The notes under the pieces are model-generated. The model saw only the letters and a list, made by a program, of their open reading frames with translations. It searched no databases and was not told the origin of the DNA. A program made the position numbers and the translations under genes. Shown here piece by piece: positions 1-63,908 of a DNA stretch of 63,908 nt. This DNA comes from a virus, in IMG/VR virus record IMGVR_UViG_3300032087_005153, positions 1-63,908 of that record; one strand, written 5' to 3'. Position 1 is the first letter of the stretch. Each line of letters starts with the position of its first letter.

Positions 1-91
1 TGATCGGAGCCTAACTATATTATCCAAAATAGTTCGTGTTTACATTGTAAAATACCGAGCACAAAAAGTCAAAAGTTATGTACTTGATACT
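1..91. repeat. Terminal direct repeat, left copy
   Basis: These 91 bases are identical to 63818-63908. Either they are the overlap left when a circular or circularly permuted genome is linearised, or a short true terminal repeat. The left copy contains a copy of the promoter-like element (core 18-50, minus strand), so on the closed circle there is only one such element here. Confidence 0.97.
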
Positions 92-304
92 AAGCACATT
101 AGGGGGGTGGGGTAAAATAATGGATTTTAGTTAAAGCGCTGAGTACCAATTAGTTACGTGTAATACAAAACCTCAACTTATCTAACTTAATTTTTACGAT
201 CCAGGCGGGGCTGCTTTAAAATACCTAAAAACTGTGACAATAGGGTTATAATATTATATATGTAGTAGGCTAATGTCGCACTCTCTATGTGAGAATCCTT
301 ATAT
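92..304. other. Divergent intergenic region (possible control or origin region)
   Basis: No convincing gene is seen between the repeat and the first plus-strand gene. On the closed circle, with 63728-63817, this makes a gap of about 390 bp between leftward early genes and rightward genes, the longest non-coding stretch in the genome. It holds a G-run (102-112, eleven bases with one T), a GGCGGGGC patch near 205 and very A+T-rich tracts near 240-265. A promoter for the rightward genes and possibly a replication origin would be expected here, but no motif proves either. Confidence 0.5.
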
Positions 305-556
305 ATGTGTAATAAAATATTCATGCAAGATTCGTTTATAAAAAACAACTTATCTATAGTTGTATCATTTATTGCAGCTGTATTTGCAGCAGGTGGTATA
401 TTTTCTGAATTCACATCACTTAAAGATGAAATACATCTTGTCCATGATAGGCTAGATGAGAAAATAATACTTATAGAAGAATTAGAGCATCGTATTATAG
501 AGCTTGAAAAGAAAGTCGAATATGAAAGGGGATTATTAGATGCCCGTAATAATTAA
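305..556 (+). CDS. Small membrane-anchored coiled-coil protein, possible inner-membrane spanin
   Basis: 83 residues. A hydrophobic stretch at about residues 16-35 is followed by a charged heptad-like helix rich in E, K and L to the C-terminus. A short N-terminus, one membrane span and a coiled-coil tail is the shape of inner-membrane spanins (Rz-like), and a lipoprotein gene follows at 686. A second possible start is Met7 (base 323). No family motif is recognised, so a structural or superinfection role is equally possible. Confidence 0.5.
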   Translation: MCNKIFMQDSFIKNNLSIVVSFIAAVFAAGGIFSEFTSLKDEIHLVHDRLDEKIILIEELEHRIIELEKKVEYERGLLDARNN

Positions 557-561
557 ATATA

Positions 562-762
562 ATGGATAAACAAACTGTATATGTGAAGAGTAATGGTCTT
601 CGCAATGAACTAAAAGAGATACGTAAGAGTATCGACAAACTAACTAACGCGCTTATTGAAATACATATCGCACAAACCAACAAACATGAGAACAATACTA
701 ATCAGTGTACTTGTGGCAAGTCTGATGGCGAGCTGCGCAACACAAGCAACATTCTATTCTGA
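562..762 (+). CDS. Hypothetical 66-residue protein
   Basis: Begins 5 bases after the previous stop. The N-terminal half is charged and predicted helical. The C-terminal half is polar with a CTCG motif near residues 49-52. No membrane segment is visible. The lipoprotein gene at 686 lies partly inside it in another frame. It could be a real gene, with the lipoprotein embedded in it as Rz1 is in Rz, or merely a cover frame; the five-base spacing favours a real gene. Confidence 0.5.
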   Translation: MDKQTVYVKSNGLRNELKEIRKSIDKLTNALIEIHIAQTNKHENNTNQCTCGKSDGELRNTSNILF

Positions 763-862
763 ATACAAAAAATTAACTAAAGATGTGTGTCGTGATAACC
801 CTCACGAAGTAATTTTAGCACAACATTTATATAATAAGATGAAAGAACTTAAATCTAATTAA
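686..862 (+). CDS. Small lipoprotein, possible outer-membrane spanin
   Basis: 58 residues from the Met at 686, chosen because it begins a textbook lipoprotein signal: basic N-terminus (MRT), hydrophobic core, then a lipobox LMASC with the acylated Cys near residue 17. The mature part is about 40 polar residues. Overlapping another small gene out of frame and following a single-span coiled-coil protein fits the two-component spanin arrangement of Gram-negative phages. The lipobox is seen directly; the spanin role is inferred. Confidence 0.6.
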   Translation: MRTILISVLVASLMASCATQATFYSEYKKLTKDVCRDNPHEVILAQHLYNKMKELKSN

Positions 863-931
863 TAAAATGTGATATAACAATCTAGAACACATGCATGTTA
901 AAAATATTGATTAATCATTAAAAACACAACC
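863..931 (+). promoter_or_regulatory. Leader of the fibre operon with two palindromes
   Basis: A 69-base A+T-rich gap before the first fibre gene with two perfect short palindromes, ACATGCATGT (about 890-899) and GATTAATC (about 909-916), then an A-rich tract running into the start codon. Such palindromes could be operator sites, but nothing shows that they are used. There is no Shine-Dalgarno sequence. Confidence 0.25.
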
Positions 932-2086
932 ATGCCAGATAAAAACAAAATAATCTTAGGTACAAATGACGATACTTATATTGCAGCAGATGATGCGGGA
1001 AATATAGTATTGCAACATGAGCAAGGGCAAAGAGTAGCATTAACAGATAGTGCTATAGAACCTGCAACTGATGAAACATTAGATTTAGGATCTGCAACTA
1101 ACAAGTTTAAAGATCTATATCTTTCATCTGATTCTATTTATATAGGAAATACTAAATTGTCATCAGATCCAACTACAGGAGCACTATCAACTGTTGTTGC
1201 TGATGAGCAAGGGCAATTTACAGCACCAGCAGCACCAGTAGGGGATGCTAAATTTTATGATTGGAGAGGCTCAACTAAAAATATTGCTGCCAACGACCCG
1301 ATTAATGTCAATGGTATTAATTCCAAGCTTTCAATGGAATACCTGTATAATGATATGGTTATTGCGGCAAATGCTGCAAACACAGGCCCTCTTGAAGTAA
1401 TTTGGGGAAATTATCTTGGTAACCCGAACACTACCCAATATACTACTTTCGGAGCGGTTGCTATTAACTCAGGAAATTATGATTATACATCTTCATTTAT
1501 AACAGATGAAAATGGGGATGACCTTTCTGCATTTCTAGTAAATAAAATGGACGAAGAAAATTTACCTATTTTAAATTTTGAGTTCAGTTTATCTGCTAAA
1601 CTTCAAATTCAAGACCCTGTAAAAGCAGCGCAAATACCTTATTTTCAGCAAGGCCAATTTAATAATTTAACAAATGTTACTAGTATACCGCTTTGGACAA
1701 TGACACAAGGCTATATGTATGCATTTAAAACGGCCACATCTAATCTTTCAGGGCACACAAGAGGAATTATGATGGGATCAATGGCGGACAGTAATTATGA
1801 CTACAACGACGGCCTTGGTGCAGATAGAGCTGCACTTTGGAACCTAGGAACAAGTTCTAACCCGTTTGGTCAGCCTAATGTTTTCCAATATAATAATATA
1901 CAAGATAACTACGCCCAACTGGGTTCCTCACTTTCTCTTAATATAGATATGCAACTTAATAACCCAAGCGTCAACATGAAGTCTGCCGACCCCACTATAT
2001 CAAGCGCCACATCAATATCTGATATAGCAGGTTACTTTGATTTACAAGACGGAATAGTATTTGATATGTTAGTTAATGTAAAATAA
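932..2086 (+). CDS. Tail fibre or appendage protein 1
   Basis: 384 residues. The first ~100 residues are related to those of the 504-residue protein at 2381: both begin MPDK and share DLGSA..KF..LYLSS, a G.TK segment and SDPTTGAL. The DLGS..KF.DLYLSS pattern is typical of phage fibre and appendage proteins at the base of trimeric shafts. After the shared module the two proteins diverge, as expected if the N-terminus attaches to the virion and the C-terminus binds receptors. It is followed at 2103 by a small protein also paralogous to the one after fibre 2. Binding specificity cannot be read from the sequence. Confidence 0.7.
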   Translation: MPDKNKIILGTNDDTYIAADDAGNIVLQHEQGQRVALTDSAIEPATDETLDLGSATNKFKDLYLSSDSIYIGNTKLSSDPTTGALSTVVADEQGQFTAPAAPVGDAKFYDWRGSTKNIAANDPINVNGINSKLSMEYLYNDMVIAANAANTGPLEVIWGNYLGNPNTTQYTTFGAVAINSGNYDYTSSFITDENGDDLSAFLVNKMDEENLPILNFEFSLSAKLQIQDPVKAAQIPYFQQGQFNNLTNVTSIPLWTMTQGYMYAFKTATSNLSGHTRGIMMGSMADSNYDYNDGLGADRAALWNLGTSSNPFGQPNVFQYNNIQDNYAQLGSSLSLNIDMQLNNPSVNMKSADPTISSATSISDIAGYFDLQDGIVFDMLVNVK

Positions 2087-2102
2087 TATAAAAATAAAAA
2101 AA

Positions 2103-2363
2103 ATGAACAAAGAATATTTACAAAAATTGCAAACTTATCAAATAAGTAAAGCAAGATCAATTACATCGAAGAAGTTAGCTGCTACGGATTGGTATGTTAC
2201 AAGAAATGTTGAAAGAGAAATTGAAATTCCTGCAGATATAGCAGCCGAAAGAGCTACTGCTATAGAAAAATTTAATACTTTTGAAACTGCAATTTTAAGT
2301 GCTACAACAGAAAATATTTATACTATAATAAAAAATGCTACTATTGCATTTGAAGGAGAATAA
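2103..2363 (+). CDS. Fibre-associated small protein 1 (tail-fibre chaperone-like)
   Basis: 86 residues, 16 bases after fibre 1. It contains a LAATDWYVTRN segment, then an IP.....RA motif and FNTFET. This DWYV-R...-IP-..-R pattern resembles the C-terminal part of phage tail assembly chaperone-like proteins (DUF4376-like) usually encoded beside tail genes. The 102-residue protein at 3913 is its paralogue. The assembly or chaperone role comes from family resemblance and position, not from a decisive motif. Confidence 0.55.
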   Translation: MNKEYLQKLQTYQISKARSITSKKLAATDWYVTRNVEREIEIPADIAAERATAIEKFNTFETAILSATTENIYTIIKNATIAFEGE

Positions 2364-2380
2364 TAATAAAAACAAAAACC

Positions 2381-3895
2381 ATGCCAGACAAATATGAATT
2401 GTTCTTAGACAAGAACAAAAAAGTAAAGCTTTCTGCAGATGAGCAAGGTAATTTCTTTGCAGAAGCTAATGATAAAAAAATTAAGCTGGGAGCAAGCGGT
2501 CTTGAAAATGTAGATGAAAATGGCGTGGCTTCACCAGTGGGGGCAGATCTAACAGCCCTCTCTCAATCTATTATACCAGATACAAACGAAGTTTATGACC
2601 TAGGTTCAGCAGAGAAAAAATTTAGACACTTATACTTATCTTCTAATTCTTTATTCGTAGGAGATACAAAAATTACATCTGACCCAACAACCGGTGCTTT
2701 AACTACAGCGGTGTCCGATGGCCAAGGCGGATTTGCTGACCCAGCACCAGTAGGAGGGAGCGCAGGCTCTTATGATTGGGAAGCAACAGGGTTTACTCAT
2801 TTTTCTCCTTTTCTTACCACTAATTATCCTAGTGGTTACGACTTTGAAAAAATTAGCCAAATGGGTACTGACACAAAATTTTTAGATCCAATTGCGCTGT
2901 GGAATCATACAAGGGGAGCAAACCCTATTTTACGCCCAGATCAACATATTAATGGTAGCAAATGGGGAACTGCAAATTCAAGTGACTTCAACCCTGCTGC
3001 GGCTCAAAATTTTAGGTGGGCTGAGTTGAGTATACTAAATGATACTAATCCTGATCCAATTTTTTGGCAGTATGGCCCTAACATAGCCGAACACGGATTC
3101 TGGTTAACATCCCCTGATGAATTTGATGTGCATCGATCAGGCCACCAATACCCTGCTACTTTATTTAAAGATGCAAATAATGAATATTTTAAGGACTTTC
3201 TAAGTAAAAAAATGGATGAACATAACTTAATGGATTTAACAGTTCAACTAGAATGTGATGTTGTTTATACTTGTTCAGATGCAGCCACAGCGGCCGCTAC
3301 TCCATTTTTTCAAGATCTTGATGCTGAATCTGATGGGGTATATAGAAGAGTATTTACTTCATGGAGATTTCCAGAAATGCTAATTAGAAGATATTCAAGA
3401 TTGCAAGGAAGACCGAATGCGGATTATAACGATTTCAGTGGCAGAGAATTTCCTAATTCTATAACAGCTTCTGAAAATTATATAATCGACCAAGTGGCTA
3501 ATTCTGGGCTTTTTAATATATCAGGGATGTGGGACGTCGACTACTACGACAGGTATTTAAGAGCGTTTGGATCAACCGGGGGCTACATGCTAGGAGATAA
3601 CTTCCAAAGCGTTAGTATTGCGGACCAAGCACTCACGTACGAGAGTTATCCAGCTATTCAAAGTAGTGGTAAGGGTGCACCCTCTAAAAGACAAGCTTAT
3701 GGAAATGCTTATTTTGATAATATGCGTAATAGATCCCTTGCACAGGCTTATTGGGGAATTGTTGAAGTTAACTGGAGTGGTGATTTTTTTGAAGGAGGAA
3801 TAGTAAATCATAGTGATTATACTCAAGGTCAGGCCACTACTTATGAAAATGCCGGTAGAGGATGTGAAATAAACCTTAGAGTTAAAATAAAATAA
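2381..3895 (+). CDS. Tail fibre or appendage protein 2
   Basis: 504 residues, paralogue of fibre 1 in its first ~125 residues (MPDK start, DLGSAEKKFRHLYLSS, SDPTTGAL). The remaining ~380 residues are rich in aromatic and polar residues, unlike the tail of fibre 1, suggesting a different binding domain on the same virion-anchoring base. It is followed directly by its own small partner gene at 3913, so fibre plus partner has been duplicated as a unit. Confidence 0.7.
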   Translation: MPDKYELFLDKNKKVKLSADEQGNFFAEANDKKIKLGASGLENVDENGVASPVGADLTALSQSIIPDTNEVYDLGSAEKKFRHLYLSSNSLFVGDTKITSDPTTGALTTAVSDGQGGFADPAPVGGSAGSYDWEATGFTHFSPFLTTNYPSGYDFEKISQMGTDTKFLDPIALWNHTRGANPILRPDQHINGSKWGTANSSDFNPAAAQNFRWAELSILNDTNPDPIFWQYGPNIAEHGFWLTSPDEFDVHRSGHQYPATLFKDANNEYFKDFLSKKMDEHNLMDLTVQLECDVVYTCSDAATAAATPFFQDLDAESDGVYRRVFTSWRFPEMLIRRYSRLQGRPNADYNDFSGREFPNSITASENYIIDQVANSGLFNISGMWDVDYYDRYLRAFGSTGGYMLGDNFQSVSIADQALTYESYPAIQSSGKGAPSKRQAYGNAYFDNMRNRSLAQAYWGIVEVNWSGDFFEGGIVNHSDYTQGQATTYENAGRGCEINLRVKIK

Positions 3896-3912
3896 TAAAA
3901 AAGCAAAAAGTA

Positions 3913-4221
3913 ATGGATATTTTAAAAGAACAAGAAGAAATGCAAATTAAGCGTAATGAAGATAAAGTTTCAAATGCGCTTGAGGCAGCTAAAAATTTTA
4001 CATACAATACTTTAGCTAAAACTGATTGGTATATTATAAGAAATACAGATATAGGTGCTGCGATACCAGACGAAATTAAACAATCTAGAGCAGAAATTAG
4101 AGAAAAATTTAATACACTTGAAACTACATTAAACGCAATAGATACTAATAATCTAAAAATCAAAGTACCAAAATTAGTTGCAGAAGCTATGGAAATTTTT
4201 AGCGGAACATCTACTGAATAA
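3913..4221 (+). CDS. Fibre-associated small protein 2 (tail-fibre chaperone-like)
   Basis: 102 residues, paralogue of the 86-residue protein at 2103: LAKTDWYIIRN, IPDEIKQSRA and FNTLET align with LAATDWYVTRN, IPADIAAERA and FNTFET. The N-terminus is longer and charged. It starts 17 bases after fibre 2 and ends the cassette just before a strong hairpin. It probably helps fold or attach fibre 2; this is inferred from the pairing. Confidence 0.55.
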   Translation: MDILKEQEEMQIKRNEDKVSNALEAAKNFTYNTLAKTDWYIIRNTDIGAAIPDEIKQSRAEIREKFNTLETTLNAIDTNNLKIKVPKLVAEAMEIFSGTSTE

Positions 4222-4231
4222 TAATAAAAAC

Positions 4232-4265
4232 AACCACACCTGGCAAAAATAAGTTGGGTGTGGTT
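4232..4265 (+). terminator. Hairpin terminator after the fibre cassettes
   Basis: A perfect 9-bp stem (AACCACACC at 4232-4240 with GGTGTGGTT at 4257-4265) around a 16-base loop, followed by ATTATAAAT. The tail is A+T-rich rather than a clean T-run, so it may act as a partial terminator or an mRNA-stabilising hairpin. Confidence 0.65.
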
Positions 4266-4282
4266 ATTATAAATTAATAACT

Positions 4283-5053
4283 ATGGGATCACCTTTTAAA
4301 ATGAATCCTAAAACTCCTTTAATGAAGGCGTTAGTAGGAAAACAAAAAAACTTACCAGAACATCTAAAGAAAGCTATTCTAGCGGCGCCTGAATCACCAG
4401 CTAAATCATATGGTAAATCACCTATGAAAAAAGAAGGAGATGCAAAAGCTTCTCAAAGAAAAACTTTAGCAGAAGTAGGTAAAGGAGAATATACTAAAAT
4501 TCGTGATTATACGCCAGATGAATTAATTGCTCAAGTTAAAAAAAGAGGTGTATCATCTGCACAAATTAAAAAAGAAATTGCTGACTACAGAGCTAAATCA
4601 CAAAAAGTAAGATCAAGCAGTAAAGCAATTGCTAATTCAGGTACTCAAATGGCAGAAATCTTAACAGAAGGTGGTGCTGGAGGAGAAAGAGGTATTGCGG
4701 AAGCAGCTAAAAAAAGATCTGCGGGTAAATCACCTGCGCAAATGAAAGGTGTAGCTGGTCTTAAAAAGAAAAGTAAAGGCAAAGCCCCCGCTGCTAGTAA
4801 AGGAATGCCTAAAGCTCCTAATGCTAAAATGCAAGCACGTGTTAAAAGAGTAGGTAAACAAGGTTCTCCTGCTAAAATGAAAGGCGACAAAACAAAACAG
4901 GCTAATTCAGGAATTGGGCCAAAAGCAAAGATTGAAAAAGGAAAAAATACAACACCTAAAATGAAACAATCTAAAGCTCAAGCAGGTAAAAATTATAAGA
5001 CAGGCAAATCACCTGCTAAGATGAAAGGTGTAAAAGCGTTAAAGAAAAAATAA
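4283..5053 (+). CDS. Lys/Ala-rich basic protein with KSPAKMKG repeats
   Basis: 256 residues, strongly basic. The motif KSPA(K/Q)MKG recurs with KSPMKK, GSPAKMKGDK and TPKMKQ variants, mostly in the C-terminal half, and the protein ends VKALKKK. Composition resembles histone H1 or bacterial Hc1-like tails, suggesting binding to nucleic acid, perhaps packaged DNA. Residues ~60-120 look more like a folded helical segment. It lies between fibre genes and another highly basic protein. No enzymatic motif is seen; function is unknown. Confidence 0.6.
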   Translation: MGSPFKMNPKTPLMKALVGKQKNLPEHLKKAILAAPESPAKSYGKSPMKKEGDAKASQRKTLAEVGKGEYTKIRDYTPDELIAQVKKRGVSSAQIKKEIADYRAKSQKVRSSSKAIANSGTQMAEILTEGGAGGERGIAEAAKKRSAGKSPAQMKGVAGLKKKSKGKAPAASKGMPKAPNAKMQARVKRVGKQGSPAKMKGDKTKQANSGIGPKAKIEKGKNTTPKMKQSKAQAGKNYKTGKSPAKMKGVKALKKK

Positions 5054-5292
5054 TGCAAAAGCTTTCACCTGAGGCACGGCGTCGTAAGAAGGCACGAGAT
5101 AAGGCCGTTGCGATGAGCCCTCGGCGTCGAGCCATGAAAGCGGAAAACCAGCGCAAGCGGAGAGCTGCGAAAAAATCCGGTAAAAATATTGAAGGTATGG
5201 ATTACGATCATACCACCATGTCCTTTGTATCTGCAAAAAGAAATCGCTCTGGTTTTGGTAAAGGGACTAAAATAAACAATACTAAAAATTAA
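5053..5292 (+). CDS. Very basic 79-residue protein
   Basis: Start overlaps the preceding stop (TAATG). The first ~50 residues are nearly all K, R, A and E, with runs such as ARRRKKARDK and SPRRRAMKAE; the rest is polar. The local base composition is more G+C-rich than its neighbours because of Arg codons. Likely binds nucleic acid, but no fold is recognised. It sits between the KSPAKMKG protein and the large fibre. Confidence 0.6.
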   Translation: MQKLSPEARRRKKARDKAVAMSPRRRAMKAENQRKRRAAKKSGKNIEGMDYDHTTMSFVSAKRNRSGFGKGTKINNTKN

Positions 5293-5297
5293 AACGA

Positions 5298-8009
5298 ATG
5301 GCAACATTATTCGATAGATCGCCTATAGATAGTATAGTAGAAGATACTGATTATTTAATAGGTATAGATTCAGCTGATAATCGCACAAAAAAATATACAA
5401 TACAAAGTATAGCTGATTATATATCTTTATCAGCAGGTAATACAGCTGATACTAACTATTATCTTGATGGCATATCTTATGATGACCAAACAGGTATAGT
5501 CACTTTTTCTATCAACGGAGCAACTGATCAGACTTTAGATTTAGGTACAGCTGCTTTTTCAGATTCAGATGACTTTGCCCTAGCTACGCACTCTCATACC
5601 TTTGCTGATATTGCTTCAGATAATATTGTTACTTCACAATATTTAAATGTTGATGGTAATGGAACGGCTGGTCAAGTATTAACATCTGATGGTTTAGGTG
5701 GTTTTACTTGGGAAGCAGCAGGGGGTGTTGATACTAATTATTATCTTGATGGGGTAAGTATTTCAGGAAATACATTGGTATTTAGTATTAATGGAACTGC
5801 TGATCAGCAAATACAATTAGGTGAAGCTGCTTTTCTTTCGGTTAATCAAATATTAGATCAAGTTACATTAAATGTAAATGCACAAGATTTAGTTGCTAAT
5901 TTAGGTAATTTAGCTTCATTAGACAAAGTTAACTCAAATGAAATTAATAATGCAGCTGTTACTGCAGCTAAAATAGCAGATGGTGTTATAACTGAAAGTA
6001 AGCTTAATATTTCAAATACACCTTCTTCTGGATATGTTCTTACTTCTGATGGAAGCTCAGGATTTTCATGGGTTCAAAATTCAGCAAGTAATTATTATGT
6101 AAATAATATATCTAATTTAAATAATACTTTAACATTTGAATTAGCTGGAGGTGCCCCTGCAAATACTTTTCCAACCTTTACTTTTGGTGAAGGGGCTTTT
6201 AGAAATGTAGGAAATAGTTTAGGCGAATTAGCTGATGGGGCACATAACCACGATATTGCTACATTATTAAATGCAGGTAGCTTAGCTACTTTAGATACTG
6301 TAGGAACATCCGAAATAGATAACAGTGCAGTTACTCTTGGTAAATTATCAGCAGCTGGGGCAGACGGACAATTTTTAACTATATCTTCTGGTTCGCTAGC
6401 GTGGACCACAATTGCTACAGCGAATATTGATTTTTTATCATTACCTAATACTCCTTCAACATTTACAGGTAACGCTGGTAAAATATTAAAAGTAGATTCT
6501 GGTGAAACATTATTAGAATTTGTTGATTTTTCTGTTCAAACTGATGACATAATATCAACTAATGTTGGTGCACCTGGGAAAGTATTAAGTGTTGATTCAA
6601 ATGGCGATTTAACTTGGATTAATGTAACTGCTGGTGGTACTATAACAATATATCCAGATGATTTAAATGGCATAACAACATACGGAACATCTGGCCAAAC
6701 TATTCAAACAAATGGAAATGGTACATTTAGTTATCATACTCCATTTGATTATGAATTCTCTTCTTTATTAAATACACCAACAACAGTAGCAGGTTATGGA
6801 ATAACTGATGCAATGACAACAGCGCATGATGCAAATGTTATTACTTCAACAGATATTTCAAATTGGAATACTGCATATGGATGGGGTGATCATTCAGCTG
6901 TTGGTTATTTAACTGTAGAAACTGATCCTATATTTACCGCAAGTGCGGCGGGCAGTATAACAGCCACACAAGTTACAAATTGGGATACTGCTTACGGTTG
7001 GGGCGATCATGATGGGCTATATATAGAAGTGGGTAATGAATCAGACCCTATATTCACAGCTTCTGCTGCTAGCGGAATAACAAATACGAATATAACACAA
7101 TGGAACGCCGCTTTTAACTGGGGTGATCATAATGCTCAAAATTATTTAACCTCTGAAACAAATACTTCATTATCACTAGTAGGTAATATACTTACTTATA
7201 CTGATGAAACTGGTGCTCAGACTAATCTTGATCTTTCTTTATATTTAGATGATACAAATTTAGCTAGACTTACCGGTGGTAATTTAAATGCTGTAACAGG
7301 TATTGCAACATTTACAAGGGATGATAATTCTACGTTTGATGTTGACTTTAGTTCTTTATTAGGTTCTGGTAATACATTTGTAAATAGTGCTACGTTTAAT
7401 TCAAGTACAGGGCTTTTAAAACTTATTCAAAATACAGGTACAGAAATAAATGTAGATCTTGACGGTAGATATTTAGAGTCTTATACTGAAACGTCTACTT
7501 TAGATGACGTTATAAGTAGAAATGGCCAAACTACTAATACTGCAGTTATTCCTTTTTATTATGCAGATCAAAATGCATTTCCTAGCCCTACAACATTCCA
7601 CGGCGCAATGGCACATTCCCATGCCGATGGAACTATGTTCTATGCACACCAAAATGCTTGGCAAGAATTAGCTAATGCAGATGCATCTAATTTAACAAAT
7701 GCAATAGGGTATGCCCAAACTGCAAATGAATTTAAAACATCAGCAACATTTACTACAGATGTAGACTTTTCTTCAGCTGCTGTATTCACACAAACACTTT
7801 CCGCAAATTTAACAATGACTTTCTCAAATGCTGGTATAGGTATGACAAAAGTGCTTTTAATTACTGGCGGTAACGGAGGTTATACTGTTACATTCCCGGC
7901 TGGTGCAACAAAATTATCAGGTACTTACGATGATACTGTAGTAAACTTTATACAAGTTACTTGTACAGGATCAGGCGAATACTATTATACAATTTCACAA
8001 CCAGCATAA
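5298..8009 (+). CDS. Large tail fibre with YYLDG and WGDH repeats
   Basis: 903 residues. The N-terminus (DYLIGIDSADNRTKKYTI) resembles attachment domains of marine phage fibres. The next ~300 residues repeat a short unit (DTNYYLDG-...-FSINGTADQ). Residues ~521-620 hold three copies of a W..A..WGDH...-GYLT unit with intervening DPIFTASAA. Such low-complexity repeats form long trimeric shafts. The C-terminus (FTQTLSANLTMTF..., ~80 residues) resembles end domains of tail fibres. Role: extended host-recognition fibre; assignment from repeats and position. Confidence 0.75.
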   Translation: MATLFDRSPIDSIVEDTDYLIGIDSADNRTKKYTIQSIADYISLSAGNTADTNYYLDGISYDDQTGIVTFSINGATDQTLDLGTAAFSDSDDFALATHSHTFADIASDNIVTSQYLNVDGNGTAGQVLTSDGLGGFTWEAAGGVDTNYYLDGVSISGNTLVFSINGTADQQIQLGEAAFLSVNQILDQVTLNVNAQDLVANLGNLASLDKVNSNEINNAAVTAAKIADGVITESKLNISNTPSSGYVLTSDGSSGFSWVQNSASNYYVNNISNLNNTLTFELAGGAPANTFPTFTFGEGAFRNVGNSLGELADGAHNHDIATLLNAGSLATLDTVGTSEIDNSAVTLGKLSAAGADGQFLTISSGSLAWTTIATANIDFLSLPNTPSTFTGNAGKILKVDSGETLLEFVDFSVQTDDIISTNVGAPGKVLSVDSNGDLTWINVTAGGTITIYPDDLNGITTYGTSGQTIQTNGNGTFSYHTPFDYEFSSLLNTPTTVAGYGITDAMTTAHDANVITSTDISNWNTAYGWGDHSAVGYLTVETDPIFTASAAGSITATQVTNWDTAYGWGDHDGLYIEVGNESDPIFTASAASGITNTNITQWNAAFNWGDHNAQNYLTSETNTSLSLVGNILTYTDETGAQTNLDLSLYLDDTNLARLTGGNLNAVTGIATFTRDDNSTFDVDFSSLLGSGNTFVNSATFNSSTGLLKLIQNTGTEINVDLDGRYLESYTETSTLDDVISRNGQTTNTAVIPFYYADQNAFPSPTTFHGAMAHSHADGTMFYAHQNAWQELANADASNLTNAIGYAQTANEFKTSATFTTDVDFSSAAVFTQTLSANLTMTFSNAGIGMTKVLLITGGNGGYTVTFPAGATKLSGTYDDTVVNFIQVTCTGSGEYYYTISQPA

Positions 8010-8010
8010 A

Positions 8011-10509
8011 ATGATTTTTGGACCTCAATTATTACACGAGCTATTAGTCTCAGCCGCCACTTCGCCCCCTCAAACAGCACCCGACCCTTTAGCTCCAACT
8101 GCTGGTAATGAGCTAGGCAATTATACAGCTCATCCTGATTATGTTAATTTTACAAACCCACAAAAATATAAGGCAATATACAATGACCCTGCCACTGGAA
8201 GACTATGGAGAACAGATGCAGGTTTTGGCAAGATATTGACCTCAACAGACGGTGGAAATACTTGGAGTGAAGAACCTTTTAATGGGGTCTCATATCCTTT
8301 AGAATCACTTCCTACATTAAAATGGATTCAGGCTTTAAATATAGAAGACTTAGCAATATATGATATAAATAATGACGGGCAAGATGAATTAATATGGAGT
8401 GATACTAATCGCTGGATATATTACACTTCTTATCCAATAACAACCTCCAGTGTAACTCAAATTGAAATTCAAAGAGATAACAACGGTAATCTTGTTGCTC
8501 TTGGTTGGACATTTAAACTAAATGATAATTGGTATTCTATTAATTACGGTAGCGGATTAAATGGGTCAACGGGTTTATGGAGAAATACGGATTATAAAAA
8601 CACTCCAAATACTTGGAATCACGTAATTGATTATGCAGCATCACAAGGAGGGTCTTTTCCAACAGAAATTTCAAATAGTGCTAGAAGGCACGGTGGTGTT
8701 GCATCAACAAGTGGAACTATAATATTAAATTTAGTACCTGGGTCTCCGTATGATAATACTTATTTTAGGTCAACAGATGACGGGGCTACGTGGACTTTAT
8801 TAGGAAATATAACTGGAACATTAGCCAACTTTGACCTTAAAAGAATAGCAACAGATAATAATGATAATTGGGTATTAGCTGGTGGTGGAAATAAATATTA
8901 TTATTCTACAAATGATGGTGCTACTTGGACACAGGCAACACCCTCATATAATCCTGTAGGAGCTACAAACTGGGTAAGTAATGATGTGCTTTATTTAAAT
9001 GGTAAGTGGCTAATGATTAGAGAAAATGGTTCAGTAGGTGGCAATGATCCATCGGAACTTATTTCTACATCAACGCCATGGATTTCTAGTAGTTGGGTAC
9101 TTGAAGAAAATAATTTTTTCATTGGCAGTGTGGGTACTGGGATTACTACAGAAATTAGGTTAACTGGAATGAAACCTGCTGGGCAAAATTTAATATTAAC
9201 ATCAGGGGAAACAGGATATTTCACATATTATAAAATACCTATAATAGTCAATATTATAAATATATCTTCAAATTATGTAGCCCTTTATGGAGGATATAAA
9301 GATAGCAATGGTAACCATATTCAATCCCAATCTAATGAACATACCACTCCCGCCGAGTCTAAAAGATTAAGAAATTTATTAACAAATGAATTAGCTTTTG
9401 GTTCATCAACTCAAATTGGAATACTTCCTTATATAGATACAACTAATTTAGAGGTTGGTACAAAACTTTATGGATCAGCAAGTCATGGTAATAATCCTGC
9501 TTATTTGTGGTTTAATATGAGTGCATTTGGAGACATAAGAAATACATATGCACATTATACAATTAATTCAGACGCTTCAATGGTGTACGGTACAAATCCT
9601 ACCCCGCATGCTAATGACTATTGGGTAACAGTAAATACAACCACTAGTACTGTAGAGGCTCTTTATACTTATTCTGAAGTAACAGAAAATACATTAAAAG
9701 ATGTAACTTGTCCATTCAGCTCAGGTGGTACGGTAGGTGTTAATGGAGCATTCTTCCTTGATGGTTCAGGATATGGTACATATACAGATGCTCTTAATGC
9801 AAATATATCTACAGGGGCCAATGGAGATACCCTTTATTGTGATGCTGAAAATAAATATCCTAAAGTAGGGGATAGAACTTATCAAACACTAACATCTACA
9901 ACAAGTGATAGTTCAAACGCATATCAAAGAGCGTGGGTGCCATTTTTATTAGAAGGTACTACAAGTTCAGGAAGTGTTCAATATGCTGTTAAATTTGACT
10001 ATGCAAGCTACAATGGAACAAACAGCGATACCGCCCCTTCTCTTACAAATAGTTATTTTATTACTGAAATTAGAGATAGCAATGGTAATAGTATAACAGA
10101 AATTCCAAGTACTGTTCCAATGGGGTGGTTTGCTAATGCAGCAGATGAATATAGCGCATTTTCAACAAGATCAGATGCTTGCTCAGGAGGATTTGCTAAT
10201 TCAACAAGCATAAGAGTACACTTTAAAACTACAACAGGTACAATAGCATATCCAACAACAACCCAAGATATTATTGATGGATCACTTTCAGGTTCAGGTA
10301 CAACTTTAGATATGTACACTGATAGCAATGGCAGCCCAGCTACTAAATTTAGAGGTGGAGCTTTATATGTTGGTTTAGTTTATAAGCCTATAAGTAATCA
10401 AAACACTTCTACTCAACCTCAGCTAACTTTAATTGCTCTTGGAAGTTCAACCGATGTTCCACCTTATAATGCAGAAGGATGGTATGATTACGTGCAGTCA
10501 TGCCCATAA
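8011..10509 (+). CDS. Virion spike or fibre with sialidase-type Asp-box repeats
   Basis: 832 residues, 1 base after the large fibre. Three Asp-box motifs (S-x-D/N-x-G-x-T-W) are seen at residues 78-85, 254-261 and 299-306 (STDGGNTW, STDDGATW, STNDGATW), marking a BNR beta-propeller-like domain in the first ~380 residues as in sialidases and other glycan-handling proteins. A segment near residue 110 (DINNDGQDELIW) looks like an FG-GAP-type calcium loop. The second half is Ser/Thr/Asn-rich and beta-like. It probably binds surface glycans; whether it is an enzyme cannot be told. Confidence 0.7.
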   Translation: MIFGPQLLHELLVSAATSPPQTAPDPLAPTAGNELGNYTAHPDYVNFTNPQKYKAIYNDPATGRLWRTDAGFGKILTSTDGGNTWSEEPFNGVSYPLESLPTLKWIQALNIEDLAIYDINNDGQDELIWSDTNRWIYYTSYPITTSSVTQIEIQRDNNGNLVALGWTFKLNDNWYSINYGSGLNGSTGLWRNTDYKNTPNTWNHVIDYAASQGGSFPTEISNSARRHGGVASTSGTIILNLVPGSPYDNTYFRSTDDGATWTLLGNITGTLANFDLKRIATDNNDNWVLAGGGNKYYYSTNDGATWTQATPSYNPVGATNWVSNDVLYLNGKWLMIRENGSVGGNDPSELISTSTPWISSSWVLEENNFFIGSVGTGITTEIRLTGMKPAGQNLILTSGETGYFTYYKIPIIVNIINISSNYVALYGGYKDSNGNHIQSQSNEHTTPAESKRLRNLLTNELAFGSSTQIGILPYIDTTNLEVGTKLYGSASHGNNPAYLWFNMSAFGDIRNTYAHYTINSDASMVYGTNPTPHANDYWVTVNTTTSTVEALYTYSEVTENTLKDVTCPFSSGGTVGVNGAFFLDGSGYGTYTDALNANISTGANGDTLYCDAENKYPKVGDRTYQTLTSTTSDSSNAYQRAWVPFLLEGTTSSGSVQYAVKFDYASYNGTNSDTAPSLTNSYFITEIRDSNGNSITEIPSTVPMGWFANAADEYSAFSTRSDACSGGFANSTSIRVHFKTTTGTIAYPTTTQDIIDGSLSGSGTTLDMYTDSNGSPATKFRGGALYVGLVYKPISNQNTSTQPQLTLIALGSSTDVPPYNAEGWYDYVQSCP

Positions 10510-10605
10510 AACACCATAATAATAAAAACAGTAAAAATATACAATTAAATGTAATATAATATATAACCAAAAACAAATATTTTAACCTTAAAAACCTAAA
10601 AACCT
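10510..10605 (+). promoter_or_regulatory. Leader upstream of the chaperonin operon
   Basis: 96 bases without a gene, extremely A+T-rich. TAATATAATATA at about 10550-10561 could serve as a -10-like region for transcription of 10606 onward. The leader then contains A-rich tracts (CTTAAAAACCTAAAAACCT) directly before the ATG and no Shine-Dalgarno sequence. The gap follows the end of the fibre genes, so a new promoter is plausible but not shown. Confidence 0.3.
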
Positions 10606-10896
10606 ATGACTTATTTTTATTACAAAACCAATTCGTGGTCAAGCGGAGAAAACCAAGTATCCGAAGAAACCAAAAAAATGTGGAAACGCTATGCTAAAAA
10701 GAAAAACTGGCGCATTACACAATTGTCAAATGGTTATTACCAAACTGAATGGAAAGACACTGACGACAAATGGAACAGTGTTACAAGAAGGGAAACTATA
10801 GATGGTGCTGAAAAAGCAATTGATTCTTCTATAGAACATTATGCAAAAAAACTTAAATTAGCAGAAGGCCCAATAGTGGTAAAAACATTTGAATAA
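10606..10896 (+). CDS. Hypothetical 96-residue protein
   Basis: Not recognised. Rich in Lys, Trp and Tyr (six Trp), with a central segment resembling a small beta-sheet domain (WRITQLSNGYYQTEW) followed by a helix near residues 65-85. It is the first gene after a leader region and sits 23 bases before groEL, so it is probably co-transcribed with the chaperonins. Confidence 0.6.
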   Translation: MTYFYYKTNSWSSGENQVSEETKKMWKRYAKKKNWRITQLSNGYYQTEWKDTDDKWNSVTRRETIDGAEKAIDSSIEHYAKKLKLAEGPIVVKTFE

Positions 10897-10919
10897 AAAA
10901 CAATTTAAAATTTAATTTA

Positions 10920-12476
10920 ATGGAATTTAATCAACCAAGCGAAATTGTTAAAGATTTAACTTTTGGCAATGACGCTCAGAATAGCATTATGACAGGTGTT
11001 GACAAGCTTGCAAAAGCTGTTGCATCTACAATGGGAGCGTCTGGTAAGTGCGTTATTTATGAAGATGGGCTAGGAAAGCCAATAGTTACAAAAGACGGAG
11101 TGACTGTTGCTAATAGCGTGGTTCTTATGGATCCCGTCGAAAACATCGGCGCAACCCTCATAAAAGAGGCAGCTCAAAAAACAGTAAAGGAAGCGGGTGA
11201 CGGTACTACTACAGCTACCGTCCTCGCACACTCCATTTTAAAAGAATATTGGAATATTGAAAATCCAGATATTCGTAAAATAAAAGAAGACATAAATACG
11301 GCTGCTAAAAAAGTAATTAATTACTTAGAGAGTTCAGCAAAAGAAGTTAAAGCAGGCATGCTCGACCATGTGGCAACAATATCAACTAATAACGATAAAG
11401 AATTAGGTAATATTATTGCTGAAGCCTATAATACTGTTGGTAAAGATGGTGTTGTATTAATGGAAGAATCTGAAACTGATAAAACATATGTCGATACAGT
11501 TGAAGGCGTGCAATTTGACTCAGGGCTGAAGTCACAGCACTTAATTACTGATAAAGAGAAAAATAAAGCTATTTTAGAAGAGCCTCTTGTACTTATCGTA
11601 GATTCTGAAATAGAAACTATAAGAAAAATACAAAGTGTCTTAGAATACGCTATAAAGAATAAAAAAGCTATATTGATTATAGGTAATGTTTCACAACAAG
11701 TGATGTCAGCACTTATAATGAATAAAGTTAAAGGAAATATTAAGGTCAATATAATTGACCCACCTGGTTTTTCAACCATTAGACGAGACATGCTGGATGA
11801 CCTCGCACTTATTACAGGAGCTAAAGTAATAAATGAAGAACTAGGTGATGATCTTGATTTAATTGATGAAAGTTGTTTAGGTATTGCTGCAAAAGTTGTA
11901 ACAGATGAAAATAATACAGTTATTGCTACAAATACTGAAACAGATGAAATTAAAAATCGTATATTAGCAATTGAAAAGCAAATTAAGGAAGAAAAAAATC
12001 CTTATGCTTTGAAAAAGCTTGAACAGCGTAAGGCAATGCTTTCAGGGTCTGTAGGTATTATATATGTAGGTGCAGATTCTAAAATAGAGCTTAAAGAAAA
12101 GAAAGATAGGGTTGAAGATGCTATCTATGCTGTAAAAGCAGCTTTAAAAGAAGGTATTGTTCCAGGTGCAGGTATTGCGTTACATAACGCAGCTGAAAAT
12201 ATTTCAACAAACAATACGCCTGGTGGTAATGTTTTAATGAATGCTATAAAAGCACCATACAAAACAATACTAAATAATGCTGGAATTGAATATGACTCTG
12301 ATCTTAAAAAAGGCTGGGGTATAAATGTTATAACAGGTAAAAAATGTAACCTAATCAAAGATGGTATTATTGATCCTGTATTAGTTACAAAAACTGCATT
12401 AAAAAATGCAATTTCTGTAGCAACAACAATAATGTCTGCTGATTGTGTAATATCTAATGTAAGAGAGCAATCATGA
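10920..12476 (+). CDS. groEL: Phage-encoded chaperonin GroEL (HSP60)
   Basis: 518 residues, nearly the full length of cellular GroEL (about 545). The ATP-site signature GDGTTTATVLA is intact at about residues 92-102, preceded by VTKDGVTVA. The apical domain region (~185-370) includes VEGVQFDSG and a conserved-looking ITGA segment. PGAGIAL near 417 and GIIDPVLVTKTAL near 480 match GroEL equatorial motifs. The Gly-Gly-Met C-terminal tail of host GroEL is absent. GroEL folds proteins in an ATP-driven cage capped by GroES, whose gene overlaps this stop codon. Phage copies are rare; it probably helps fold the very large virion proteins encoded here. Confidence 0.93.
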   Translation: MEFNQPSEIVKDLTFGNDAQNSIMTGVDKLAKAVASTMGASGKCVIYEDGLGKPIVTKDGVTVANSVVLMDPVENIGATLIKEAAQKTVKEAGDGTTTATVLAHSILKEYWNIENPDIRKIKEDINTAAKKVINYLESSAKEVKAGMLDHVATISTNNDKELGNIIAEAYNTVGKDGVVLMEESETDKTYVDTVEGVQFDSGLKSQHLITDKEKNKAILEEPLVLIVDSEIETIRKIQSVLEYAIKNKKAILIIGNVSQQVMSALIMNKVKGNIKVNIIDPPGFSTIRRDMLDDLALITGAKVINEELGDDLDLIDESCLGIAAKVVTDENNTVIATNTETDEIKNRILAIEKQIKEEKNPYALKKLEQRKAMLSGSVGIIYVGADSKIELKEKKDRVEDAIYAVKAALKEGIVPGAGIALHNAAENISTNNTPGGNVLMNAIKAPYKTILNNAGIEYDSDLKKGWGINVITGKKCNLIKDGIIDPVLVTKTALKNAISVATTIMSADCVISNVREQS

Positions 12477-12733
12477 GGGCGGTAAATAAGTTTATTATAA
12501 TTAAATCAATTAAGGAAGAAATTAAACCTAATGAGTCTGGTTTAATTCTTACAGAAAAACATCAAGATGAGATACGATACAGAAAAGCTGAAGTACGTTC
12601 TGTTGGTAATTATGTTGAAGGAATTACTGCAGGGGATAGTATATACTACGACAGATTTGCTGGCTACGGTATAGATTATGAAGGAGAATTACTTCATGTA
12701 ATCAAAGAACAAGATGTAGTTGTTGTATTATGA
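12473..12733 (+). CDS. groES: Co-chaperonin GroES (gp31-like)
   Basis: 86 residues; start overlaps the groEL stop (ATGA). The N-terminus (MRAVNKFIIIK) and a Y-R-K-A-E-V-x-S-V-G segment fit the GroES barrel, as do AGDSIYYDR and the C-terminal LLHVIKEQDVVVVL. Between them residues ~20-32 (NESGLILTEKHQDE) would be the mobile loop that docks on GroEL; it contains a G-L-I-L tract like the GGIVL of host GroES. It caps the GroEL ring. Slightly shorter than host GroES (about 95). Confidence 0.85.
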   Translation: MRAVNKFIIIKSIKEEIKPNESGLILTEKHQDEIRYRKAEVRSVGNYVEGITAGDSIYYDRFAGYGIDYEGELLHVIKEQDVVVVL

Positions 12734-13170
12734 GGTTAGAACCTGATGATATACGCGAAATAGGATTATTTAAATATTATAGGCTTGTTAGAAAATGGGC
12801 TTGTAAAACTTATAATCTAACTGATGCTGAATTAGAATTACTAATACATTTTGATTGCTTAGGTACATTTACGCGCAATGATTACTTAGAAGGCACTTAT
12901 ATATATTCATGGGATAAGCATCGATGGGAAAAGCTTAGAAAAAATAAATGGATAGAAGTATATGCCAAAAGAAACCATACGACTATAAAATATAACGTAT
13001 ATAAGGTTTCAACAAAATGCAAATATTTAATTGCTAGAATTTACAGAGTATTATTAGGTACAGAAGATTTGCCTTATTCAAGACGAAGTGTATTTGAAAA
13101 AGGTAAAACATATACAGATAAAGTATATACTGCTGCAATAGATAAAATGAATAAAGACACAAATAGATAA
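12730..13170 (+). CDS. Hypothetical 146-residue protein, possible winged helix
   Basis: Start overlaps the groES stop. Residues ~25-90 have the helix-helix-strand look of a winged helix-turn-helix: LTDAELELLIHFD, then LGTFTRNDYLEG, then WEKLRKNKWIEVYAKR. The rest is basic. I recall similar proteins in marine phages without an assigned function. A MarR-like or DNA-binding role is possible but unproven. Confidence 0.55.
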   Translation: MRLEPDDIREIGLFKYYRLVRKWACKTYNLTDAELELLIHFDCLGTFTRNDYLEGTYIYSWDKHRWEKLRKNKWIEVYAKRNHTTIKYNVYKVSTKCKYLIARIYRVLLGTEDLPYSRRSVFEKGKTYTDKVYTAAIDKMNKDTNR

Positions 13171-13490
13171 TGGGTTATCAAATGAAAAATAGCGTTGAAG
13201 GATTATTATCTGGAAACAGCCCTATAATTAAAAAAGACTTAGGACCAGATGTTCATGGTGAAACATTGAATGATGGGACTATAGTTATTAATAAACGTCT
13301 ATCACCTGTTCAGCAAAAATTAGCTGTTAAGCATGAGAAAGTACATAGAGATCAAATTAAGCGAGGTGATCTTTCTTATGATGAAAACTTTGTATATTGG
13401 AAGGGTAAAAAATACCCGCGTAAAACTATGAAAGAAGGGGCTAAAAATTTACCCTGGGAAGCAGAAGCATATAAAAAACAAAATAAATAA
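13170..13490 (+). CDS. Small HExxH metallopeptidase-like protein
   Basis: 106 residues, overlapping the previous stop by one base. An HEKVH motif at residues 55-59 (AVKHEKVHRDQ) matches the zinc-binding HExxH of gluzincin or eCIS-core-like peptidases. A conserved-looking LPWEAEAY at 94-101 supplies a possible third ligand (Glu97 or Glu99). Lysis genes lie nearby, so cleavage of a capsid or host protein, or a purely structural metal site, are options. The motif is seen; activity is not known. Confidence 0.6.
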   Translation: MGYQMKNSVEGLLSGNSPIIKKDLGPDVHGETLNDGTIVINKRLSPVQQKLAVKHEKVHRDQIKRGDLSYDENFVYWKGKKYPRKTMKEGAKNLPWEAEAYKKQNK

Positions 13491-13495
13491 TAATT

Positions 13496-13633
13496 ATGGA
13501 CTTACCTATTACAAAAAAAGTACACGCTCAGAAAAAAGCACCAGCACCTGTATGCCCAACTTGTATGCAACCAATTGCGCAAGGATGTGGATGTATGATG
13601 AGAGGCGGAAAAAAGATTAAAAAAAGTAATTAA
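13496..13633 (+). CDS. Cys-rich 45-residue protein
   Basis: Short gene running from ATG at 13496 to TAA. It contains CPTC at residues 20-23 and GCGCMM at about 33-38, i.e. four Cys in a zinc-ribbon-like arrangement, with basic ends (KKVHAQKK, RGGKKIKKSN). It fills the gap between the HExxH gene and the endolysin gene. A metal-binding role is inferred from Cys spacing only. Confidence 0.5.
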   Translation: MDLPITKKVHAQKKAPAPVCPTCMQPIAQGCGCMMRGGKKIKKSN

Positions 13634-13661
13634 GCTTACCATAATATAATTTAATTTAATC

Positions 13662-14126
13662 ATGAATATTAGTGAACATATAAGCTTAAAAGAAGCAACG
13701 CGTTCAAATACTGCCAAAAGATTAGGTATTGATAATATGCCTGATAATGAAACTTTGGTAACTATGCAGATTACTGCCGAGCATGTGTTTGAACCTCTTA
13801 GAAATAAATTTAACGAACCTATTTATATATCATCATTTTATCGTTGTCCCGAATTAAATACAGCAATTGGTGGATCTACAAGATCACAACACTGTAAAGG
13901 CGAAGCGATTGATATTGATGATGTGTATAGCAAAGCTACAAATGCAGACTTTTTTAATTATATAAAAGAAAGTTTAGAATTTGATCAGCTTATATGGGAA
14001 TTTGGAGACGATGAAAATCCCGACTGGGTTCATGTTAGTTACAATTTAGGTAAAAATAGAATGAGAATACTTAAAGCTGTAAAACAAAACGGTAAAACAC
14101 AATATATAGATATTACAAATGAATGA
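13662..14126 (+). CDS. Endolysin-like peptidase M15 family protein
   Basis: 154 residues. The zinc-site pattern of the M15 (D-Ala-D-Ala carboxypeptidase, VanY/Peptidase_M15_3) family is complete: SQHCKGEAIDID (His77 and Asp84) and WVHVSY (His124), with Glu113 in IWEFGDD as a candidate catalytic base. ISSFYRCPELNTAIGG precedes it, as in the family. These enzymes cut peptidoglycan stem peptides. No signal peptide is visible, so it would need the holin to reach the wall. A holin gene follows at 14745. Confidence 0.85.
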   Translation: MNISEHISLKEATRSNTAKRLGIDNMPDNETLVTMQITAEHVFEPLRNKFNEPIYISSFYRCPELNTAIGGSTRSQHCKGEAIDIDDVYSKATNADFFNYIKESLEFDQLIWEFGDDENPDWVHVSYNLGKNRMRILKAVKQNGKTQYIDITNE

Positions 14127-14448
14127 TCCAATTACTTCAAGGGTGATGCGTTCGCCTTTAAAAAAGTCAAAACCACCAGCCCCCTCAAAGAAAAAATCTT
14201 TAGGATACTATAATGAAGCTAAACCTACAGGAACAGGCGCGGCAGCAGGTGGGGGTATGACACAAAAGGGTGTTGATAAATATAAAAGAGATAATCCTGG
14301 AAGTAAATTACAAACTGCAGTTACAACCCCACCTAGTAAATTAAAGCCGGGTAGTAAAGCTGCTAAAAGACGCAAAGCATTTTGCGCAAGATCTAAAAGC
14401 TGGACTTCTGAAAGAGGTAGAGCTGCTAGAAGAAGATGGAATTGTTAA
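14119..14448 (+). CDS. Basic marine-phage protein with GSKAAKRRKAFCAR motif
   Basis: 109 residues, overlapping the endolysin by 8 bases. The N-terminus is Lys/Pro-rich (SPLKKSKPPAPSKKK). The C-terminus has GSKAAKRRKAFCARSKSW then RGRAARRRWNC, a pattern I recall from uncharacterised proteins of many marine phages. The charge suggests nucleic acid or membrane binding. Function is unknown. Confidence 0.6.
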   Translation: MNDPITSRVMRSPLKKSKPPAPSKKKSLGYYNEAKPTGTGAAAGGGMTQKGVDKYKRDNPGSKLQTAVTTPPSKLKPGSKAAKRRKAFCARSKSWTSERGRAARRRWNC

Positions 14449-14463
14449 CTTAAATTTTATAAT

Positions 14464-14745
14464 ATGAATACGATTACAATTATTTTGGCTGTATTGGCCA
14501 CATTATCAATTTTACTAAACTTTTACCTAATATATCTTTATACTGGTAAAATAAAAGATGCAGATCGTGATATGATTGCGGATGCTGCTGAAGAAGCTGC
14601 GGCTGAAATTAAAGAAAGAGCTAAAACTGTTGTTAAAGAAATTAGCGACGTTGGTGCTGCCGTAAAAGAAGTTGGAAATCAAATAGGTGATCTTCCAAGC
14701 GCAGTTGCTGGAAAAACTAGAGTTGGCCGTAAACCTAAGAAATAA
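14464..14745 (+). CDS. Single-span membrane protein with amphipathic tail
   Basis: 93 residues. A strong hydrophobic segment at residues ~4-27 is followed by a long Ala/Glu/Lys helix (AAEEAAAEIKERAKT) and a basic end (RVGRKPKK). It lies between the endolysin and holin genes and overlaps the holin start by one base (TAATG). This suggests a role in lysis, for example an antiholin or spanin-like protein, but a virion membrane protein cannot be excluded. Confidence 0.55.
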   Translation: MNTITIILAVLATLSILLNFYLIYLYTGKIKDADRDMIADAAEEAAAEIKERAKTVVKEISDVGAAVKEVGNQIGDLPSAVAGKTRVGRKPKK

Positions 14746-15161
14746 TGGCTGATAAGAAAAAATTTAAAGACACTGCTGTCGGACAATTTTTACTTAACAA
14801 AATTCCAAATGTTGTCGGGGCAATAGCGGGGGATACCCCCGTTGGCTCCGTCATAGAAGCTATTATTGGCGGATCTGATATGTCAGACGCTGATAAAGAT
14901 ATTGCTCTTGAAAAATTAAAAATGGAAAGAGCAGAAATAGATGGTGTAACAAAACGTTGGGTAGCAGACGCAAGATCAGGTAGCTGGCTTGCTTCAAATG
15001 TTCGACCATTAATATTAGTTTTTTTAACTATAAGCTATGTTATAGGCTGGTATACCGGATACTCATTAGATAATATAACCTCGTTATTAACAATTGTTAT
15101 TGGAGGCTATTTCGGTTCGCGAGGTGCAGAAAAAGTCTTTGGAAATAGAATGCATAAATAA
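14745..15161 (+). CDS. Holin of the three-TM (GTA-type) family
   Basis: 138 residues. Resembles the family 'holin of 3TMs for gene-transfer release': helical N-terminus with a glycine-rich IAGDTPVGSVIEAIIGG segment, LKMERAEIDGVTKRW, then SGSWLASNVRPLILVFLT leading into the membrane region (two clear spans at ~88-105 and ~112-128) and a short basic tail. It would form the membrane lesion that lets the endolysin out. Downstream of endolysin, as usual for such cassettes. Confidence 0.75.
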   Translation: MADKKKFKDTAVGQFLLNKIPNVVGAIAGDTPVGSVIEAIIGGSDMSDADKDIALEKLKMERAEIDGVTKRWVADARSGSWLASNVRPLILVFLTISYVIGWYTGYSLDNITSLLTIVIGGYFGSRGAEKVFGNRMHK

Positions 15162-15170
15162 TAAAATAAA

Positions 15171-15329
15171 ATGGAAATTAAATTAAATGAATCACAATTA
15201 CAGCGAATTAATCAGGTATTAAATGAATTACCTATTCGCGAAATCAATAAAGTAAAAGCTATTCTAGCTATTATTGATGAATCAAATCAAAGCAAAGAAA
15301 TTAAAAATGAATCTAATAAGAAAAATTAG
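15171..15329 (+). CDS. Hypothetical 52-residue helical protein
   Basis: Starts 9 bases after the holin stop and overlaps the next gene by 23 bases. Charged and predicted helical (KLNESQLQRINQVLNELP). No motif recognised. Spacing and codon pattern support a real gene. Confidence 0.5.
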   Translation: MEIKLNESQLQRINQVLNELPIREINKVKAILAIIDESNQSKEIKNESNKKN

Positions 15330-15525
15330 TATTGGCCGTGATTATAAAAACGACGCAATGCATTATTCTGTAGGCCAAGAAGTATTTGGTGGACATACAA
15401 TACATGAAATAATAGAGGAAGAAAACGAATATAATATTTATATTAAAAAAAATGATGAAGTGCTTCCTTGGAAACATTTTAATAAAAATATGGCGATAGC
15501 CGTAGAATATAATTTAGAGTATTAA
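15307..15525 (+). CDS. Conserved marine-phage hypothetical protein
   Basis: 72 residues from the Met at 15307. An upstream in-frame Met at 15274 exists but lies deep in the previous gene. The sequence MNLIRKISIGRDYKN...MHYSVGQEVFGG...HTIHEI resembles small uncharacterised proteins found near terminases of marine phages. Probably a small beta-rich fold. Function unknown. Confidence 0.6.
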   Translation: MNLIRKISIGRDYKNDAMHYSVGQEVFGGHTIHEIIEEENEYNIYIKKNDEVLPWKHFNKNMAIAVEYNLEY

Positions 15526-16124
15526 TGAGGCATACGCATTGTTATATTGTAGAACCAGTTAATGGAAGATACAATAACAAGAAGAATGTTGATAATAATG
15601 AACTTATATTAAATACATCTATAGAAGATCACAAGTTTGTAAATAGAAATGGATTAATAATAGCGTTGCCTATCATTAATGAAAACGAGTATCTTCAAGT
15701 TGGCGATGAAGTAATTGTACATCATAATGTTTTTAGAAGATATTATGATATGCGCGGGAATGAAAAAAATAGTAAAAGTTATTTTGAAGAAAATAAATAC
15801 TTTTGCTATCACGACCAAATATTCCTTTACAAACGTAATGGTAAATGGCATACGCCTCCAGGTTTTTGTTTTGTAAAGCCAATTCATAGCCTAAATAATT
15901 TAACAGAAGACAAAGAAGAGCCTCTTACGGGTGTTTTAAAGCACATAGGAGACGATTTAAGAAGCTTTAAATTAAATAATGATGATTTAATAGGTTTTAC
16001 GCCAAATAGCGAATATGAGTTTGTTATAGACAACGAAAGACTATATAGAGTGCCAATAAATTCAATTTCAATTAAATATGAACGCAAAGGATCTGAAGTC
16101 GAATATAATACAAGCTGGGTATAA
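15525..16124 (+). CDS. Possible GroES-like beta-barrel protein
   Basis: 199 residues; start overlaps the previous stop. Two halves are visible. The first has GLIIALPI...YLQVGDEVIVHHNVFRR; the second has GVLKHIGDD...NNDDLIGFTPNSEYEF then LYRVPINSI. Both show the G-D-x-V-x-F/H strand turns of GroES-type barrels, and related marine-phage proteins are conserved near the terminase. It may be a second co-chaperonin-like factor or simply an OB/barrel protein. The genuine GroES lies at 12473. Low certainty; a structure prediction would decide. Confidence 0.4.
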   Translation: MRHTHCYIVEPVNGRYNNKKNVDNNELILNTSIEDHKFVNRNGLIIALPIINENEYLQVGDEVIVHHNVFRRYYDMRGNEKNSKSYFEENKYFCYHDQIFLYKRNGKWHTPPGFCFVKPIHSLNNLTEDKEEPLTGVLKHIGDDLRSFKLNNDDLIGFTPNSEYEFVIDNERLYRVPINSISIKYERKGSEVEYNTSWV

Positions 16125-16353
16125 AGCAGTACACGAGCTTATAAGGGTAGCAGAAGAAGAAATAATTGTGGATGGTGGCGAAGATGAACTTGCCGCGGAT
16201 AGATTAAAGAATGCTGCTGCTACCAAAAAGCTTGCAATATTTGATGCTTTTGAAATTCTTACACGTATTGAAGCTGAAAAGAATTTAATGGACAATAAAC
16301 CTGTTGAATCTAAAGAAAGCTTTAGTGGGTTTGCAGAAAGAAGATCTAAATAA
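16078..16353 (+). CDS. Possible small terminase subunit
   Basis: 91 residues, mostly helical and acidic, overlapping the previous gene by 47 bases and abutting the large terminase by a shared base (TAATG). Position directly before terL suggests the small, DNA-recognising subunit, but no helix-turn-helix is obvious and the protein is short for that role. Otherwise unrecognised. Confidence 0.4.
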   Translation: MNAKDLKSNIIQAGYKAVHELIRVAEEEIIVDGGEDELAADRLKNAAATKKLAIFDAFEILTRIEAEKNLMDNKPVESKESFSGFAERRSK

Positions 16354-18563
16354 TGTATAAGCAAACTTTAGTTAAAGCCGTTACACCAATAAAGCCTAAC
16401 ATTATTAAAAGAATGAATAGGTATAAAAAATGGGAATACGGTTATAATAAAGAATACGATATTATAATTATCAGTAAAGACGGAACTATTGGTGAAATAC
16501 TTGAAATACAAAATTTGTGTATAGCATTACCATCGGTTCCTAAAGAAGTAGTTAATACTGATAACAAATGGGTTGCTGAGGATTATCCTAAGGAGCTTAA
16601 AAACATTAAAAGTATATTTGATTGGGAAAGTTATCCGGAATCATTTAAATCTGAATGGTACGCATATATTGATAGAGAATTTACTAGACGTGAAGAAGGG
16701 CATTGGTTTAATAATAGAGGTGTTGCTACTTATATTACTGGTACTCATTACATGTACTTGCAGTGGACCAAGATTGATGTGGGGAAACCAGATTATAGGG
16801 AAGCAAACAGATTATTCTTTATATTTTGGGAGGCATGCAAAGCAGATAAAAGAAGTTATGGAATGTGCTACCTCAAAAATAGACGGTCTGGCTTTAGCTT
16901 CATGTCGTCCGCGGAAACTGTTAACCAAGCAACAATTACATCAGATGCTAGATTTGGAATATTATCAAAGTCCGGAGCTGATGCTAAAAAAATGTTTACC
17001 GATAAAGTTGTACCCATATCGGTTAACTATCCATTCTTTTTCAAACCCATACAAGATGGAATGGACAGGCCGAAATCAGAATTGGCATACAGGGTACCAG
17101 CATCAAAGCTTACTAAAAAGTCGATTACAGAAAAGAGTGAAAGACAAATACTCGAGGGGCTTGATACAACAATAGACTGGAAGAATACAGGTGATAATAG
17201 TTATGACGGTGAAAAACTAAAACTATTAGTGCATGATGAATCAGGTAAATGGGAAAGACCTGATAATATATTAAATAACTGGAGAGTTACAAAAACAACA
17301 CTACGACTGGGTAGTAGAATTATTGGTAAATGTATGATGGGGTCAACATCCAATGCATTAGAAAAAGGAGGTGACAACTTTAAAAAACTTTATCATGACT
17401 CAGACGTTACAAAAAGAAATCGCAATGGACAGACTAGCTCGGGATTATATAGTTTGTTCATACCTATGGAATGGAACTACGAAGGATACATTGATTCTTT
17501 TGGATACCCTGTCTTTGATACTACAGAAGAACCCGTCCTTGGAGTGGATGGAGAATACATCGATACAGGTGTCATCAACTTTTGGGAAAATGAAGTTGAG
17601 GGGTTAAAGCATGATAGCGACGGTTTAAATGAATATTATCGGCAGTTTCCAAGAACAGAAGAACACGCTTTTAGAGATGAAGCTAAAAATAGTATATTTA
17701 ATTTAGCTAAAATATACGAGCAAATTGATTTTAATGAAGATGCAACTCGCGATGGTCTTATAACAAAAGGATCATTTAATTGGGAAAATGGTATTAAAGA
17801 TTCAAAAGTAATATTTACACCAAACCCTAACGGAAGGTTTTTAATTTCTTGGGTTCCAGATAAAAATATTCAAAATAATGTAATACTAAAAAATGGTATA
17901 AAATATCCCGGTAATGAGCATATAGGTGCCTTTGGATGTGACTCATATGATATATCCGGCACAACAGATGGAGTTGGTTCAAAAGGAGCGCTTCATGGGC
18001 TTACTACTTTTAGTATGGAAAATGCACCGCCGCATACATTTTTTTTAGAATATGTATCAAGACCGCAAACAGCAGAAATGTTTTTTGAAGATGTTTTAAT
18101 GGCTATTGTATTTTATGGAATGCCAATACTTGCTGAAAATAATAAGCCTAGATTATTGTATCATTTAAGAAGAAGGGGTTATAGAGGATTTTCAATGAAT
18201 CGGCCAGATAAAATTTGGAATAAGCTTTCTGTAACAGAAAAAGAAATAGGTGGTATACCTAATACATCTGAAGATATAAAACAAGCTCATGCCGCAGCTA
18301 TTGAAACATATATAAATAAATATGTGGGATATACAGAAGAAGGTAATAGTGGTAATATATATTTTAATAAAACACTAAATGATTGGGCTAAATTTGATAT
18401 AAATAAAAGAACAAAGTATGACGCTGCTATTAGCTCTGGGCTCGCTATTATGGCTTGCAATAGGCATTTATATCATCCAAAACCAAAAATAGAACGTCAA
18501 GAGCTGGGTATAAAAATAAAAAGATTTAATAATAAAGGAATGCATTCGCAAATAATTAAATAG
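16353..18563 (+). CDS. terL: Terminase large subunit
   Basis: 736 residues. The ATPase half has a deviant Walker A, KNRRSGFSFMSS at residues 175-186, of the kind seen in some marine and Bacteroidetes phage terminases, and a Walker B-like LLVHDESGKWE near 290-300. The nuclease half begins with GAFGCDSYDISG (Asp530), the first acidic residue of an RNase H-like nuclease, and continues with ...TTDGVGSKGALHGL. It powers DNA packaging through the portal, whose gene follows 1 base later, and cuts concatemers. The missing canonical P-loop Lys position is the unusual point. Confidence 0.85.
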   Translation: MYKQTLVKAVTPIKPNIIKRMNRYKKWEYGYNKEYDIIIISKDGTIGEILEIQNLCIALPSVPKEVVNTDNKWVAEDYPKELKNIKSIFDWESYPESFKSEWYAYIDREFTRREEGHWFNNRGVATYITGTHYMYLQWTKIDVGKPDYREANRLFFIFWEACKADKRSYGMCYLKNRRSGFSFMSSAETVNQATITSDARFGILSKSGADAKKMFTDKVVPISVNYPFFFKPIQDGMDRPKSELAYRVPASKLTKKSITEKSERQILEGLDTTIDWKNTGDNSYDGEKLKLLVHDESGKWERPDNILNNWRVTKTTLRLGSRIIGKCMMGSTSNALEKGGDNFKKLYHDSDVTKRNRNGQTSSGLYSLFIPMEWNYEGYIDSFGYPVFDTTEEPVLGVDGEYIDTGVINFWENEVEGLKHDSDGLNEYYRQFPRTEEHAFRDEAKNSIFNLAKIYEQIDFNEDATRDGLITKGSFNWENGIKDSKVIFTPNPNGRFLISWVPDKNIQNNVILKNGIKYPGNEHIGAFGCDSYDISGTTDGVGSKGALHGLTTFSMENAPPHTFFLEYVSRPQTAEMFFEDVLMAIVFYGMPILAENNKPRLLYHLRRRGYRGFSMNRPDKIWNKLSVTEKEIGGIPNTSEDIKQAHAAAIETYINKYVGYTEEGNSGNIYFNKTLNDWAKFDINKRTKYDAAISSGLAIMACNRHLYHPKPKIERQELGIKIKRFNNKGMHSQIIK

Positions 18564-18564
18564 C

Positions 18565-20988
18565 ATGGCTGAAACAATATTAAAAAGTTCATTTCCAAGT
18601 CAAATAGCAAGTGACGCAGAAAAGGCTAGTGAAGAATACGGGTTAAAGGTTGCCCGTGCTATTGAGCATGAATGGTTTAAAAGAGACAGTGGTGCAACAC
18701 GCTTCTATTCTAATAGAGATGAGTTTCATAGATTACGCTTATATGCTAGAGGTGAACAGTCGGTAAAAAAATATAAAGATGAATTATCTATTAATGGTGA
18801 TTTATCTTATTTAAATTTAGATTGGAAACCCGTACCAATTATTCCTAAGTTTGTAGATATTGTTGTTAATGGAATGTCTGATAGGCTTTATGATATTAAA
18901 GCATTTTCACAAGATCCATCTTCTATAAAAGAAAGAACTAATTATGTAGAGTCTATTTTAGAAGATATGCAATCGCGTGAAATTTCTGATCAAATAATGC
19001 AACAACTTGGAATCAACGTATATAATACGGATCCATCAAAATTACCTGAATCAGAAGAGGAGCTTTCTTTACATATGCAGCTTGAATATAAACAAGCAAT
19101 TGAAATTGCGGAAGAGCAGGCTATTAATTCAATATTTAATAATAATAATATTGATCTTATAAGAAAAAGAGTAAATTACGATTTAACTGTTATTGGTATT
19201 GGTGCTGTTAAAAATGAATTTACAAATTCAGAAGGAATAAAGTTAAAGTACGTTGACCCGGCTGATTTAGTATATTCTTATACAGATTCACCTTACTTTG
19301 ATGATATATATTATGTCGGAGAAGTTAAGTCTGTGACTATCAACGAGTTAAAACAACAATTTCCAAATTTAACAGACGAAGATCTTAAGGAATTATCAAA
19401 ACAAGGCGTTCAGACACCAGCTTCCCATAATAGATATATTAATGAGGATAGCGTTTTAGATGCAAATACTATTCAAGTTTTATATTTTAATTATAAAACA
19501 TATAATAACGAAGTATTTAAAATAAAGAAAACAGCATCTGGTGCTGATAAAGCAATTCCTAAAAATGACCAATTTAACCCGCCTAAAGATGATAGATCAA
19601 GATTTACAAAAGAATCAAGATCTATAGATGTGGTTTATGATGGAGCTTTTGTATTAGGAACAAAACATTTGCTTAAATGGGAAATTGCTAAAAATATGGT
19701 AAGGCCTAAAAGCGATACAACAAAAGTAATGATGAATTATAATATTGTAGCGCCTAGAATATACAAAGGGAGAGTTGAATCTCTTGTTAGCCGTATTACA
19801 GGTTTTGCTGATATGATTCAATTAACTCATTTAAAATTACAGCAAGTAATGTCTAGAATGATTCCAGATGGAGTTTATTTAGATGCAGATGGTCTTGCTG
19901 AAATTGATTTAGGCAATGGAACAAATTATAATCCTCAAGAAGCATTAAATATGTTTTTTCAAACAGGTTCTGTAATTGGTAGATCAATGACTACTGATGG
20001 CGATATGAATCCTGGAAGAGTGCCAATACAAGAATTAACATCTAATGGCGGTAATAATAAAATAAGTTCATTAATAAATACTTATAATTATTATTTACAA
20101 ATGATCCGTGATGTAACCGGATTAAATGAAGCGCGCGATGGTTCTATGCCTGATAAAAATGCTTTAGTAGGCGTTCAAAAATTAGCTGCTGCAAATTCAA
20201 ATACAGCTACAAGACATATATTACAATCAAGTTTATATCTTGTTGCTAAAACAGCTGAAGCAATTAGTTTAAGAATATCTGATGTATTAGAATATTCACC
20301 AACAAGGGACGCTTTTATTTCAAGCATTGGTAGGTTTAATGTAGGGACACTTGAAGATATTAAAAATATGCATTTGCATGACTTTGGTATTTTTATTGAG
20401 TTATCTCCGGATGAAGAAGAAAAACAAATGCTTGAAAATAATATTCAACAAGCATTAGCTAAAGATCAAATATATCTTGAGGATGCAATTGATATTAGAG
20501 AAGTTAAAAACCTTAAGCTGGCTAATCAACTATTAAAAGTACGTAGACGTAAAAAATTAGAATTAGATCAGCAAAGACAGCAAGCTAATATACAAGCTCA
20601 GGCAGACGCAAATTCTCAAAATACTCAAGTTGCTGCGCAAATGGAAATTCAAAAGAATGAAGCCATTACAAACCAAAAAGCTCAACTTGTTCAAATGGAG
20701 GCAGATCTTGAAATGCAAAAAATGCAACAAGAAAAAGAACTTAAGAAAGAACTTATGCGATTCGAGTTCGATCTTAATATTGCATTGAAAGATAAAGAAG
20801 GCGAAGCATATACTAATAGAGAAAAGTATAAAGAAGACCGTAAAGACGAAAGAACTAGAATACAGGCATCCCAACAATCTAAACTTATTGAACAACGTAA
20901 GGATAAAAAAGGGGAGCAAGAATTTGAATCTGCAGGTAATGATACCATGGGTAGCGGATTTAATTTAGAAATGTTTGAACCAAGATAA
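18565..20988 (+). CDS. Portal protein
   Basis: 807 residues, directly after the large terminase. The N-terminal ~120 residues and the central region (LVSRITGFADMIQLTHLKLQQVM then IRDVTGLNEARDGSMPDKNALVG) are typical of large portals of marine podophages. The C-terminal ~170 residues form a long Gln/Lys/Glu-rich coiled coil (QQRQQANIQAQADANSQNT and EMQKMQQEKELKKEL), perhaps the barrel that reaches into the head. Portals form the dodecameric ring at the packaging vertex. Assigned from position, length and this architecture. Confidence 0.75.
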   Translation: MAETILKSSFPSQIASDAEKASEEYGLKVARAIEHEWFKRDSGATRFYSNRDEFHRLRLYARGEQSVKKYKDELSINGDLSYLNLDWKPVPIIPKFVDIVVNGMSDRLYDIKAFSQDPSSIKERTNYVESILEDMQSREISDQIMQQLGINVYNTDPSKLPESEEELSLHMQLEYKQAIEIAEEQAINSIFNNNNIDLIRKRVNYDLTVIGIGAVKNEFTNSEGIKLKYVDPADLVYSYTDSPYFDDIYYVGEVKSVTINELKQQFPNLTDEDLKELSKQGVQTPASHNRYINEDSVLDANTIQVLYFNYKTYNNEVFKIKKTASGADKAIPKNDQFNPPKDDRSRFTKESRSIDVVYDGAFVLGTKHLLKWEIAKNMVRPKSDTTKVMMNYNIVAPRIYKGRVESLVSRITGFADMIQLTHLKLQQVMSRMIPDGVYLDADGLAEIDLGNGTNYNPQEALNMFFQTGSVIGRSMTTDGDMNPGRVPIQELTSNGGNNKISSLINTYNYYLQMIRDVTGLNEARDGSMPDKNALVGVQKLAAANSNTATRHILQSSLYLVAKTAEAISLRISDVLEYSPTRDAFISSIGRFNVGTLEDIKNMHLHDFGIFIELSPDEEEKQMLENNIQQALAKDQIYLEDAIDIREVKNLKLANQLLKVRRRKKLELDQQRQQANIQAQADANSQNTQVAAQMEIQKNEAITNQKAQLVQMEADLEMQKMQQEKELKKELMRFEFDLNIALKDKEGEAYTNREKYKEDRKDERTRIQASQQSKLIEQRKDKKGEQEFESAGNDTMGSGFNLEMFEPR

Positions 20989-21022
20989 TACCCAATTTTT
21001 TTTAATTTTATAATATTTTATT

Positions 21023-22321
21023 ATGGCAGAAGAAGCAACAAATGTTGAAGAAACTGTTCAAGAAGAAGCACAACAAAATGTGCAAGAAACAGTTGAACAA
21101 CAAGCAAAAGAAAAACAAGCAGAAGATACTGCGGTTATTGAAACAAAAGATGATGATACCAATATCACTACTGATGAAGATGGTACAATCAAAATTGATT
21201 TAAGAAAACAACCTAAAACAAAAGAAGATGCCGTTCAAGAGCAAAGCGCAGATGAGATTTCTGTACGCAACGAATCCGAAACTAGCAGCGGAGTACAAGA
21301 GCAAAACGACGAAGAAGCAAATGAAACAACTGCCGGAGAAAGTAACACCTCTGACAATGAGATGCCAGTCGTCGAACTTGTACAAGATGAAGAAACGGTA
21401 GAAAAAGAACCAAGCTTAGCGGATAAAATAAAAGATATTCCAAATAAGCTTAAAGAAGATACAGAAGATGTAAATAATAATCAAGAAGCCAGTGAGTTAC
21501 CTGAAAACATCAACAAATTAGTTGAGTTTATGAAAGACACTGGCGGAACACTTGAAGATTATGTAAATCTTAATAAAAATTACGACGATATGGAGGATAT
21601 GAGTTTGCTCCGTGAATATTATCGTCAGTCTAAACCTCATTTATCAGAAGATGAAATTTCTTTTTTAATAGAAGATAGTTTTTCGTATGATGAAGAGGTT
21701 GAAGAAGAAAGAGATATTAAACGCAAACAATTAGCGTTAAAAGAAAGCATTGCTGAAGCTAAATCAAATCTTACTAGTTTAAAGAGTAAGTATTACGATG
21801 ATCTTAAGTTAAGTTCAAAGTTAACTCCAGAACAAAGAGAGGCGGTTGAGTTTTACAATACATATAAACAAGAACAAAGTCAATCACAGCAATTAGCACA
21901 ACAACAAAGATCTATATTTCAAGAAAAAACAAATGAATTGTTTTCCGAAAACTTCAAAGGTTTTGAATATAAAGTAGGCGATAAAAAATATAGATTCAAT
22001 GTTAAAGATGTTAATAATGTTAAAGATTCCCAAGCAGATATTAATTCATTAGTTAGCAGGTTTGTTAATGAAAATAATGAAATGTCAGATGCAGCGGGTT
22101 ACCATAAAGCATTATTTACTGCAATGAATGCTGATTCAATTGCTAATCATTTTTATGAGCAAGGTAAAGCCGATGCGATTAAAGATCAAATGGCTAAATC
22201 TAAAAACGTAGATATGAATCCACGTGGTACTCATGAAGCGGTTACAACTGATTCAGGGTTTAAAATACGGGCTATAAGCGGTGAGGACAGTTCTAAATTA
22301 CGTATAAAACTTAGACAATAA
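21023..22321 (+). CDS. Scaffold-like acidic protein
   Basis: 432 residues between portal and major capsid protein. The first ~150 residues are low-complexity and very acidic (E, Q, T, D), followed by helical, coiled-coil-like segments (KRKQLALKESIAEAKSNLTSLKSK cut here by charge) and a basic C-terminus ending KLRIKLRQ. This acidic, helical profile and position match capsid scaffolding proteins, which fill the procapsid and leave before packaging. No protease motif is seen. Confidence 0.6.
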   Translation: MAEEATNVEETVQEEAQQNVQETVEQQAKEKQAEDTAVIETKDDDTNITTDEDGTIKIDLRKQPKTKEDAVQEQSADEISVRNESETSSGVQEQNDEEANETTAGESNTSDNEMPVVELVQDEETVEKEPSLADKIKDIPNKLKEDTEDVNNNQEASELPENINKLVEFMKDTGGTLEDYVNLNKNYDDMEDMSLLREYYRQSKPHLSEDEISFLIEDSFSYDEEVEEERDIKRKQLALKESIAEAKSNLTSLKSKYYDDLKLSSKLTPEQREAVEFYNTYKQEQSQSQQLAQQQRSIFQEKTNELFSENFKGFEYKVGDKKYRFNVKDVNNVKDSQADINSLVSRFVNENNEMSDAAGYHKALFTAMNADSIANHFYEQGKADAIKDQMAKSKNVDMNPRGTHEAVTTDSGFKIRAISGEDSSKLRIKLRQ

Positions 22322-22340
22322 CACTTAAAAATAATTTAAA

Positions 22341-23771
22341 ATGGGATTATTTGCAACTGGTGGATCGTTTCCTGCTGGATTAACGCCTACACCAACTAAA
22401 ACACTTTTTGCTGGTAACTATCTTACTTTTGATAGTGCAACTGGCGGCGGAACTTTCGCACAACAATTTTTACCAGACGTATACGAAAAGGAAGTTGAGC
22501 GTTACGGAAATCGCTCTGTTTCTTCTTTCTTACGCATGGTAGGAGCTGAAATTCCTTCTGCTTCAGATCAAGTTATTTGGTCAGAACAAGGAAGATTACA
22601 TATTGCTTATGATGCTGCAACTGTTGTAGCTGCTACTAGCACTATTACTGAAACAGACCACGCTGTACGAGCTGGACAAACAGTAGTTATTTCTCAGGAC
22701 CTTACAACTGTAAAAGCTGTTGTAACTAGCGTTCCTGATGCTGATACTATTGTTGTTGCTCCTTATGCTGGTACTGATCTTGCTGGACTTGGAATTACTG
22801 ACGGAGCTATCAAACTATTTGTTTATGGTTCTGAATTTGGTAAAGGTACAAGCGGTATGGTTGGATCTGTAGATGCTGGTTTTGAGCAATTTAGCAACTC
22901 ACCTATCATTATTAAAGATAAGTATTCAATCTCTGGATCTGATGCTGCACAAATCGGATGGGTTGAAGTTACTACTGAAAACGGTGCTTCTGGATACCTT
23001 TGGTATTTAAAATCAGAGCATGAAACAAGACTTCGTTTTGAAGATTATCTTGAAATGTCTGTAGTTGAAGGAGAACTTGCTTCTGCTACTGGTGCTGGTT
23101 CTGCCGCTAATGCTGGATATAAAGGTACTGAAGGTCTTTTTGCTGCTATTGAAAGCCGCGGAAATATCTACCAAAACTTTAATTCAGGTGAAGCTACTCT
23201 TGCAAACTCAGGAGCTGATAGAACTGCACTACAAGATTTTGATGAAATTCTTAAGAATCTTGACAAGCAAGGGGCAATTGAAGAAAACATGCTTTTCTTA
23301 AACAGGGCTACTGCGCTTGCTTTTGATGATATGCTAGGGGCTGTAAATGCTCACTATAATGGTGGTACTTCTTACGGAGTATTCAACAATAGCGAGGATA
23401 TGGCACTTAACTTAGGATTTAGTGGTTTCCGCAGAGGATCTTATGACTTCTACAAAACTGACTGGAAATACTTAAATGATGCTGCTACACGTGGTCTTAC
23501 TGAAGATATTGATGGTGTACTTGTACCTGCTGGTACTTCAACTGTATACGATCAGCAACTAGGTAAGAACATCAAGCGTCCTTTCTTACACGTACGCTAT
23601 CGTGCTTCTGAAGCTGATGATCGTAAAATGAAATCTTGGATCACTGGATCTGTAGGTGGAGTTTATACTTCTGAAACTGATGAAATGAACGTTAACTTCT
23701 TGTCAGAAAGATGTTTATGTGTTCAAGGTGCTAACAACTTTGTATTATTCAAGTCTGTTGCTCAATCATAA
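22341..23771 (+). CDS. Major capsid protein
   Basis: 476 residues, immediately after the scaffold-like gene. It begins MGLFATGGSFPAGLTPTP and continues with YEKEVERYGNRSVSSFLR and QVIWSEQGRLHIAYD, like capsid proteins of marine podophages I recall. Compared with its neighbours it prefers G/C-ending and host-optimal-looking codons (GCT, GGT, CTT, AAC), as expected for the most abundant phage protein. It is followed at once by a strong hairpin (23782-23820). Confidence 0.8.
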   Translation: MGLFATGGSFPAGLTPTPTKTLFAGNYLTFDSATGGGTFAQQFLPDVYEKEVERYGNRSVSSFLRMVGAEIPSASDQVIWSEQGRLHIAYDAATVVAATSTITETDHAVRAGQTVVISQDLTTVKAVVTSVPDADTIVVAPYAGTDLAGLGITDGAIKLFVYGSEFGKGTSGMVGSVDAGFEQFSNSPIIIKDKYSISGSDAAQIGWVEVTTENGASGYLWYLKSEHETRLRFEDYLEMSVVEGELASATGAGSAANAGYKGTEGLFAAIESRGNIYQNFNSGEATLANSGADRTALQDFDEILKNLDKQGAIEENMLFLNRATALAFDDMLGAVNAHYNGGTSYGVFNNSEDMALNLGFSGFRRGSYDFYKTDWKYLNDAATRGLTEDIDGVLVPAGTSTVYDQQLGKNIKRPFLHVRYRASEADDRKMKSWITGSVGGVYTSETDEMNVNFLSERCLCVQGANNFVLFKSVAQS

Positions 23772-23781
23772 TTACTAATGT

Positions 23782-23820
23782 AGAGATGGGGCGTCTTTAA
23801 GGCGCCTCTATCTTTACTTT
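23782..23820 (+). terminator. Terminator after the major capsid gene
   Basis: AGATGGGGCGTC pairs with GGCGCCTCTATCT around a TTTAA loop (about 12 bp with wobbles and one bulge), followed by TTTACTTTTT. This is the best terminator-like structure in the plus-strand half and would raise capsid mRNA relative to downstream genes or protect its 3' end. Confidence 0.7.
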
Positions 23821-23844
23821 TTATCAATTTTATTATATTATATT

Positions 23845-24618
23845 ATGGCTACAAAAACAAAGCAGCCTGAAGCTTCTAATAGCTCTTGGGCAGTAAAAGA
23901 TAGAACTTATATTTTAAAAGGCAATAAATCGCCTATAACATATACTTTAGCCTCAAAGCATCATAGTAGAAATCCATTAATGTGGTTTGATGAAGAACAA
24001 GGCTATGCAAGAGAATTAAGATATGCTTCAAATCAAAAGTCTCCTTTTGTTGATGAACAATCTGGATTTTCAACATTAAAGCATATTGTATTTAGAAATG
24101 GATCATTATTTGTTCCAAAATCTGATCAAGCTTTACAAAAATTATTATCATTATATCATCCTCAAAAAGATAAAACTTATTATGAGCTTGACAATGTAGC
24201 AGAAGCTACTGATGAACTTGCTGATATAGAAATAGAAATTACAGCGCTAAATTTAGCAAAAGACCTAGACGTTGAGCATGCTGAAGCGGTCTTAAGGGTA
24301 GAGCAGGGCTCTTCTGTTTCTAGAATGACAACAGCAGAAATTAAAAGAGATTTATTATTATTTGCAAAACGTAATCCTGGATTATTTATTGAATTGGTCG
24401 AAGATGACAACGTTCAATTAAGAAATTTTGGAATTAAAGCAACTGAAGCAAATATTATTCGTTTATCACAAGACCAAAGATCTTTTCATTGGGCTAGTAA
24501 TGATAAAAAATTAATGTCAGTACCTTTTGACGAAAATCCGTATTCAGCATTAGCTGCTTACTTTAAAACAGACGAAGGAACTGAAGTATATAAATCAATA
24601 GAAAAGAAATTAAAATAA
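23845..24618 (+). CDS. Conserved virion-region protein of 257 residues
   Basis: Located after the capsid gene and flanked by two hairpins. The N-terminus carries TYILKGNKSPITYTLASKH and NPLMWFDEE; the middle is acidic and helical; the C-terminus has LLLFAKRNPGLFIELVEDD then FDENPYSALAAYFKT. I recall similar proteins downstream of capsid genes in marine phages. It could be a head decoration or completion protein. Function not established. Confidence 0.5.
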   Translation: MATKTKQPEASNSSWAVKDRTYILKGNKSPITYTLASKHHSRNPLMWFDEEQGYARELRYASNQKSPFVDEQSGFSTLKHIVFRNGSLFVPKSDQALQKLLSLYHPQKDKTYYELDNVAEATDELADIEIEITALNLAKDLDVEHAEAVLRVEQGSSVSRMTTAEIKRDLLLFAKRNPGLFIELVEDDNVQLRNFGIKATEANIIRLSQDQRSFHWASNDKKLMSVPFDENPYSALAAYFKTDEGTEVYKSIEKKLK

Positions 24619-24627
24619 TCATCTTAT

Positions 24628-24660
24628 AGTGATGGGATCACTTAAGGTGGTCCCTTCATT
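24628..24660 (+). terminator. Second hairpin downstream of the capsid region
   Basis: AGTGATGGGATCAC (24628-24641) pairs with GGTGGTCCCTTCATT (24646-24660) over 14 positions with one mismatch and two or three wobbles, with a TTAA loop. The following ATAATAAAAAG is A+T-rich but lacks a T-run. It brackets the 257-residue gene together with the hairpin at 23782. Confidence 0.6.
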
Positions 24661-24677
24661 ATAATAAAAAGAATAGT

Positions 24678-25367
24678 ATGGTTAGTGTAGATACGGTATA
24701 CCAAACAGTATTGGCAATACTTAATAAAGAAAACAGAGGATATATGACTCCACAAGAGTTTAATCTTCTAGCTAATCAAGCTCAAAGTGAAATATTTGAG
24801 CAATATTTTTATGATTTAAATCAATATAATCGCCGAGGCGAAATAAATAATGAATTTGCAAATATAGTTCAAAATATTAAAGAAAAAATTGATTTATTCA
24901 AAATACAAGAGTTTGATTTAATCTATTTCAATGGATCATATGAATTACCCGCTAACTTGTATAGATTAGGTAGCGTACAATATGGCTATACAGAAATAGA
25001 ACAAGTAAATAGCAAAGAATTTCTTTACGTACTTAATTCTCCATTAACTGCCCCCTCTGAATCATTTCCCGTATATATAAGAGTAGATAATACAATACAA
25101 GTATATCCAGCTAGTATTATACAAGAAGTAACTTGTAACTATATAAAAACGCCAACTACTGTAAACTGGACTTACAAAACAGTTAATGGTACCGCTTTGT
25201 ATAATCCTTCTTCAACTGATCATAATAATTTTGAATTACACCCATCAGAGGAAGTAACTTTAGTAAATAAAATATTAACTCTTGCTGGTGTTATTATTAA
25301 ACAACCTGATATAACTCAAATAGGTGAAGCTAAGGATAATAAAAAAATAACACAAGAAAAATCATAA
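24678..25367 (+). CDS. Head-tail connector or ring protein (229 aa)
   Basis: Begins MVSVDTVYQTVLAILNKENRGYMTPQEFN, a start I recall from ring and connector proteins of Bacteroidetes and crAss-like podophages (split here after 18 residues: RGYMTPQEFN is the distinctive part). The following NQAQSEIFEQYFYD and FNGSYELPANLYRLGSV fit a mixed helix-strand fold. Its place between capsid and the giant tail protein supports a connector role. Exact position in the virion is unknown. Confidence 0.6.
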   Translation: MVSVDTVYQTVLAILNKENRGYMTPQEFNLLANQAQSEIFEQYFYDLNQYNRRGEINNEFANIVQNIKEKIDLFKIQEFDLIYFNGSYELPANLYRLGSVQYGYTEIEQVNSKEFLYVLNSPLTAPSESFPVYIRVDNTIQVYPASIIQEVTCNYIKTPTTVNWTYKTVNGTALYNPSSTDHNNFELHPSEEVTLVNKILTLAGVIIKQPDITQIGEAKDNKKITQEKS

Positions 25368-25370
25368 TAA

Positions 25371-26261
25371 ATGGCATTAGCAAAATTACCTCCATCGGAA
25401 CATTACGATATTTCTAGCGACCAAGGCGCATATCAGTTTATAACTTTAAAAGATATTATTAATAACTTTATTGTTTCTCAAGTAGGAGATGACAAAATTA
25501 TAAAAAAAGCAAAACGTGCTGAAGTATTATATCATGCGCAGCGCGGGATTGCTGAATTAAATTATGATACACTTGGAAATATAAGAACACAAGAAATTGA
25601 TTTAGGTCCCTCACTTTCAATACCTATTCCTCATGATTATGTAAATTTAGTTGATATAAGCTTCGTGGATAAACATGGTATTTTAAGAACTATTGCTAAA
25701 AATAAATTAACTGATTTACCTGAAATGATATATCAGGATTATGATTATAGTTATTTATTTGGTGGTGAAGGCGAATTATTAACTACGGATGATTCTATAA
25801 CTGCAGAAAACTTTAGAAAAGGTAATGAAAACCAAGCGTCTGCAAGAGATTCTGTAGATTCATTAGAAGAGGGCTATGGCTATAATATAGATTACGGTAA
25901 AAGATATGGCTTAGATACAACTACTGCAACAAAAAATGGTAGCTATATTATAAGCGATAAATTTGGAACAATAAGTTTTTCTAGTGATCTTGCTAATCAA
26001 ACTATAGTATTAAGATATATATCAGACGGATTACATTCTGATGAAGATATGCGAATTCACAAGTTTGCTGAAGAAGCTATATATAAAATAATATCTTATG
26101 GTATAATGTCATCTAAATCAAATATTCCTGAATACCAAATTAATAGAGTTAAAAAAGAAAAAAGAGCCGCTATTAGAAATGCTAAAATAAGATTAGCAAA
26201 ATTAAGCCCAGGCGAGATTATTCAAGAATTAAGAGGTAAATCCAAACAAATTAAACACTAA
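25371..26261 (+). CDS. Tail connector or adaptor protein (296 aa)
   Basis: Starts 3 bases after the previous stop. Contains ITLKDIINNFIVSQVG and KRAEVLYHAQRGIAELNYD, then IPIPHDYVNLVDISFVD, a pattern like gp11/TTPA-type adaptor proteins at the neck of podophages (helical bundle plus small beta-domain). The C-terminus is basic (KKEKRAAIRNAK). It precedes the giant tail protein by 3 bases. Assignment by pattern and context. Confidence 0.6.
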   Translation: MALAKLPPSEHYDISSDQGAYQFITLKDIINNFIVSQVGDDKIIKKAKRAEVLYHAQRGIAELNYDTLGNIRTQEIDLGPSLSIPIPHDYVNLVDISFVDKHGILRTIAKNKLTDLPEMIYQDYDYSYLFGGEGELLTTDDSITAENFRKGNENQASARDSVDSLEEGYGYNIDYGKRYGLDTTTATKNGSYIISDKFGTISFSSDLANQTIVLRYISDGLHSDEDMRIHKFAEEAIYKIISYGIMSSKSNIPEYQINRVKKEKRAAIRNAKIRLAKLSPGEIIQELRGKSKQIKH

Positions 26262-26264
26262 TAC

Positions 26265-29200
26265 ATGGCTGAATTAAAACATACATTCATAGCCGGAATG
26301 ATGGATAAAGACCGTGATGAGCGCCTTGTAAAAAATGGTACTTATCGGGATGCTTTAAACATACACATTTCTTCTTCTGAGGGTTCTGATGCAGGAGCAG
26401 TTGAAAATTTATTAGGAAATAAACAATTAACTGATTTAGGGCTTTCTAATGCCCAAACAATTGGATCAATACCTTATGGTCTTAAAGACAAAATATATTG
26501 GATAGTAACTTCTGATAATATTGATGGTATATATGAATACGATCAAATTCAAAAAACAGTTGTACCTATAATTATAGATACAAAAAGAAATAGTTCTGAA
26601 TTAATTAATAGTTTAACAATTCAGTCAAATGAAGATAATGAACTTGTATTAAGTAATATTACCGCAAGTCAATTAAAAACAATATGTGGTAATATACCAG
26701 ATGATACTATAGATGAAGTATTGGTAAATAATAATATTAATTTATCATCACAAGACCCTAAATTAAATATATCAATACCACAAAATACTATATTAAGAAG
26801 AGAAAACAAAAAATATGTTTTCAAAAATATAGAATATAGTGGTCAAGAATATGGGAATATAACAATAACCTTCTCTTTTTCCATAAAAAGTGTATTAAAT
26901 TTTTCTAAAAATAATCTTATAACAGGTATCGATATAATTGACGATATGCTGTTTTTTACAGATGATTTAAATCCACCTAGAAAAATAAATATTTCTAAAT
27001 TTAAAAAATACACAAATACTCCCTACCCTAATACAAACGGTGTTTTTCAAACGCAGACTTTAGTACAATACTCAGAAAAAGATGCTAATGGTAATATTAT
27101 TAATCTTACTAGGGACTTTTCTGAAAATGATTTATCTGTAGCTAAAAAAGCGCCAATGAAAGCGCCTACCTTAGAGTTATATAATTCATTAATAAGTGGT
27201 GTTACTGAAATAGAAAAAATAATTAGTTTTTATATTACTTCTAGTAATGGTGATAAAGAAATTGGTATTGGTGATAACTTAACTATAAGTGGTTTAACAA
27301 CTTTACCAAATTGGAATGAAGGAGATAATTTAGAACTAAGTTCTTATACAGATGATGGTACAGGCGAATATTTAGAAGCAACTGCAATTGTAAAACAAGT
27401 GTTAGAGTCAAGCATTATTATAACTTTAACAAGCAGAAATTATGCCCCTGTAAAAAACATAAATTATAAAGTAAGTATATCTTTAGTTGAAAAAGACCCT
27501 ATACATGAATTATCATTTGTAAGATTTGGTTATAGATGGAAATATTTTGATGGAGAATATTCTACAATGTCTCCATTTTCTGAAACAGCTTTCTTGCCGA
27601 AAAAATATCAATATAATGCCAAAGAAGGATTAAACCTAGGAATGGAAAATGATTTAAGAAAAATTATTTTAAATGATTTTGACTTAGGCGATGATACTGT
27701 AAAAGAAATAGAAATATTATATAAAGAAACTAGAAATCAAAATATATATACTTTAAAATCTTTTAGACGTATTGATTTTGATAATAGTTACGAAATAACA
27801 AAAGAAAGAATACATTCTGTATTACCTAATGATCAATTATTAAGATCATGGGATAATGTACCTAGAAAGGCAAAAGCACAAGCTGTAACCGCTAATAGAA
27901 TTATTTATGGTAATTATACACAAAATTATGATGTATATAATAGCCCTGAATTTGGAATATCATATTTAAAAAGAAGTGCCAATTCAAATAAAAAGACAAT
28001 AAAGTCTAATAGAACATACCAAGTAGGGGTCGCATATATAGATGAATATAATAGACATTCACCTGTACTTTCTGATCAATCTGGGTCTATAACTATAGCA
28101 AAAGACAAAACAAAAGAAACAAAGCAGTTTGAAGTAAGATTAAAAAATAATCCACCTGCTTGGGCTAAATATTTTAAATATTATATTAAAGACAATTCTG
28201 GTGAATATTATAATATTGCAGCAGATAGATTCTATTATGATGAAGAAAATGGCTTTATGTATGTTTCTTTTTCTTCTAATGAAAGAAACAAAATAAATAA
28301 AGATGAGTCTATTTTGCTCAAAAAAGAGCATGGGTCAGATATAGCTGTTATTGATTCTGATAATAGATATAAAGTAATTGAAATATTTAATGAACCTCCA
28401 AATTTTGTTGCAGACAAGAAAAAAGTAGTTAGTTCTCTTGATGATGTATTATTTACTTCTGGATATAATTTAAGTACTGCTGGTGGTACATTAACACAAA
28501 TTAAAACTGAAAATTCAACTCCAGTTGCTAATTATTCAAAAATACAAGTTAAAAGAGCAAACCAAGCAAATGACCCGGATGATAGTAATAATTCAGGTGT
28601 TCCTGGATTTTTAGTAAATGAATTAAAACCCGGTAGATTTATAAGATTTGATTTTAATGGCAAAGAATCACAACCTTATGAAATAAAATCTGTAGGAGTT
28701 GATAGAGAAGATTCTACTGAAATTGAAATTACTATAAAAGATAGTTTTAATGATGATGTAGACATCATTTATGATAGAGATGGCAATGTTGGTAATCCCC
28801 CTGTTCAAGGGCATAGCCATGGATATAGATTAGGTGTTAGAATTACTATATTAGAAAAATTTTCAGATTATAAAAATGAAGAATTTGATGGTAGATTTTT
28901 TGTTAAATTAAAAGCAAATAATTTATTAAAAAATATATTTGAAGGAGACACTGTAGATAATAAAGATTATTCTATATTAGAAAAATTAACATTATTTGGA
29001 GCACCAACATTTTCTGATAGTAAAAAAGACCGAAGAACAAGACCACCTAGAAAAATAGACTTAAATCCAGAATATCCATTATTTTTAAGCCATAGTGGAA
29101 CAGCCTCAAATTATACCTTTAAAGTAGAAGAATTAAATACAAAAGTTGATGATAAATATTTAGATTTATTTATTAATGGCACTAAATTTTATTTTTCTAA

Positions 29201-32200
29201 TGATCCTGATACTATTTATGAAATTGAAAAATCTATTAAAGGCAGTACAGTAATTGAAGTAGGGGGTCGAGGAAATAAGTTTGAAGAAAAAAATGCGGTA
29301 GGAAATAGAGAAGTTTCAATATTTGCTGCGGATGACCCGCTTAGAAAAACATTAACAATTAATGAATTAAAATCTGCAATTCCAAAATATGGAGATAAAA
29401 ATATTTCAGTAGATATTTTATTTGTAGAAGAAAAAACTAATAAAATAGGATTTACTGAAAATCCTGCTATATTTGAAACTGAGCCGAAAGAAAGCAAAAC
29501 AGATTTAGATATTTATTATGAAACAGAAAAAGCATATCCAGTAAGTGAACACGGTAATGCTCAAGTATTAGAATGGTATAATGCATTTTGTTTTGGTAAT
29601 GGTATTGAATCAAATAGGATTAGAGATGATTTTAATGCTCCTTTTATTGATAACGGAGTAAAAGTTTCAGCAACGATTGCGGAAGAAATAAAAGAAGAGC
29701 ATAAATTTAATGGTATAATATGGTCTGGTATTATTAACTCAAAAACAGGTATAAATAAATCAAATGAGTTTAATGTAGCATTTCCAATAACAAAAGATTT
29801 ATTACCTTCATATGGTAGCATACAAAAGTTGCATACATGGGATGATCAAATTGTAATGTTATGTGAAGACAAAATAGTTAGAGCATATGCAGATAAAGAC
29901 GTATTATACAATGCCGATGGCAATACAAATGTAGTATCAAGTAATAAAGTTATAGGCGATGTAATGCCTTATACCGGTGAATATGGTATATCTAAAAATC
30001 CTGAAAGTTTTGCTTATTATGGATTTAGATGTTATTTTGCAGATAAAACAAGAGGTGTTGTATTAAGATTATCAAAAGATGGTATTGAAGTCATTAGTAG
30101 ATATTTAATGACTAATTTCTTTAAAGAAAGATTTTTTGATGATGGTTGCTATCATGCTGAACCCTTAAGTACAAATATAGTGGGTTCTTATGATAATTAT
30201 AATGATTTATATAATATATCATTTGATGGCTTAGACACTGTTTGCTTTGATGAAGTAGCAAATGGATGGGTAACAAGAAAATCATTTATTCCAGAAAATG
30301 GTATATCATTAAATAATATATATTATACTTATAAAAATGGTGAATTATGGGAGCAAGATTCTAAAGATGCTCTATATAATAATTTTTATAATGAACAATA
30401 TACTTCTAAAATAGAATTAGAAATTAACGACAATCCTTCTGTAATTAAAAAATATAGAACATTATCTTATGAAGGAACAAAAGGGTGGACTGCTAATGTT
30501 ATAACCGATCAGCAGAAATCTTCAACTATGTCTTTTAAAGAAAAAGAAAACAAATATTTTTCTTATATAAAAGGAGAAGAAAAAGATGTAGAAAACTTAG
30601 ATACTAAAAACTTTAATTTTCAAGGATTAGGTGTTGCTAGTGATATTTCAGGAATTGGACCCGCAACAAGTACGGAATTAACTTTTGGTATTTTGCCAAT
30701 TGAAACCAATAGCTATTCTTCTAAAATAACAAAAATTAATAATACAGCAGGGACAGCATTAAATAATACTGTCCAAATAATTATTTCACCTAAGGCTGGG
30801 TATACTTTAAATGCTAATAGTTTTACTACTAAAAATATAACTGCAACACAAAGCGGTGACAATATTTTATTAGACTATACTCACGGAATAGCTTTTCAGC
30901 CCACAAAAAATAAACATATTGACATTTCTTTATGTAAAGTAAATTTTGCATCGAAAAAAACAATAACAGTTTCTGGCTTATATGCATTTAAACCTAATAA
31001 ATGGCTTAATACAGATGTAACAAATGATAGCTTTACTGTAACAGGGCCGCCAAATATTTTAAAAGAAATAAAAACCCGCACAGTAACAGCTAAAAAAGGA
31101 TTTCAAATAGATATTGATAATATAAGTAGTAGTAATCCAAATGTTATTTTAGATATTAAAATAAATAATTTAGAAAAAACAAGTGTAACTATTACTGAAA
31201 AAATTATTATGCCAAGCGCTAATAATGATAACTTTAATTACACTATAACTGTAGACGAAATACAAATACAAGAGCCTAAGAAACAATTATTATTTTCTCA
31301 AATTAATACTAACGATGCTATAAATGATATATTAATTAGGCCATTAGAAATAACTGCAGATCCTGGTTCTGTATTTTCATATAAATTACAAGGCCCTAAT
31401 TCTTTTGAAGAAACAGAATTTGATATAATAGTTAATAACACGGGAAAATACATTAAGGAAGTTATATTACCTTCAAATGCCCCTGGAACTTATACAATAA
31501 CATTAACACCCGGTACAGATACTATAAATGGATCTGATTTTGAAGATATTATTACAATACCCTATTCTGCTAAACAGATAAATAAAATATCATTATTTAC
31601 TGAATTTAATAATACAACAAGTACAGTAAATGAATTTCAAGCATTTACTAATGACGGCATATCGTATAGTTTTTCAAATGAAATTATATTACCTAATGCT
31701 ACTTATTTATTAATAGCCCAGCCAAAATCAAGTGATTTTGTTTATGATAATAAAATTGACGATCCTAGGCTTTTAAATTTATCTTTAAACTTAAATTCAC
31801 AGACTAATACAGCAACATTAACTGGTGTAATACAAATTGATAAAGTAAGTACTTCAAATCAAATAGTTTTATTTTTAGATAGTTTTATTAATGAAGAAGT
31901 AACTTTAAGTATAGATTACAGTAATACTATTTTAGGTGGTGGTGCTACAGGTAATTATAGTATAACACCTTCTGTACCTTATCAAATAACCGACGCCGCA
32001 TTAAATATTCCAACTACAGCGGATTATTATCAATTTACAATAACTCCTGCTGGAGGATATGAGTTTATAAATAATATAAGTAGTCAAGATTTTATAGTAT
32101 CTGATTCAACTAGTGATGTTACTTCAACATATGCTGAAAATGGATCATTAAAAGCTTTGATAGTAAATGATAATTTAGAAATAAGACTTTATCCAAGTAA

Positions 32201-35200
32201 TTTTAAATTACCATCTACAAGTCAAACTATTTATATAAGACCAAATAAAATTATAACACAAGCTGTGACTGCAGCCGCTGGAAATTATAGTATAACATAT
32301 AATCCTCTTGATAATGAAGATAGGTTATTTACTAATACTTTAATTTTAGGTACATTAACAGATACATCAAATCAAAATTTCTTATTTCAAAAAACATTTA
32401 CAATAGATAGAACAGGCCCTGATTTTACAAAAATATTTTCTGCAACAGGCCATGTTGTAAATTTATTAGATAATGAATTAAGTTTAGCTACAGCTGGTAC
32501 TTATACAGATATAAATGGTGATTCAATAACTGTTACAGATTTTATAGAAATTAATACAGATAAAACTGAATTAACATTAAATATATTAGCAAATATAAAT
32601 AGTGTACCTGATAAAAAATTAGGTAGAATAGATTTTGATTTTGCTACTGAAGAGTTGTATACTGTAATAAAACTTAAACAAGGTGGATGTAATACTACGC
32701 AACCAACAATAGAATATAGATTGTATAATATTGATCCATATGATCCAACTCCAAAAATAGGTGCTAAAATTACACAAATACAATCAAATAAAATTGGTGC
32801 TTCATCCGGTGTTACATCATTAGAAAATGAATATAAGATTGATGGAACTGATTTCGTACTAACATTGAAAAAAGATTTTATTACGTCTATAGATTATATA
32901 AAAGATATTCAAAATTGTACAACCACAATCCCAACAATAATTACTGCTGATAATATTATTTCTACATATGGCGATGGTACTATTAAAATTGGTGCAGTAG
33001 CTAATAATCAATATTCTCAATTAAGGTATGAGATGGTTTCAGGAACGGGTATTGTTGGATTTACAGAAGGAATATTAAAAAGTAATACAGGTCAAACACC
33101 TCCGGTGGGTGTGCATAAAATAAAAATATTTGCACAAGAAGTATATATAGCTAGTACTAGAACATTATATGAATATGCTGAAAAAACAATTACTATAACT
33201 GTTAAAAAAGCAAATGTATCAATATCTACTTTAAAAGTTCAAATGACAGAGGGTGATACTGATGATCTTAATTTATATGTAACTACAAATAGTGGTGGGA
33301 TACTTTCTTTTAATACTACATATAATAATATTATATCATTAAATGGATCTTCTATTGATGCTATTGGGGATGGAAATGGTACAGTAAGTGTTTCAGTTGC
33401 AGAAACATCAAATTATAATGCTGGTATTGGGGTAGTTAATGTTGAAATTGCAAAATTTATAGTTCCTATAATTGATTCCGATGGGGATGGCATTCCTGAT
33501 GATCAGGACGCATGGCCATTTGTTGATGACAATGTAGCTTGGAGTTTTGGTGTTGACCAAATGGGTTTAACTAATTTTGTTAAAAAATCAAATGGTGAAT
33601 TAAGCACAATGAACCAAGGTGGAGGAAAAGGTTATTTAGCTGTTTATTCTAGGGTAGCTGACAGATTTAATTATGATAAAAGCCAGCTAACCTGGAAAGC
33701 TTATGTAAGCATAGATCCTGATGACCTAGCTGAATATGGACAATTTGTTAAATTAGACAGGACAACGGGTGTTGTTTCTGATGATCATGATGACAAAACA
33801 GCTATATTAACAGGAGGTGATCCTATAAAATTTACTGTATCAAGATGGATTAATCCTGATTCATCAAAAAGAAAAGCAACTATATATGCAGATATATATT
33901 ATAAAGGCAAATTAGTTAAATCTGGTCTTAATGATGGTAGTATGAAACAAACTGATGATGCTAATTCTTCATCAACTGTATCTTCTACCCCAGCACCTAC
34001 TACTGTTACCGCACCACAAGCTGCTTTAACAACGGCATCATCATCTACACCAGCTCAAACATATATAGACTTTACAGCAAGTAGCTCTAAATCTTCAAAA
34101 GCATTAGCAGAAATTGTACCGCTTTCAAATATAAATGTAGACTACTGGCATAATGGTACTTCGCCAACACCAATTGTAGGTAATAAAATATTTACAACAA
34201 GTAGTGGTAAATCATTAGCTAAATCAGGCTACTATAGAATAAGTGCAACAAAAGGTATGGTACTAAACTCTAGAGGTAGCGTATTACAAATATTTGATAT
34301 TACGGCACAAACAATTTCATCAACTACGCCAATTAGCAATGTGTATAGCATAGATTGTAGTACTATCGGATTTAATGTTAATGTTCAAGAATACACGACC
34401 AATACATGGGATATTAATGCAACACTATTAGGAAACTCTGCTAGTGATGTTGAGGTTATTGATTCAAAAGTTGTATCATTCTTTTTGAATGCAACAGCAG
34501 ATAAAACAATATGGACTAAAACAACGTTTAGAGTAATAAATAGTAGTGCACCTAATTACGATACAGTATTTACTTGTAATAAATTTGCTACATCAACTCC
34601 GTCTCTTTCTAACTTAAGTCAAAACGACGCAAATAGATATGAGCAGGAAATGAGTAATATATTTGAAAATAGCAAACCAAATACTCAAGGAACCCCTAAT
34701 CAAACTACTAATCAAACAACTTCACAGCAAGTTGGTACACCTAGTAGTACAAATACAGCAAAAGATACTACTGAACCGCCAATTATTCAATTTGTTACTA
34801 GTAATACTAGAAAACCTTTAACTGGTGTTAATAATGCAAAACTTTATTTAGAATCAAGATTTAGTAATAATCCTGATGAAAACTATAAAGAATATAAAGA
34901 TGTATTATTATATAGAGGGTCCGAAGTTTATACAAATTATTATACAGGTAGTGCTAGAACTAATGAAAAAGTATATGACGGAATTGGTGGCAATAAACAA
35001 TTCCCTGTTGACACAAATGACAAAGGCTACTACTACGTAATAAGTACTGAACGGGATGGTTTATTCAGCGGTAAATATGTAAGAGCCGGTCAATCTAAAT
35101 TATGGGTAAGAACAAATGCTGGAACAGGAGCAATAAATTATAGAGGAGTTGCAAGAGATCCATTTAATATAGTACAAAATGGTTTTGTAAATATAATGGT

Positions 35201-35486
35201 TAATGAAACTGAATATACTAATTTCTTTATTGTTGATCCATTTAAGAATAATGGTAAACCAAGATCTAATACAGATTTCTTGCCGTCGCTTCCAACAAAA
35301 CCAGAAGACAGAGTGGTTGTTTCTAAATTTTTAGGGGGTAAAACTTATCACAATTATATTCCTTTAACTCTTAAAGTACAAAACGGTGTAATTGTTGATG
35401 CTTATCAGCAACAACATACTAAAGAAACTCACGGAACTTATGATGTTTATGCTCCTAATAAATTTAATCCTTCAATAGAACCTTAA
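26265..35486 (+). CDS. Giant tail protein: stabilisation-type N-terminus with Ig-like and Ca-binding C-terminal part
   Basis: 3073 residues, the largest gene here. The N-terminus (HTFIAGMMDKDRDERLV, then GTYRDALNI) is that of marine podophage tail stabilisation or tubular proteins, and this region extends about 1400 residues with many beta-strands. The middle (~1450-2380) is Ser/Thr/Asn-rich and consists of apparent bacterial Ig-like or cadherin-like repeats (GNYSITPSVPY-type units and an MTEGDTDDL... Big-2-like unit near 2310-2390). A thrombospondin-3-type calcium motif, DSDGDGIPDDQD, lies at 2404-2415. The last ~650 residues include proline/threonine linkers. Probably the tail tube or hub fused to an adhesive arm. 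Confidence 0.7.
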   Translation: MAELKHTFIAGMMDKDRDERLVKNGTYRDALNIHISSSEGSDAGAVENLLGNKQLTDLGLSNAQTIGSIPYGLKDKIYWIVTSDNIDGIYEYDQIQKTVVPIIIDTKRNSSELINSLTIQSNEDNELVLSNITASQLKTICGNIPDDTIDEVLVNNNINLSSQDPKLNISIPQNTILRRENKKYVFKNIEYSGQEYGNITITFSFSIKSVLNFSKNNLITGIDIIDDMLFFTDDLNPPRKINISKFKKYTNTPYPNTNGVFQTQTLVQYSEKDANGNIINLTRDFSENDLSVAKKAPMKAPTLELYNSLISGVTEIEKIISFYITSSNGDKEIGIGDNLTISGLTTLPNWNEGDNLELSSYTDDGTGEYLEATAIVKQVLESSIIITLTSRNYAPVKNINYKVSISLVEKDPIHELSFVRFGYRWKYFDGEYSTMSPFSETAFLPKKYQYNAKEGLNLGMENDLRKIILNDFDLGDDTVKEIEILYKETRNQNIYTLKSFRRIDFDNSYEITKERIHSVLPNDQLLRSWDNVPRKAKAQAVTANRIIYGNYTQNYDVYNSPEFGISYLKRSANSNKKTIKSNRTYQVGVAYIDEYNRHSPVLSDQSGSITIAKDKTKETKQFEVRLKNNPPAWAKYFKYYIKDNSGEYYNIAADRFYYDEENGFMYVSFSSNERNKINKDESILLKKEHGSDIAVIDSDNRYKVIEIFNEPPNFVADKKKVVSSLDDVLFTSGYNLSTAGGTLTQIKTENSTPVANYSKIQVKRANQANDPDDSNNSGVPGFLVNELKPGRFIRFDFNGKESQPYEIKSVGVDREDSTEIEITIKDSFNDDVDIIYDRDGNVGNPPVQGHSHGYRLGVRITILEKFSDYKNEEFDGRFFVKLKANNLLKNIFEGDTVDNKDYSILEKLTLFGAPTFSDSKKDRRTRPPRKIDLNPEYPLFLSHSGTASNYTFKVEELNTKVDDKYLDLFINGTKFYFSNDPDTIYEIEKSIKGSTVIEVGGRGNKFEEKNAVGNREVSIFAADDPLRKTLTINELKSAIPKYGDKNISVDILFVEEKTNKIGFTENPAIFETEPKESKTDLDIYYETEKAYPVSEHGNAQVLEWYNAFCFGNGIESNRIRDDFNAPFIDNGVKVSATIAEEIKEEHKFNGIIWSGIINSKTGINKSNEFNVAFPITKDLLPSYGSIQKLHTWDDQIVMLCEDKIVRAYADKDVLYNADGNTNVVSSNKVIGDVMPYTGEYGISKNPESFAYYGFRCYFADKTRGVVLRLSKDGIEVISRYLMTNFFKERFFDDGCYHAEPLSTNIVGSYDNYNDLYNISFDGLDTVCFDEVANGWVTRKSFIPENGISLNNIYYTYKNGELWEQDSKDALYNNFYNEQYTSKIELEINDNPSVIKKYRTLSYEGTKGWTANVITDQQKSSTMSFKEKENKYFSYIKGEEKDVENLDTKNFNFQGLGVASDISGIGPATSTELTFGILPIETNSYSSKITKINNTAGTALNNTVQIIISPKAGYTLNANSFTTKNITATQSGDNILLDYTHGIAFQPTKNKHIDISLCKVNFASKKTITVSGLYAFKPNKWLNTDVTNDSFTVTGPPNILKEIKTRTVTAKKGFQIDIDNISSSNPNVILDIKINNLEKTSVTITEKIIMPSANNDNFNYTITVDEIQIQEPKKQLLFSQINTNDAINDILIRPLEITADPGSVFSYKLQGPNSFEETEFDIIVNNTGKYIKEVILPSNAPGTYTITLTPGTDTINGSDFEDIITIPYSAKQINKISLFTEFNNTTSTVNEFQAFTNDGISYSFSNEIILPNATYLLIAQPKSSDFVYDNKIDDPRLLNLSLNLNSQTNTATLTGVIQIDKVSTSNQIVLFLDSFINEEVTLSIDYSNTILGGGATGNYSITPSVPYQITDAALNIPTTADYYQFTITPAGGYEFINNISSQDFIVSDSTSDVTSTYAENGSLKALIVNDNLEIRLYPSNFKLPSTSQTIYIRPNKIITQAVTAAAGNYSITYNPLDNEDRLFTNTLILGTLTDTSNQNFLFQKTFTIDRTGPDFTKIFSATGHVVNLLDNELSLATAGTYTDINGDSITVTDFIEINTDKTELTLNILANINSVPDKKLGRIDFDFATEELYTVIKLKQGGCNTTQPTIEYRLYNIDPYDPTPKIGAKITQIQSNKIGASSGVTSLENEYKIDGTDFVLTLKKDFITSIDYIKDIQNCTTTIPTIITADNIISTYGDGTIKIGAVANNQYSQLRYEMVSGTGIVGFTEGILKSNTGQTPPVGVHKIKIFAQEVYIASTRTLYEYAEKTITITVKKANVSISTLKVQMTEGDTDDLNLYVTTNSGGILSFNTTYNNIISLNGSSIDAIGDGNGTVSVSVAETSNYNAGIGVVNVEIAKFIVPIIDSDGDGIPDDQDAWPFVDDNVAWSFGVDQMGLTNFVKKSNGELSTMNQGGGKGYLAVYSRVADRFNYDKSQLTWKAYVSIDPDDLAEYGQFVKLDRTTGVVSDDHDDKTAILTGGDPIKFTVSRWINPDSSKRKATIYADIYYKGKLVKSGLNDGSMKQTDDANSSSTVSSTPAPTTVTAPQAALTTASSSTPAQTYIDFTASSSKSSKALAEIVPLSNINVDYWHNGTSPTPIVGNKIFTTSSGKSLAKSGYYRISATKGMVLNSRGSVLQIFDITAQTISSTTPISNVYSIDCSTIGFNVNVQEYTTNTWDINATLLGNSASDVEVIDSKVVSFFLNATADKTIWTKTTFRVINSSAPNYDTVFTCNKFATSTPSLSNLSQNDANRYEQEMSNIFENSKPNTQGTPNQTTNQTTSQQVGTPSSTNTAKDTTEPPIIQFVTSNTRKPLTGVNNAKLYLESRFSNNPDENYKEYKDVLLYRGSEVYTNYYTGSARTNEKVYDGIGGNKQFPVDTNDKGYYYVISTERDGLFSGKYVRAGQSKLWVRTNAGTGAINYRGVARDPFNIVQNGFVNIMVNETEYTNFFIVDPFKNNGKPRSNTDFLPSLPTKPEDRVVVSKFLGGKTYHNYIPLTLKVQNGVIVDAYQQQHTKETHGTYDVYAPNKFNPSIEP

Positions 35487-35490
35487 TAAA

Positions 35491-35814
35491 ATGGCATATA
35501 TAACAATATCTTTTAATAATAAACTTAATGATTCTCTACAAACAGGGGATATAGTTTACTTTGAAAATAATAACAGCATTGCTGAATTAGGCGAATGCAT
35601 TGATATAGCAGAGGACAGAAAGTCTTTAGTTGCAGATATTCCTGATACTAACATTAGACCGACTGCTGATAGTTTTTTTATGTTTGCTAAAAATAATGTA
35701 ATAAATACTAGTGGATTGCTTGGTTATCATGCAACTGTAGCATTAGAAAACAAATCAACAGATTTTACAGAATTATTTGCTGTAAATTCTGAAATAAATA
35801 TAAGTAGTAATTAA
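35491..35814 (+). CDS. Small conserved virion-region protein (107 aa)
   Basis: Four bases after the giant tail gene. Beta-rich: MAYITISFNNKLNDSLQTGD, ...IRPTADSFFMFAKNN, ...GYHATVALENKS. Resembles small uncharacterised proteins found after tail genes in marine phages. Likely a virion accessory protein. No known domain. Confidence 0.5.
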   Translation: MAYITISFNNKLNDSLQTGDIVYFENNNSIAELGECIDIAEDRKSLVADIPDTNIRPTADSFFMFAKNNVINTSGLLGYHATVALENKSTDFTELFAVNSEINISSN

Positions 35815-35826
35815 AAATAAAATATT

Positions 35827-36510
35827 ATGGGCTACGAAGTAGAAAGAGCTAAAAAATCAACCTCAACACTTCCTACATTTGGACAAAAATTAGGGCAAGT
35901 AGCTAAAACAGATGCTGGAGCTTTTGGGCAAGTTGCAGAAGGATTAGCTGGTATTGCTGGTGGTATTGTAGGTGGTAGAGCTAGAAGACAAGAGCAAAGA
36001 GCGGCTCGTGCTGAATTACAACAGCAGCGATCTGCATATGAGTCATTTGAATTTCAAAATCCATATGCTAATATGAGTAATGCTTATGAAGATTTAACTG
36101 TGAATAAACAAGCGGCTGATTTTGCAGCTCAACAACAGCAACAAGCATTAGCTGGAACTATGGGACAATTGCAACAAGCGGCGGGTTCATCAGGCATTGG
36201 AGCATTGGCACAAGCCTTAGCACAACAACAATCACAAAACCTGCAAGCTGCATCCGCTAGTATTGGTCAGCAAGAAGCCGCTAATCAAATGGCTAGAGCA
36301 AGAGGACAACAAATGCTAGAACAACAGAGAGCGGCAGGCGCACAATATGTACAAGAAAAAGAATTTGGTAGAACAGAAGATTTATTTAATATAGCTGCAA
36401 CAAGAAAAGCAGCAGCTGATGAAGCAAGAAGACAGGCAACTGAAGGGCTAGTTGGTGGTATAGCTAATGTAGCCGTTGGAGCAGGAAGAGTAGTTGCTGG
36501 CGGAATATAA
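35827..36510 (+). CDS. Internal virion (ejection) protein, gp14-like
   Basis: 227 residues, Gln/Ala-rich. A glycine-rich hydrophobic stretch (~35-55, GLAGIAGGIVGG) is followed by a basic patch, NPYANMSNAYEDLTVNKQAA, and long helices of Q and A, ending with another hydrophobic glycine-rich tail. The NPYANM...YEDL segment is a recurring feature of small internal proteins of marine podophages. By analogy with T7 gp14 it would be ejected with the DNA to start the trans-envelope channel. Confidence 0.65.
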   Translation: MGYEVERAKKSTSTLPTFGQKLGQVAKTDAGAFGQVAEGLAGIAGGIVGGRARRQEQRAARAELQQQRSAYESFEFQNPYANMSNAYEDLTVNKQAADFAAQQQQQALAGTMGQLQQAAGSSGIGALAQALAQQQSQNLQAASASIGQQEAANQMARARGQQMLEQQRAAGAQYVQEKEFGRTEDLFNIAATRKAAADEARRQATEGLVGGIANVAVGAGRVVAGGI

Positions 36511-36521
36511 AATAAAATATT

Positions 36522-37994
36522 ATGGCATTAGATACAAGATTAATTGGACAAGCAATCGGTGGTGGTAGACCTTTAGATTTAGCAGGAGCAGTAAGGCCGG
36601 CAATAGCTCGCGGCGAACAAGCTATACTTAGGCGTCGCGCTGTAGAAAATAGACAACAAGAACTACAAGCTCAAGCTATTGCACAATTACCAATGCTCGA
36701 TGAATCACAAGTTCCAGAACAAATGCGTGAATATGCAATGACTGAAGCTATGAATATTCGCAATGAGGCTATTGCTGCTATCCAAGATAAAAATATAACT
36801 CCTATTGAAAGACAATTAGCTATTAGTAAAGCTATGGGTAAAATCAATAAGATAGCTACGCGGGCTGGTGACTTTAAACAATGGATTGCTAACCTAGCCG
36901 AAATGGGACGAGATGATTTAAGTAGATTAAATAGCAAAGAGTTGATGGACAAAGTTGATAGTATATATAAAGGTAACTTTGTTGTAGAAAATGGTGAGTT
37001 TATTTTTAATAAAGGAGAAGCAAATGAGGAGCGCAAAGATTTTAATTCTTTAGTTAATACAAGACCCATATCAAGAAGATCAGATGCTTTTTTAAGTCAA
37101 TTAAAAGCCGTAGGCCAAGAATATGAAAAATATGGCTCTATAGATGAAGAAGATTTCAAAGCTAAAGTTAAAGAAGAAGTATCGAACATGAAATACACTG
37201 ATGCGGATTTAGCTAGTATATTGGTTGACGAAATGGATGAACAAATTCCAGACGGCTTAATAGATATAATAAAAGATGATTTTGAAGATAATGGTCAAAT
37301 TGATAGTGATTACAAAATTCCTGATGTTGAAGGAGATACCTTTAAGGATCAATTAATTAAATTAGTTTCTGATAAATATGAAAATGCCGCTAGAGTTGCA
37401 TATGATAGAGCTAAAAAAGCATATAATAAAAAAGTTTCTGCTGAAGCAGCAGCTCGAAATGCAAATGATGGGGGCATGACTGCTTCATTAAGACAAGAAA
37501 TACAATTATTTGGGCCAACCGTAATGCCGTATAGCAAATTTAGTGAGACTATATCTAACATTACAGAAATGCAAGGTCCTATGCAAAATGTAGGGGTTGA
37601 CCTGCCTACTAAAATACCTGTAAGTGATGAAATGAAATCACAAACTATAGTTGATCAGCTTCGTTCAATAAATAAACAAAATCAAGGAGACTTTGCAACT
37701 AGATCAGAACAATTAGATATATTTAAAGCTAACGCTCAAACAATAGATAGTTTAAAAAATCTGTCCTCTCAACAACTTACGGATATGTTTAATACTATGA
37801 ATGGTGATGCTTTAGCTTTTTATAAAGGACAGCCATTGCAAATAGATTATAATAATCCTGATGATATTTATGATTTAATACTTAAGAATACACCGGGGTT
37901 AAGCCCAGAAGGTCAAAAATATTTTTTCAATAAATACATGGCAGATAAATATGCTAATGTAGATACATCCGGTATGCCTATAAATAAAAAATAA
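36522..37994 (+). CDS. Internal virion protein, gp15-like (490 aa)
   Basis: Predominantly helical and charged, without a signal peptide or membrane span. It sits between the gp14-like and giant gp16-like genes, the same order as T7 genes 14-15-16. Helical middle segments (QAIAQLPMLDESQVPEQM, AISKAMGKINKIATR) would fit an extended ejection-tube component. Sequence alone gives no family; assigned from gene order. Confidence 0.5.
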   Translation: MALDTRLIGQAIGGGRPLDLAGAVRPAIARGEQAILRRRAVENRQQELQAQAIAQLPMLDESQVPEQMREYAMTEAMNIRNEAIAAIQDKNITPIERQLAISKAMGKINKIATRAGDFKQWIANLAEMGRDDLSRLNSKELMDKVDSIYKGNFVVENGEFIFNKGEANEERKDFNSLVNTRPISRRSDAFLSQLKAVGQEYEKYGSIDEEDFKAKVKEEVSNMKYTDADLASILVDEMDEQIPDGLIDIIKDDFEDNGQIDSDYKIPDVEGDTFKDQLIKLVSDKYENAARVAYDRAKKAYNKKVSAEAAARNANDGGMTASLRQEIQLFGPTVMPYSKFSETISNITEMQGPMQNVGVDLPTKIPVSDEMKSQTIVDQLRSINKQNQGDFATRSEQLDIFKANAQTIDSLKNLSSQQLTDMFNTMNGDALAFYKGQPLQIDYNNPDDIYDLILKNTPGLSPEGQKYFFNKYMADKYANVDTSGMPINKK

Positions 37995-38000
37995 TATAAT

Positions 38001-41000
38001 ATGTTCGAATTAGACGGAAACCAATATACGTTAGAACAAGTTCAAGCTGCGGCTTATAAGTCGGGTATGATGTTCGATGATTATGTCCAAAAATATAAAT
38101 TTAAAGAATTGGGAAAGACAACTCCCACATCACCGGGTGCGGATGTGGAGGAAACTGCAGCACCCGAGTTGACCGTTACGGAATCACCATCGGTAGATAT
38201 TTCTTTGGAATCACCTCAAACAGGAACAACTGATTCTACATTAATAACACCTCCTCGCAAAAAAACTCCATCTGAATTAAGGATAGATGCTACAAGGAAG
38301 TCAATGGCAATGGCTAATCCTATAGCTAGTATTATGCCTGACTTTATGATACCCGTATTAGCCGATTGGACAGCTATGACAACCGAATTAGGGGCAGGGG
38401 TTGTAGATACTGCTGAAATATTATATGAATTAGGATTGTCTGGAATAAGTAATGAAACTTTTGATAGAATATCTCGGGAACAAAGAATAGACATGTCAGA
38501 GGTTTATGAGGGAGTTGATGCTCTTAGAAATATTCGAGAAAAAAAATATGATGAGCAAGGAAATGAATTAGACGCTATAGGCTTATGGCAAGCCGGTAGA
38601 AAAAGTGAATCAGCCCAACAATTTATTAGTGAAGCAATAGGTTCTTTGCCTTCTACGGTTTTATCATATATAATACCCGGTGGTGGTTCAGCTATAATAG
38701 GTATTGGAACATTTGGATCAGAATTTGAAAGAAATTTAAAAGAAAGACCAGAAGAAACTGGAATGGCAATGTTGAAAAATGCTTTTATAAAAGGTAGTGC
38801 TGAAGCTGTATTTGAATTGCTTGGTGGTAAAACTTTTAAAACATTAACAAAGGCTGCTTCAAAAGGAATGACAGAAAAAGCTGTTAAAGAAATGACACGC
38901 ACTGGAATTCCTTATGCTCTTCGCAAAATATTAGGAATAACCGGGCAAGCGGCAATAGAGGCTGGCACAGAAGCATTGACAGGGGTTACACAATTAGCAG
39001 CTGATGAAATGTTTTTTGACGACGAAATAGAAGCTGCACAATATTGGCGAACAATTATTCATAGCGGAGTAGTTGGAGGATTAATGGGTGGTGGTATTAC
39101 GGCTGGAACGGTTGGTACTCAAGTAGCATTAACTGGTGACAGAAAAAAAGCAGCAATGGCTATAATTGCACCTAAAGAATGGAGAGCTGAACAAAAAGAA
39201 ATTAGTAGAAATATTGATCGTGCAGCAAGAGACTATCAAAACGCGCCTGATAATAAAAAAGCATATTTTAAAAATAAAATAGAAGTATTAGAACAACGTT
39301 TAAATGGTAGAGCAGAAAGGTTAGCTAAAGTTTGGGATGGTTTAACTAGAGCAGAAAAAATAGAATATGCAAGATTAGTAGATGAAACTAATTCTCAATT
39401 AGATATTATAGGTAATGCTAAATATACTAATCAAGCCCAAAAAGAAGCACAAATACTTTTAGACGGTGCTTATTCTGAAATGCAGGCCATATTAGGTAAA
39501 GATAATATAAATATAGAAGATGAGCAAGCTCTTTCAAGAATAATTAAAAGCGGAGTTAGTATAGCAGAAGCAGTTGGAGTTGCTAAAAAAGTTTTAAAAA
39601 ACATAAATATACAAAATATTTCTAATGAAGTATTTCAGCAAGTATCAAAAGCGGTAACTGGTAAAAAAAGTGCATCCGACGCTATATTTTTTGATGGAAA
39701 TAATATATTTATAAATAAAGATATTTCAGCAGCTACAGAACAAACAAATGTATTAGGCCACGAACTATTACATTATGTCATGGCTAAACGGTTTAATGTT
39801 AGCGATGAATCTTTAGGTCCACTAGTAAACAGCTTTAAAGATTATTTAAAACAAACTCAGCCAGAAATACTAGAAAGAATAGAGCAAAGACTTGAAAAAG
39901 CTTATGAAGGTGAAGCGCCTTTAGAAGAATATTTAAATCTTTTTTCAGATATTATAGCTAGAGAAAAAATAATAGTTGATGAAAGTATTACTGATAAAAT
40001 AAAAAATTCAGCAACTCGTCTTTTAAATAGTTTTGGATTTGGTTCGGTTAAATTAGAAACAGGGAAAGATGTTTTTGATTTTTTAAGAAATTATACTAAA
40101 AATGTTAATAATCTAAAGTTTAAACAGCTTGGTATTGATATTACATCTGATAAAATAGGAAAAGCTATTCAAAAAGATGTTAGAGAATCAAAGTCGGTAG
40201 CTTCAGAAAAAGTACAGGAAATATACGAAGCGCAAGGGGCGGCTAATGCTATGGATATTATAGATGAGTTTAGGCCTATAACAAATAAAATAGTAAACAG
40301 ATATAAAGATGTTCCTGGATTTGAATTTCAATTATTAAGAGATGAAATAGAAACTGGTAAGCGGGGTATACTTGATATGATCATGAGCTACACACCTGAA
40401 AAAGCTAAAGGTGCACCACTAGCTGGATTTATAAATAAATTTTTACCAGCAAGAGCTATTGAAGCTGCAAACCGTATATTAAATACAGAATTTACATTAG
40501 ATGTAACCGAAGCTAAGGGAATAACAGATACTGCTACTGAAGAAACTATAGAAGCTGCTGATGAAGCCAAAATAGCTGATGAAATAAAAAGCTTGCGAAA
40601 AGAAATTGGACTTCCTGAAGAGCTTGTAAATGCCGTTAAAAACGCTGTAATAAAAACATTTGGGACTAAACTTCCAAATCCACAAGATCCTAAGTTTAGA
40701 TTAGAATTACAAAGAAGATTTAGAATTGAGCTTAAAAAGCCATTAGCTAAGTTTGTTGGTAAGCAAGCTGACTATGAATCTTTTTTACGTAATAATTTTC
40801 AGTCTATATATAATAAATTACCCCAGTCTTTAATTAATAGAAGATTTAAAGATTTTCAGGAGCCGGTACTTGATAAGAATGGTAAGCATGTAAGAGAAAA
40901 AACCGCTGAAGGTAATAAAGTATATACTAAAAAGAAAATTACTCCAGCAGAATGGGTTAAATACTTTTTAGGTACAGATGTTGGAAGATCAACTCAAGGC

Positions 41001-44000
41001 ACTAGAAAAACAGCAATAGTTGAAGCAGTTGCAGAAGAAATTGCATTTGATGCTACAATGGAAATTTTGCAAAGTCCTGATGTAATAAATAAATATCAAG
41101 ACATAGCTGGTATAACAGGTGAAGTATTACCTGAAAACTTTAAAGCTATTATAGCTAAACAAATAGATAGAGCTGAAGACTTTAAATTTTCTAAAAGTTT
41201 GCCCAATATAGCTAAAGAAGAATATAATTTAGAACAACAAGAATTAGCTAAGATACTAGATAAAAATAATTTAAATAGTTTATCTAATAAATATTCTTTA
41301 TTATCTGATAATATAATTTATGAAGCAGATCCTGCTAATATTAGATTTAGTTTAACAACTAAAGCAGATGGCAAATGGACGGCAGATCAATTAAACCCGC
41401 TTGATGAGAGCAGAGGAATATATAAATTTAAAGTAGGTGAAATAGATTATGAAATAAACGCATTTAAAGATCCTTTAAATTATAATTACGACATATTTGA
41501 GCAAACAGAAGGCATTGAAGATGGAGCCATTAATAATGATCCAAAATCATGGGGTATGACTTTTGCGTCCGCAACTACGCAAAGGGTTAATATAACAGGA
41601 TATGCATTAAAAGGCCTTACTAATCAGTTTAAAGTATTGGGGACTGTAGCTAATGCTACTATAGATTTAATTAAAAAAGAAAAATTAAATTCTATAACAT
41701 TTACTGCTAAAGAAGAAAGTAGAAAAAGATTATATAGATCTTTAAATCAAAAGTTTGCTAATGAATTAGGATGGAAAACATATGATTATCAAGCCACCGT
41801 ACCAGATGGTTCAGAAACAATATTTATAGCTTATAACCCTAAAGCTTTTAATGTTGAGCCACAAATTACAACACCTCCCCCAATAAGATTTTCAAATTCA
41901 AATTCAAAATTTAATGTTACTGCCAAAAAATTATTAACTCCTCAGGGATGGGCGGAATGGAGTAATGCTAATTATGAAGGGGCAAAGGTTTTACAAGATA
42001 AAATTGGTAATATTAAAACTAAATTAGGATCTCAAAGACCATCTTATATAATAAGTGAAAAAAGAATTAAAGGCTTTGATAAATTAACAAATAAAGAAAA
42101 ACAAATATTAAGAGAAAAAATAAATAACCTTAAAGAATCAATAATAGCTTATGAAGCAAAAACTGATTTTAATATATTAAAGCCCAAAGAGTCATTTGGA
42201 AATCCAGCTAAAAAATTCGGGCGTAATGCTACGGAAATTTTTAATAATATAAAAAACGGCAATATATTTAAATTACAAAATACATATTCAAGAATATATG
42301 ATAATATGTGGGAAAAATATTATGATATATTAGAAGAAGACTCTAATATGTTTGATTTTCTTGAATCAACTTTGCAAACTTCTAATGATGATGTTTCTCA
42401 TTGGCATAGATTAGGCGCTACATTTTTAGGTTTTGATCCTACTGCTTTAGAAGATTTTTTAACAGATAAAAATGGAAATAAAATATTAAAAACTATTTAT
42501 ACAAAACAAGGCAAAAAACAAATTCCAATAGTAAGAACTTTTGAATATGAGCATGCTGTACAAAATCATATTCAATGGAAAAGAGTATTAGATGCCGCTA
42601 AGCGCTTTGCTAAAAATAAAAATAAAAAAGGTTTTTTAGATTATCTTAAAAAGTCTAAAGAAAATTATGTTTTAATAGCAATGTCTATTACTGACTCCAA
42701 AAAAATTAATGAAGCAGGCTATGCCCATGTAATGCCAAAAAATTGGAAAAAATGGGTTGATAGGTATATTGCTTCTAATATTGATTTAAATAAAATAGTA
42801 TATATAAATTATTCAAATAATAATGCCACTATTGATGGTAATATTGCTTCTAATTTTGTAACAAGAGAATCTAAATCATTAAATAGAGATTTTAATAAAA
42901 TATTAGAGCAGTCAACAGGTATAGATTGGAAAACACGTTTTTCACCTGTTCAAGCTCGTATAATGGGTAAAGGTAAAGGTAAAAAGTTTTTTATACCTTA
43001 TTCTGCCGATGATTTTGTTGGATTATTATACACAACTTTAGCTGATAAAAAAGTTGGTGAACAGCAAATGGAATGGTATAAAGAAAACTTACTTAGACCA
43101 TTTTCTCGCGGTATTCAACAATATGAAGCTGCAAAACAAAAAGCTTTACGCGAATGGCAAATCCTTAAAAAAGAAGCTAAAAAAGATGTGCCTGGTGGTT
43201 TGGATAAAAAGAATGCTACTGGACTTACTAATCAAGATGCTGTTAGGTTATATATATGGAGAACACAAGGTATGGAAATACCAGGTGTAAAAGGCGGTGC
43301 AGCATTTGTAAATGAAAATTTAAAAATAGTTAGAAAAAATCCTGAACTAAAAGCATTTGCCGAAAGACTAATGGCTTTAAACCCAGAAGGTTATCCAGAG
43401 CCGGCTACGAATTGGGATTCAGGTGACATTACTACAGACATTGTATCATATATAAACAATGTTAAACGTAGTGAATTTTTAACTGAATGGAAAGAAAATG
43501 TTGATGAAATATTTTCTGATCAAAACAAAGAAAAGCTAAGAGCTTTATATGGAGATAATTATATTGAAGCATTAGAAGATATACTTTATAGAATGCGTAC
43601 GGGTACAAACCGTAAGTTTGGTATAAGTAAAGTTGAAAGACAATTTATGGATTGGACTAATAATTCTGTTGGTGCAATAATGTTCTTTAATGCTAGATCT
43701 GCAGTACTTCAAACATTATCGGCTGTTAACTTTATAAACTTTACAGATAATAATCCAATCAATGCTGGTGTTGCATTTTTCAATCAAAAACAATATTGGA
43801 ATGATTTTTCTGAATTATTTAATTCTGACTTTTTAAAGCAAAGAAGATCTGGATTACAAACCGATGTTAACGCTGATGAAATTGCTAGAGCGGCTAAAGG
43901 CGCTAAAAATACAGCAAGGGCAGTATTAAGTGCTTTATTAAAATTTGGATTTACACCAACGCAAATAGCTGATTCATTTGCAATTGCATCTGGTGGAGCA

Positions 44001-44909
44001 ACATTCTATCGCAATAGAATAAAAACATATTTAAAAGAAGGGATGTCAGAACAAGATGCTAAAGCTAAAGCATTTACTGATTTTCAAGAAATTGCAGAAG
44101 AAACACAGCAGTCTGCACGACCTGATCGTATATCATTACAACAAGCAAGCTCACTAGGACGTCTTATATTAGCTTTTGGTAACACACCTATGCAATATGC
44201 CCGCTTAACTAAAAAAGCCACATTAGATTTAATTAATGGGCGCGGAGATTGGAAGACAAATATGAGTAAGATTATGTATTATAGTGTAATACAGAATATT
44301 ATATTCTCTGCTTTACAGCAAGGATTATTTGCTTTATTATTTGATGATGAAGATGATGATAAACAAAAATCAAGATTATTTAGAATAGGTAATAGTAGTT
44401 TAGATACTTTATTACGCGGGGTTGGTGTTTACGGGGCAGCGGCGGCTACTTTAAAAAATATGGTCCTTGAAATTATAGATCAACAAAAATCTGGTAGACC
44501 TGATTATAGTAAAATAGCTATTGAAGCAACAGCAATATCACCTCCGATAAATTCTAAATTAAGAAAACTTGAATCTGCCGGTAAAACTTTTACGTATAAG
44601 CAATCAAAAGAAAAAGTATTTACTGAAGGATTTAGTTTAGAAAATCCTGCATTTTTAGCCGGTGGTAAAGTTATATCAGCTTTAACAAATTTACCTGCTG
44701 ATCGTGTTGTACAAAAAGCAGATCATATTTATACAGCAATGCAACCTGAAACAGAATTATGGCAATCAATTGCATTATCACTCGGGTGGAGTGAATGGGA
44801 TCTTAATATGATTGAAAACAAAACTCCTCAAAAAAATTTAACTACAAAGCAGTTACAAAATTTAATGAAAAGAAATAACAATCTTAAAAAATTAATGAAA
44901 AGGAAATGA
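38001..44909 (+). CDS. Giant internal (ejection) protein with HELLH metallopeptidase-like motif
   Basis: 2302 residues; the last of three apparent ejection-protein genes. Seen in order: an N-terminal Pro/Thr-rich linker; hydrophobic Gly/Ala-rich tracts at ~210-250 and ~340-375; LGHELLHYVMAKRF with HELLH at 587-591 and an acidic LFSDIIAREK region ~65 residues later, resembling zincin peptidases; a sigma-region-2-like helical segment at ~751-830; an acetyltransferase-like or polyvalent segment near 1200-1290 (SITFTAKEESRKRLYRSL); and a C-terminal region with FNARSAVLQTLSAVNFIN and a membrane-like stretch before LLFDDEDDD (~2095-2115). T7 gp16-type proteins enter the cell and modify the envelope; the peptidase could open peptidoglycan or process virion or host protein. 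Confidence 0.7.
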   Translation: MFELDGNQYTLEQVQAAAYKSGMMFDDYVQKYKFKELGKTTPTSPGADVEETAAPELTVTESPSVDISLESPQTGTTDSTLITPPRKKTPSELRIDATRKSMAMANPIASIMPDFMIPVLADWTAMTTELGAGVVDTAEILYELGLSGISNETFDRISREQRIDMSEVYEGVDALRNIREKKYDEQGNELDAIGLWQAGRKSESAQQFISEAIGSLPSTVLSYIIPGGGSAIIGIGTFGSEFERNLKERPEETGMAMLKNAFIKGSAEAVFELLGGKTFKTLTKAASKGMTEKAVKEMTRTGIPYALRKILGITGQAAIEAGTEALTGVTQLAADEMFFDDEIEAAQYWRTIIHSGVVGGLMGGGITAGTVGTQVALTGDRKKAAMAIIAPKEWRAEQKEISRNIDRAARDYQNAPDNKKAYFKNKIEVLEQRLNGRAERLAKVWDGLTRAEKIEYARLVDETNSQLDIIGNAKYTNQAQKEAQILLDGAYSEMQAILGKDNINIEDEQALSRIIKSGVSIAEAVGVAKKVLKNINIQNISNEVFQQVSKAVTGKKSASDAIFFDGNNIFINKDISAATEQTNVLGHELLHYVMAKRFNVSDESLGPLVNSFKDYLKQTQPEILERIEQRLEKAYEGEAPLEEYLNLFSDIIAREKIIVDESITDKIKNSATRLLNSFGFGSVKLETGKDVFDFLRNYTKNVNNLKFKQLGIDITSDKIGKAIQKDVRESKSVASEKVQEIYEAQGAANAMDIIDEFRPITNKIVNRYKDVPGFEFQLLRDEIETGKRGILDMIMSYTPEKAKGAPLAGFINKFLPARAIEAANRILNTEFTLDVTEAKGITDTATEETIEAADEAKIADEIKSLRKEIGLPEELVNAVKNAVIKTFGTKLPNPQDPKFRLELQRRFRIELKKPLAKFVGKQADYESFLRNNFQSIYNKLPQSLINRRFKDFQEPVLDKNGKHVREKTAEGNKVYTKKKITPAEWVKYFLGTDVGRSTQGTRKTAIVEAVAEEIAFDATMEILQSPDVINKYQDIAGITGEVLPENFKAIIAKQIDRAEDFKFSKSLPNIAKEEYNLEQQELAKILDKNNLNSLSNKYSLLSDNIIYEADPANIRFSLTTKADGKWTADQLNPLDESRGIYKFKVGEIDYEINAFKDPLNYNYDIFEQTEGIEDGAINNDPKSWGMTFASATTQRVNITGYALKGLTNQFKVLGTVANATIDLIKKEKLNSITFTAKEESRKRLYRSLNQKFANELGWKTYDYQATVPDGSETIFIAYNPKAFNVEPQITTPPPIRFSNSNSKFNVTAKKLLTPQGWAEWSNANYEGAKVLQDKIGNIKTKLGSQRPSYIISEKRIKGFDKLTNKEKQILREKINNLKESIIAYEAKTDFNILKPKESFGNPAKKFGRNATEIFNNIKNGNIFKLQNTYSRIYDNMWEKYYDILEEDSNMFDFLESTLQTSNDDVSHWHRLGATFLGFDPTALEDFLTDKNGNKILKTIYTKQGKKQIPIVRTFEYEHAVQNHIQWKRVLDAAKRFAKNKNKKGFLDYLKKSKENYVLIAMSITDSKKINEAGYAHVMPKNWKKWVDRYIASNIDLNKIVYINYSNNNATIDGNIASNFVTRESKSLNRDFNKILEQSTGIDWKTRFSPVQARIMGKGKGKKFFIPYSADDFVGLLYTTLADKKVGEQQMEWYKENLLRPFSRGIQQYEAAKQKALREWQILKKEAKKDVPGGLDKKNATGLTNQDAVRLYIWRTQGMEIPGVKGGAAFVNENLKIVRKNPELKAFAERLMALNPEGYPEPATNWDSGDITTDIVSYINNVKRSEFLTEWKENVDEIFSDQNKEKLRALYGDNYIEALEDILYRMRTGTNRKFGISKVERQFMDWTNNSVGAIMFFNARSAVLQTLSAVNFINFTDNNPINAGVAFFNQKQYWNDFSELFNSDFLKQRRSGLQTDVNADEIARAAKGAKNTARAVLSALLKFGFTPTQIADSFAIASGGATFYRNRIKTYLKEGMSEQDAKAKAFTDFQEIAEETQQSARPDRISLQQASSLGRLILAFGNTPMQYARLTKKATLDLINGRGDWKTNMSKIMYYSVIQNIIFSALQQGLFALLFDDEDDDKQKSRLFRIGNSSLDTLLRGVGVYGAAAATLKNMVLEIIDQQKSGRPDYSKIAIEATAISPPINSKLRKLESAGKTFTYKQSKEKVFTEGFSLENPAFLAGGKVISALTNLPADRVVQKADHIYTAMQPETELWQSIALSLGWSEWDLNMIENKTPQKNLTTKQLQNLMKRNNNLKKLMKRK

Positions 44910-45055
44910 AACCTATAACAAGTAAAACATCAACACCTTTAAAACTTAAGGATGCATGTTACAGAAAAGCAAAAGCTAAATATAGAGTATTTCCATCAGC
45001 TTATGCATCGGGTTATATTGCAAAATGTAGAAAAAGAAAAGGTAATATAAGATAA
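44906..45055 (+). CDS. Basic 49-residue marine-phage protein
   Basis: Start overlaps the giant gene's stop (ATGA) and its own stop overlaps the next start (TAATG). It has DACYRKAKAKYRVFPSAYAS then GYIAKCRKRK, a pattern I recall from many marine phages, often fused to or next to the type of protein encoded next. Two Cys could bind metal. Unknown function. Confidence 0.6.
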   Translation: MKPITSKTSTPLKLKDACYRKAKAKYRVFPSAYASGYIAKCRKRKGNIR

Positions 45056-45342
45056 TGGCTGTACGTAAAACCGAAAAAGGAGCGTCACTTAAACGTTGGT
45101 TTAAAGAAGAATGGACAGATGTACGTACAGGTAAACCATGCGGTAGAAGTAAAGGTGAAGATCGTGGAGTGCCATATTGCAGACCCAAAAAAAGAATATC
45201 AAGTAAAACACCTAAGACTGCTAGTGAAATGACAGCTGCAGAAAAAAGAAGTAAAATAAGAGAAAAAACAAATTTAGGGCAGCCACCTGGCAAACCAAAA
45301 AGAGTTAGCCCACTAACAATGAAAGCATCTTGCAAATACTAA
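45055..45342 (+). CDS. DUF5872-like basic protein (95 aa)
   Basis: Contains LKRWFKEEWTDVRTGKPCGR, then GVPYCRPKKRISSKTPKTA and a Lys-rich C-terminus ending MKASCKY. The LKRWF.E.W.DV...KPCGR...CRP.KRIS pattern matches DUF5872 proteins of viruses and phages; no activity is established. With its upstream partner it forms a conserved pair of small basic proteins. Confidence 0.65.
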   Translation: MAVRKTEKGASLKRWFKEEWTDVRTGKPCGRSKGEDRGVPYCRPKKRISSKTPKTASEMTAAEKRSKIREKTNLGQPPGKPKRVSPLTMKASCKY

Positions 45343-45343
45343 A

Positions 45344-45499
45344 ATGGTTGAAGATTTGAAAATATATGGAATAAGTATCTCGGCATTAACCGGAGGAATG
45401 ATTAGTGAAATTAATCCAATTTTATCTACTTTAGTTTTAACAGCAACACTCGTATATACTCTTATACAGATAACAGAAAAACTAAAAAAGAAAAAATAA
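45344..45499 (+). CDS. Small membrane protein (51 aa), holin-like shape
   Basis: ATG at 45344 to TAA, followed 3 bases later by the next gene. One long or two short hydrophobic segments (ISISALTGGMI and ILSTLVLTATLVYTLIQI) with an acidic N-terminus and a basic tail, EKLKKKKK-like. Topology resembles tiny holins or pinholins; the three-TM holin at 14745 is the better holin candidate. Confidence 0.55.
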   Translation: MVEDLKIYGISISALTGGMISEINPILSTLVLTATLVYTLIQITEKLKKKK

Positions 45500-45502
45500 A
45501 TT

Positions 45503-45922
45503 ATGGCATTACCTAAGAACGGCGTTGCGCGCGAAATAAGACATTATGTAGGAAGTTTATTTATATTTTTATTTGTTATAGGAATTATTGTAGCACTTAT
45601 ACAATTTCCTGTATTAGATACAAATAAAGAAGTGGTTATGATGCTTATTGGTACAATCAGTGCAAGTATTGGTCTTGTAGTGAGTACCATTACTGGAGCT
45701 AAACCAGATGATATAAATGCACTTAAAAATGAAGTCGAAAAGAAAAATAACCAAATTGATATGCTTGTAAAAGCAAAAGACAATTTAGAAGCTATGGTTA
45801 TTAATCTTCAAAAACAAATGCTAGACAATCAAGATAATGTTATGGATAAGATTATTTTGAAAGCGGCTCTTGAACATGATGATCGATACATGGCTAAAAA
45901 AGCTATGGAAAATAAAAAGTAA
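45503..45922 (+). CDS. Two-TM coiled-coil membrane protein (139 aa)
   Basis: Two membrane spans at ~18-36 and ~48-67, then a coiled-coil region rich in K, N, E and L to the C-terminus. The hydrophobic-pair-plus-coil layout could be a holin, spanin-like or inner virion membrane protein. It ends the plus-strand half just before the convergent terminator. Confidence 0.55.
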   Translation: MALPKNGVAREIRHYVGSLFIFLFVIGIIVALIQFPVLDTNKEVVMMLIGTISASIGLVVSTITGAKPDDINALKNEVEKKNNQIDMLVKAKDNLEAMVINLQKQMLDNQDNVMDKIILKAALEHDDRYMAKKAMENKK

Positions 45923-45926
45923 ATAA

Positions 45927-45956
45927 AAAGGGGATTGCCAAAAGCTTTCCCCTTAA
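45927..45956. terminator. Bidirectional terminator between convergent halves
   Basis: AAGGGGA (45928-45934) pairs with TCCCCTT (45948-45954) around a 13-base loop, flanked by A-runs on the left and TTAATTATT on the right, so it could stop transcription from both sides. It lies exactly between the last plus-strand gene (stop at 45922) and the last minus-strand gene, nrdA (stop at 45960). Confidence 0.75.
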
Positions 45957-45959
45957 TTA

Positions 45960-47702
45960 TTACCCATCACAACTAATACAATCAGGGTCCATTGCCTTGG
46001 CTGCAATATCGCCACGCAATACTGATTCCGTTCTCATATAGTATAGTGTTTTAATACCACGCTTCCATGCCTCTAAGTGAACTTTGTTTATCCACTTAGG
46101 ATCTGCAACAGAAGGAAACGCAAGGTTTAAACTCACTGCTTGATCTATATAATCTTGACGTATACCAGCTTGACTAACTAATTCTAGTTGATTGATTTCT
46201 TTAAAAGTTTTAAATACATTTTTTACAGGCTCACCTTCTTCTTGATTTAATCTTCCAAGGTGGTCGTAAAACCATCCATCGAGTTCCTTAATTCCTTGAA
46301 TGGATCCACCATCTTCCAAAACTTTATCCCAAGTTTCTTTAGTTTCAATACCAACTTTTCTAAATACTTTTTTAAGTTCATTATTTTTTCTAATAAATGT
46401 TCCTTTAGCACTTTGTTCTGTAAATACGTTAGCAGCCCAAGGTTCAATTCCAGGAGATACGTTACCACTAAGCTTACTATTAGAGACTGTAGGGGCCACA
46501 GCCCGAAGATGAGTGTTGCGCATGCCAGTACCCGCACACCATAAGGGCTCCCCATATACCTCTGCAAGTTTTCGCGATGCTCTTTCAGACTCAATCTTAA
46601 TTTTGCTAAAAATTTCACGTGTTTTAAATTGTGCTAATAATCCTTCGAAAGCAATACCATTTTGTTGTAATAAAGTATGCCAGCCTAATACACCTAAACC
46701 TAATGCTCTGCCTTTTTCAGCTGATCTAACAGCATTATCAAAGCCTCGCATATTTTTTGCTTTTTGTATAAACTCCTCCAATACTCCATCTAAAAACCAA
46801 ATAGCATCATATACTAAATTAGTATTTTTCCATTCATTATATTTAGCTAAATTTAATGAAGATAAACAACAAACAAAACTATGCGATTCATCCGTATGCA
46901 ATGTAATTTCACTGCATATATTTGTCATATGAACTTTGAGCCCATTTGATTTGTATGCATCTGGGTTTGCTTTGTTTGTATTTCCCTTAAATAAAATATA
47001 AGGTTCTCCAGTTGCTTTACGTTTTTGTAATAGTTTTCCCCATTTACGTCTAGCATCCGTATCTCCTTGTTCAAGTCTTCGCATAAACTTGTCACCGACC
47101 ACAACGCACTGGTGTAAATTAAGGGACTGCCTGTTGACATCTCCTTTGGGTTCTCTGATCTCCAGCCATTCTTCAAAGTCGGCATGATCAATATTGATAT
47201 TAACTGACGCAGCTCCTCTGCGGACAGATCCTTGATTAGTGGCAAGTATTGTTGAATCGTATATCTTGCAAAATGGCACCACTCCATCAGATGTTCCATT
47301 ACCTGTAATTTTAGATCCAGCGGGTCTGATCATATTAACTCCAATACCAACACCGCCGCCATGCTTGGCTAAGAGCATCATTTCTAAATTCTTTTGTCCT
47401 ATATCATGAATACTATCGCCAACATCAATACCAAAACAACTAATAGGTAAACCTCTATCTGTACCTGTATTAGAAAGCACTGGTGAGGCTAAACATAGCC
47501 AACCATCCCAAATATACTGGAAAAACTTTTCTGCAAGTTCTGGCTTGTATAAACGCTTTGCAACTGCATTAGCTACACGCCAATATGCATCTTTAGGTGT
47601 TTCATATGGTAATAAATAACCGCCTGATATAGTTTTCTTATATACATCAGTATCACCCCAAGAAGGATAGTCTTCACCTTTTTTCCAGTCGTTATTCCAC
47701 AT
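45960..47702 (-). CDS. nrdA: Ribonucleoside-diphosphate reductase, class I large subunit
   Basis: 580 residues, shorter than E. coli NrdA (761) because the N-terminal ATP-cone is absent. Active-site features are present: Cys89 in LPISCFGID, the N-x-C-x-E motif NICSEI (Asn261, Cys263, Glu265), the second redox Cys in FVCCLSS near 278-279, the Tyr554-Tyr555 radical-transfer pair, and C-terminal shuttle cysteines DCISC (575, 578). It reduces ribonucleotides with NrdB (48368-49336). Without the cone it should escape dATP shut-off. The two subunits are separated by three small genes. Confidence 0.9.
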   Translation of the reverse strand: MWNNDWKKGEDYPSWGDTDVYKKTISGGYLLPYETPKDAYWRVANAVAKRLYKPELAEKFFQYIWDGWLCLASPVLSNTGTDRGLPISCFGIDVGDSIHDIGQKNLEMMLLAKHGGGVGIGVNMIRPAGSKITGNGTSDGVVPFCKIYDSTILATNQGSVRRGAASVNINIDHADFEEWLEIREPKGDVNRQSLNLHQCVVVGDKFMRRLEQGDTDARRKWGKLLQKRKATGEPYILFKGNTNKANPDAYKSNGLKVHMTNICSEITLHTDESHSFVCCLSSLNLAKYNEWKNTNLVYDAIWFLDGVLEEFIQKAKNMRGFDNAVRSAEKGRALGLGVLGWHTLLQQNGIAFEGLLAQFKTREIFSKIKIESERASRKLAEVYGEPLWCAGTGMRNTHLRAVAPTVSNSKLSGNVSPGIEPWAANVFTEQSAKGTFIRKNNELKKVFRKVGIETKETWDKVLEDGGSIQGIKELDGWFYDHLGRLNQEEGEPVKNVFKTFKEINQLELVSQAGIRQDYIDQAVSLNLAFPSVADPKWINKVHLEAWKRGIKTLYYMRTESVLRGDIAAKAMDPDCISCDG

Positions 47703-47898
47703 CTTTATTTTCTTTTTCTTTTTTAAGATCTTCTGTTAAAGCTTCTATTGCTTTATCATAATCAGGAAGTTTTTTTATCAGGCCCATCGTCCCAATAGAT
47801 AAATCTTTGAGATTGTGCATCTCTTGAGTTATTTGCTGTACTACGGAACCAAGGGTCTCTATCCTGTTCCACATCTCTATTAATTTGCTTTCTTTCAT
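47692..47898 (-). CDS. Hypothetical coiled-coil protein (68 aa)
   Basis: Overlaps nrdA by 11 bases and abuts the gene upstream by a single shared base. Helical, with IETLGSVVQQITQEMHNLKD and a Lys/Glu-rich C-terminus. No known family. Lies inside the RNR operon. Confidence 0.5.
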   Translation of the reverse strand: MKESKLIEMWNRIETLGSVVQQITQEMHNLKDLSIGTMGLIKKLPDYDKAIEALTEDLKKEKENKDVE

Positions 47899-48260
47899 TA
47901 TACATTATATAAATAAATTAAATATCCTATTGTTACATTTAAATTAACAGCTACTAAATTCCATTGCTTAGCAACCCATACTTGAGGCATTGATAATACA
48001 CCACCAATAACGTATGTTACACCGCCTATATAGCCATAATTAAGTAAGTATGGTGACATCATTATAAAAGCAGTTCCCATATAACCCAATCTATTAGCTA
48101 TTCTTTCAGTAGCTGATAATCTTCTATCTTGTACTAATGTACGTAAAAATCTTTGTTTAAATCTATATTCACATTTTTTACAAGTGCGTTTGCCATATCT
48201 AAATTTAGAGGTATCTTTTTCTTTATGACACTTATTACATTTTCTCATATTTTTCATCAT
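47898..48260 (-). CDS. Zinc-ribbon membrane protein (120 aa)
   Basis: The N-terminus carries CNKC (near residues 8-11) and CKKC (near 27-30), a four-Cys zinc-ribbon, followed by a basic linker and two or three hydrophobic segments (~60-115, GTAFIMMSPYLLNYGYIGG and VNLNVTIGYLIYLY). The start may be Met1, Met2 or Met5. Function unknown; possibly a membrane-bound host-takeover factor. It overlaps the small gene upstream. Confidence 0.5.
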   Translation of the reverse strand: MMKNMRKCNKCHKEKDTSKFRYGKRTCKKCEYRFKQRFLRTLVQDRRLSATERIANRLGYMGTAFIMMSPYLLNYGYIGGVTYVIGGVLSMPQVWVAKQWNLVAVNLNVTIGYLIYLYNV

Positions 48261-48360
48261 ATAATCCTAATTTTTCTGCGTGTCTTATCATTTTAATTAG
48301 GATTTTTGTTCTTCTGTTTGGTATTAACCAATTTAAAAATTTATTCCAATACCTTTTCAT
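48235..48360 (-). CDS. Hypothetical 41-residue basic protein
   Basis: Runs from ATG at 48360 (7 bases after the nrdB stop) to TAA, overlapping the zinc-ribbon gene. Sequence begins MKRYWNKFLNWLIPNRRTK and is strongly basic and amphipathic. Tight packing supports a gene; function unknown. Confidence 0.45.
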   Translation of the reverse strand: MKRYWNKFLNWLIPNRRTKILIKMIRHAEKLGLYDEKYEKM

Positions 48361-48367
48361 ATTTTTT

Positions 48368-49336
48368 TTACCAAATATCTTCAAAATCTTCTCCCTCATT
48401 TGCTTTGGAATAATCAGTTGGGCGAATAGCAAAAAAATCAGTATGAGTGTGCCCCCCGGTAAGATGATAGAACCAGTCAAGATTTGCTGCTCCTTTTTCG
48501 TTAAACGTAAAGTATTGCCCGAGGTCCAAGTAACCAAGTTCTTGCAATTTTTCATTAAGTCTTTTTCTAATAAATTGTTTGAGATCGTTGGCTTTAAGGT
48601 TTTCAATATCTCCTTGTTCAAACATTTTGTCAATATATCGCTCTTCTGCGGTGAGCATTGTTTCTGCTGCTTTAATAACATCTTCTCTGCAATCTTCTAA
48701 TAGTGTTGGAATTTCTTCACACATATGTCTAAATAATTGACAACCCATTTTACTATGAAGTGATTCATCGCGTACACTCCATTTCATTTGTTGACCAATT
48801 CCTTTCAAAAGATTACGCATTTGAAAGCTATATAAAACAGCAAACGCAGAATATAAACTTACACCTTCTGCAAATGCACTAAATATTGCTAGCGAACGGC
48901 CAATCCCAACAGGATCATTACCACTATAGCTAATAAGATTCTCAAACCGTTCCGCAGTTGCGGGTTCATGTAAAAATGCTTCAAAATTTTCAAGTCCTAA
49001 TGTTTCATTTAAATAACTATATGCTACAGCATGAATGGTTTCTTGCGAACCAAACATCATAGCCATTTGCTGTATCTCATGTTTTGGAAACCACGACACA
49101 ACTTTTTGTGTCCAGTAATCAGAAACGGCACACTCCGTCTGCGCAAAACCCAATAAGATATTTCCAACCAAGTTCTTTTCTGATTCTGTAAGTTTTTCGT
49201 TCCAATCCTTGACGTCACCTGACATCGGGATTTCGGTATGTAACCAGAATGCTTGAGCTTGTTTAAGCCATCCCTCAGTATAGTACTCTGGATATTCGAA
49301 CGGCTTGTACGGTATTCTTTCATCAAATAATCCCAT
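48368..49336 (-). CDS. nrdB: Ribonucleotide reductase, class I small subunit
   Basis: 322 residues. Metal ligands align by eye with E. coli NrdB: Glu68 in place of Asp84, Glu99 and His102 (SQETIH), Glu157 (AFAEG), Glu191 and His194 (RDESLH); the radical Tyr122 position is Tyr106. Spacing 68-99 and 157-191 equals that of E. coli. So the radical Tyr is kept but the first ligand is Glu, as in the Chlamydia class Ic enzyme that lacks the Tyr. It houses the metal cofactor that oxidises NrdA. Confidence 0.88.
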   Translation of the reverse strand: MGLFDERIPYKPFEYPEYYTEGWLKQAQAFWLHTEIPMSGDVKDWNEKLTESEKNLVGNILLGFAQTECAVSDYWTQKVVSWFPKHEIQQMAMMFGSQETIHAVAYSYLNETLGLENFEAFLHEPATAERFENLISYSGNDPVGIGRSLAIFSAFAEGVSLYSAFAVLYSFQMRNLLKGIGQQMKWSVRDESLHSKMGCQLFRHMCEEIPTLLEDCREDVIKAAETMLTAEERYIDKMFEQGDIENLKANDLKQFIRKRLNEKLQELGYLDLGQYFTFNEKGAANLDWFYHLTGGHTHTDFFAIRPTDYSKANEGEDFEDIW

Positions 49337-49337
49337 A

Positions 49338-49481
49338 TTAATTTCTATCTACTTCTAAACATATATCTATTAATGGTAAATATAACACATGCTGAACATA
49401 ATCTTGCTCAACATAAGATCTAATTCCTAACAAAATGCCAGGATAAAAACCAATACTAAGTTCCCAGTTTGGTATATTCAT
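49338..49481 (-). CDS. Conserved marine-phage protein (47 aa)
   Basis: One base upstream of the nrdB start. Sequence includes MNIPNWELSIGFYPGILLG then HVLYLPLIDICLEV, a small conserved protein I recall beside nucleotide-metabolism genes in many marine phages. Hydrophobic but without a clear membrane span. Function unknown. Confidence 0.6.
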   Translation of the reverse strand: MNIPNWELSIGFYPGILLGIRSYVEQDYVQHVLYLPLIDICLEVDRN

Positions 49482-49612
49482 TTTCCTTGTCCTCTGTAAA
49501 GTTTAACATAATTTTTAGAAGACTTTAAGCCGGATGTTTTGCTTTTAGCATGTACTCCGGGTCTTCTTACTTTTGGTTTTTTTAAATAATTTCCACTTAT
49601 TATTTTAGCCAT
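49478..49612 (-). CDS. Basic 44-residue conserved phage protein
   Basis: Overlaps the downstream gene by the ATGA pattern. KPKVRRPGVHAKSKTSGLK then KNYVKLYRGQGK: this basic Gly/Lys/Arg-rich pattern occurs widely in phages as an unnamed protein. Likely binds nucleic acid. Function unknown. Confidence 0.6.
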   Translation of the reverse strand: MAKIISGNYLKKPKVRRPGVHAKSKTSGLKSSKNYVKLYRGQGK

Positions 49613-49778
49613 AACATTTTATATTATATTGTTCCTGTATCTCTACAAGTTCTTTGTATTTTATATATCCTCTATTATTAATAGACCACTTAATCCACTT
49701 TTCAATTTGGCGTTCAGCGTATTTTATGCGGGCTATTTTTTTTGCTTGTTGAGGATTAATTCTATTACCCTGTCGCAT
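49605..49778 (-). CDS. Hypothetical 57-residue helical protein
   Basis: From ATG at 49778, inside the 3' end of the nuclease gene, to TAA, overlapping the next gene by 8 bases. Helical and basic (INPQQAKKIARIKYAERQIE), with two Trp in EKWIKWS. Unrecognised; supported by tiling of the operon. Confidence 0.45.
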   Translation of the reverse strand: MRQGNRINPQQAKKIARIKYAERQIEKWIKWSINNRGYIKYKELVEIQEQYNIKCYG

Positions 49779-50179
49779 TCTTTTTGATTTTGTGGTTTAT
49801 ATAAAGTATATTCAGGAAATTGCTCTGTAACTAATTTTTTAAATAGTTTCCATCTAATTGGAAAAGATTCATTAGCTCTACCTTTAGTTTCTATTATAAA
49901 ATTTTCACCTATAAAGTCTGGTGTATATTTAATTGGTAATATTCTTTTTTTCCCTCTATTTACCATTTCACCTTTACCATTAGCTTGTCTTTCATAAGCT
50001 TCATTTTCAAAATGAAAACCGTTTACAAGAACAAATGTTTCCCCTTCATATTTAGCTTTAATTTTTGCTTTCTTTAAGCCCATATACATATATCGTTCTA
50101 AGCCTGAAGCAAAATTATGCCCGTCATAACTAATTTTTTTAGCTCTAACGGGCCCTCTTTTTCTAATCTTCTTTCGCAT
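49733..50179 (-). CDS. PD-(D/E)XK endonuclease, T7 gp3/DUF1064-like
   Basis: 148 residues. Active-site residues of the PD-(D/E)XK fold: Glu28 in SGLERYMY, Asp88 in KYTPDFIG, and Glu97-x-Lys99 in IIETKG, followed by a basic helix (IRWKLFKKLV). This matches DUF1064 and T7 endonuclease I-type enzymes that cut branched DNA or degrade host DNA. Its start overlaps the MazG-like gene by 17 bases. Confidence 0.75.
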   Translation of the reverse strand: MRKKIRKRGPVRAKKISYDGHNFASGLERYMYMGLKKAKIKAKYEGETFVLVNGFHFENEAYERQANGKGEMVNRGKKRILPIKYTPDFIGENFIIETKGRANESFPIRWKLFKKLVTEQFPEYTLYKPQNQKECDRVIELILNKQKK

Positions 50180-50390
50180 CTCTTATATAACATTCTTCAA
50201 TCTCATCTCTTAATACCATACGTGCTTTTTCAAGATAGTTAACAGCATCCATTAATTCTTCTTGTAGGTGTTGTAACCATGTATCAAGAGGTTGATCATC
50301 ATCAGCTAAAGTAACTTTATACTTTTTAAATCCAACATCTGATCTGGATTTAATTTTATTTATTACTTGTTCAATTATTTTATCTCGCAT
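50163..50390 (-). CDS. MazG-like nucleotide pyrophosphohydrolase, short form
   Basis: 75 residues. Contains SDVGFKKYKVTL followed by LDTWLQHLQEELMDAVNYLEKA, the helix with E-E-x-x-D of the all-alpha NTP-pyrophosphatase family, as found in many marine phages. It likely hydrolyses a nucleotide or acts as a dimeric regulator. A second MazG domain is encoded next door at 50390. Confidence 0.65.
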   Translation of the reverse strand: MRDKIIEQVINKIKSRSDVGFKKYKVTLADDDQPLDTWLQHLQEELMDAVNYLEKARMVLRDEIEECYIRDAKED

Positions 50391-51145
50391 TATAATGTGT
50401 CTTTTTGAAATGTACCATTTACCATTTTGCCAGTTCTATTAGATATTTCATCATAAGCAGACTGAATACAGCTTTCAATGTCGGTACCGACCAAGTTTGC
50501 GAGATTAGTAAGAACAACAACACTATCACCAATAGCGTCAATAATACCATCTCTATCATTTTTAAGTAACGCCTGGGCGAGTTCTCCTGATTCTTCATAT
50601 AATTTAATTAATTGCGTTTTAGGATCTCCTTTATCATAGATGCCACGCTTGTCTGCCCAGTCTCTAATGAGTCCAAATATGTTTTCTTTGTTGTACGTTG
50701 GCTGGGCCAAAAAAGCTTCATAAAAAGCTTTATTATAAATGAAGGAACGTTCATTGTTGTACATTGATTTTTTAGCATTACGTACAATCCATAATATAGA
50801 CTCTGAATTTAATTCAAATTCGCCTAAAGACGTATTCCATTTTAATCCTCTGTTCTTATTTAAAACAGCAGGTAACTCTGATTCCGGAAATGGAAATGTA
50901 GTTGTTTGCTCTGTTATATTTAATTTCATTTTTGATTTAAATAAATTTTTATACAATTGTCTATCTATCTTATATCCATAAGACTTTTGAAGTTCTATTT
51001 CCTTTTGAGATATATAATCTATATCATCAGAAGAATCAAGAACTTCATATTCATCAGGCTTATAGCCCTGCACCTGCGTAACTCTTTTATTAAGATTACG
51101 TGCAACGCCAATTTTTTTACCAGGAATATGATAAATATAATACAT
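50390..51145 (-). CDS. GIY-YIG-like domain fused to MazG pyrophosphohydrolase
   Basis: The start at 51145 (MYYIYHIPGKKIG) is preferred: it lies 1 base after the upstream gene's stop, while the longer form begins 30 bases further upstream inside that gene. The first ~80 residues look like a GIY-YIG nuclease module (YYIYH...KIGVARNLNKRV). The C-terminal ~90 residues have the MazG pattern KLYEESGELAQALL, then AIGDSVVVLTNLA, Glu-Glu and Asp metal ligands, ending in NRTGKMVNGTFQK. Probably cleanses dNTP pools or lowers (p)ppGpp; the N-terminal activity is uncertain. Confidence 0.7.
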   Translation of the reverse strand: MYYIYHIPGKKIGVARNLNKRVTQVQGYKPDEYEVLDSSDDIDYISQKEIELQKSYGYKIDRQLYKNLFKSKMKLNITEQTTTFPFPESELPAVLNKNRGLKWNTSLGEFELNSESILWIVRNAKKSMYNNERSFIYNKAFYEAFLAQPTYNKENIFGLIRDWADKRGIYDKGDPKTQLIKLYEESGELAQALLKNDRDGIIDAIGDSVVVLTNLANLVGTDIESCIQSAYDEISNRTGKMVNGTFQKDTL

Positions 51146-51146
51146 A

Positions 51147-51572
51147 TTATTTATATAATTTATCGTACTTAGCAACTACATAAATATATTCATCGCTTTC
51201 TGATATTCCAAAGCCTATATTAGTTGCTTCAGGATACATTATTTGATAATATGTTGAAAGATCATCTGTTGGTTCTAACATCCAATTTAAAGATGCCTCT
51301 AAAAGAACATCTTTATTTTTTTCTAATATATAATTTTTTGCAATTGAAAATATATTTTCTCCATATGTATCAGTACTTACTTTAAAAGTATCTGTTTCTG
51401 CCATATAATCTGCCCATTGTTGTGCATGTATTGCTAAATTATTATTATACGATAACGGTTGTAAATCATAATATGATCTTAACGTATTTTGAAATGATAA
51501 TGCATTATTATATTGCATTTGAGCAAAAGATAGTGTAGGTGCTAATAAAAGCGTAAAAATTAAATTTTTCAT
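51147..51572 (-). CDS. Secreted CAP/SCP-domain protein
   Basis: 141 residues from the Met at 51572, chosen because a clean signal peptide follows: MKNLIFTLLLAPTLSFAQ. The upstream extension to 51698 would lie inside thyA and lacks such features. The mature part has a CAP (SCP/PR1-like) look: LAIHAQQWADYMAET, GENIF, a long helix, then YYQIMYPEATNIGFGISES. CAP proteins are secreted; in phages some act on the envelope. Its place in a nucleotide-metabolism operon is odd. Confidence 0.6.
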   Translation of the reverse strand: MKNLIFTLLLAPTLSFAQMQYNNALSFQNTLRSYYDLQPLSYNNNLAIHAQQWADYMAETDTFKVSTDTYGENIFSIAKNYILEKNKDVLLEASLNWMLEPTDDLSTYYQIMYPEATNIGFGISESDEYIYVVAKYDKLYK

Positions 51573-51657
51573 ATTTTTTTTATTTATTTGATTTATTATT
51601 TTATTACTTTCTTTACTTAAAAATTTTCCCATATAATTTGATTTTTGAAACCAAAGT

Positions 51658-52482
51658 TTAGACCGCGAGGGGTGCTTTGATTTGTCCGTGTGGCTCATAG
51701 TTATTTAATTTAAACATATTATTTGCTGGTATAAAGATAAAGTTTCCTGCCCCCTTTTCAACCTTTAAACCAAATTTTATTTCTAAAGTTGGTAACTTTT
51801 TAGGTTCTCTTGCTAATTGCAAGCTTGCTTGATCTAAATGATTATTATATAAATGACAATCACCTAATTGCCCAATCAATTGTCCAGCTTTATATCCATT
51901 GCCCTTAGCAAGCATTTCTAATAACAATCCGTACATAGCTATATCATAAGGCAAACCTAAAAATACATCAACAGATCTTTGTTGCCACATAAGATCCATA
52001 ATACCATTATTTATATATACTTGAAAACCATAATGACAAGGAGGCAATGCCATATCATTGAGATCAGCAGGATTCCAGGCATTAACCATAAGTCTTCTCG
52101 AAGACGGATTATCTTGAATGTCCAATAATAAAGATAACAATTGATCAGTCCCATTGAAATTTCTCCATTGATAACCGTATACTTTACCAAGAGTTCCATC
52201 AGTTCTGCCTGATGCTTCATAGTTGGGAGTCCAATAATTAACCCCATTGTCAGTAAGATATTTAATATCAGTCCTGCCCTGCAATATCCATAAAATCTCC
52301 GTAAGGGCAGCATTGAAATTGATTTTTTTGGTTGTAATAAGAGGAAAACCCAAAGCCATATCGTGACGGATTGTACGGCCAAATACAGATTTTGTACCAA
52401 CGCCCGTACGATCTTCTTTATCTTTACCGCTATGCCAGACTCCTGACAATAACCCTCTATATTCTTCATCTATATTTATCAT
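51658..52482 (-). CDS. thyA: Thymidylate synthase ThyA
   Basis: 274 residues, typical length 264. Catalytic Cys149 lies in LPPCHYGFQ; RTGVGT near residue 25, the GDCHLY/NNH motif and PYDIAMYGLLLEMLA are present. It makes dTMP from dUMP with methylene-tetrahydrofolate. With NrdA/NrdB and MazG proteins it gives the phage its own dNTP route, useful for an A+T-rich genome. Its start overlaps the upstream gene by 17 bases. Confidence 0.95.
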   Translation of the reverse strand: MINIDEEYRGLLSGVWHSGKDKEDRTGVGTKSVFGRTIRHDMALGFPLITTKKINFNAALTEILWILQGRTDIKYLTDNGVNYWTPNYEASGRTDGTLGKVYGYQWRNFNGTDQLLSLLLDIQDNPSSRRLMVNAWNPADLNDMALPPCHYGFQVYINNGIMDLMWQQRSVDVFLGLPYDIAMYGLLLEMLAKGNGYKAGQLIGQLGDCHLYNNHLDQASLQLAREPKKLPTLEIKFGLKVEKGAGNFIFIPANNMFKLNNYEPHGQIKAPLAV

Positions 52483-52729
52483 AATAATATTTACAAAAGT
52501 TATAATATTCTATCCAAATAGTATCTTTATCATATATACTTGGTGCTACATTTGGTTTTTCACCTTTTTTATAAGGTCCAATACTAATACCAATTCTCCA
52601 TTTATTAGGTTCATTTTTAATACCCAATGGTGAAATTCTTATATTATTTTTAATACAAAAGTCTCTTGCCTTTACTTCATCAGCATTAGGATTATAATAA
52701 GGCATCCAAGTTTCTTTTTTCTTTGCCAT
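52466..52729 (-). CDS. Conserved hypothetical protein (87 aa)
   Basis: Shares one base with the stop of the primase-helicase gene and overlaps thyA. Basic, Tyr- and Lys-rich: WMPYYNPNADEVKARDFC, then KNNIRISPLGI, KWRIGISIGPYKKGEKPN. Small marine-phage protein of unknown role, co-transcribed with replication and thyA genes. Confidence 0.55.
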   Translation of the reverse strand: MAKKKETWMPYYNPNADEVKARDFCIKNNIRISPLGIKNEPNKWRIGISIGPYKKGEKPNVAPSIYDKDTIWIEYYNFCKYYYDKYR

Positions 52730-54444
52730 TAATCCCAGGGCATTTTTTCTTCTTCACTTACTAAAGGTTCGTGCGGAATAAAACAGCCTGACTTTGGCTC
52801 CCATTTAAAATGAGCTTCAGCTCCGTTCTCACCTAAATTTTGAAATTTAACTTTAAGAACTTTTGCTTTAACTGTTTTATTATCGTAATCCCTGTGAACA
52901 AGAAGACCATGATAAGAAGCATCATACCACTCACCACCTCCTTTAATATTATACATAGTTGGTTCTTCAATTTTTCCATTTGAATCTTTATACATTTTTG
53001 TTGGATGTGCAACTACAATAACAAGGACATCAAATTTTTTAGCAAATATTTCAATTTTAGTAAGATATTCCATTGTATACCTATTAACATCCTCTGTTTT
53101 AGCATCAATGTCTCTAATCTTATTAAATGGATCTATTACTAAACATTTAATTCCTTTTCTTTTTACAAGCTCCGCTCCTTTCTTTAATACAGCTTCAAGC
53201 GTATATCGCTCCATATCTATAAAAAAGAAGTTGTCATTTACATGATTAGCTACTTGTTCCCACTTTTGACTACCTATTTCATGTTTGCCTGGCATTCCTT
53301 GCCATACTTTTCGCATGAGTTTATGAGCATGCAAATATGTTGGCGCATTTTCCGGTGAAGCAAAAGCCGTTTTCCAGCCGTAGTTAGCATTATATCCCAC
53401 AACCATTTGATCCACAAAGTCACTTTTACCGGAAGACGGAATACCAGTGACTGTAATAAACTGACCAGTGTAAGTTGAAAATATATTATCAAAATTTGAT
53501 AAACCCACTTGGTAGCCTTTTTTAAACCCATTTTGTACAAAATCTGTAATTTCTGCTTCAATGTCTTTGAATGTAGTGACATTTTCAAGTGGCACGGGTT
53601 TCGCTTTGGTAATACACTGTGCCAGTCTTTCTTTTCCATATTTTAATAAATATTCGTTTGCGTCTTTACAGTCTTCAAAGTTTGCTAAATAACAAACCTC
53701 AGCACCTAATCTTCTTATTAATTCTTGTTGTAAAGCTTGACCAGGTTCATCTTGATCAACAGCTAAAATTATTTTTTCTTTATCATTAAAATAATCTATA
53801 CAATTGTCAAGGTATTCTAAATTATTTGAATTTAATGTAGCTCCATTGGGGACAGATACTGCATTAGGTATACCAGCTTCATAAAAGCTAAGAACATCAA
53901 TCTCGCCTTCCACAATAATACAATATTCATAACCAATAATATTATTAATATTATAAAATATTTTTTCGGCCCCCTTATATAATTTAAAATTCTTTCTAGC
54001 ATCTCGGTATTTTACATTTATAAGATCATTACCTATGTAGTAATTAAAATGTATAGCATTTTCAGCTTTGCCAGTCTGCGGCATAAACTCAGGACCCTCA
54101 GTAACTTTTAAATCACTAAGGGTTTTTTGAGTTATTCCACGATCTTTAAACCATTCCTGAATTTTAGTTCCAGGTAATTCAACCTGTTTTGGTTCAGGCA
54201 TAACATAAACTTTACGAGCATCATTTTTACGTTGGTAAGTATGAAGCTGAAAAGTACTGTTACAATTGTGGCAAGTACCGAGACCCCGTTCCCAATCATA
54301 AGAAGCACACTTTTGTTTCTTATTTTCAGGTTTTCTATCAAATGAACACAGGGGACAAATCCCCTGCGTTTTTCCCACCTGTAGATCATACTGATTGAAT
54401 GTATCAATCAAGAATCCATTGATCTCCGTATTGTTTACTTGCAT
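52729..54444 (-). CDS. Bifunctional primase-helicase (T7 gp4-type)
   Basis: 571 residues. N-terminal zinc site with Cys30, Cys33, Cys58 and Cys61 (GICPLC, TCHNCN); TOPRIM domain with Glu179 in IIVEGEID and DQDEPG at 230-235; then a RecA-like helicase with Walker A GIPSSGKS at 334-341 and Walker B-like CLVIDPFNKI. The ring helicase unwinds DNA while the primase makes primers. With SSB, annealing protein and exonuclease it forms the replication block; no polymerase is encoded. Confidence 0.92.
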   Translation of the reverse strand: MQVNNTEINGFLIDTFNQYDLQVGKTQGICPLCSFDRKPENKKQKCASYDWERGLGTCHNCNSTFQLHTYQRKNDARKVYVMPEPKQVELPGTKIQEWFKDRGITQKTLSDLKVTEGPEFMPQTGKAENAIHFNYYIGNDLINVKYRDARKNFKLYKGAEKIFYNINNIIGYEYCIIVEGEIDVLSFYEAGIPNAVSVPNGATLNSNNLEYLDNCIDYFNDKEKIILAVDQDEPGQALQQELIRRLGAEVCYLANFEDCKDANEYLLKYGKERLAQCITKAKPVPLENVTTFKDIEAEITDFVQNGFKKGYQVGLSNFDNIFSTYTGQFITVTGIPSSGKSDFVDQMVVGYNANYGWKTAFASPENAPTYLHAHKLMRKVWQGMPGKHEIGSQKWEQVANHVNDNFFFIDMERYTLEAVLKKGAELVKRKGIKCLVIDPFNKIRDIDAKTEDVNRYTMEYLTKIEIFAKKFDVLVIVVAHPTKMYKDSNGKIEEPTMYNIKGGGEWYDASYHGLLVHRDYDNKTVKAKVLKVKFQNLGENGAEAHFKWEPKSGCFIPHEPLVSEEEKMPWD

Positions 54445-54447
54445 ATT

Positions 54448-54768
54448 TTAAAATGGTAAGTCGTCCTCTTGTGCTACTGATTGAGCTTGCATTGATGCTT
54501 GCTGAGGTGCTTGGCCATCACGAGGTGGTGGAGATGGAAATTGTCCATTAGTCCAAACAACTTGAGCATTACCTAAATAAACTTTTTCTGTTTTAGCATC
54601 GCGTTCTTCTTTAGATTGCGATACAATAACAGGCCCTTGATTACCAAACTGATCAAGTTCATCATTTACAGTTATAGTAATAGGTAAGTATTTACCCTTT
54701 TTACCTTCGATAATTTTATCTTTAGGTATGTTACTTAAATTAATACTTGTTTTGATTATTCCAGCCAT
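54448..54768 (-). CDS. SSB-like protein with acidic C-terminal tail
   Basis: 106 residues. A short beta-rich N-terminal part (IKTSINLSNIPKDKI, KGKYLPITITVNDELD) is followed by a disordered Pro/Gln-rich linker and an acidic end EDDLPF, the hallmark protein-interaction tail of single-stranded DNA-binding proteins. It sits just upstream of primase-helicase in transcription. Too short for a classical OB-fold SSB plus linker but typical of small phage SSBs. Confidence 0.6.
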   Translation of the reverse strand: MAGIIKTSINLSNIPKDKIIEGKKGKYLPITITVNDELDQFGNQGPVIVSQSKEERDAKTEKVYLGNAQVVWTNGQFPSPPPRDGQAPQQASMQAQSVAQEDDLPF

Positions 54769-54769
54769 T

Positions 54770-54937
54770 TTAATATGTAGCTAATTGATTAAACATTCTG
54801 CGTAACTGATCTTTATTTGCACCAGTCATGCGGCGTAGATTATCTACTGCTTTTACGTGGCTATGCCCATTGTAAAAATTGTTTTCACTTGTTGTAATTC
54901 CTGTTACATTGCAGGTTCTTTTTTTAGTACGTGCCAT
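54770..54937 (-). CDS. Hypothetical 55-residue protein
   Basis: ATG at 54937 to TAA, between the exonuclease and SSB-like genes. Two Cys/His-like positions (KKRTCNVTG, NGHSHVK) and a basic helix (LRRMTGANKDQLRRMF). Possibly nucleic-acid binding. The gene fills an otherwise empty 180-base gap. Confidence 0.55.
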   Translation of the reverse strand: MARTKKRTCNVTGITTSENNFYNGHSHVKAVDNLRRMTGANKDQLRRMFNQLATY

Positions 54938-54948
54938 AATAAATAAAA

Positions 54949-55680
54949 TTAAAGTGTTTTAGTTAAAAAATATTGTGATGGATCGAATCCATCTGTCTTA
55001 TAGAATAACTCATAAACTTCAGTTGCTCTCTTTACTTTATCCAAACCAGTTTCATAAAACCTATCTGAACAATCAAAGATACCAATTTGATGCGTATTTT
55101 TATCTATAGCTATGAATAAAAAATCGTAATCAAACATTTTTCTATATATATATGCTTGACTATCATAATTATAACGATAAGCACTTGATTTAAATTTTGT
55201 AATATCATTAGTTGTTTTTAAATCAATTATTAGCTTTTCGCTATGGTTTATTATATCAGCTTTACCTTTCCACATATTGCCTTCTAATTCTACAATACCA
55301 GGTTGCTCATAATCATTATTTTCATTTTGAATAAATTCTTTACAAATAGAATTTGCAAATAATTTGTCTCGCATTACTTCTATCATATCAACTTCATGCT
55401 GTAATAAACAAAGCTCACCACCGGATAATTCTTTGTATACTTTTGTATTACGTGTTGAAGATTCTATAACCTTATATTTTTTTAATTTATCAGGCTCTAA
55501 AATGCATGTATGAAAATAACCCCCTATTAAAAAAGCTGAGCTAGATGGCGAAGGCCTTTTAAAATTTAACGGATTACTTAATAATACGGAAATGTCTGAA
55601 TTACTTAAATATTGACGACCAAATTTACCATAATAATTTTCGTCATCTTTAAGCTGTTCAATTATTTCACTTTGGTTCAT
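54949..55680 (-). CDS. PD-(D/E)XK exonuclease (YqaJ/RecE-like)
   Basis: 243 residues. Active site: His57 in GGYFHTCILEP, Asp142 in GKADII, Asp153-x-Lys155 in IIDLKTT, then a Q-x-x-x-Y helix (SQAYIYRKMF). This pattern is the PDDEXK_1/RecE/Cas4-like 5' exonuclease. It overlaps the ERF annealing gene by 14 bases; exonuclease plus annealing protein form a recombination pair as in lambda Red or RecET. Confidence 0.8.
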   Translation of the reverse strand: MNQSEIIEQLKDDENYYGKFGRQYLSNSDISVLLSNPLNFKRPSPSSSAFLIGGYFHTCILEPDKLKKYKVIESSTRNTKVYKELSGGELCLLQHEVDMIEVMRDKLFANSICKEFIQNENNDYEQPGIVELEGNMWKGKADIINHSEKLIIDLKTTNDITKFKSSAYRYNYDSQAYIYRKMFDYDFLFIAIDKNTHQIGIFDCSDRFYETGLDKVKRATEVYELFYKTDGFDPSQYFLTKTL

Positions 55681-56206
55681 GTACTTTTAGTGTTAGTATG
55701 TCATCTGAGGACACATCATATTTACTCATTATTGCTTTTAATGCTCCCCCTGATTCCATAAAGCTAATTGCTTTTGTCCAATTATCCGTGCCTTTTATTA
55801 ATCTAGGTTTTGATTGCTTGCCATGCGTATTAGTTGCATCAGCATCAGCTGTATCATCTATTAACAATAAATTACCTAATGCATATTTTTTACCATAAGA
55901 AGATGCTGAACCAAATTGCTGAGGTACTTGCATTCCTTTTTGATTAAAATCTACACCAACTAAAGCTTTAGCTTCAATAAAGTTTGCACCCTCTATATCA
56001 AATATAGTAGCTACAGACTCTATAACGCCATCGCCTAGCCATGTCTCATTAACAGTAAAGTATACTTTATACTTTTTGTTAAATGGTTTAAGTGCTTCAA
56101 GGATGTCTTCGGCAGATCGGAAGTTATATTTGCCGAACGAGTTATATCGTGACTTTTTAGACTTAAACTCTTGTTGAATTAAACTTAATTTTTCGTGAAT
56201 TGTCAT
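55667..56206 (-). CDS. ERF-family single-strand annealing protein
   Basis: 179 residues. Matches the ERF superfamily: NFRSAEDILEALKPFNKKY near residues 28-46, and SASSYGKKYALGNLLLIDD-type block with DADATN near 100-125. ERF proteins coat ssDNA and anneal complementary strands for recombination and, often, circularisation or concatemer formation. Paired with the exonuclease gene downstream. Confidence 0.85.
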   Translation of the reverse strand: MTIHEKLSLIQQEFKSKKSRYNSFGKYNFRSAEDILEALKPFNKKYKVYFTVNETWLGDGVIESVATIFDIEGANFIEAKALVGVDFNQKGMQVPQQFGSASSYGKKYALGNLLLIDDTADADATNTHGKQSKPRLIKGTDNWTKAISFMESGGALKAIMSKYDVSSDDILTLKVHEPK

Positions 56207-56247
56207 ACTATATATATTACGTGATTTGATTAAAATTTACTTGTAAC

Positions 56248-56979
56248 TTACATAAAATCAACTACTTGCGCTGGATCTACATTATCTATTAACTTATTAA
56301 TAGCATCACGTTTTATTTGTGATATGCGTACGTAAGCAGCTGTTCCTTCTATTTTTAATTTATCTGCAATTTCTTTGGCTGACATTTTATTACAATCTAA
56401 ACCGTAGCTCATTCTAAGTACATCATACTCCTTTATATTCAAGTGGGCTTCCATTATACCAAGAAGATATTTATTCATAATATCAATATTATATTCTTTT
56501 GTTTTATCTTCTATTTGTATAAACTTATCTTCATCATTATCAATACTTGAAAATATACTATTAAAAAATAATTCAATAGTTTTCTTCTCCTGCTCAGAAT
56601 TTTTTCGCATATCATTTAATTTATGTTCTGGTATACGAATATTGCCACGGTTTATATCGATTGCTCTGCGTATTGCACCTTTAATACGTTTAGATAAAAA
56701 GGATTTTAATGTCCGCTCAGGATCAGTTGAATCTGTAATAGTATCCCAGTCAATCCGATCAACAGCGTATATTAATCCTATTGAACCCTCTTGTATTAAA
56801 TCATTTATACTTAACACTCCTGATGCTTGATCAGATGTTGAAAATTTTCTTGCTATTGTTTCTACGAGTGGTAAGTTTTCTATTATTGTTTTTTCTCTTT
56901 CGTTCTGAATGTCTCTTGCTAGTGATTTGTCAAGGTCGTTTTTATATCTTACATAGTTTTGTATATTATATTTCTTCAT
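56248..56979 (-). CDS. Sigma-70-family sigma factor
   Basis: 243 residues. Region 2 (~30-120): NLPLVETIARKFS, LSINDLIQEGSIGLIYAVDRID, then SKRIKGAIRRAID; a region 3-like helix with RIPEHKLNDM; region 4 (~180-240): NKMSAKEIADKLKIEG then RISQIKRDAINKL as the recognition helix-turn-helix. It would direct host RNA polymerase to phage promoters, most likely the plus-strand late genes. Its start overlaps a helix-turn-helix gene by 14 bases. Confidence 0.88.
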   Translation of the reverse strand: MKKYNIQNYVRYKNDLDKSLARDIQNEREKTIIENLPLVETIARKFSTSDQASGVLSINDLIQEGSIGLIYAVDRIDWDTITDSTDPERTLKSFLSKRIKGAIRRAIDINRGNIRIPEHKLNDMRKNSEQEKKTIELFFNSIFSSIDNDEDKFIQIEDKTKEYNIDIMNKYLLGIMEAHLNIKEYDVLRMSYGLDCNKMSAKEIADKLKIEGTAAYVRISQIKRDAINKLIDNVDPAQVVDFM

Positions 56980-57583
56980 TTAATAATATCTTTTCATTCT
57001 TAATCTCATCTGTTATATTTCTATATACAGTACGAGTGGACACATTTAATACTTTAGCCACTTTAGCAATAGTTATTTTTTTATTACTTTCGTGGATATG
57101 GAGCATGGCCTCATAAATATCTGGTGCATCGGCTTTCTTTTTCTTACCGATCATTTTACCAACTATACTTAATTTTTCATGCGTCTGTAATCCTGAATGT
57201 TCTTTAAATATTATTTTTCTTATTTTGTTTTTGGGCGGCTCTTCAAGATCCATTTCAAAAACTTCATCTACCAGATTTTTAATTGACGCTTTAGATAAAG
57301 ATATAGTTATAAAACCATTTTCTTTATCTGCAAGATAATACGACAATTCCAATATATCATCATAAGTAAGAGAAAAATTTAAATACCATAATACAAGTAC
57401 ATGCCACTTAAATGATTTGTAAGACGTTATTTTAGCCTTACTTCTGAAGAGCTCATAACATTCGTACGTACCATCTTGATAAAAATCGCCCCAACTGAAT
57501 GATTCAGAAGGAGCGTCAGTAATTGGTCCGCGTCGATATATGATGCGTCTTCGATTTAAATAATCAAGTTTTCTATGCGACAT
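56966..57583 (-). CDS. Helix-turn-helix DNA-binding protein (205 aa)
   Basis: C-terminal helix-turn-helix near residues 165-190: KITIAKVAKVLNVSTRTVYR followed by NITDEI. The N-terminal half is aromatic and basic (WGDFYQDGTYECYELF, then HVLVLWYLNFSLTYDD). Immediately upstream of the sigma factor and overlapping it, so the pair probably regulate the early-to-late switch. Could instead be a replication-associated primase-like protein; not a known family. Confidence 0.65.
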   Translation of the reverse strand: MSHRKLDYLNRRRIIYRRGPITDAPSESFSWGDFYQDGTYECYELFRSKAKITSYKSFKWHVLVLWYLNFSLTYDDILELSYYLADKENGFITISLSKASIKNLVDEVFEMDLEEPPKNKIRKIIFKEHSGLQTHEKLSIVGKMIGKKKKADAPDIYEAMLHIHESNKKITIAKVAKVLNVSTRTVYRNITDEIKNEKILLNEEI

Positions 57584-57604
57584 TAGCCTGTTACTTATAT
57601 TATT

Positions 57605-57709
57605 TTATTTGCTATCGTCACACTCTGGTCCGATGATTTCATAAAGGATCTCTAAATCCTCTAATTCAGCTGGTGTGATATGGTTTAATAAATTTTTTGT
57701 TTTACCCAT
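57605..57709 (-). CDS. Very small acidic protein (34 aa)
   Basis: Start shares a base with the preceding stop (TAATG). Sequence MGKTKNLLNHITPAELEDLE then EIIGPECDDSK. Too small to classify; the tight stop-start overlap supports it as a gene. Confidence 0.4.
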   Translation of the reverse strand: MGKTKNLLNHITPAELEDLEILYEIIGPECDDSK

Positions 57710-57909
57710 TATAATAAAACTAATTTTAAATATTTTTGGTATTCTTTCATGCGACTACTAATACTTTGTAGTTCTTTAACTTTTTTATTTAATTCTTTAC
57801 CTTTAAGTTCATCAATATTTTTTGCTTTTTGAGTTAATCTCATATGCAATGTAAATATATGACTTTGAATTTTGCTTACGTGTTTACTTTTTCGGCGTTT
57901 TAGAATCAT
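57709..57909 (-). CDS. Basic helical protein (66 aa)
   Basis: Highly Lys-rich with repeated hydrophobic positions (HIFTLHMRLTQKAKNIDEL, KKVKELQSISSRMKEYQ), likely a coiled coil. The start overlaps the end of the 37-residue gene upstream. Unrecognised. Confidence 0.45.
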   Translation of the reverse strand: MILKRRKSKHVSKIQSHIFTLHMRLTQKAKNIDELKGKELNKKVKELQSISSRMKEYQKYLKLVLL

Positions 57910-57997
57910 AATTTTTTGGTTTAGTTAAACTTTTTATATTCTCTGCTATGCCCCTATAGTTAGAAGTTTGCAGGTGTTTATATAGTTTATAGCTCAT
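57884..57997 (-). CDS. Hypothetical 37-residue protein
   Basis: ATG immediately follows the upstream TAA (57998-58000). Polar and basic, with Tyr residues (MSYKLYKHLQTSNYRG). Overlaps the next gene by 26 bases. Support is only tight spacing. Confidence 0.35.
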   Translation of the reverse strand: MSYKLYKHLQTSNYRGIAENIKSLTKPKNYDSKTPKK

Positions 57998-58162
57998 TTA
58001 ATATAATTCTTTAAATTCAATTGGTACATCTGGTGGATAATATTTAAGTATATCCGCTATTGTTTTATCTTGTACGTGATCAGGCACCTCAAGATTAATT
58101 AAATAATCAAATTTAGTGTCCTTATAAAATATATTGAGTACGCCCATTGATGGCTTTTTCAT
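57998..58162 (-). CDS. Hypothetical 54-residue protein
   Basis: Overlaps the UVR-like gene by ATGA. MKKPSMGVLNIFYKDTKFDY, then PDHVQDKTIADILKYYP. Unrecognised acidic/aromatic protein with a possible small fold. Confidence 0.45.
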   Translation of the reverse strand: MKKPSMGVLNIFYKDTKFDYLINLEVPDHVQDKTIADILKYYPPDVPIEFKELY

Positions 58163-58434
58163 AATCTTTCTATTTTTGCTCTGATTATACGAATCTTATT
58201 TTTAAGTATATTTGCTTTTTCATATTGTTCTTCTTTTACATAAATGTTAAGAAGTTCTTCAAGCTTTATAAGTTCAAAATGTAAGTATTCAGATTCGTCT
58301 ACTGTTTTTGAATTGCCAAACTCATCGCTAACAATATAAGTATGATTTTCTTTTTCAAACTTTTCTTGTTGCTTCATTAGTCTTTCAAATAATGCGTCAG
58401 CAATTTTATTTATATCTTCGTCAGATAAATTCAT
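58159..58434 (-). CDS. UVR-motif-like coiled-coil protein (91 aa)
   Basis: The C-terminal half (LIKLEELLNIYVKEEQYEKA then NILKNKIRIIRAKI) matches the UVR motif pattern, a helical hairpin that binds UvrB-type or Clp partners. The N-terminal half is acidic and helical. Such small UVR proteins act as protein-interaction adaptors; the partner here is unknown. Confidence 0.55.
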   Translation of the reverse strand: MNLSDEDINKIADALFERLMKQQEKFEKENHTYIVSDEFGNSKTVDESEYLHFELIKLEELLNIYVKEEQYEKANILKNKIRIIRAKIERL

Positions 58435-58461
58435 GCGGTTCTTATTATATTACTATTAATT

Positions 58462-58644
58462 TTACTTATTTAACAATTCGTAGATTTCTGTTTTAGTATT
58501 AACTATTTCAGAAGCGGCTTGTATAATTTCGTGTATAGCAACACATTCGTCATCTGATAATGGGCGGTTTTCAAAGTTAGTTGTCTGTAAACCATGCACA
58601 AAGTGCCATATATCTTCAGCTGTTTCAACTATATTATTTATCAT
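58462..58644 (-). CDS. Hypothetical acidic protein (60 aa)
   Basis: Overlaps the KTSC gene end by 11 bases. Acidic helical protein (MINNIVETAEDIWHFVHGL, DDECVAIHEIIQAASEI). No family recognised. Confidence 0.45.
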   Translation of the reverse strand: MINNIVETAEDIWHFVHGLQTTNFENRPLSDDECVAIHEIIQAASEIVNTKTEIYELLNK

Positions 58645-58861
58645 GTGTAAAGCTATAATTCCTTAATATATATTTATTTATAAAACTACCAACAGATTCA
58701 GAATATTTCATACTTAAAAATGTTTCTGGTGAAACTTTATGGTAATTATATTTTGCTCCGTTGTCAAAGGTAAGCTTTAATATCCTATTGTCATAATTAT
58801 AATTAGCTTTTTTTATAGCTTTTGAATTTACGTGTACTGTTTCTTTTGTTAATTTAATCAT
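58634..58861 (-). CDS. KTSC-domain protein (75 aa)
   Basis: Matches the KTSC domain: VNSKAIKKANYNYDNRILKL, FDNGAKYNYHKVSPETF, SVGSFINKYILRNY. The domain occurs alone or fused to lysyl-tRNA synthetase and in phages; its role is poorly defined, possibly RNA binding. Overlaps the DnaA-like gene by 8 bases. Confidence 0.7.
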   Translation of the reverse strand: MIKLTKETVHVNSKAIKKANYNYDNRILKLTFDNGAKYNYHKVSPETFLSMKYSESVGSFINKYILRNYSFTHDK

Positions 58862-59258
58862 TTTTATTAATATTTAGTTTATCTTCTATTACACTTATTC
58901 TTTCTAAAACTTTATCAAAAGTCATATCTATATTTTCTTCACGGCCCGGTTTGATATAATATATATCTAAATGTTTAGATATTTTATCATATACGTCATA
59001 CATATATGGGTCATATCTAGCTTCAGTCTCAAATTTTTTAAGACCATTGATAACTGTAGCGTGGTCACGATTAACAACATTGCCTATACGAGCTAAGCTT
59101 GCATATCTACAATATTTTCTAGCTAATTTAAAGTATATAAAACGAGCTTGTGACATATGCCGTGTACGATCTTTAACTGATATATCTTTTAAATCTAATT
59201 CTTTTTGAACCATATTTAAAATCTTTTCAGGTCTTGCTAATTTTTCTGGTGTTTCCAT
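58854..59258 (-). CDS. DnaA domain IV-like DNA-binding protein
   Basis: 134 residues. Residues ~10-85 match the DnaA C-terminal domain: MSQARFIYFKLARKYCRYAS then RIGNVVNRDHATVINGLKKF (Arg64-Asp65-His66-Ala67-Thr68-Val69 equals the RDHSTV of DnaA that reads DnaA boxes). No AAA+ domain. It may mark a phage origin, recruit host replication proteins or act as a repressor. The remainder is a charged tail. Confidence 0.75.
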   Translation of the reverse strand: METPEKLARPEKILNMVQKELDLKDISVKDRTRHMSQARFIYFKLARKYCRYASLARIGNVVNRDHATVINGLKKFETEARYDPYMYDVYDKISKHLDIYYIKPGREENIDMTFDKVLERISVIEDKLNINKND

Positions 59259-59260
59259 AT

Positions 59261-59461
59261 TTATTTAAATTTATAAAGTGAATTATGAGTGAATTTAGTT
59301 TTATGTAGTTTTTTACCAGTGAATATTATATCACGATTTTTACGATAGTCATTATCAGTAAATGGCTTACAATAGCCGTGTACTTCAGTTTCAGCTTTCC
59401 ATTTAGCTGCATTAGTTTTCTTTTTATTTTCCATATATTGTTTTAATTCTTGTATTGTCAT
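59261..59461 (-). CDS. Basic hypothetical protein (66 aa)
   Basis: Two bases from the DnaA-like start. Basic, with EVHGYCKPFTDNDYRKNRD. Start overlaps the upstream stop (TAATG). Unrecognised. Confidence 0.45.
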   Translation of the reverse strand: MTIQELKQYMENKKKTNAAKWKAETEVHGYCKPFTDNDYRKNRDIIFTGKKLHKTKFTHNSLYKFK

Positions 59462-59592
59462 TATGATATTTGTTTTATATAGTTTAGTGCTGCTTTTTCT
59501 GTATTAAAATCTTTATACCCAGTATATATGTCATTCTTTTTCCAAAACACTCGATATTGATTATTAATTGTCATTTTAATTTTTGTTTTCAT
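59461..59592 (-). CDS. Hypothetical 43-residue basic protein
   Basis: Linked to both neighbours by ATGA and TAATG overlaps. MKTKIKMTINNQYRVFWKKN, then YTGYKDFNTEKAALNYI resembles a fragment of an AP2- or Arm-DNA-binding-like three-stranded sheet of phage DNA-binding proteins. Too small to be sure. Confidence 0.45.
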   Translation of the reverse strand: MKTKIKMTINNQYRVFWKKNDIYTGYKDFNTEKAALNYIKQIS

Positions 59593-59831
59593 TGTGTTAA
59601 TTCTTTAGCCATATATGTTGTATACGGCAGATTTGTTTTCATGGGTTCAATTAATTCTGCCATACGTAGCCATACTCTTAGATTGCTAATGTCACCCATA
59701 ACTAATTTATAAGATAGCTCGGGCCAGGCAGCGTGGTGTCTGTTTCTGAAATGAGTACGTACACTTAATCTGTAATGTGCTATTTTAGATATTAGCTTAG
59801 CCTCAATTCGATCGTCGATTGGATTTGTCAT
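59589..59831 (-). CDS. Hypothetical 80-residue protein
   Basis: Helical and basic: IAHYRLSVRTHFRNRHHAAW, then GDISNLRVWLRMAELIEP. The first gene downstream of the structured RNA locus. Unrecognised. Confidence 0.45.
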   Translation of the reverse strand: MTNPIDDRIEAKLISKIAHYRLSVRTHFRNRHHAAWPELSYKLVMGDISNLRVWLRMAELIEPMKTNLPYTTYMAKELTQ

Positions 59832-59850
59832 AGTATTTAATTTAATTTAG

Positions 59851-59937
59851 TGGATGTGGGAGGAATCGAACCTCCGTTTAGAAGACTTGACAACAATGCT
59901 TTCGCTTGACAACAATGTCTATCTGCCTATCACACCC
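59851..59937 (-). ncRNA. tRNA-like domain with an extended arm
   Basis: Reading the minus strand: a 7-bp acceptor stem (GGGTGTG, 59937-59931, with CACATCC, 59858-59852), discriminator A at 59851, and a perfect tRNA T-arm, GGAGG-TTCGATT-CCTCC (59875-59859). There is no recognisable D-arm or anticodon arm. Instead 59920-59883 can form one long hairpin: AGAC(A)TTG / CAAGTCT, a TTGT/TTGT internal loop, and CAAGC-GAAA-GC(A)TTG with a GAAA tetraloop. A 13-base sequence occurs twice (59886-59898 and 59905-59917). The shape recalls the tRNA-like part of tmRNA. CCA is not encoded. A degenerate class II tRNA is the alternative. Confidence 0.6.
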
Positions 59938-59942
59938 AATAG

Positions 59943-60006
59943 CCGAGGGCACAGCTCATGACCTGTATTTCTAACTAGTATGTATCGCTCGTCAGCAATC
60001 CCTCGG
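59943..60006 (-). ncRNA. Structured RNA domain 2 upstream of the tRNA-like element
   Basis: A 7-bp closing stem, CCGAGGG (60006-60000) with CCCTCGG (59949-59943), encloses 50 bases holding two hairpins, TTGCT-GACG-AGCGA and ACAG...CTGT. It lies 5 bases upstream of the tRNA-like domain on the same strand, so both may be one transcript. Pairings were found by eye. It is shorter than a tRNA and has no T-arm consensus. Confidence 0.45.
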
Positions 60007-60019
60007 TGCCGTTAATATT

Positions 60020-60086
60020 GTTAGCTAAGCAAAGCCGCCCCAGAAAATGTCTGGTATTTGTTCAAGGCTGCTCTACTTAACTTAAC
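60020..60086 (-). ncRNA. Structured RNA domain 1
   Basis: An outer stem of about 10 bp with one bulge (GTTAAGTTAAG, 60086-60076, with CTTAGCTAAC, 60029-60020), an inner imperfect GCAGCC/GGCGGC stem, and an apical 5-bp hairpin CCAGA/TCTGG (60054-60050 with 60044-60040). It follows the stop of the 48-residue gene by about 26 bases. Together with the two downstream domains it makes a gene-free structured interval of about 235 bases. Confidence 0.45.
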
Positions 60087-60112
60087 AAACACACAAATGA
60101 ATGAAAGGTATA

Positions 60113-60259
60113 TTATAGTTGCTGGTTTAATATGTAGTTTATAACTTGACTAGGCGTACCAGTCATTATACGTTCTTCGTCGTATAGATCTTTGAACGTT
60201 AGTGTATAAAACTTTGGTTTGTGTATAGCAAATTGTGTGTTAAATTTATTTCCAGCCAT
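60113..60259 (-). CDS. Hypothetical 48-residue protein
   Basis: ATG at 60259, one base after the upstream stop. MAGNKFNTQFAIHKPKFYTL, then FKDLYDEERIMTGTPSQVIN. Polar/aromatic; unrecognised. Last gene before the structured RNA locus. Confidence 0.5.
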   Translation of the reverse strand: MAGNKFNTQFAIHKPKFYTLTFKDLYDEERIMTGTPSQVINYILNQQL

Positions 60260-60260
60260 T

Positions 60261-60491
60261 TTATTTTGTGTTTGTTGTTATAATTTCTTTTTCTTTTTCA
60301 AGCTTATCAATTACTTCATGCAGCTTAACTGTTATGTAGTCAACAATGTCTTGCACGTCAAAGCCGTCATTCCATACTGTAGGTACAAACTTTTCAAGCA
60401 TATAGCGTGTATCCCAGTCAGCATTTGTTAATTGTTCAATTCGATTGATTTTGTTTTGTAAATCTAAATAGTTTTGTAATTGTGTGTTCAT
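60261..60491 (-). CDS. Hypothetical helical protein (76 aa)
   Basis: Preceded 34 bases upstream by promoter-like element F. Helical, acidic/basic mix (LDLQNKINRIEQLTNADWD, then DIVDYITVKLHEVIDKLEK). Early-expressed small protein; function unknown. Confidence 0.5.
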   Translation of the reverse strand: MNTQLQNYLDLQNKINRIEQLTNADWDTRYMLEKFVPTVWNDGFDVQDIVDYITVKLHEVIDKLEKEKEIITTNTK

Positions 60492-60525
60492 AATATTTAA
60501 TTTTAATTTGTTTGTTATTCGTTAT

Positions 60526-60558
60526 TATTATCCGTTATCCTCCGTGTTAGGGTTGTAA
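60526..60558 (-). promoter_or_regulatory. Promoter-like element, copy F
   Basis: Fits the six-copy pattern TTACAA-N5-ACACG-N9-GGATAATA exactly, read on the minus strand. It ends 34 bases before the start codon at 60491 and overlaps the 3' end and stop codon of the 53-residue gene. Confidence 0.75.
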
Positions 60559-60689
60559 TCTTCTTCAGGTCGGTATTCATTTTTATTTCTAGGTGGTGTA
60601 TGCTTTGTTATTGGTTCATACTTATAGCCTAAGATCGGATTAATACCGTGGTTCCAAAAATCGTAAGGCATTTCTTTTTTAGTTGTCAT
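60528..60689 (-). CDS. Hypothetical 53-residue protein
   Basis: MTTKKEMPYDFWNHGINPIL, then KHTPPRNKNEYRPEEDYN; ends in DNG. Its last codons double as promoter element F. Start overlaps the end of the acidic 114-residue gene by 11 bases. Unrecognised. Confidence 0.45.
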   Translation of the reverse strand: MTTKKEMPYDFWNHGINPILGYKYEPITKHTPPRNKNEYRPEEDYNPNTEDNG

Positions 60690-61023
60690 AATTTTTTACA
60701 TTTAATTGTTCTAATAAATCTAATTCTTTTTCTTCAATATAAGCACTGACTTCGTCTTCAGGTAAATATGTTTCAAAATCAGATACCCATACTACTGCCC
60801 AGTCATCAAGTTCTTTAATACGATCAATTATGTCTTCAAATGAAGGCTGATAGTAATATACATCAGATTCCCAGTTTAAAGTGTCGTTTTCGTTAGTTAT
60901 TACATGCACATCATAATTGTCTGCTGTCATGTATTCGCTTATGCTTAAATCGGCGTGAGATACATATTTATCTGTTATTTGTTCAACGCCTAATAGTTTT
61001 GCTAATTTTTGTATGTCTGTCAT
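60679..61023 (-). CDS. Acidic hypothetical protein (114 aa)
   Basis: Strongly acidic (many D and E; DDWAVVWVSDFETYLPEDEV). Small acidic early proteins of phages often mimic DNA or bind host enzymes, but nothing identifies a target here. Overlaps its upstream gene by 4 bases. Confidence 0.5.
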   Translation of the reverse strand: MTDIQKLAKLLGVEQITDKYVSHADLSISEYMTADNYDVHVITNENDTLNWESDVYYYQPSFEDIIDRIKELDDWAVVWVSDFETYLPEDEVSAYIEEKELDLLEQLNVKNYDN

Positions 61024-61214
61024 TTTGTTACTTTTTTAATTAATGAAAATAATAGTTGTTGTTTGATTTGTAGCTCAAGTGGATATAGGTCATCAAATTC
61101 AGTTAAACCAAATTCAGATGAGTCAAGCTGCCAGTGTATTGTATTGTCAATGTGCTCATCAACTTCTTCAATAATTTTGTCAGCTAAGTTTGATATTAAT
61201 TCTTTATTGTACAT
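61020..61214 (-). CDS. Acidic hypothetical protein (64 aa)
   Basis: First gene after promoter-like element E (18 bases upstream). Acidic, helical (ISNLADKIIEEVDEHIDNT), with a basic end. Co-transcribed with the 114-residue acidic gene. Confidence 0.5.
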   Translation of the reverse strand: MYNKELISNLADKIIEEVDEHIDNTIHWQLDSSEFGLTEFDDLYPLELQIKQQLLFSLIKKVTK

Positions 61215-61232
61215 GTGTTTGTTATTTGTTAA

Positions 61233-61265
61233 TATTATCCGTGTTTGTTCGTGTTAGGTTTGTAA
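61233..61265 (-). promoter_or_regulatory. Promoter-like element, copy E
   Basis: Exact fit to TTACAA-N5-ACACG-N9-GGATAATA on the minus strand. It lies in the gap between the 66-residue gene (stop at 61280) and the start at 61214, 18 bases before that ATG. Confidence 0.8.
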
Positions 61266-61279
61266 AAGTGTATAGCAAA

Positions 61280-61480
61280 TTATACAATTTCAAGGTTTAA
61301 TTCTTGTGCGACGTAGTTGATATGCTTTGTCGTTGTTATTGATGATGAGCCAACACCTTTTACATTCCATTTAAGTTTGTATAGTTTACCGTCTTTAATT
61401 TCTGCAACGTGTGTATCATATGATATAATGTCGTTGCCAATTCTTTTTAAATTTTGTTTGTATCTGTTAAATGTTTTCAT
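61280..61480 (-). CDS. Hypothetical 66-residue protein
   Basis: Basic N-terminus (MKTFNRYKQNLKRIGND), then YDTHVAEIKDGKLYKLKW and a Ser-rich loop SSSITTTKH. Beta-rich look; small early protein of unknown role. Confidence 0.5.
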   Translation of the reverse strand: MKTFNRYKQNLKRIGNDIISYDTHVAEIKDGKLYKLKWNVKGVGSSSITTTKHINYVAQELNLEIV

Positions 61481-61658
61481 AGTTATGTGTTTTAGGTTCG
61501 TCTGTGTGTATTATCCATTTACAATTTGTTGATATGTGACCAAAGCCAAGCAATGCTTCAATTATATCTTTGTTTTCTATATCCCATAATTCAATTGGGT
61601 ATGTATTTACATTGCCTTGCTTATAGTCTATTACTGTTATATATTTTGCATGTGTCAT
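61467..61658 (-). CDS. Hypothetical 63-residue protein
   Basis: MTHAKYITVIDYKQGNVNTY, then DIIEALLGFGHISTNCKW. Compact globular composition. Start overlaps the upstream stop (GGATAATG, TAATG type). Unrecognised. Confidence 0.5.
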   Translation of the reverse strand: MTHAKYITVIDYKQGNVNTYPIELWDIENKDIIEALLGFGHISTNCKWIIHTDEPKTHNYENI

Positions 61659-61804
61659 TATCCAATATATTCTAATAGTTTCTTAATCTTTTTTAAATTC
61701 TTGTGTGCTATTTGTGCATTCATAAAATGTGCGTAGTCAGGACCGATCGCTACAAGGTCATCAATTGTTTGGCGTAATTCATATAGTTTATCTTTTGTTG
61801 TCAT
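61658..61804 (-). CDS. Hypothetical 48-residue helical protein
   Basis: MTTKDKLYELRQTIDDLVAI, then NAQIAHKNLKKIKKLLEY; helical hairpin-like. Tied to both neighbours by stop-start overlaps. Unknown. Confidence 0.45.
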   Translation of the reverse strand: MTTKDKLYELRQTIDDLVAIGPDYAHFMNAQIAHKNLKKIKKLLEYIG

Positions 61805-61896
61805 GATAATTCAGTTAAGATTAATGTAACGCCAGTTAATAATATTCCTAATAGGAAGCCTGTGTCGAGGTTTTGTAATTCAAATAGTGTTTGCAT
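61801..61896 (-). CDS. Tiny membrane protein (31 aa)
   Basis: MQTLFELQNLDTGFLLGILL, then TGVTLILTELS: one hydrophobic span over most of its length. Overlaps the next gene by ATGA. Small single-span phage proteins often act on the host membrane, but the role is not known. Confidence 0.45.
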   Translation of the reverse strand: MQTLFELQNLDTGFLLGILLTGVTLILTELS

Positions 61897-61908
61897 AGTT
61901 ATTTAGTT

Positions 61909-62220
61909 TTAAGTTCCAGAATATGTCCAAGGATTAGCGACGCAATACTCATCGATCGCTTTGCCTTGTTCAATTATTTTATCAAGGTTTAATAATGTTT
62001 GTTGTATTTCAAATGCAGCATCAGCAACGTTGTCGTCTGTTAATTTGATGATACGCTCACCCATTTCAGTTCGAAGCTTTAGTACTTTGCCACCATACAG
62101 TGGTATATTTTTTAGTGAGAAGTACCATTCGCCGTTGAATTTTGCATTGTATCCAGTTATGTCATCACTTAAAAATTGTTTGATGATGTACTCATTCATT
62201 GTTGTTCGTCTTGTTCTCAT
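61909..62220 (-). CDS. Hypothetical 103-residue protein
   Basis: The start may be Met1 (62220) or Met8 (62199, MNEYIIKQFLSDD). Contains YNAKFNGEWYFSLKNIPLYG and a helical C-terminal part. Unrecognised early protein. Confidence 0.5.
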   Translation of the reverse strand: MRTRRTTMNEYIIKQFLSDDITGYNAKFNGEWYFSLKNIPLYGGKVLKLRTEMGERIIKLTDDNVADAAFEIQQTLLNLDKIIEQGKAIDEYCVANPWTYSGT

Positions 62221-62221
62221 A

Positions 62222-62359
62222 TTATTTATAGTTTATAATTCCTCTTATATCTTTTTCGTCAAAGTCCCAGCGATTTAATATACGCTTGACCATTTCATCT
62301 TCAGAGACGCCTTGGCGTTCCCATTTGTCTATTAATTCTACAATGTATTCTACTAACAT
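62222..62359 (-). CDS. Hypothetical 45-residue protein
   Basis: MLVEYIVELIDKWERQGVSE, then KRILNRWDFDEKD; amphipathic acidic helices. Stop almost adjoins the next start. Unknown. Confidence 0.45.
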   Translation of the reverse strand: MLVEYIVELIDKWERQGVSEDEMVKRILNRWDFDEKDIRGIINYK

Positions 62360-62529
62360 ATATATTCTTTTTTAATTCTATTTAGTTCGTCATAACGCTG
62401 GTTGATTAACCGGCTGTGTATAGCAAGAAGCTTTTCTTGTTGGTCAAGTGTTAATCCTAGACCTTCAATTTTTAGGTCTTGTATCATATCTATTTTACCT
62501 TCTATATTGTGTAGTCTTTCAAATATCAT
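62353..62529 (-). CDS. Hypothetical 58-residue helical protein
   Basis: MIFERLHNIEGKIDMIQDLK, then LTLDQQEKLLAIHSRLINQ; likely a coiled coil. Overlaps both neighbours. Unknown. Confidence 0.45.
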   Translation of the reverse strand: MIFERLHNIEGKIDMIQDLKIEGLGLTLDQQEKLLAIHSRLINQRYDELNRIKKEYIC

Positions 62530-62690
62530 AGCTTACTAAATTTTTTAATTAATTCTAATTCTATTTTAAATAATTCTTGTTGTGTTTGTGTTAGCTCTGT
62601 TAGTCTATCAACGTCAGCCAGTGTTTTGACATAATCTTTAAGGTTGAAATAAAGTCTGTCGATTTGTTGTTGTGTTAATTCTACTTTCAT
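62526..62690 (-). CDS. Hypothetical 54-residue helical protein
   Basis: MKVELTQQQIDRLYFNLKDY, then TELTQTQQELFKIELELI; helical, Q/L-rich. ATGA overlaps at both ends. Unknown. Confidence 0.45.
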   Translation of the reverse strand: MKVELTQQQIDRLYFNLKDYVKTLADVDRLTELTQTQQELFKIELELIKKFSKL

Positions 62691-62851
62691 TTTATATCTT
62701 TTATTAAATTGTGTATTTCTTTTGTGTTTGTTAGATGATAGTTGGAGTGATATTTGTCATTGACTTTTATTACTGTGTCAATTAGATAATCAAATTCTTT
62801 GTCAGTGTAGTAAAGCTCAATTGTTATTTTTTTAGTGTGTACTTTTTTCAT
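62687..62851 (-). CDS. Hypothetical 54-residue basic protein
   Basis: First gene after promoter-like element D (25 bases upstream). MKKVHTKKITIELYYTDKEF, then HLTNTKEIHNLIKDIK. Basic N-terminus, mixed fold. Unknown. Confidence 0.5.
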   Translation of the reverse strand: MKKVHTKKITIELYYTDKEFDYLIDTVIKVNDKYHSNYHLTNTKEIHNLIKDIK

Positions 62852-62876
62852 TGTGTATTTGTTTGTTGTTCGTTTA

Positions 62877-62909
62877 TATTATCCGATTATGATCGTGTTA
62901 AGCTTGTAA
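62877..62909 (-). promoter_or_regulatory. Promoter-like element, copy D
   Basis: Exact fit to TTACAA-N5-ACACG-N9-GGATAATA on the minus strand. It ends 25 bases before the ATG at 62851 and overlaps the stop codon of the 58-residue gene upstream. Confidence 0.8.
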
Positions 62910-63074
62910 TCTGGTATGGGCATAGTAGACTTTAGTTGTGTCAATATGATTCCAGTGGGCATTTCTTGCAAAGGTTACTCTTGTTACACCTTTAGAACCA
63001 AGGCCATAGAAAGTCATTTGCTTTTCAGTTTGTTTGGCTTGTCTATCCAGTTTCTTTTGTAATTTAGATTTCAT
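62898..63074 (-). CDS. Basic hypothetical protein (58 aa)
   Basis: MKSKLQKKLDRQAKQTEKQM, then VTRVTFARNAHWNHIDTTK. Basic helical N-terminus and a His/Trp-rich middle; perhaps nucleic-acid binding. Its last codons overlap promoter element D. Confidence 0.5.
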   Translation of the reverse strand: MKSKLQKKLDRQAKQTEKQMTFYGLGSKGVTRVTFARNAHWNHIDTTKVYYAHTRLQA

Positions 63075-63151
63075 AGTGTGTGTGTTTTATTTGTTAATGT
63101 TTTTAGTTAGAATGGTATAATACGTTGCTTGTGTGTATGTTAAAAGCTTTT

Positions 63152-63292
63152 TTAGTTAAAGTTATTAATCATTTTATCAATTTTGCTTAATATTCCCCAG
63201 CACTGATCGATGGCTGTTGGATCGTTGTCTGAATTAGCATAGTCTTGTAATGCTTGAGTCAGTATAGTTAGTTCAGTTTGTGTGAATTTCAT
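63152..63292 (-). CDS. Hypothetical 46-residue protein
   Basis: MKFTQTELTILTQALQDYAN, then DPTAIDQCWGILSKID. Helical. Followed by a 77-base gap before the next gene. Unknown. Confidence 0.45.
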   Translation of the reverse strand: MKFTQTELTILTQALQDYANSDNDPTAIDQCWGILSKIDKMINNFN

Positions 63293-63296
63293 ATTA

Positions 63297-63446
63297 TTAT
63301 CTATTTACTTCTCTTTGGTATTGTAATTCTTTTAAGTATATTTTATTTAGCTTGTCCAGTACATGCTCTATTGAGTCTATGTAGTTATAGTGATTTTTGT
63401 CAGATACTTTGTAAATTATTTTTTTAAGTTGTTTAGTAGTAGACAT
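63297..63446 (-). CDS. Basic hypothetical protein (49 aa)
   Basis: First gene after promoter-like element C (25 bases). MSTTKQLKKIIYKVSDKNHY, then EHVLDKLNKIYLKELQYQ. Basic, helical. Unknown. Confidence 0.5.
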   Translation of the reverse strand: MSTTKQLKKIIYKVSDKNHYNYIDSIEHVLDKLNKIYLKELQYQREVNR

Positions 63447-63471
63447 ATTATTTAATTTTTAAATTCTTATA

Positions 63472-63504
63472 TATTATCCAGTTGAGGTCGTGTTTACTTT
63501 GTAA
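63472..63504 (-). promoter_or_regulatory. Promoter-like element, copy C
   Basis: Exact fit to TTACAA-N5-ACACG-N9-GGATAATA on the minus strand. It overlaps the last codons and stop of the 77-residue gene and lies 25 bases before the ATG at 63446. Confidence 0.8.
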
Positions 63505-63727
63505 AATCATAGATTCTTAAATACCATTCTTCTATACTTTCATTATATTTCATTTCACAATTTTCTTTTACAATTACGTTTTCCATTATTACTTTTTCAT
63601 TAAAGATTTGTTCTTTAGTTCCATAGTAATCTGTTTTAAAAATCTTATTTAATTCTTCTTCTACTAGTTTATTTAATATTAATTTGTTTTGTTTACTTAC
63701 TTCTTTTAAATGTGTTTGTAAATTCAT
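63494..63727 (-). CDS. Acidic hypothetical protein (77 aa), first early gene
   Basis: Furthest-upstream minus-strand gene, 28 bases after promoter-like element B. Helical, charged (VSKQNKLILNKLVEEELNKI), then NESIEEWYLRIYDFTK. Likely the first protein made on infection from this end. Unknown function. Confidence 0.55.
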   Translation of the reverse strand: MNLQTHLKEVSKQNKLILNKLVEEELNKIFKTDYYGTKEQIFNEKVIMENVIVKENCEMKYNESIEEWYLRIYDFTK

Positions 63728-63755
63728 TTTATTATTATTTTATTTGTTACATATA

Positions 63756-63788
63756 TATTATCCATTTGTGTTCGTGTTTAGTTTGTAA
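63756..63788 (-). promoter_or_regulatory. Promoter-like element, copy B
   Basis: Exact fit to TTACAA-N5-ACACG-N9-GGATAATA on the minus strand, 28 bases before the first early ATG at 63727. It is 79 bases downstream of copy A (start to start). Confidence 0.8.
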
Positions 63789-63817
63789 AACTTAAATAAT
63801 TAAAATATTAAAATCTG

Positions 63818-63908
63818 TGATCGGAGCCTAACTATATTATCCAAAATAGTTCGTGTTTACATTGTAAAATACCGAGCACAAAAAGTCAAAAGTTATGTAC
63901 TTGATACT
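63818..63908. repeat. Terminal direct repeat, right copy
   Basis: Exact duplicate of 1-91. Collapsing the two copies gives a circle of about 63,817 bp in which the minus-strand early genes and the plus-strand genes diverge from this junction. Confidence 0.97.
63835..63867 (-). promoter_or_regulatory. Promoter-like element, copy A
   Basis: Exact fit to TTACAA-N5-ACACG-N9-GGATAATA, located inside the terminal repeat (its duplicate at 18-50 is the same site on the closed circle). No gene starts directly after it; it may be a tandem upstream promoter for the first early gene or part of the origin or control region. Confidence 0.75.

What the first reader, a model, noticed from the sequence alone, without database searches (positions are those of the whole stretch)
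59851..60086. Multi-domain structured RNA with a tRNA-like 3' end and a GNRA-capped extra-long arm
About 235 bases in the early region carry three consecutive paired domains on the minus strand. The last has a correct 7-bp acceptor stem and a canonical T-arm (TTCGATT loop), but no D- or anticodon arm. In their place a 38-base hairpin with a GAAA tetraloop is built from a duplicated 13-mer. This looks like a phage tRNA mimic or a tmRNA-like tRNA domain rather than a decoding tRNA. Phage-encoded tRNA-like RNAs could act as decoys for tRNA-cleaving defence or for RNase P and CCA-adding enzymes.
Basis: partly seen in the sequence, partly recalled or inferred. Interest (0 to 1): 0.85.

Follow-up and report, generated by a model that had tools for sequence, protein, structure and literature searches.

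The report
Phage mini-tmRNA with a swappable arm
A marine bacterial virus carries a stripped-down version of tmRNA, the RNA bacteria use to rescue stuck ribosomes; the tag-coding part has been replaced by a short hairpin, and about 40 related viruses keep the same frame but swap in different hairpins, which suggests an RNA decoy that also serves as a mount for interchangeable RNA parts.

Summary
The three structured domains are real, but they are three independent modules of an RNA island, not one RNA. The last, 59937-59848 (-), is not a tRNA: ARAGORN finds none. Rfam's best match is tmRNA, end to end except for the missing coding and pseudoknot part (38.3 bits, below the cut-off of 47). A relative in L125 passes the cut-off (64.7 bits).

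About 40 related phage contigs share the same frame: a 7-bp acceptor with G3-U70 and A73, a GG-bearing D-loop without D-stem, an AAC linker and a T-arm. In place of the anticodon arm they carry some 15 unrelated inserts. Two phages with 95-99% identical flanks have wholly different inserts. The same inserts also occur in other RNA contexts.

TLD-only phage tmRNA has a precedent, mycobacteriophage DS6A; a similar molecule strongly inhibits tmRNA (PMC4131195, PMC11915505). Best reading: an anti-trans-translation decoy whose arm is a landing site for exchangeable RNA modules. Frame and exchange are shown; function is inferred. The role of the inserts, including the window's duplicated 13-mer, is unknown; an RNA-based counter-defence arsenal is possible but untested.

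The parts
59848..59937 (-). mini-tmRNA (frame 'S1'): tmRNA-like tRNA domain without coding or pseudoknot region, plus CTA after the discriminator
   Evidence: Rfam RF00023 matched 1-374 of 374, 38.3 bits; model R1 built without it hits it at 44.9 bits, E 2e-9; about 40 relatives
59931..59937 (-). acceptor stem 5' strand GGGTGTG; G3 pairs with U70
   Evidence: sequence; pair 3:70 is G-U in all 12 distinct frames of alignment A6, pair 4:69 covaries; all four Watson-Crick pairs are seen at 4:69 when L125 and L136 are added
59925..59930 (-). D-loop-like segment ATAGGC with the GG that in tmRNA and tRNA docks to the T-loop; no D-stem
   Evidence: sequence; GG kept in this segment in nearly all relatives (L034 and L006 lack it)
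59880..59924 (-). variable arm (insert): closing pairs AGA/TCT, two copies of CATTGTTGTCAAG, GAAA cap
   Evidence: replaced by unrelated inserts in relatives
59905..59917 (-). 13-mer copy 1 of the two-fold symmetric duplex motif
   Evidence: exactly duplicated in 9 different structured contexts
59886..59898 (-). 13-mer copy 2
59859..59875 (-). T-arm GGAGG-TTCGATT-CCTCC
   Evidence: 2 of 5 pairs with compensatory changes in relatives
59851..59858 (-). acceptor 3' strand CACATCC and discriminator A73
   Evidence: sequence
59943..60006 (-). module B (three helices with GACG and GTCATG loops)
   Evidence: 8 of 14 pairs with changes on both sides, 2 of 154 cells unpaired in 11 sequences; z -3.07
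60018..60084 (-). module A (long stem capped by CCAGACATTTTCTGG hairpin)
   Evidence: z -4.89; present in L003 and L004
60528..60547 (-). putative phage early promoter motif ACACG-N9-GGATAA, the nearest one upstream of the island
   Evidence: 7 copies in the window, 0.17 expected by shuffling; transcription from it not shown
59589..59831 (-). 80-aa ORF directly downstream; marks the syntenic slot in relatives

Best explanation
The 90-nt domain is a tag-less tmRNA reduced to its tRNA-like domain (TLD). The host would trim it like a tRNA precursor, add CCA and charge it with alanine through G3-U70. The RNA would then bind SmpB and EF-Tu. Because it has no message part, it would act as a dominant-negative decoy: it titrates SmpB or enters stalled ribosomes without rescuing them, and so blocks host trans-translation during early infection. 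The arm that replaces the missing message and pseudoknot domain is not needed for this and has become a landing site. RNA modules that also exist elsewhere in phage RNA islands are exchanged there as whole cassettes, closed by a short helix; the window carries a two-fold symmetric duplex module. Shown: the tmRNA-type frame, its covariation, the exchange of inserts, and their recurrence in other contexts. Inferred: processing, alanylation, SmpB binding, inhibition of trans-translation, and any separate function of the inserts.
For: The tmRNA family is the best clan match for the window and for all other frame units that matched, and the match passes the gathering cut-off in L125 (64.7 bits). 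G3-U70 and A73, the alanine and tmRNA identity elements (established knowledge), are kept while pair 4:69 takes all four Watson-Crick forms. Covariation in acceptor and T-arm: 4 pairs with double changes (1/500 shuffles as high), covariation score 0/500. 39 frames carry 15 insert families whose ends pair with each other: mean 5.27 bp against 3.16 for swapped ends, 0/5000 as high. L047 and L065: 400-bp flanks 98% and 95% identical, inserts sharing no 7-mer. The same inserts occur in the frame, in plain hairpins and in other frames. Frame-bearing records that cover the terminase gene share the window's terminase, mostly 67-89% identical. Precedent: DS6A TLD-only tmRNA; [quoted passage not shown] PMC11915505).
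Against: The window's own match (38.3 bits) is below Rfam's cut-off of 47. L006, which occupies the same slot, has lost G3-U70 and A73, so charging is not essential there; the cited inhibition did not need charging either. The core hairpin of many relatives also exists without a T-arm in other phages (L021, L026). Strong conservation of the inserts suggests that they do something of their own. No expression data, no isolated phage with the frame, no binding data.
Confidence: 0.5

Rival explanations
1. The frame is mainly a stable, tRNA-processed mount. The working part is the insert, one of a set of RNA modules (decoys or aptamers for host defence proteins or signals) that phages exchange in an arms race. 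Works like RNA anti-CRISPRs or pseudo-ToxI, but displayed on a tRNA-like scaffold.
For: Inserts are hypervariable, exchanged as cassettes and reused outside the frame and in unrelated phages. Internal-loop sequences are fixed while the stems covary, also in members found without that loop in the search pattern. The island lies in the early region of small ORFs. RNA-based anti-CRISPRs set a precedent for phage RNA mimics (PMC10651486).
Against: No insert matched an Rfam family or any defence RNA. The only bacterial-genome hit is a phage contig in a MAG. No target known.
Confidence: 0.3
2. The arm is simply a tolerant site. Inserts are RNA elements that spread by recombination at no cost, with no function of their own or of the frame.
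For: Extreme variety and nesting of modules; the TLD fold should tolerate any helix there.
Against: Compensatory changes preserve the frame, the inserts' closing helices and free modules such as B. Loop sequences are nearly invariant.
Confidence: 0.1
3. A complete two-piece or permuted tmRNA whose message half lies elsewhere in the island.
For: tmRNA-type tRNA domain; two-piece tmRNA genes are common in marine phages (PMC9004378).
Against: 5' and 3' acceptor strands are on one 90-nt unit in the normal order. Neighbouring modules A and B occur without the frame, and the frame occurs without them. The permuted-tmRNA model scores poorly even in L125 (24.0 bits).
Confidence: 0.03
4. An ordinary or decayed tRNA gene, possibly with an intron.
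For: T-arm and acceptor are tRNA-like; ordinary tRNA-Met genes sit in the same slot in some relatives.
Against: ARAGORN calls nothing there. Removing the arm leaves no anticodon arm. tmRNA outscores tRNA. Covariation shows that it is maintained.
Confidence: 0.02

Closest known systems
TLD-only tmRNA of mycobacteriophage DS6A (PMC4131195; PMC11915505, citing Mao et al. 2009)
   Same: Phage-encoded tmRNA reduced to little more than the tRNA-like domain, without a tag reading frame; a similar molecule inhibits E. coli tmRNA.
   Different: Single case in an actinobacterial phage. The sequence could not be fetched for comparison. No swappable insert or RNA island reported in the papers read.
tmRNA, Rfam RF00023
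   Same: Acceptor with G3-U70 and A73, stemless D-loop with GG, NNAC linker, T-arm, helix P2 in place of the anticodon arm.
   Different: No tag ORF and no pseudoknots; arm 25-110 nt and unrelated between relatives; no encoded CCA (CTA instead); window below the cut-off.
Mitochondrial and plastid tmRNAs without a reading frame (jakobids; Mallomonadaceae ~65 bp; PMC11915505)
   Same: Coding part lost, tRNA domain kept.
   Different: Organellar; no insert exchange described.
RNA anti-CRISPRs, Racr (PMC10651486)
   Same: Small phage RNAs that mimic a host RNA to block a host machine.
   Different: Racrs copy CRISPR repeats; here the copied RNA would be tmRNA, and the arms match nothing known.
GOLLD and ROOL ornate RNAs (PMC12286853)
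   Same: Large structured RNAs of unknown function in phages, often near tRNA islands; GOLLD has a variable 5' part.
   Different: Rfam models for them do not match here; GOLLD and ROOL are single large families, not exchangeable small modules.

Membership tests
tmRNA (RF00023) | Score above Rfam's gathering cut-off of 47 bits | tested here: not met
   Window 38.3; relatives 20.6-42.6; only L125 passes, 64.7
tmRNA (RF00023) | Alanine-type acceptor (G3-U70, A73) | tested here: met
   exception L006
tmRNA (RF00023) | D-loop without D-stem, T-arm, P2 helix | tested here: met
   the P2-like closing helix is short in the window (3 bp continuous)
tmRNA (RF00023) | Tag reading frame and pseudoknots | tested here: not met
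   About 280 model positions are deleted in the match; the unit is 90 nt
TLD-only phage tmRNA (DS6A type) | Phage-encoded tmRNA tRNA domain without a tag | tested here: met
TLD-only phage tmRNA (DS6A type) | Inhibits the host's trans-translation | not testable with these tools
   Known from the literature for a similar molecule only
tRNA | Cloverleaf with D-arm and 7-nt anticodon loop | tested here: not met
Permuted (two-piece) tmRNA | 3' acceptor half encoded upstream of the 5' half with a tag | tested here: not met
   Order is normal; RF04321 was seen only in L125, weakly (24.0 bits)
RNA anti-CRISPR | Matches a CRISPR repeat of the host | not tested
   Host unknown; no repeat library available
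GOLLD / ROOL | Match to the family model | tested here: not met
   No such hit

The most novel reading that the evidence does not exclude
A combinatorial RNA display system: phages mount interchangeable RNA modules on a chargeable mini-tmRNA frame, on at least one other constant frame and on plain stems, in one early-expressed island, as an RNA-based counter-defence arsenal. Some modules, such as the window's two-fold symmetric 13-mer duplex and the CAGUA duplex, could be receptors for homodimeric proteins or for symmetric ligands such as cyclic dinucleotides.
Probability: 0.25. Interest if true: 0.95.

Novelty: new variant of a known kind. Interest (0 to 1): 0.83.

Why it matters
TLD-only phage tmRNA was a curiosity of one mycobacteriophage. 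Here it is a conserved element in about 40 related marine phage contigs, which suggests that interfering with ribosome rescue is a regular phage strategy. The constant frame with exchangeable inserts is a natural counterpart of the engineered 'tRNA scaffold'. It gives a ready list of some 15 phage RNA modules, unmatched in Rfam, whose targets can be sought by pull-down with the frame as a common handle.

Tried and rejected
Group I intron in a tRNA: removing the arm leaves no anticodon arm; rejected. AGTG/CACT pseudoknot in the core insert: present in L013 and L018 but not in L006, L021 or L034; rejected. Rfam RT-6 similarity of the window's 13-mer (15.4 bits, E about 1): treated as chance. Hammerhead or other self-cleaving ribozyme in domain B: the core CTGACGA is there but stem II is not; no Rfam hit; rejected. 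Cultured phages with the island: blastn and tblastn found only ordinary tRNAs or nothing. The single bacterial-genome hit (L040, 'Rickettsiales' MAG) has phage synteny and is a phage contig. Elemovirus elemoF has a tRNA-Met next to an unannotated stretch but no match to the frame model. MAFFT misaligned helix P1 of module B, so pairs were counted on a hand alignment. A search of flavobacterial genomes for cellular origins of the modules could not be set up because no genome handle of that group was available. Flank identities near 0.8 were computed with free end gaps and are not used; only the 0.95-0.99 case is.

Full report
What is there. Minus-strand 60084-59848 lies between a 48-aa and an 80-aa ORF, in the direction of those ORFs. 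It folds into three domains: A (60084-60018), B (60006-59943) and the tRNA-like domain (59937-59848). Each folds better than shuffles. ARAGORN finds no tRNA or tmRNA and Rfam finds nothing at its gathering thresholds. With a permissive threshold, tmRNA matches the third domain from model position 1 to 374 with about 280 positions missing in the middle, E 7e-14 in this 551-base search, 38.3 bits against a cut-off of 47.

The three domains are independent modules. Relatives fetched through the neighbouring 80-aa and 134-aa (DnaA-C-like HTH) genes have the same slot filled with different sets of structured modules. A and B occur with another module and no tRNA-like domain (L004); B occurs with quite different partners (L002, L013). 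Module B has 8 of 14 pairs with changes on both sides and 2 of 154 unpaired cells in 11 sequences. The loci that carry these modules gave no Rfam match to them.

The frame. A pattern from the core hairpin of a relative gave 16 viral contigs, and a pattern from the linker, T-arm and acceptor gave 41. A script found 39 distinct frames (one of its 40 rows is a nested double count), later 44 when flanks were also told apart and L125 and L136 were included. Constant parts: acceptor GGG-N-G-N-G with C-N-C-N-TCC, G3-U70, A73, then mostly CTA; a D-loop-like segment that nearly always contains GG; linker AAC or AAAC; T-arm. A model built from eight relatives, without the window, finds the window at 44.9 bits (E 2e-9), while ordinary tRNA-Met in the same loci scores about 20. 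Twelve distinct frames give 100% paired cells, four pairs with double changes and a covariation score no shuffle reached. Pair 4:69 appears as C-G and U-A, and as G-C in L125 and A-U in L136, while 3:70 stays G-U. All frames of this type that matched Rfam matched tmRNA best, and L125 carries one that passes the cut-off (64.7 bits), still without a message part. So the frame is a tmRNA tRNA-like domain rather than a tRNA.

The arm. The inserts fall into 15 families by shared 7-mers. Their ends pair with each other better than swapped ends (5.27 against 3.16 bp, 0 of 5000). L047 and L065 differ by a complete exchange of the insert in otherwise 95-99% identical DNA. One phage (L053 and L076, the same contig) has two frames with different inserts. 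Inserts recur elsewhere: the ACAAAGTT/TACACTAT internal loop in the frame, in a free hairpin and in a T-arm-less form in other phages; module G in the frame (L076) and in plain stems; others in a second constant frame S2 (CTAGACGAGTAGCTTAATTAG ... ACATAAGTGAAT-NGCTAG) and a third. In the internal-loop family the stems covary through eight versions while CAAA/ACTA stays nearly fixed and the cap varies. This holds in members found through the T-arm pattern alone (L043, L051, L066, L073, and free copies in L047, L055, L070, L071), so it is not only a product of the first search pattern.

The window's insert. The duplicated 13-mer CATTGTTGTCAAG, paired with itself, gives C-G, A.A, U-A, U.C, G.U, U.G around a central U.U: a two-fold symmetric duplex (read from the sequence; the predicted minimum-energy fold pairs it slightly differently). 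A search for a duplicated ATTGTTGTCA found it again in the frame (L136), in S2 (L125) and in two other structured RNAs of larger or tRNA-rich phages (L118, L128, L130, L131; L123, L124, L127). Outer and inner stems differ, and the three bases outside the search pattern (C, A, G) are kept in all copies of the nine contexts. Another insert (L044, L053, L060, L062) is likewise built on a duplicated strand, AGA-CAGTA-TCT.

Carriers. Of 48 records, 40 have the window's large terminase, and every record of 39 kb or more is among them. In cultured phages the nearest terminase relatives are of Flavobacterium, Cellulophaga, Tenacibaculum and Maribacter, so the host is probably a marine flavobacterium (inference). 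No cultured phage has the island.

Mechanism. Shown: frame, covariation, insert exchange, module reuse. From the literature: mycobacteriophage DS6A has a TLD-only tmRNA, and a similar molecule strongly inhibits tmRNA, perhaps by titrating SmpB, whether or not it can be charged (PMC4131195; PMC11915505). Inferred: the same action here. A decoy does not need the arm, which would explain why the arm is free to vary; what the inserts do is open. Rival: the inserts are the effectors and the frame only a mount. The two are compatible.

Limits. Searches used exact patterns, so family sizes and some invariances are biased by the pattern. Insert families were defined by shared 7-mers and could be fewer if diverged. 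The records are metagenome contigs. Nothing is known of expression.

Noticed in passing
window 20-39, 60528-60547, 61235-61254, 62879-62898, 63474-63493, 63758-63777, 63837-63856 (-): Seven copies of ACACG-N9-GGATAA, 0.17 expected by shuffling, nearly all in the early region: a putative phage-specific early promoter.
   Followed up: partly
L022, L023, L028, L032, L035, L043, L125, L136, directly upstream of the island: A conserved ~64-aa zinc-ribbon-like protein (CxC...CxxC) ends just before the RNA island in many relatives; no Pfam hit. Possible RNA-binding partner.
   Followed up: partly
L014, L015, L028, L030, L033, L035, L038, L039, L051, L066, L073, L077, L078: Ordinary tRNA-Met(CAT) genes end many islands; the ends look initiator-like (A1.A72 mismatch), not tested.
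   Followed up: partly
L125:12758-12839 (-): 82-nt tmRNA-like RNA above Rfam's cut-off without tag or pseudoknots; looks like a link between tmRNA and the frame.
   Followed up: partly
L054, L059, L062, L071, L074, L125, L136: Second constant frame S2 with at least five different inserts; a third (S3: GAGAGGTTTAAGGTTGGAAG ... CATTCCAGTCCCGTCCACCTCTC, e.g. L047, L065, L068, L070, L071) with nested inserts.
   Followed up: partly
L022:10330-10674 (-), L035:3691-4117 (-): Module GCAAGTATTACTGGACTAAAGTACAGATAAAAATCCACCAGTCTGTGCACTTGC reads as an H-type pseudoknot (ACTGG/CCAGT and GTACAG/CTGTGC).
   Followed up: no
L008:1744-1883: tRNA-like RNA with a normal D-arm and T-arm but about 70 extra bases in the anticodon region (RF00005, 45 bits).
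   Followed up: no
L123, L124, L127, L139; L118, L128, L130, L131: Two further large structured RNAs in other phages, several beside tRNA arrays, that contain the 13-mer duplex; no Rfam family found for them.
   Followed up: partly
L021, L025, L029, L026, L031: T-arm-less form of the core hairpin (GGCGTG ... CACGCC) in phage records without the window's terminase, near terminase genes.
   Followed up: partly
L040 (NZHE01000017.1): Contig filed under a Rickettsiales MAG is a phage contig of this lineage, probably a binning error.
   Followed up: yes
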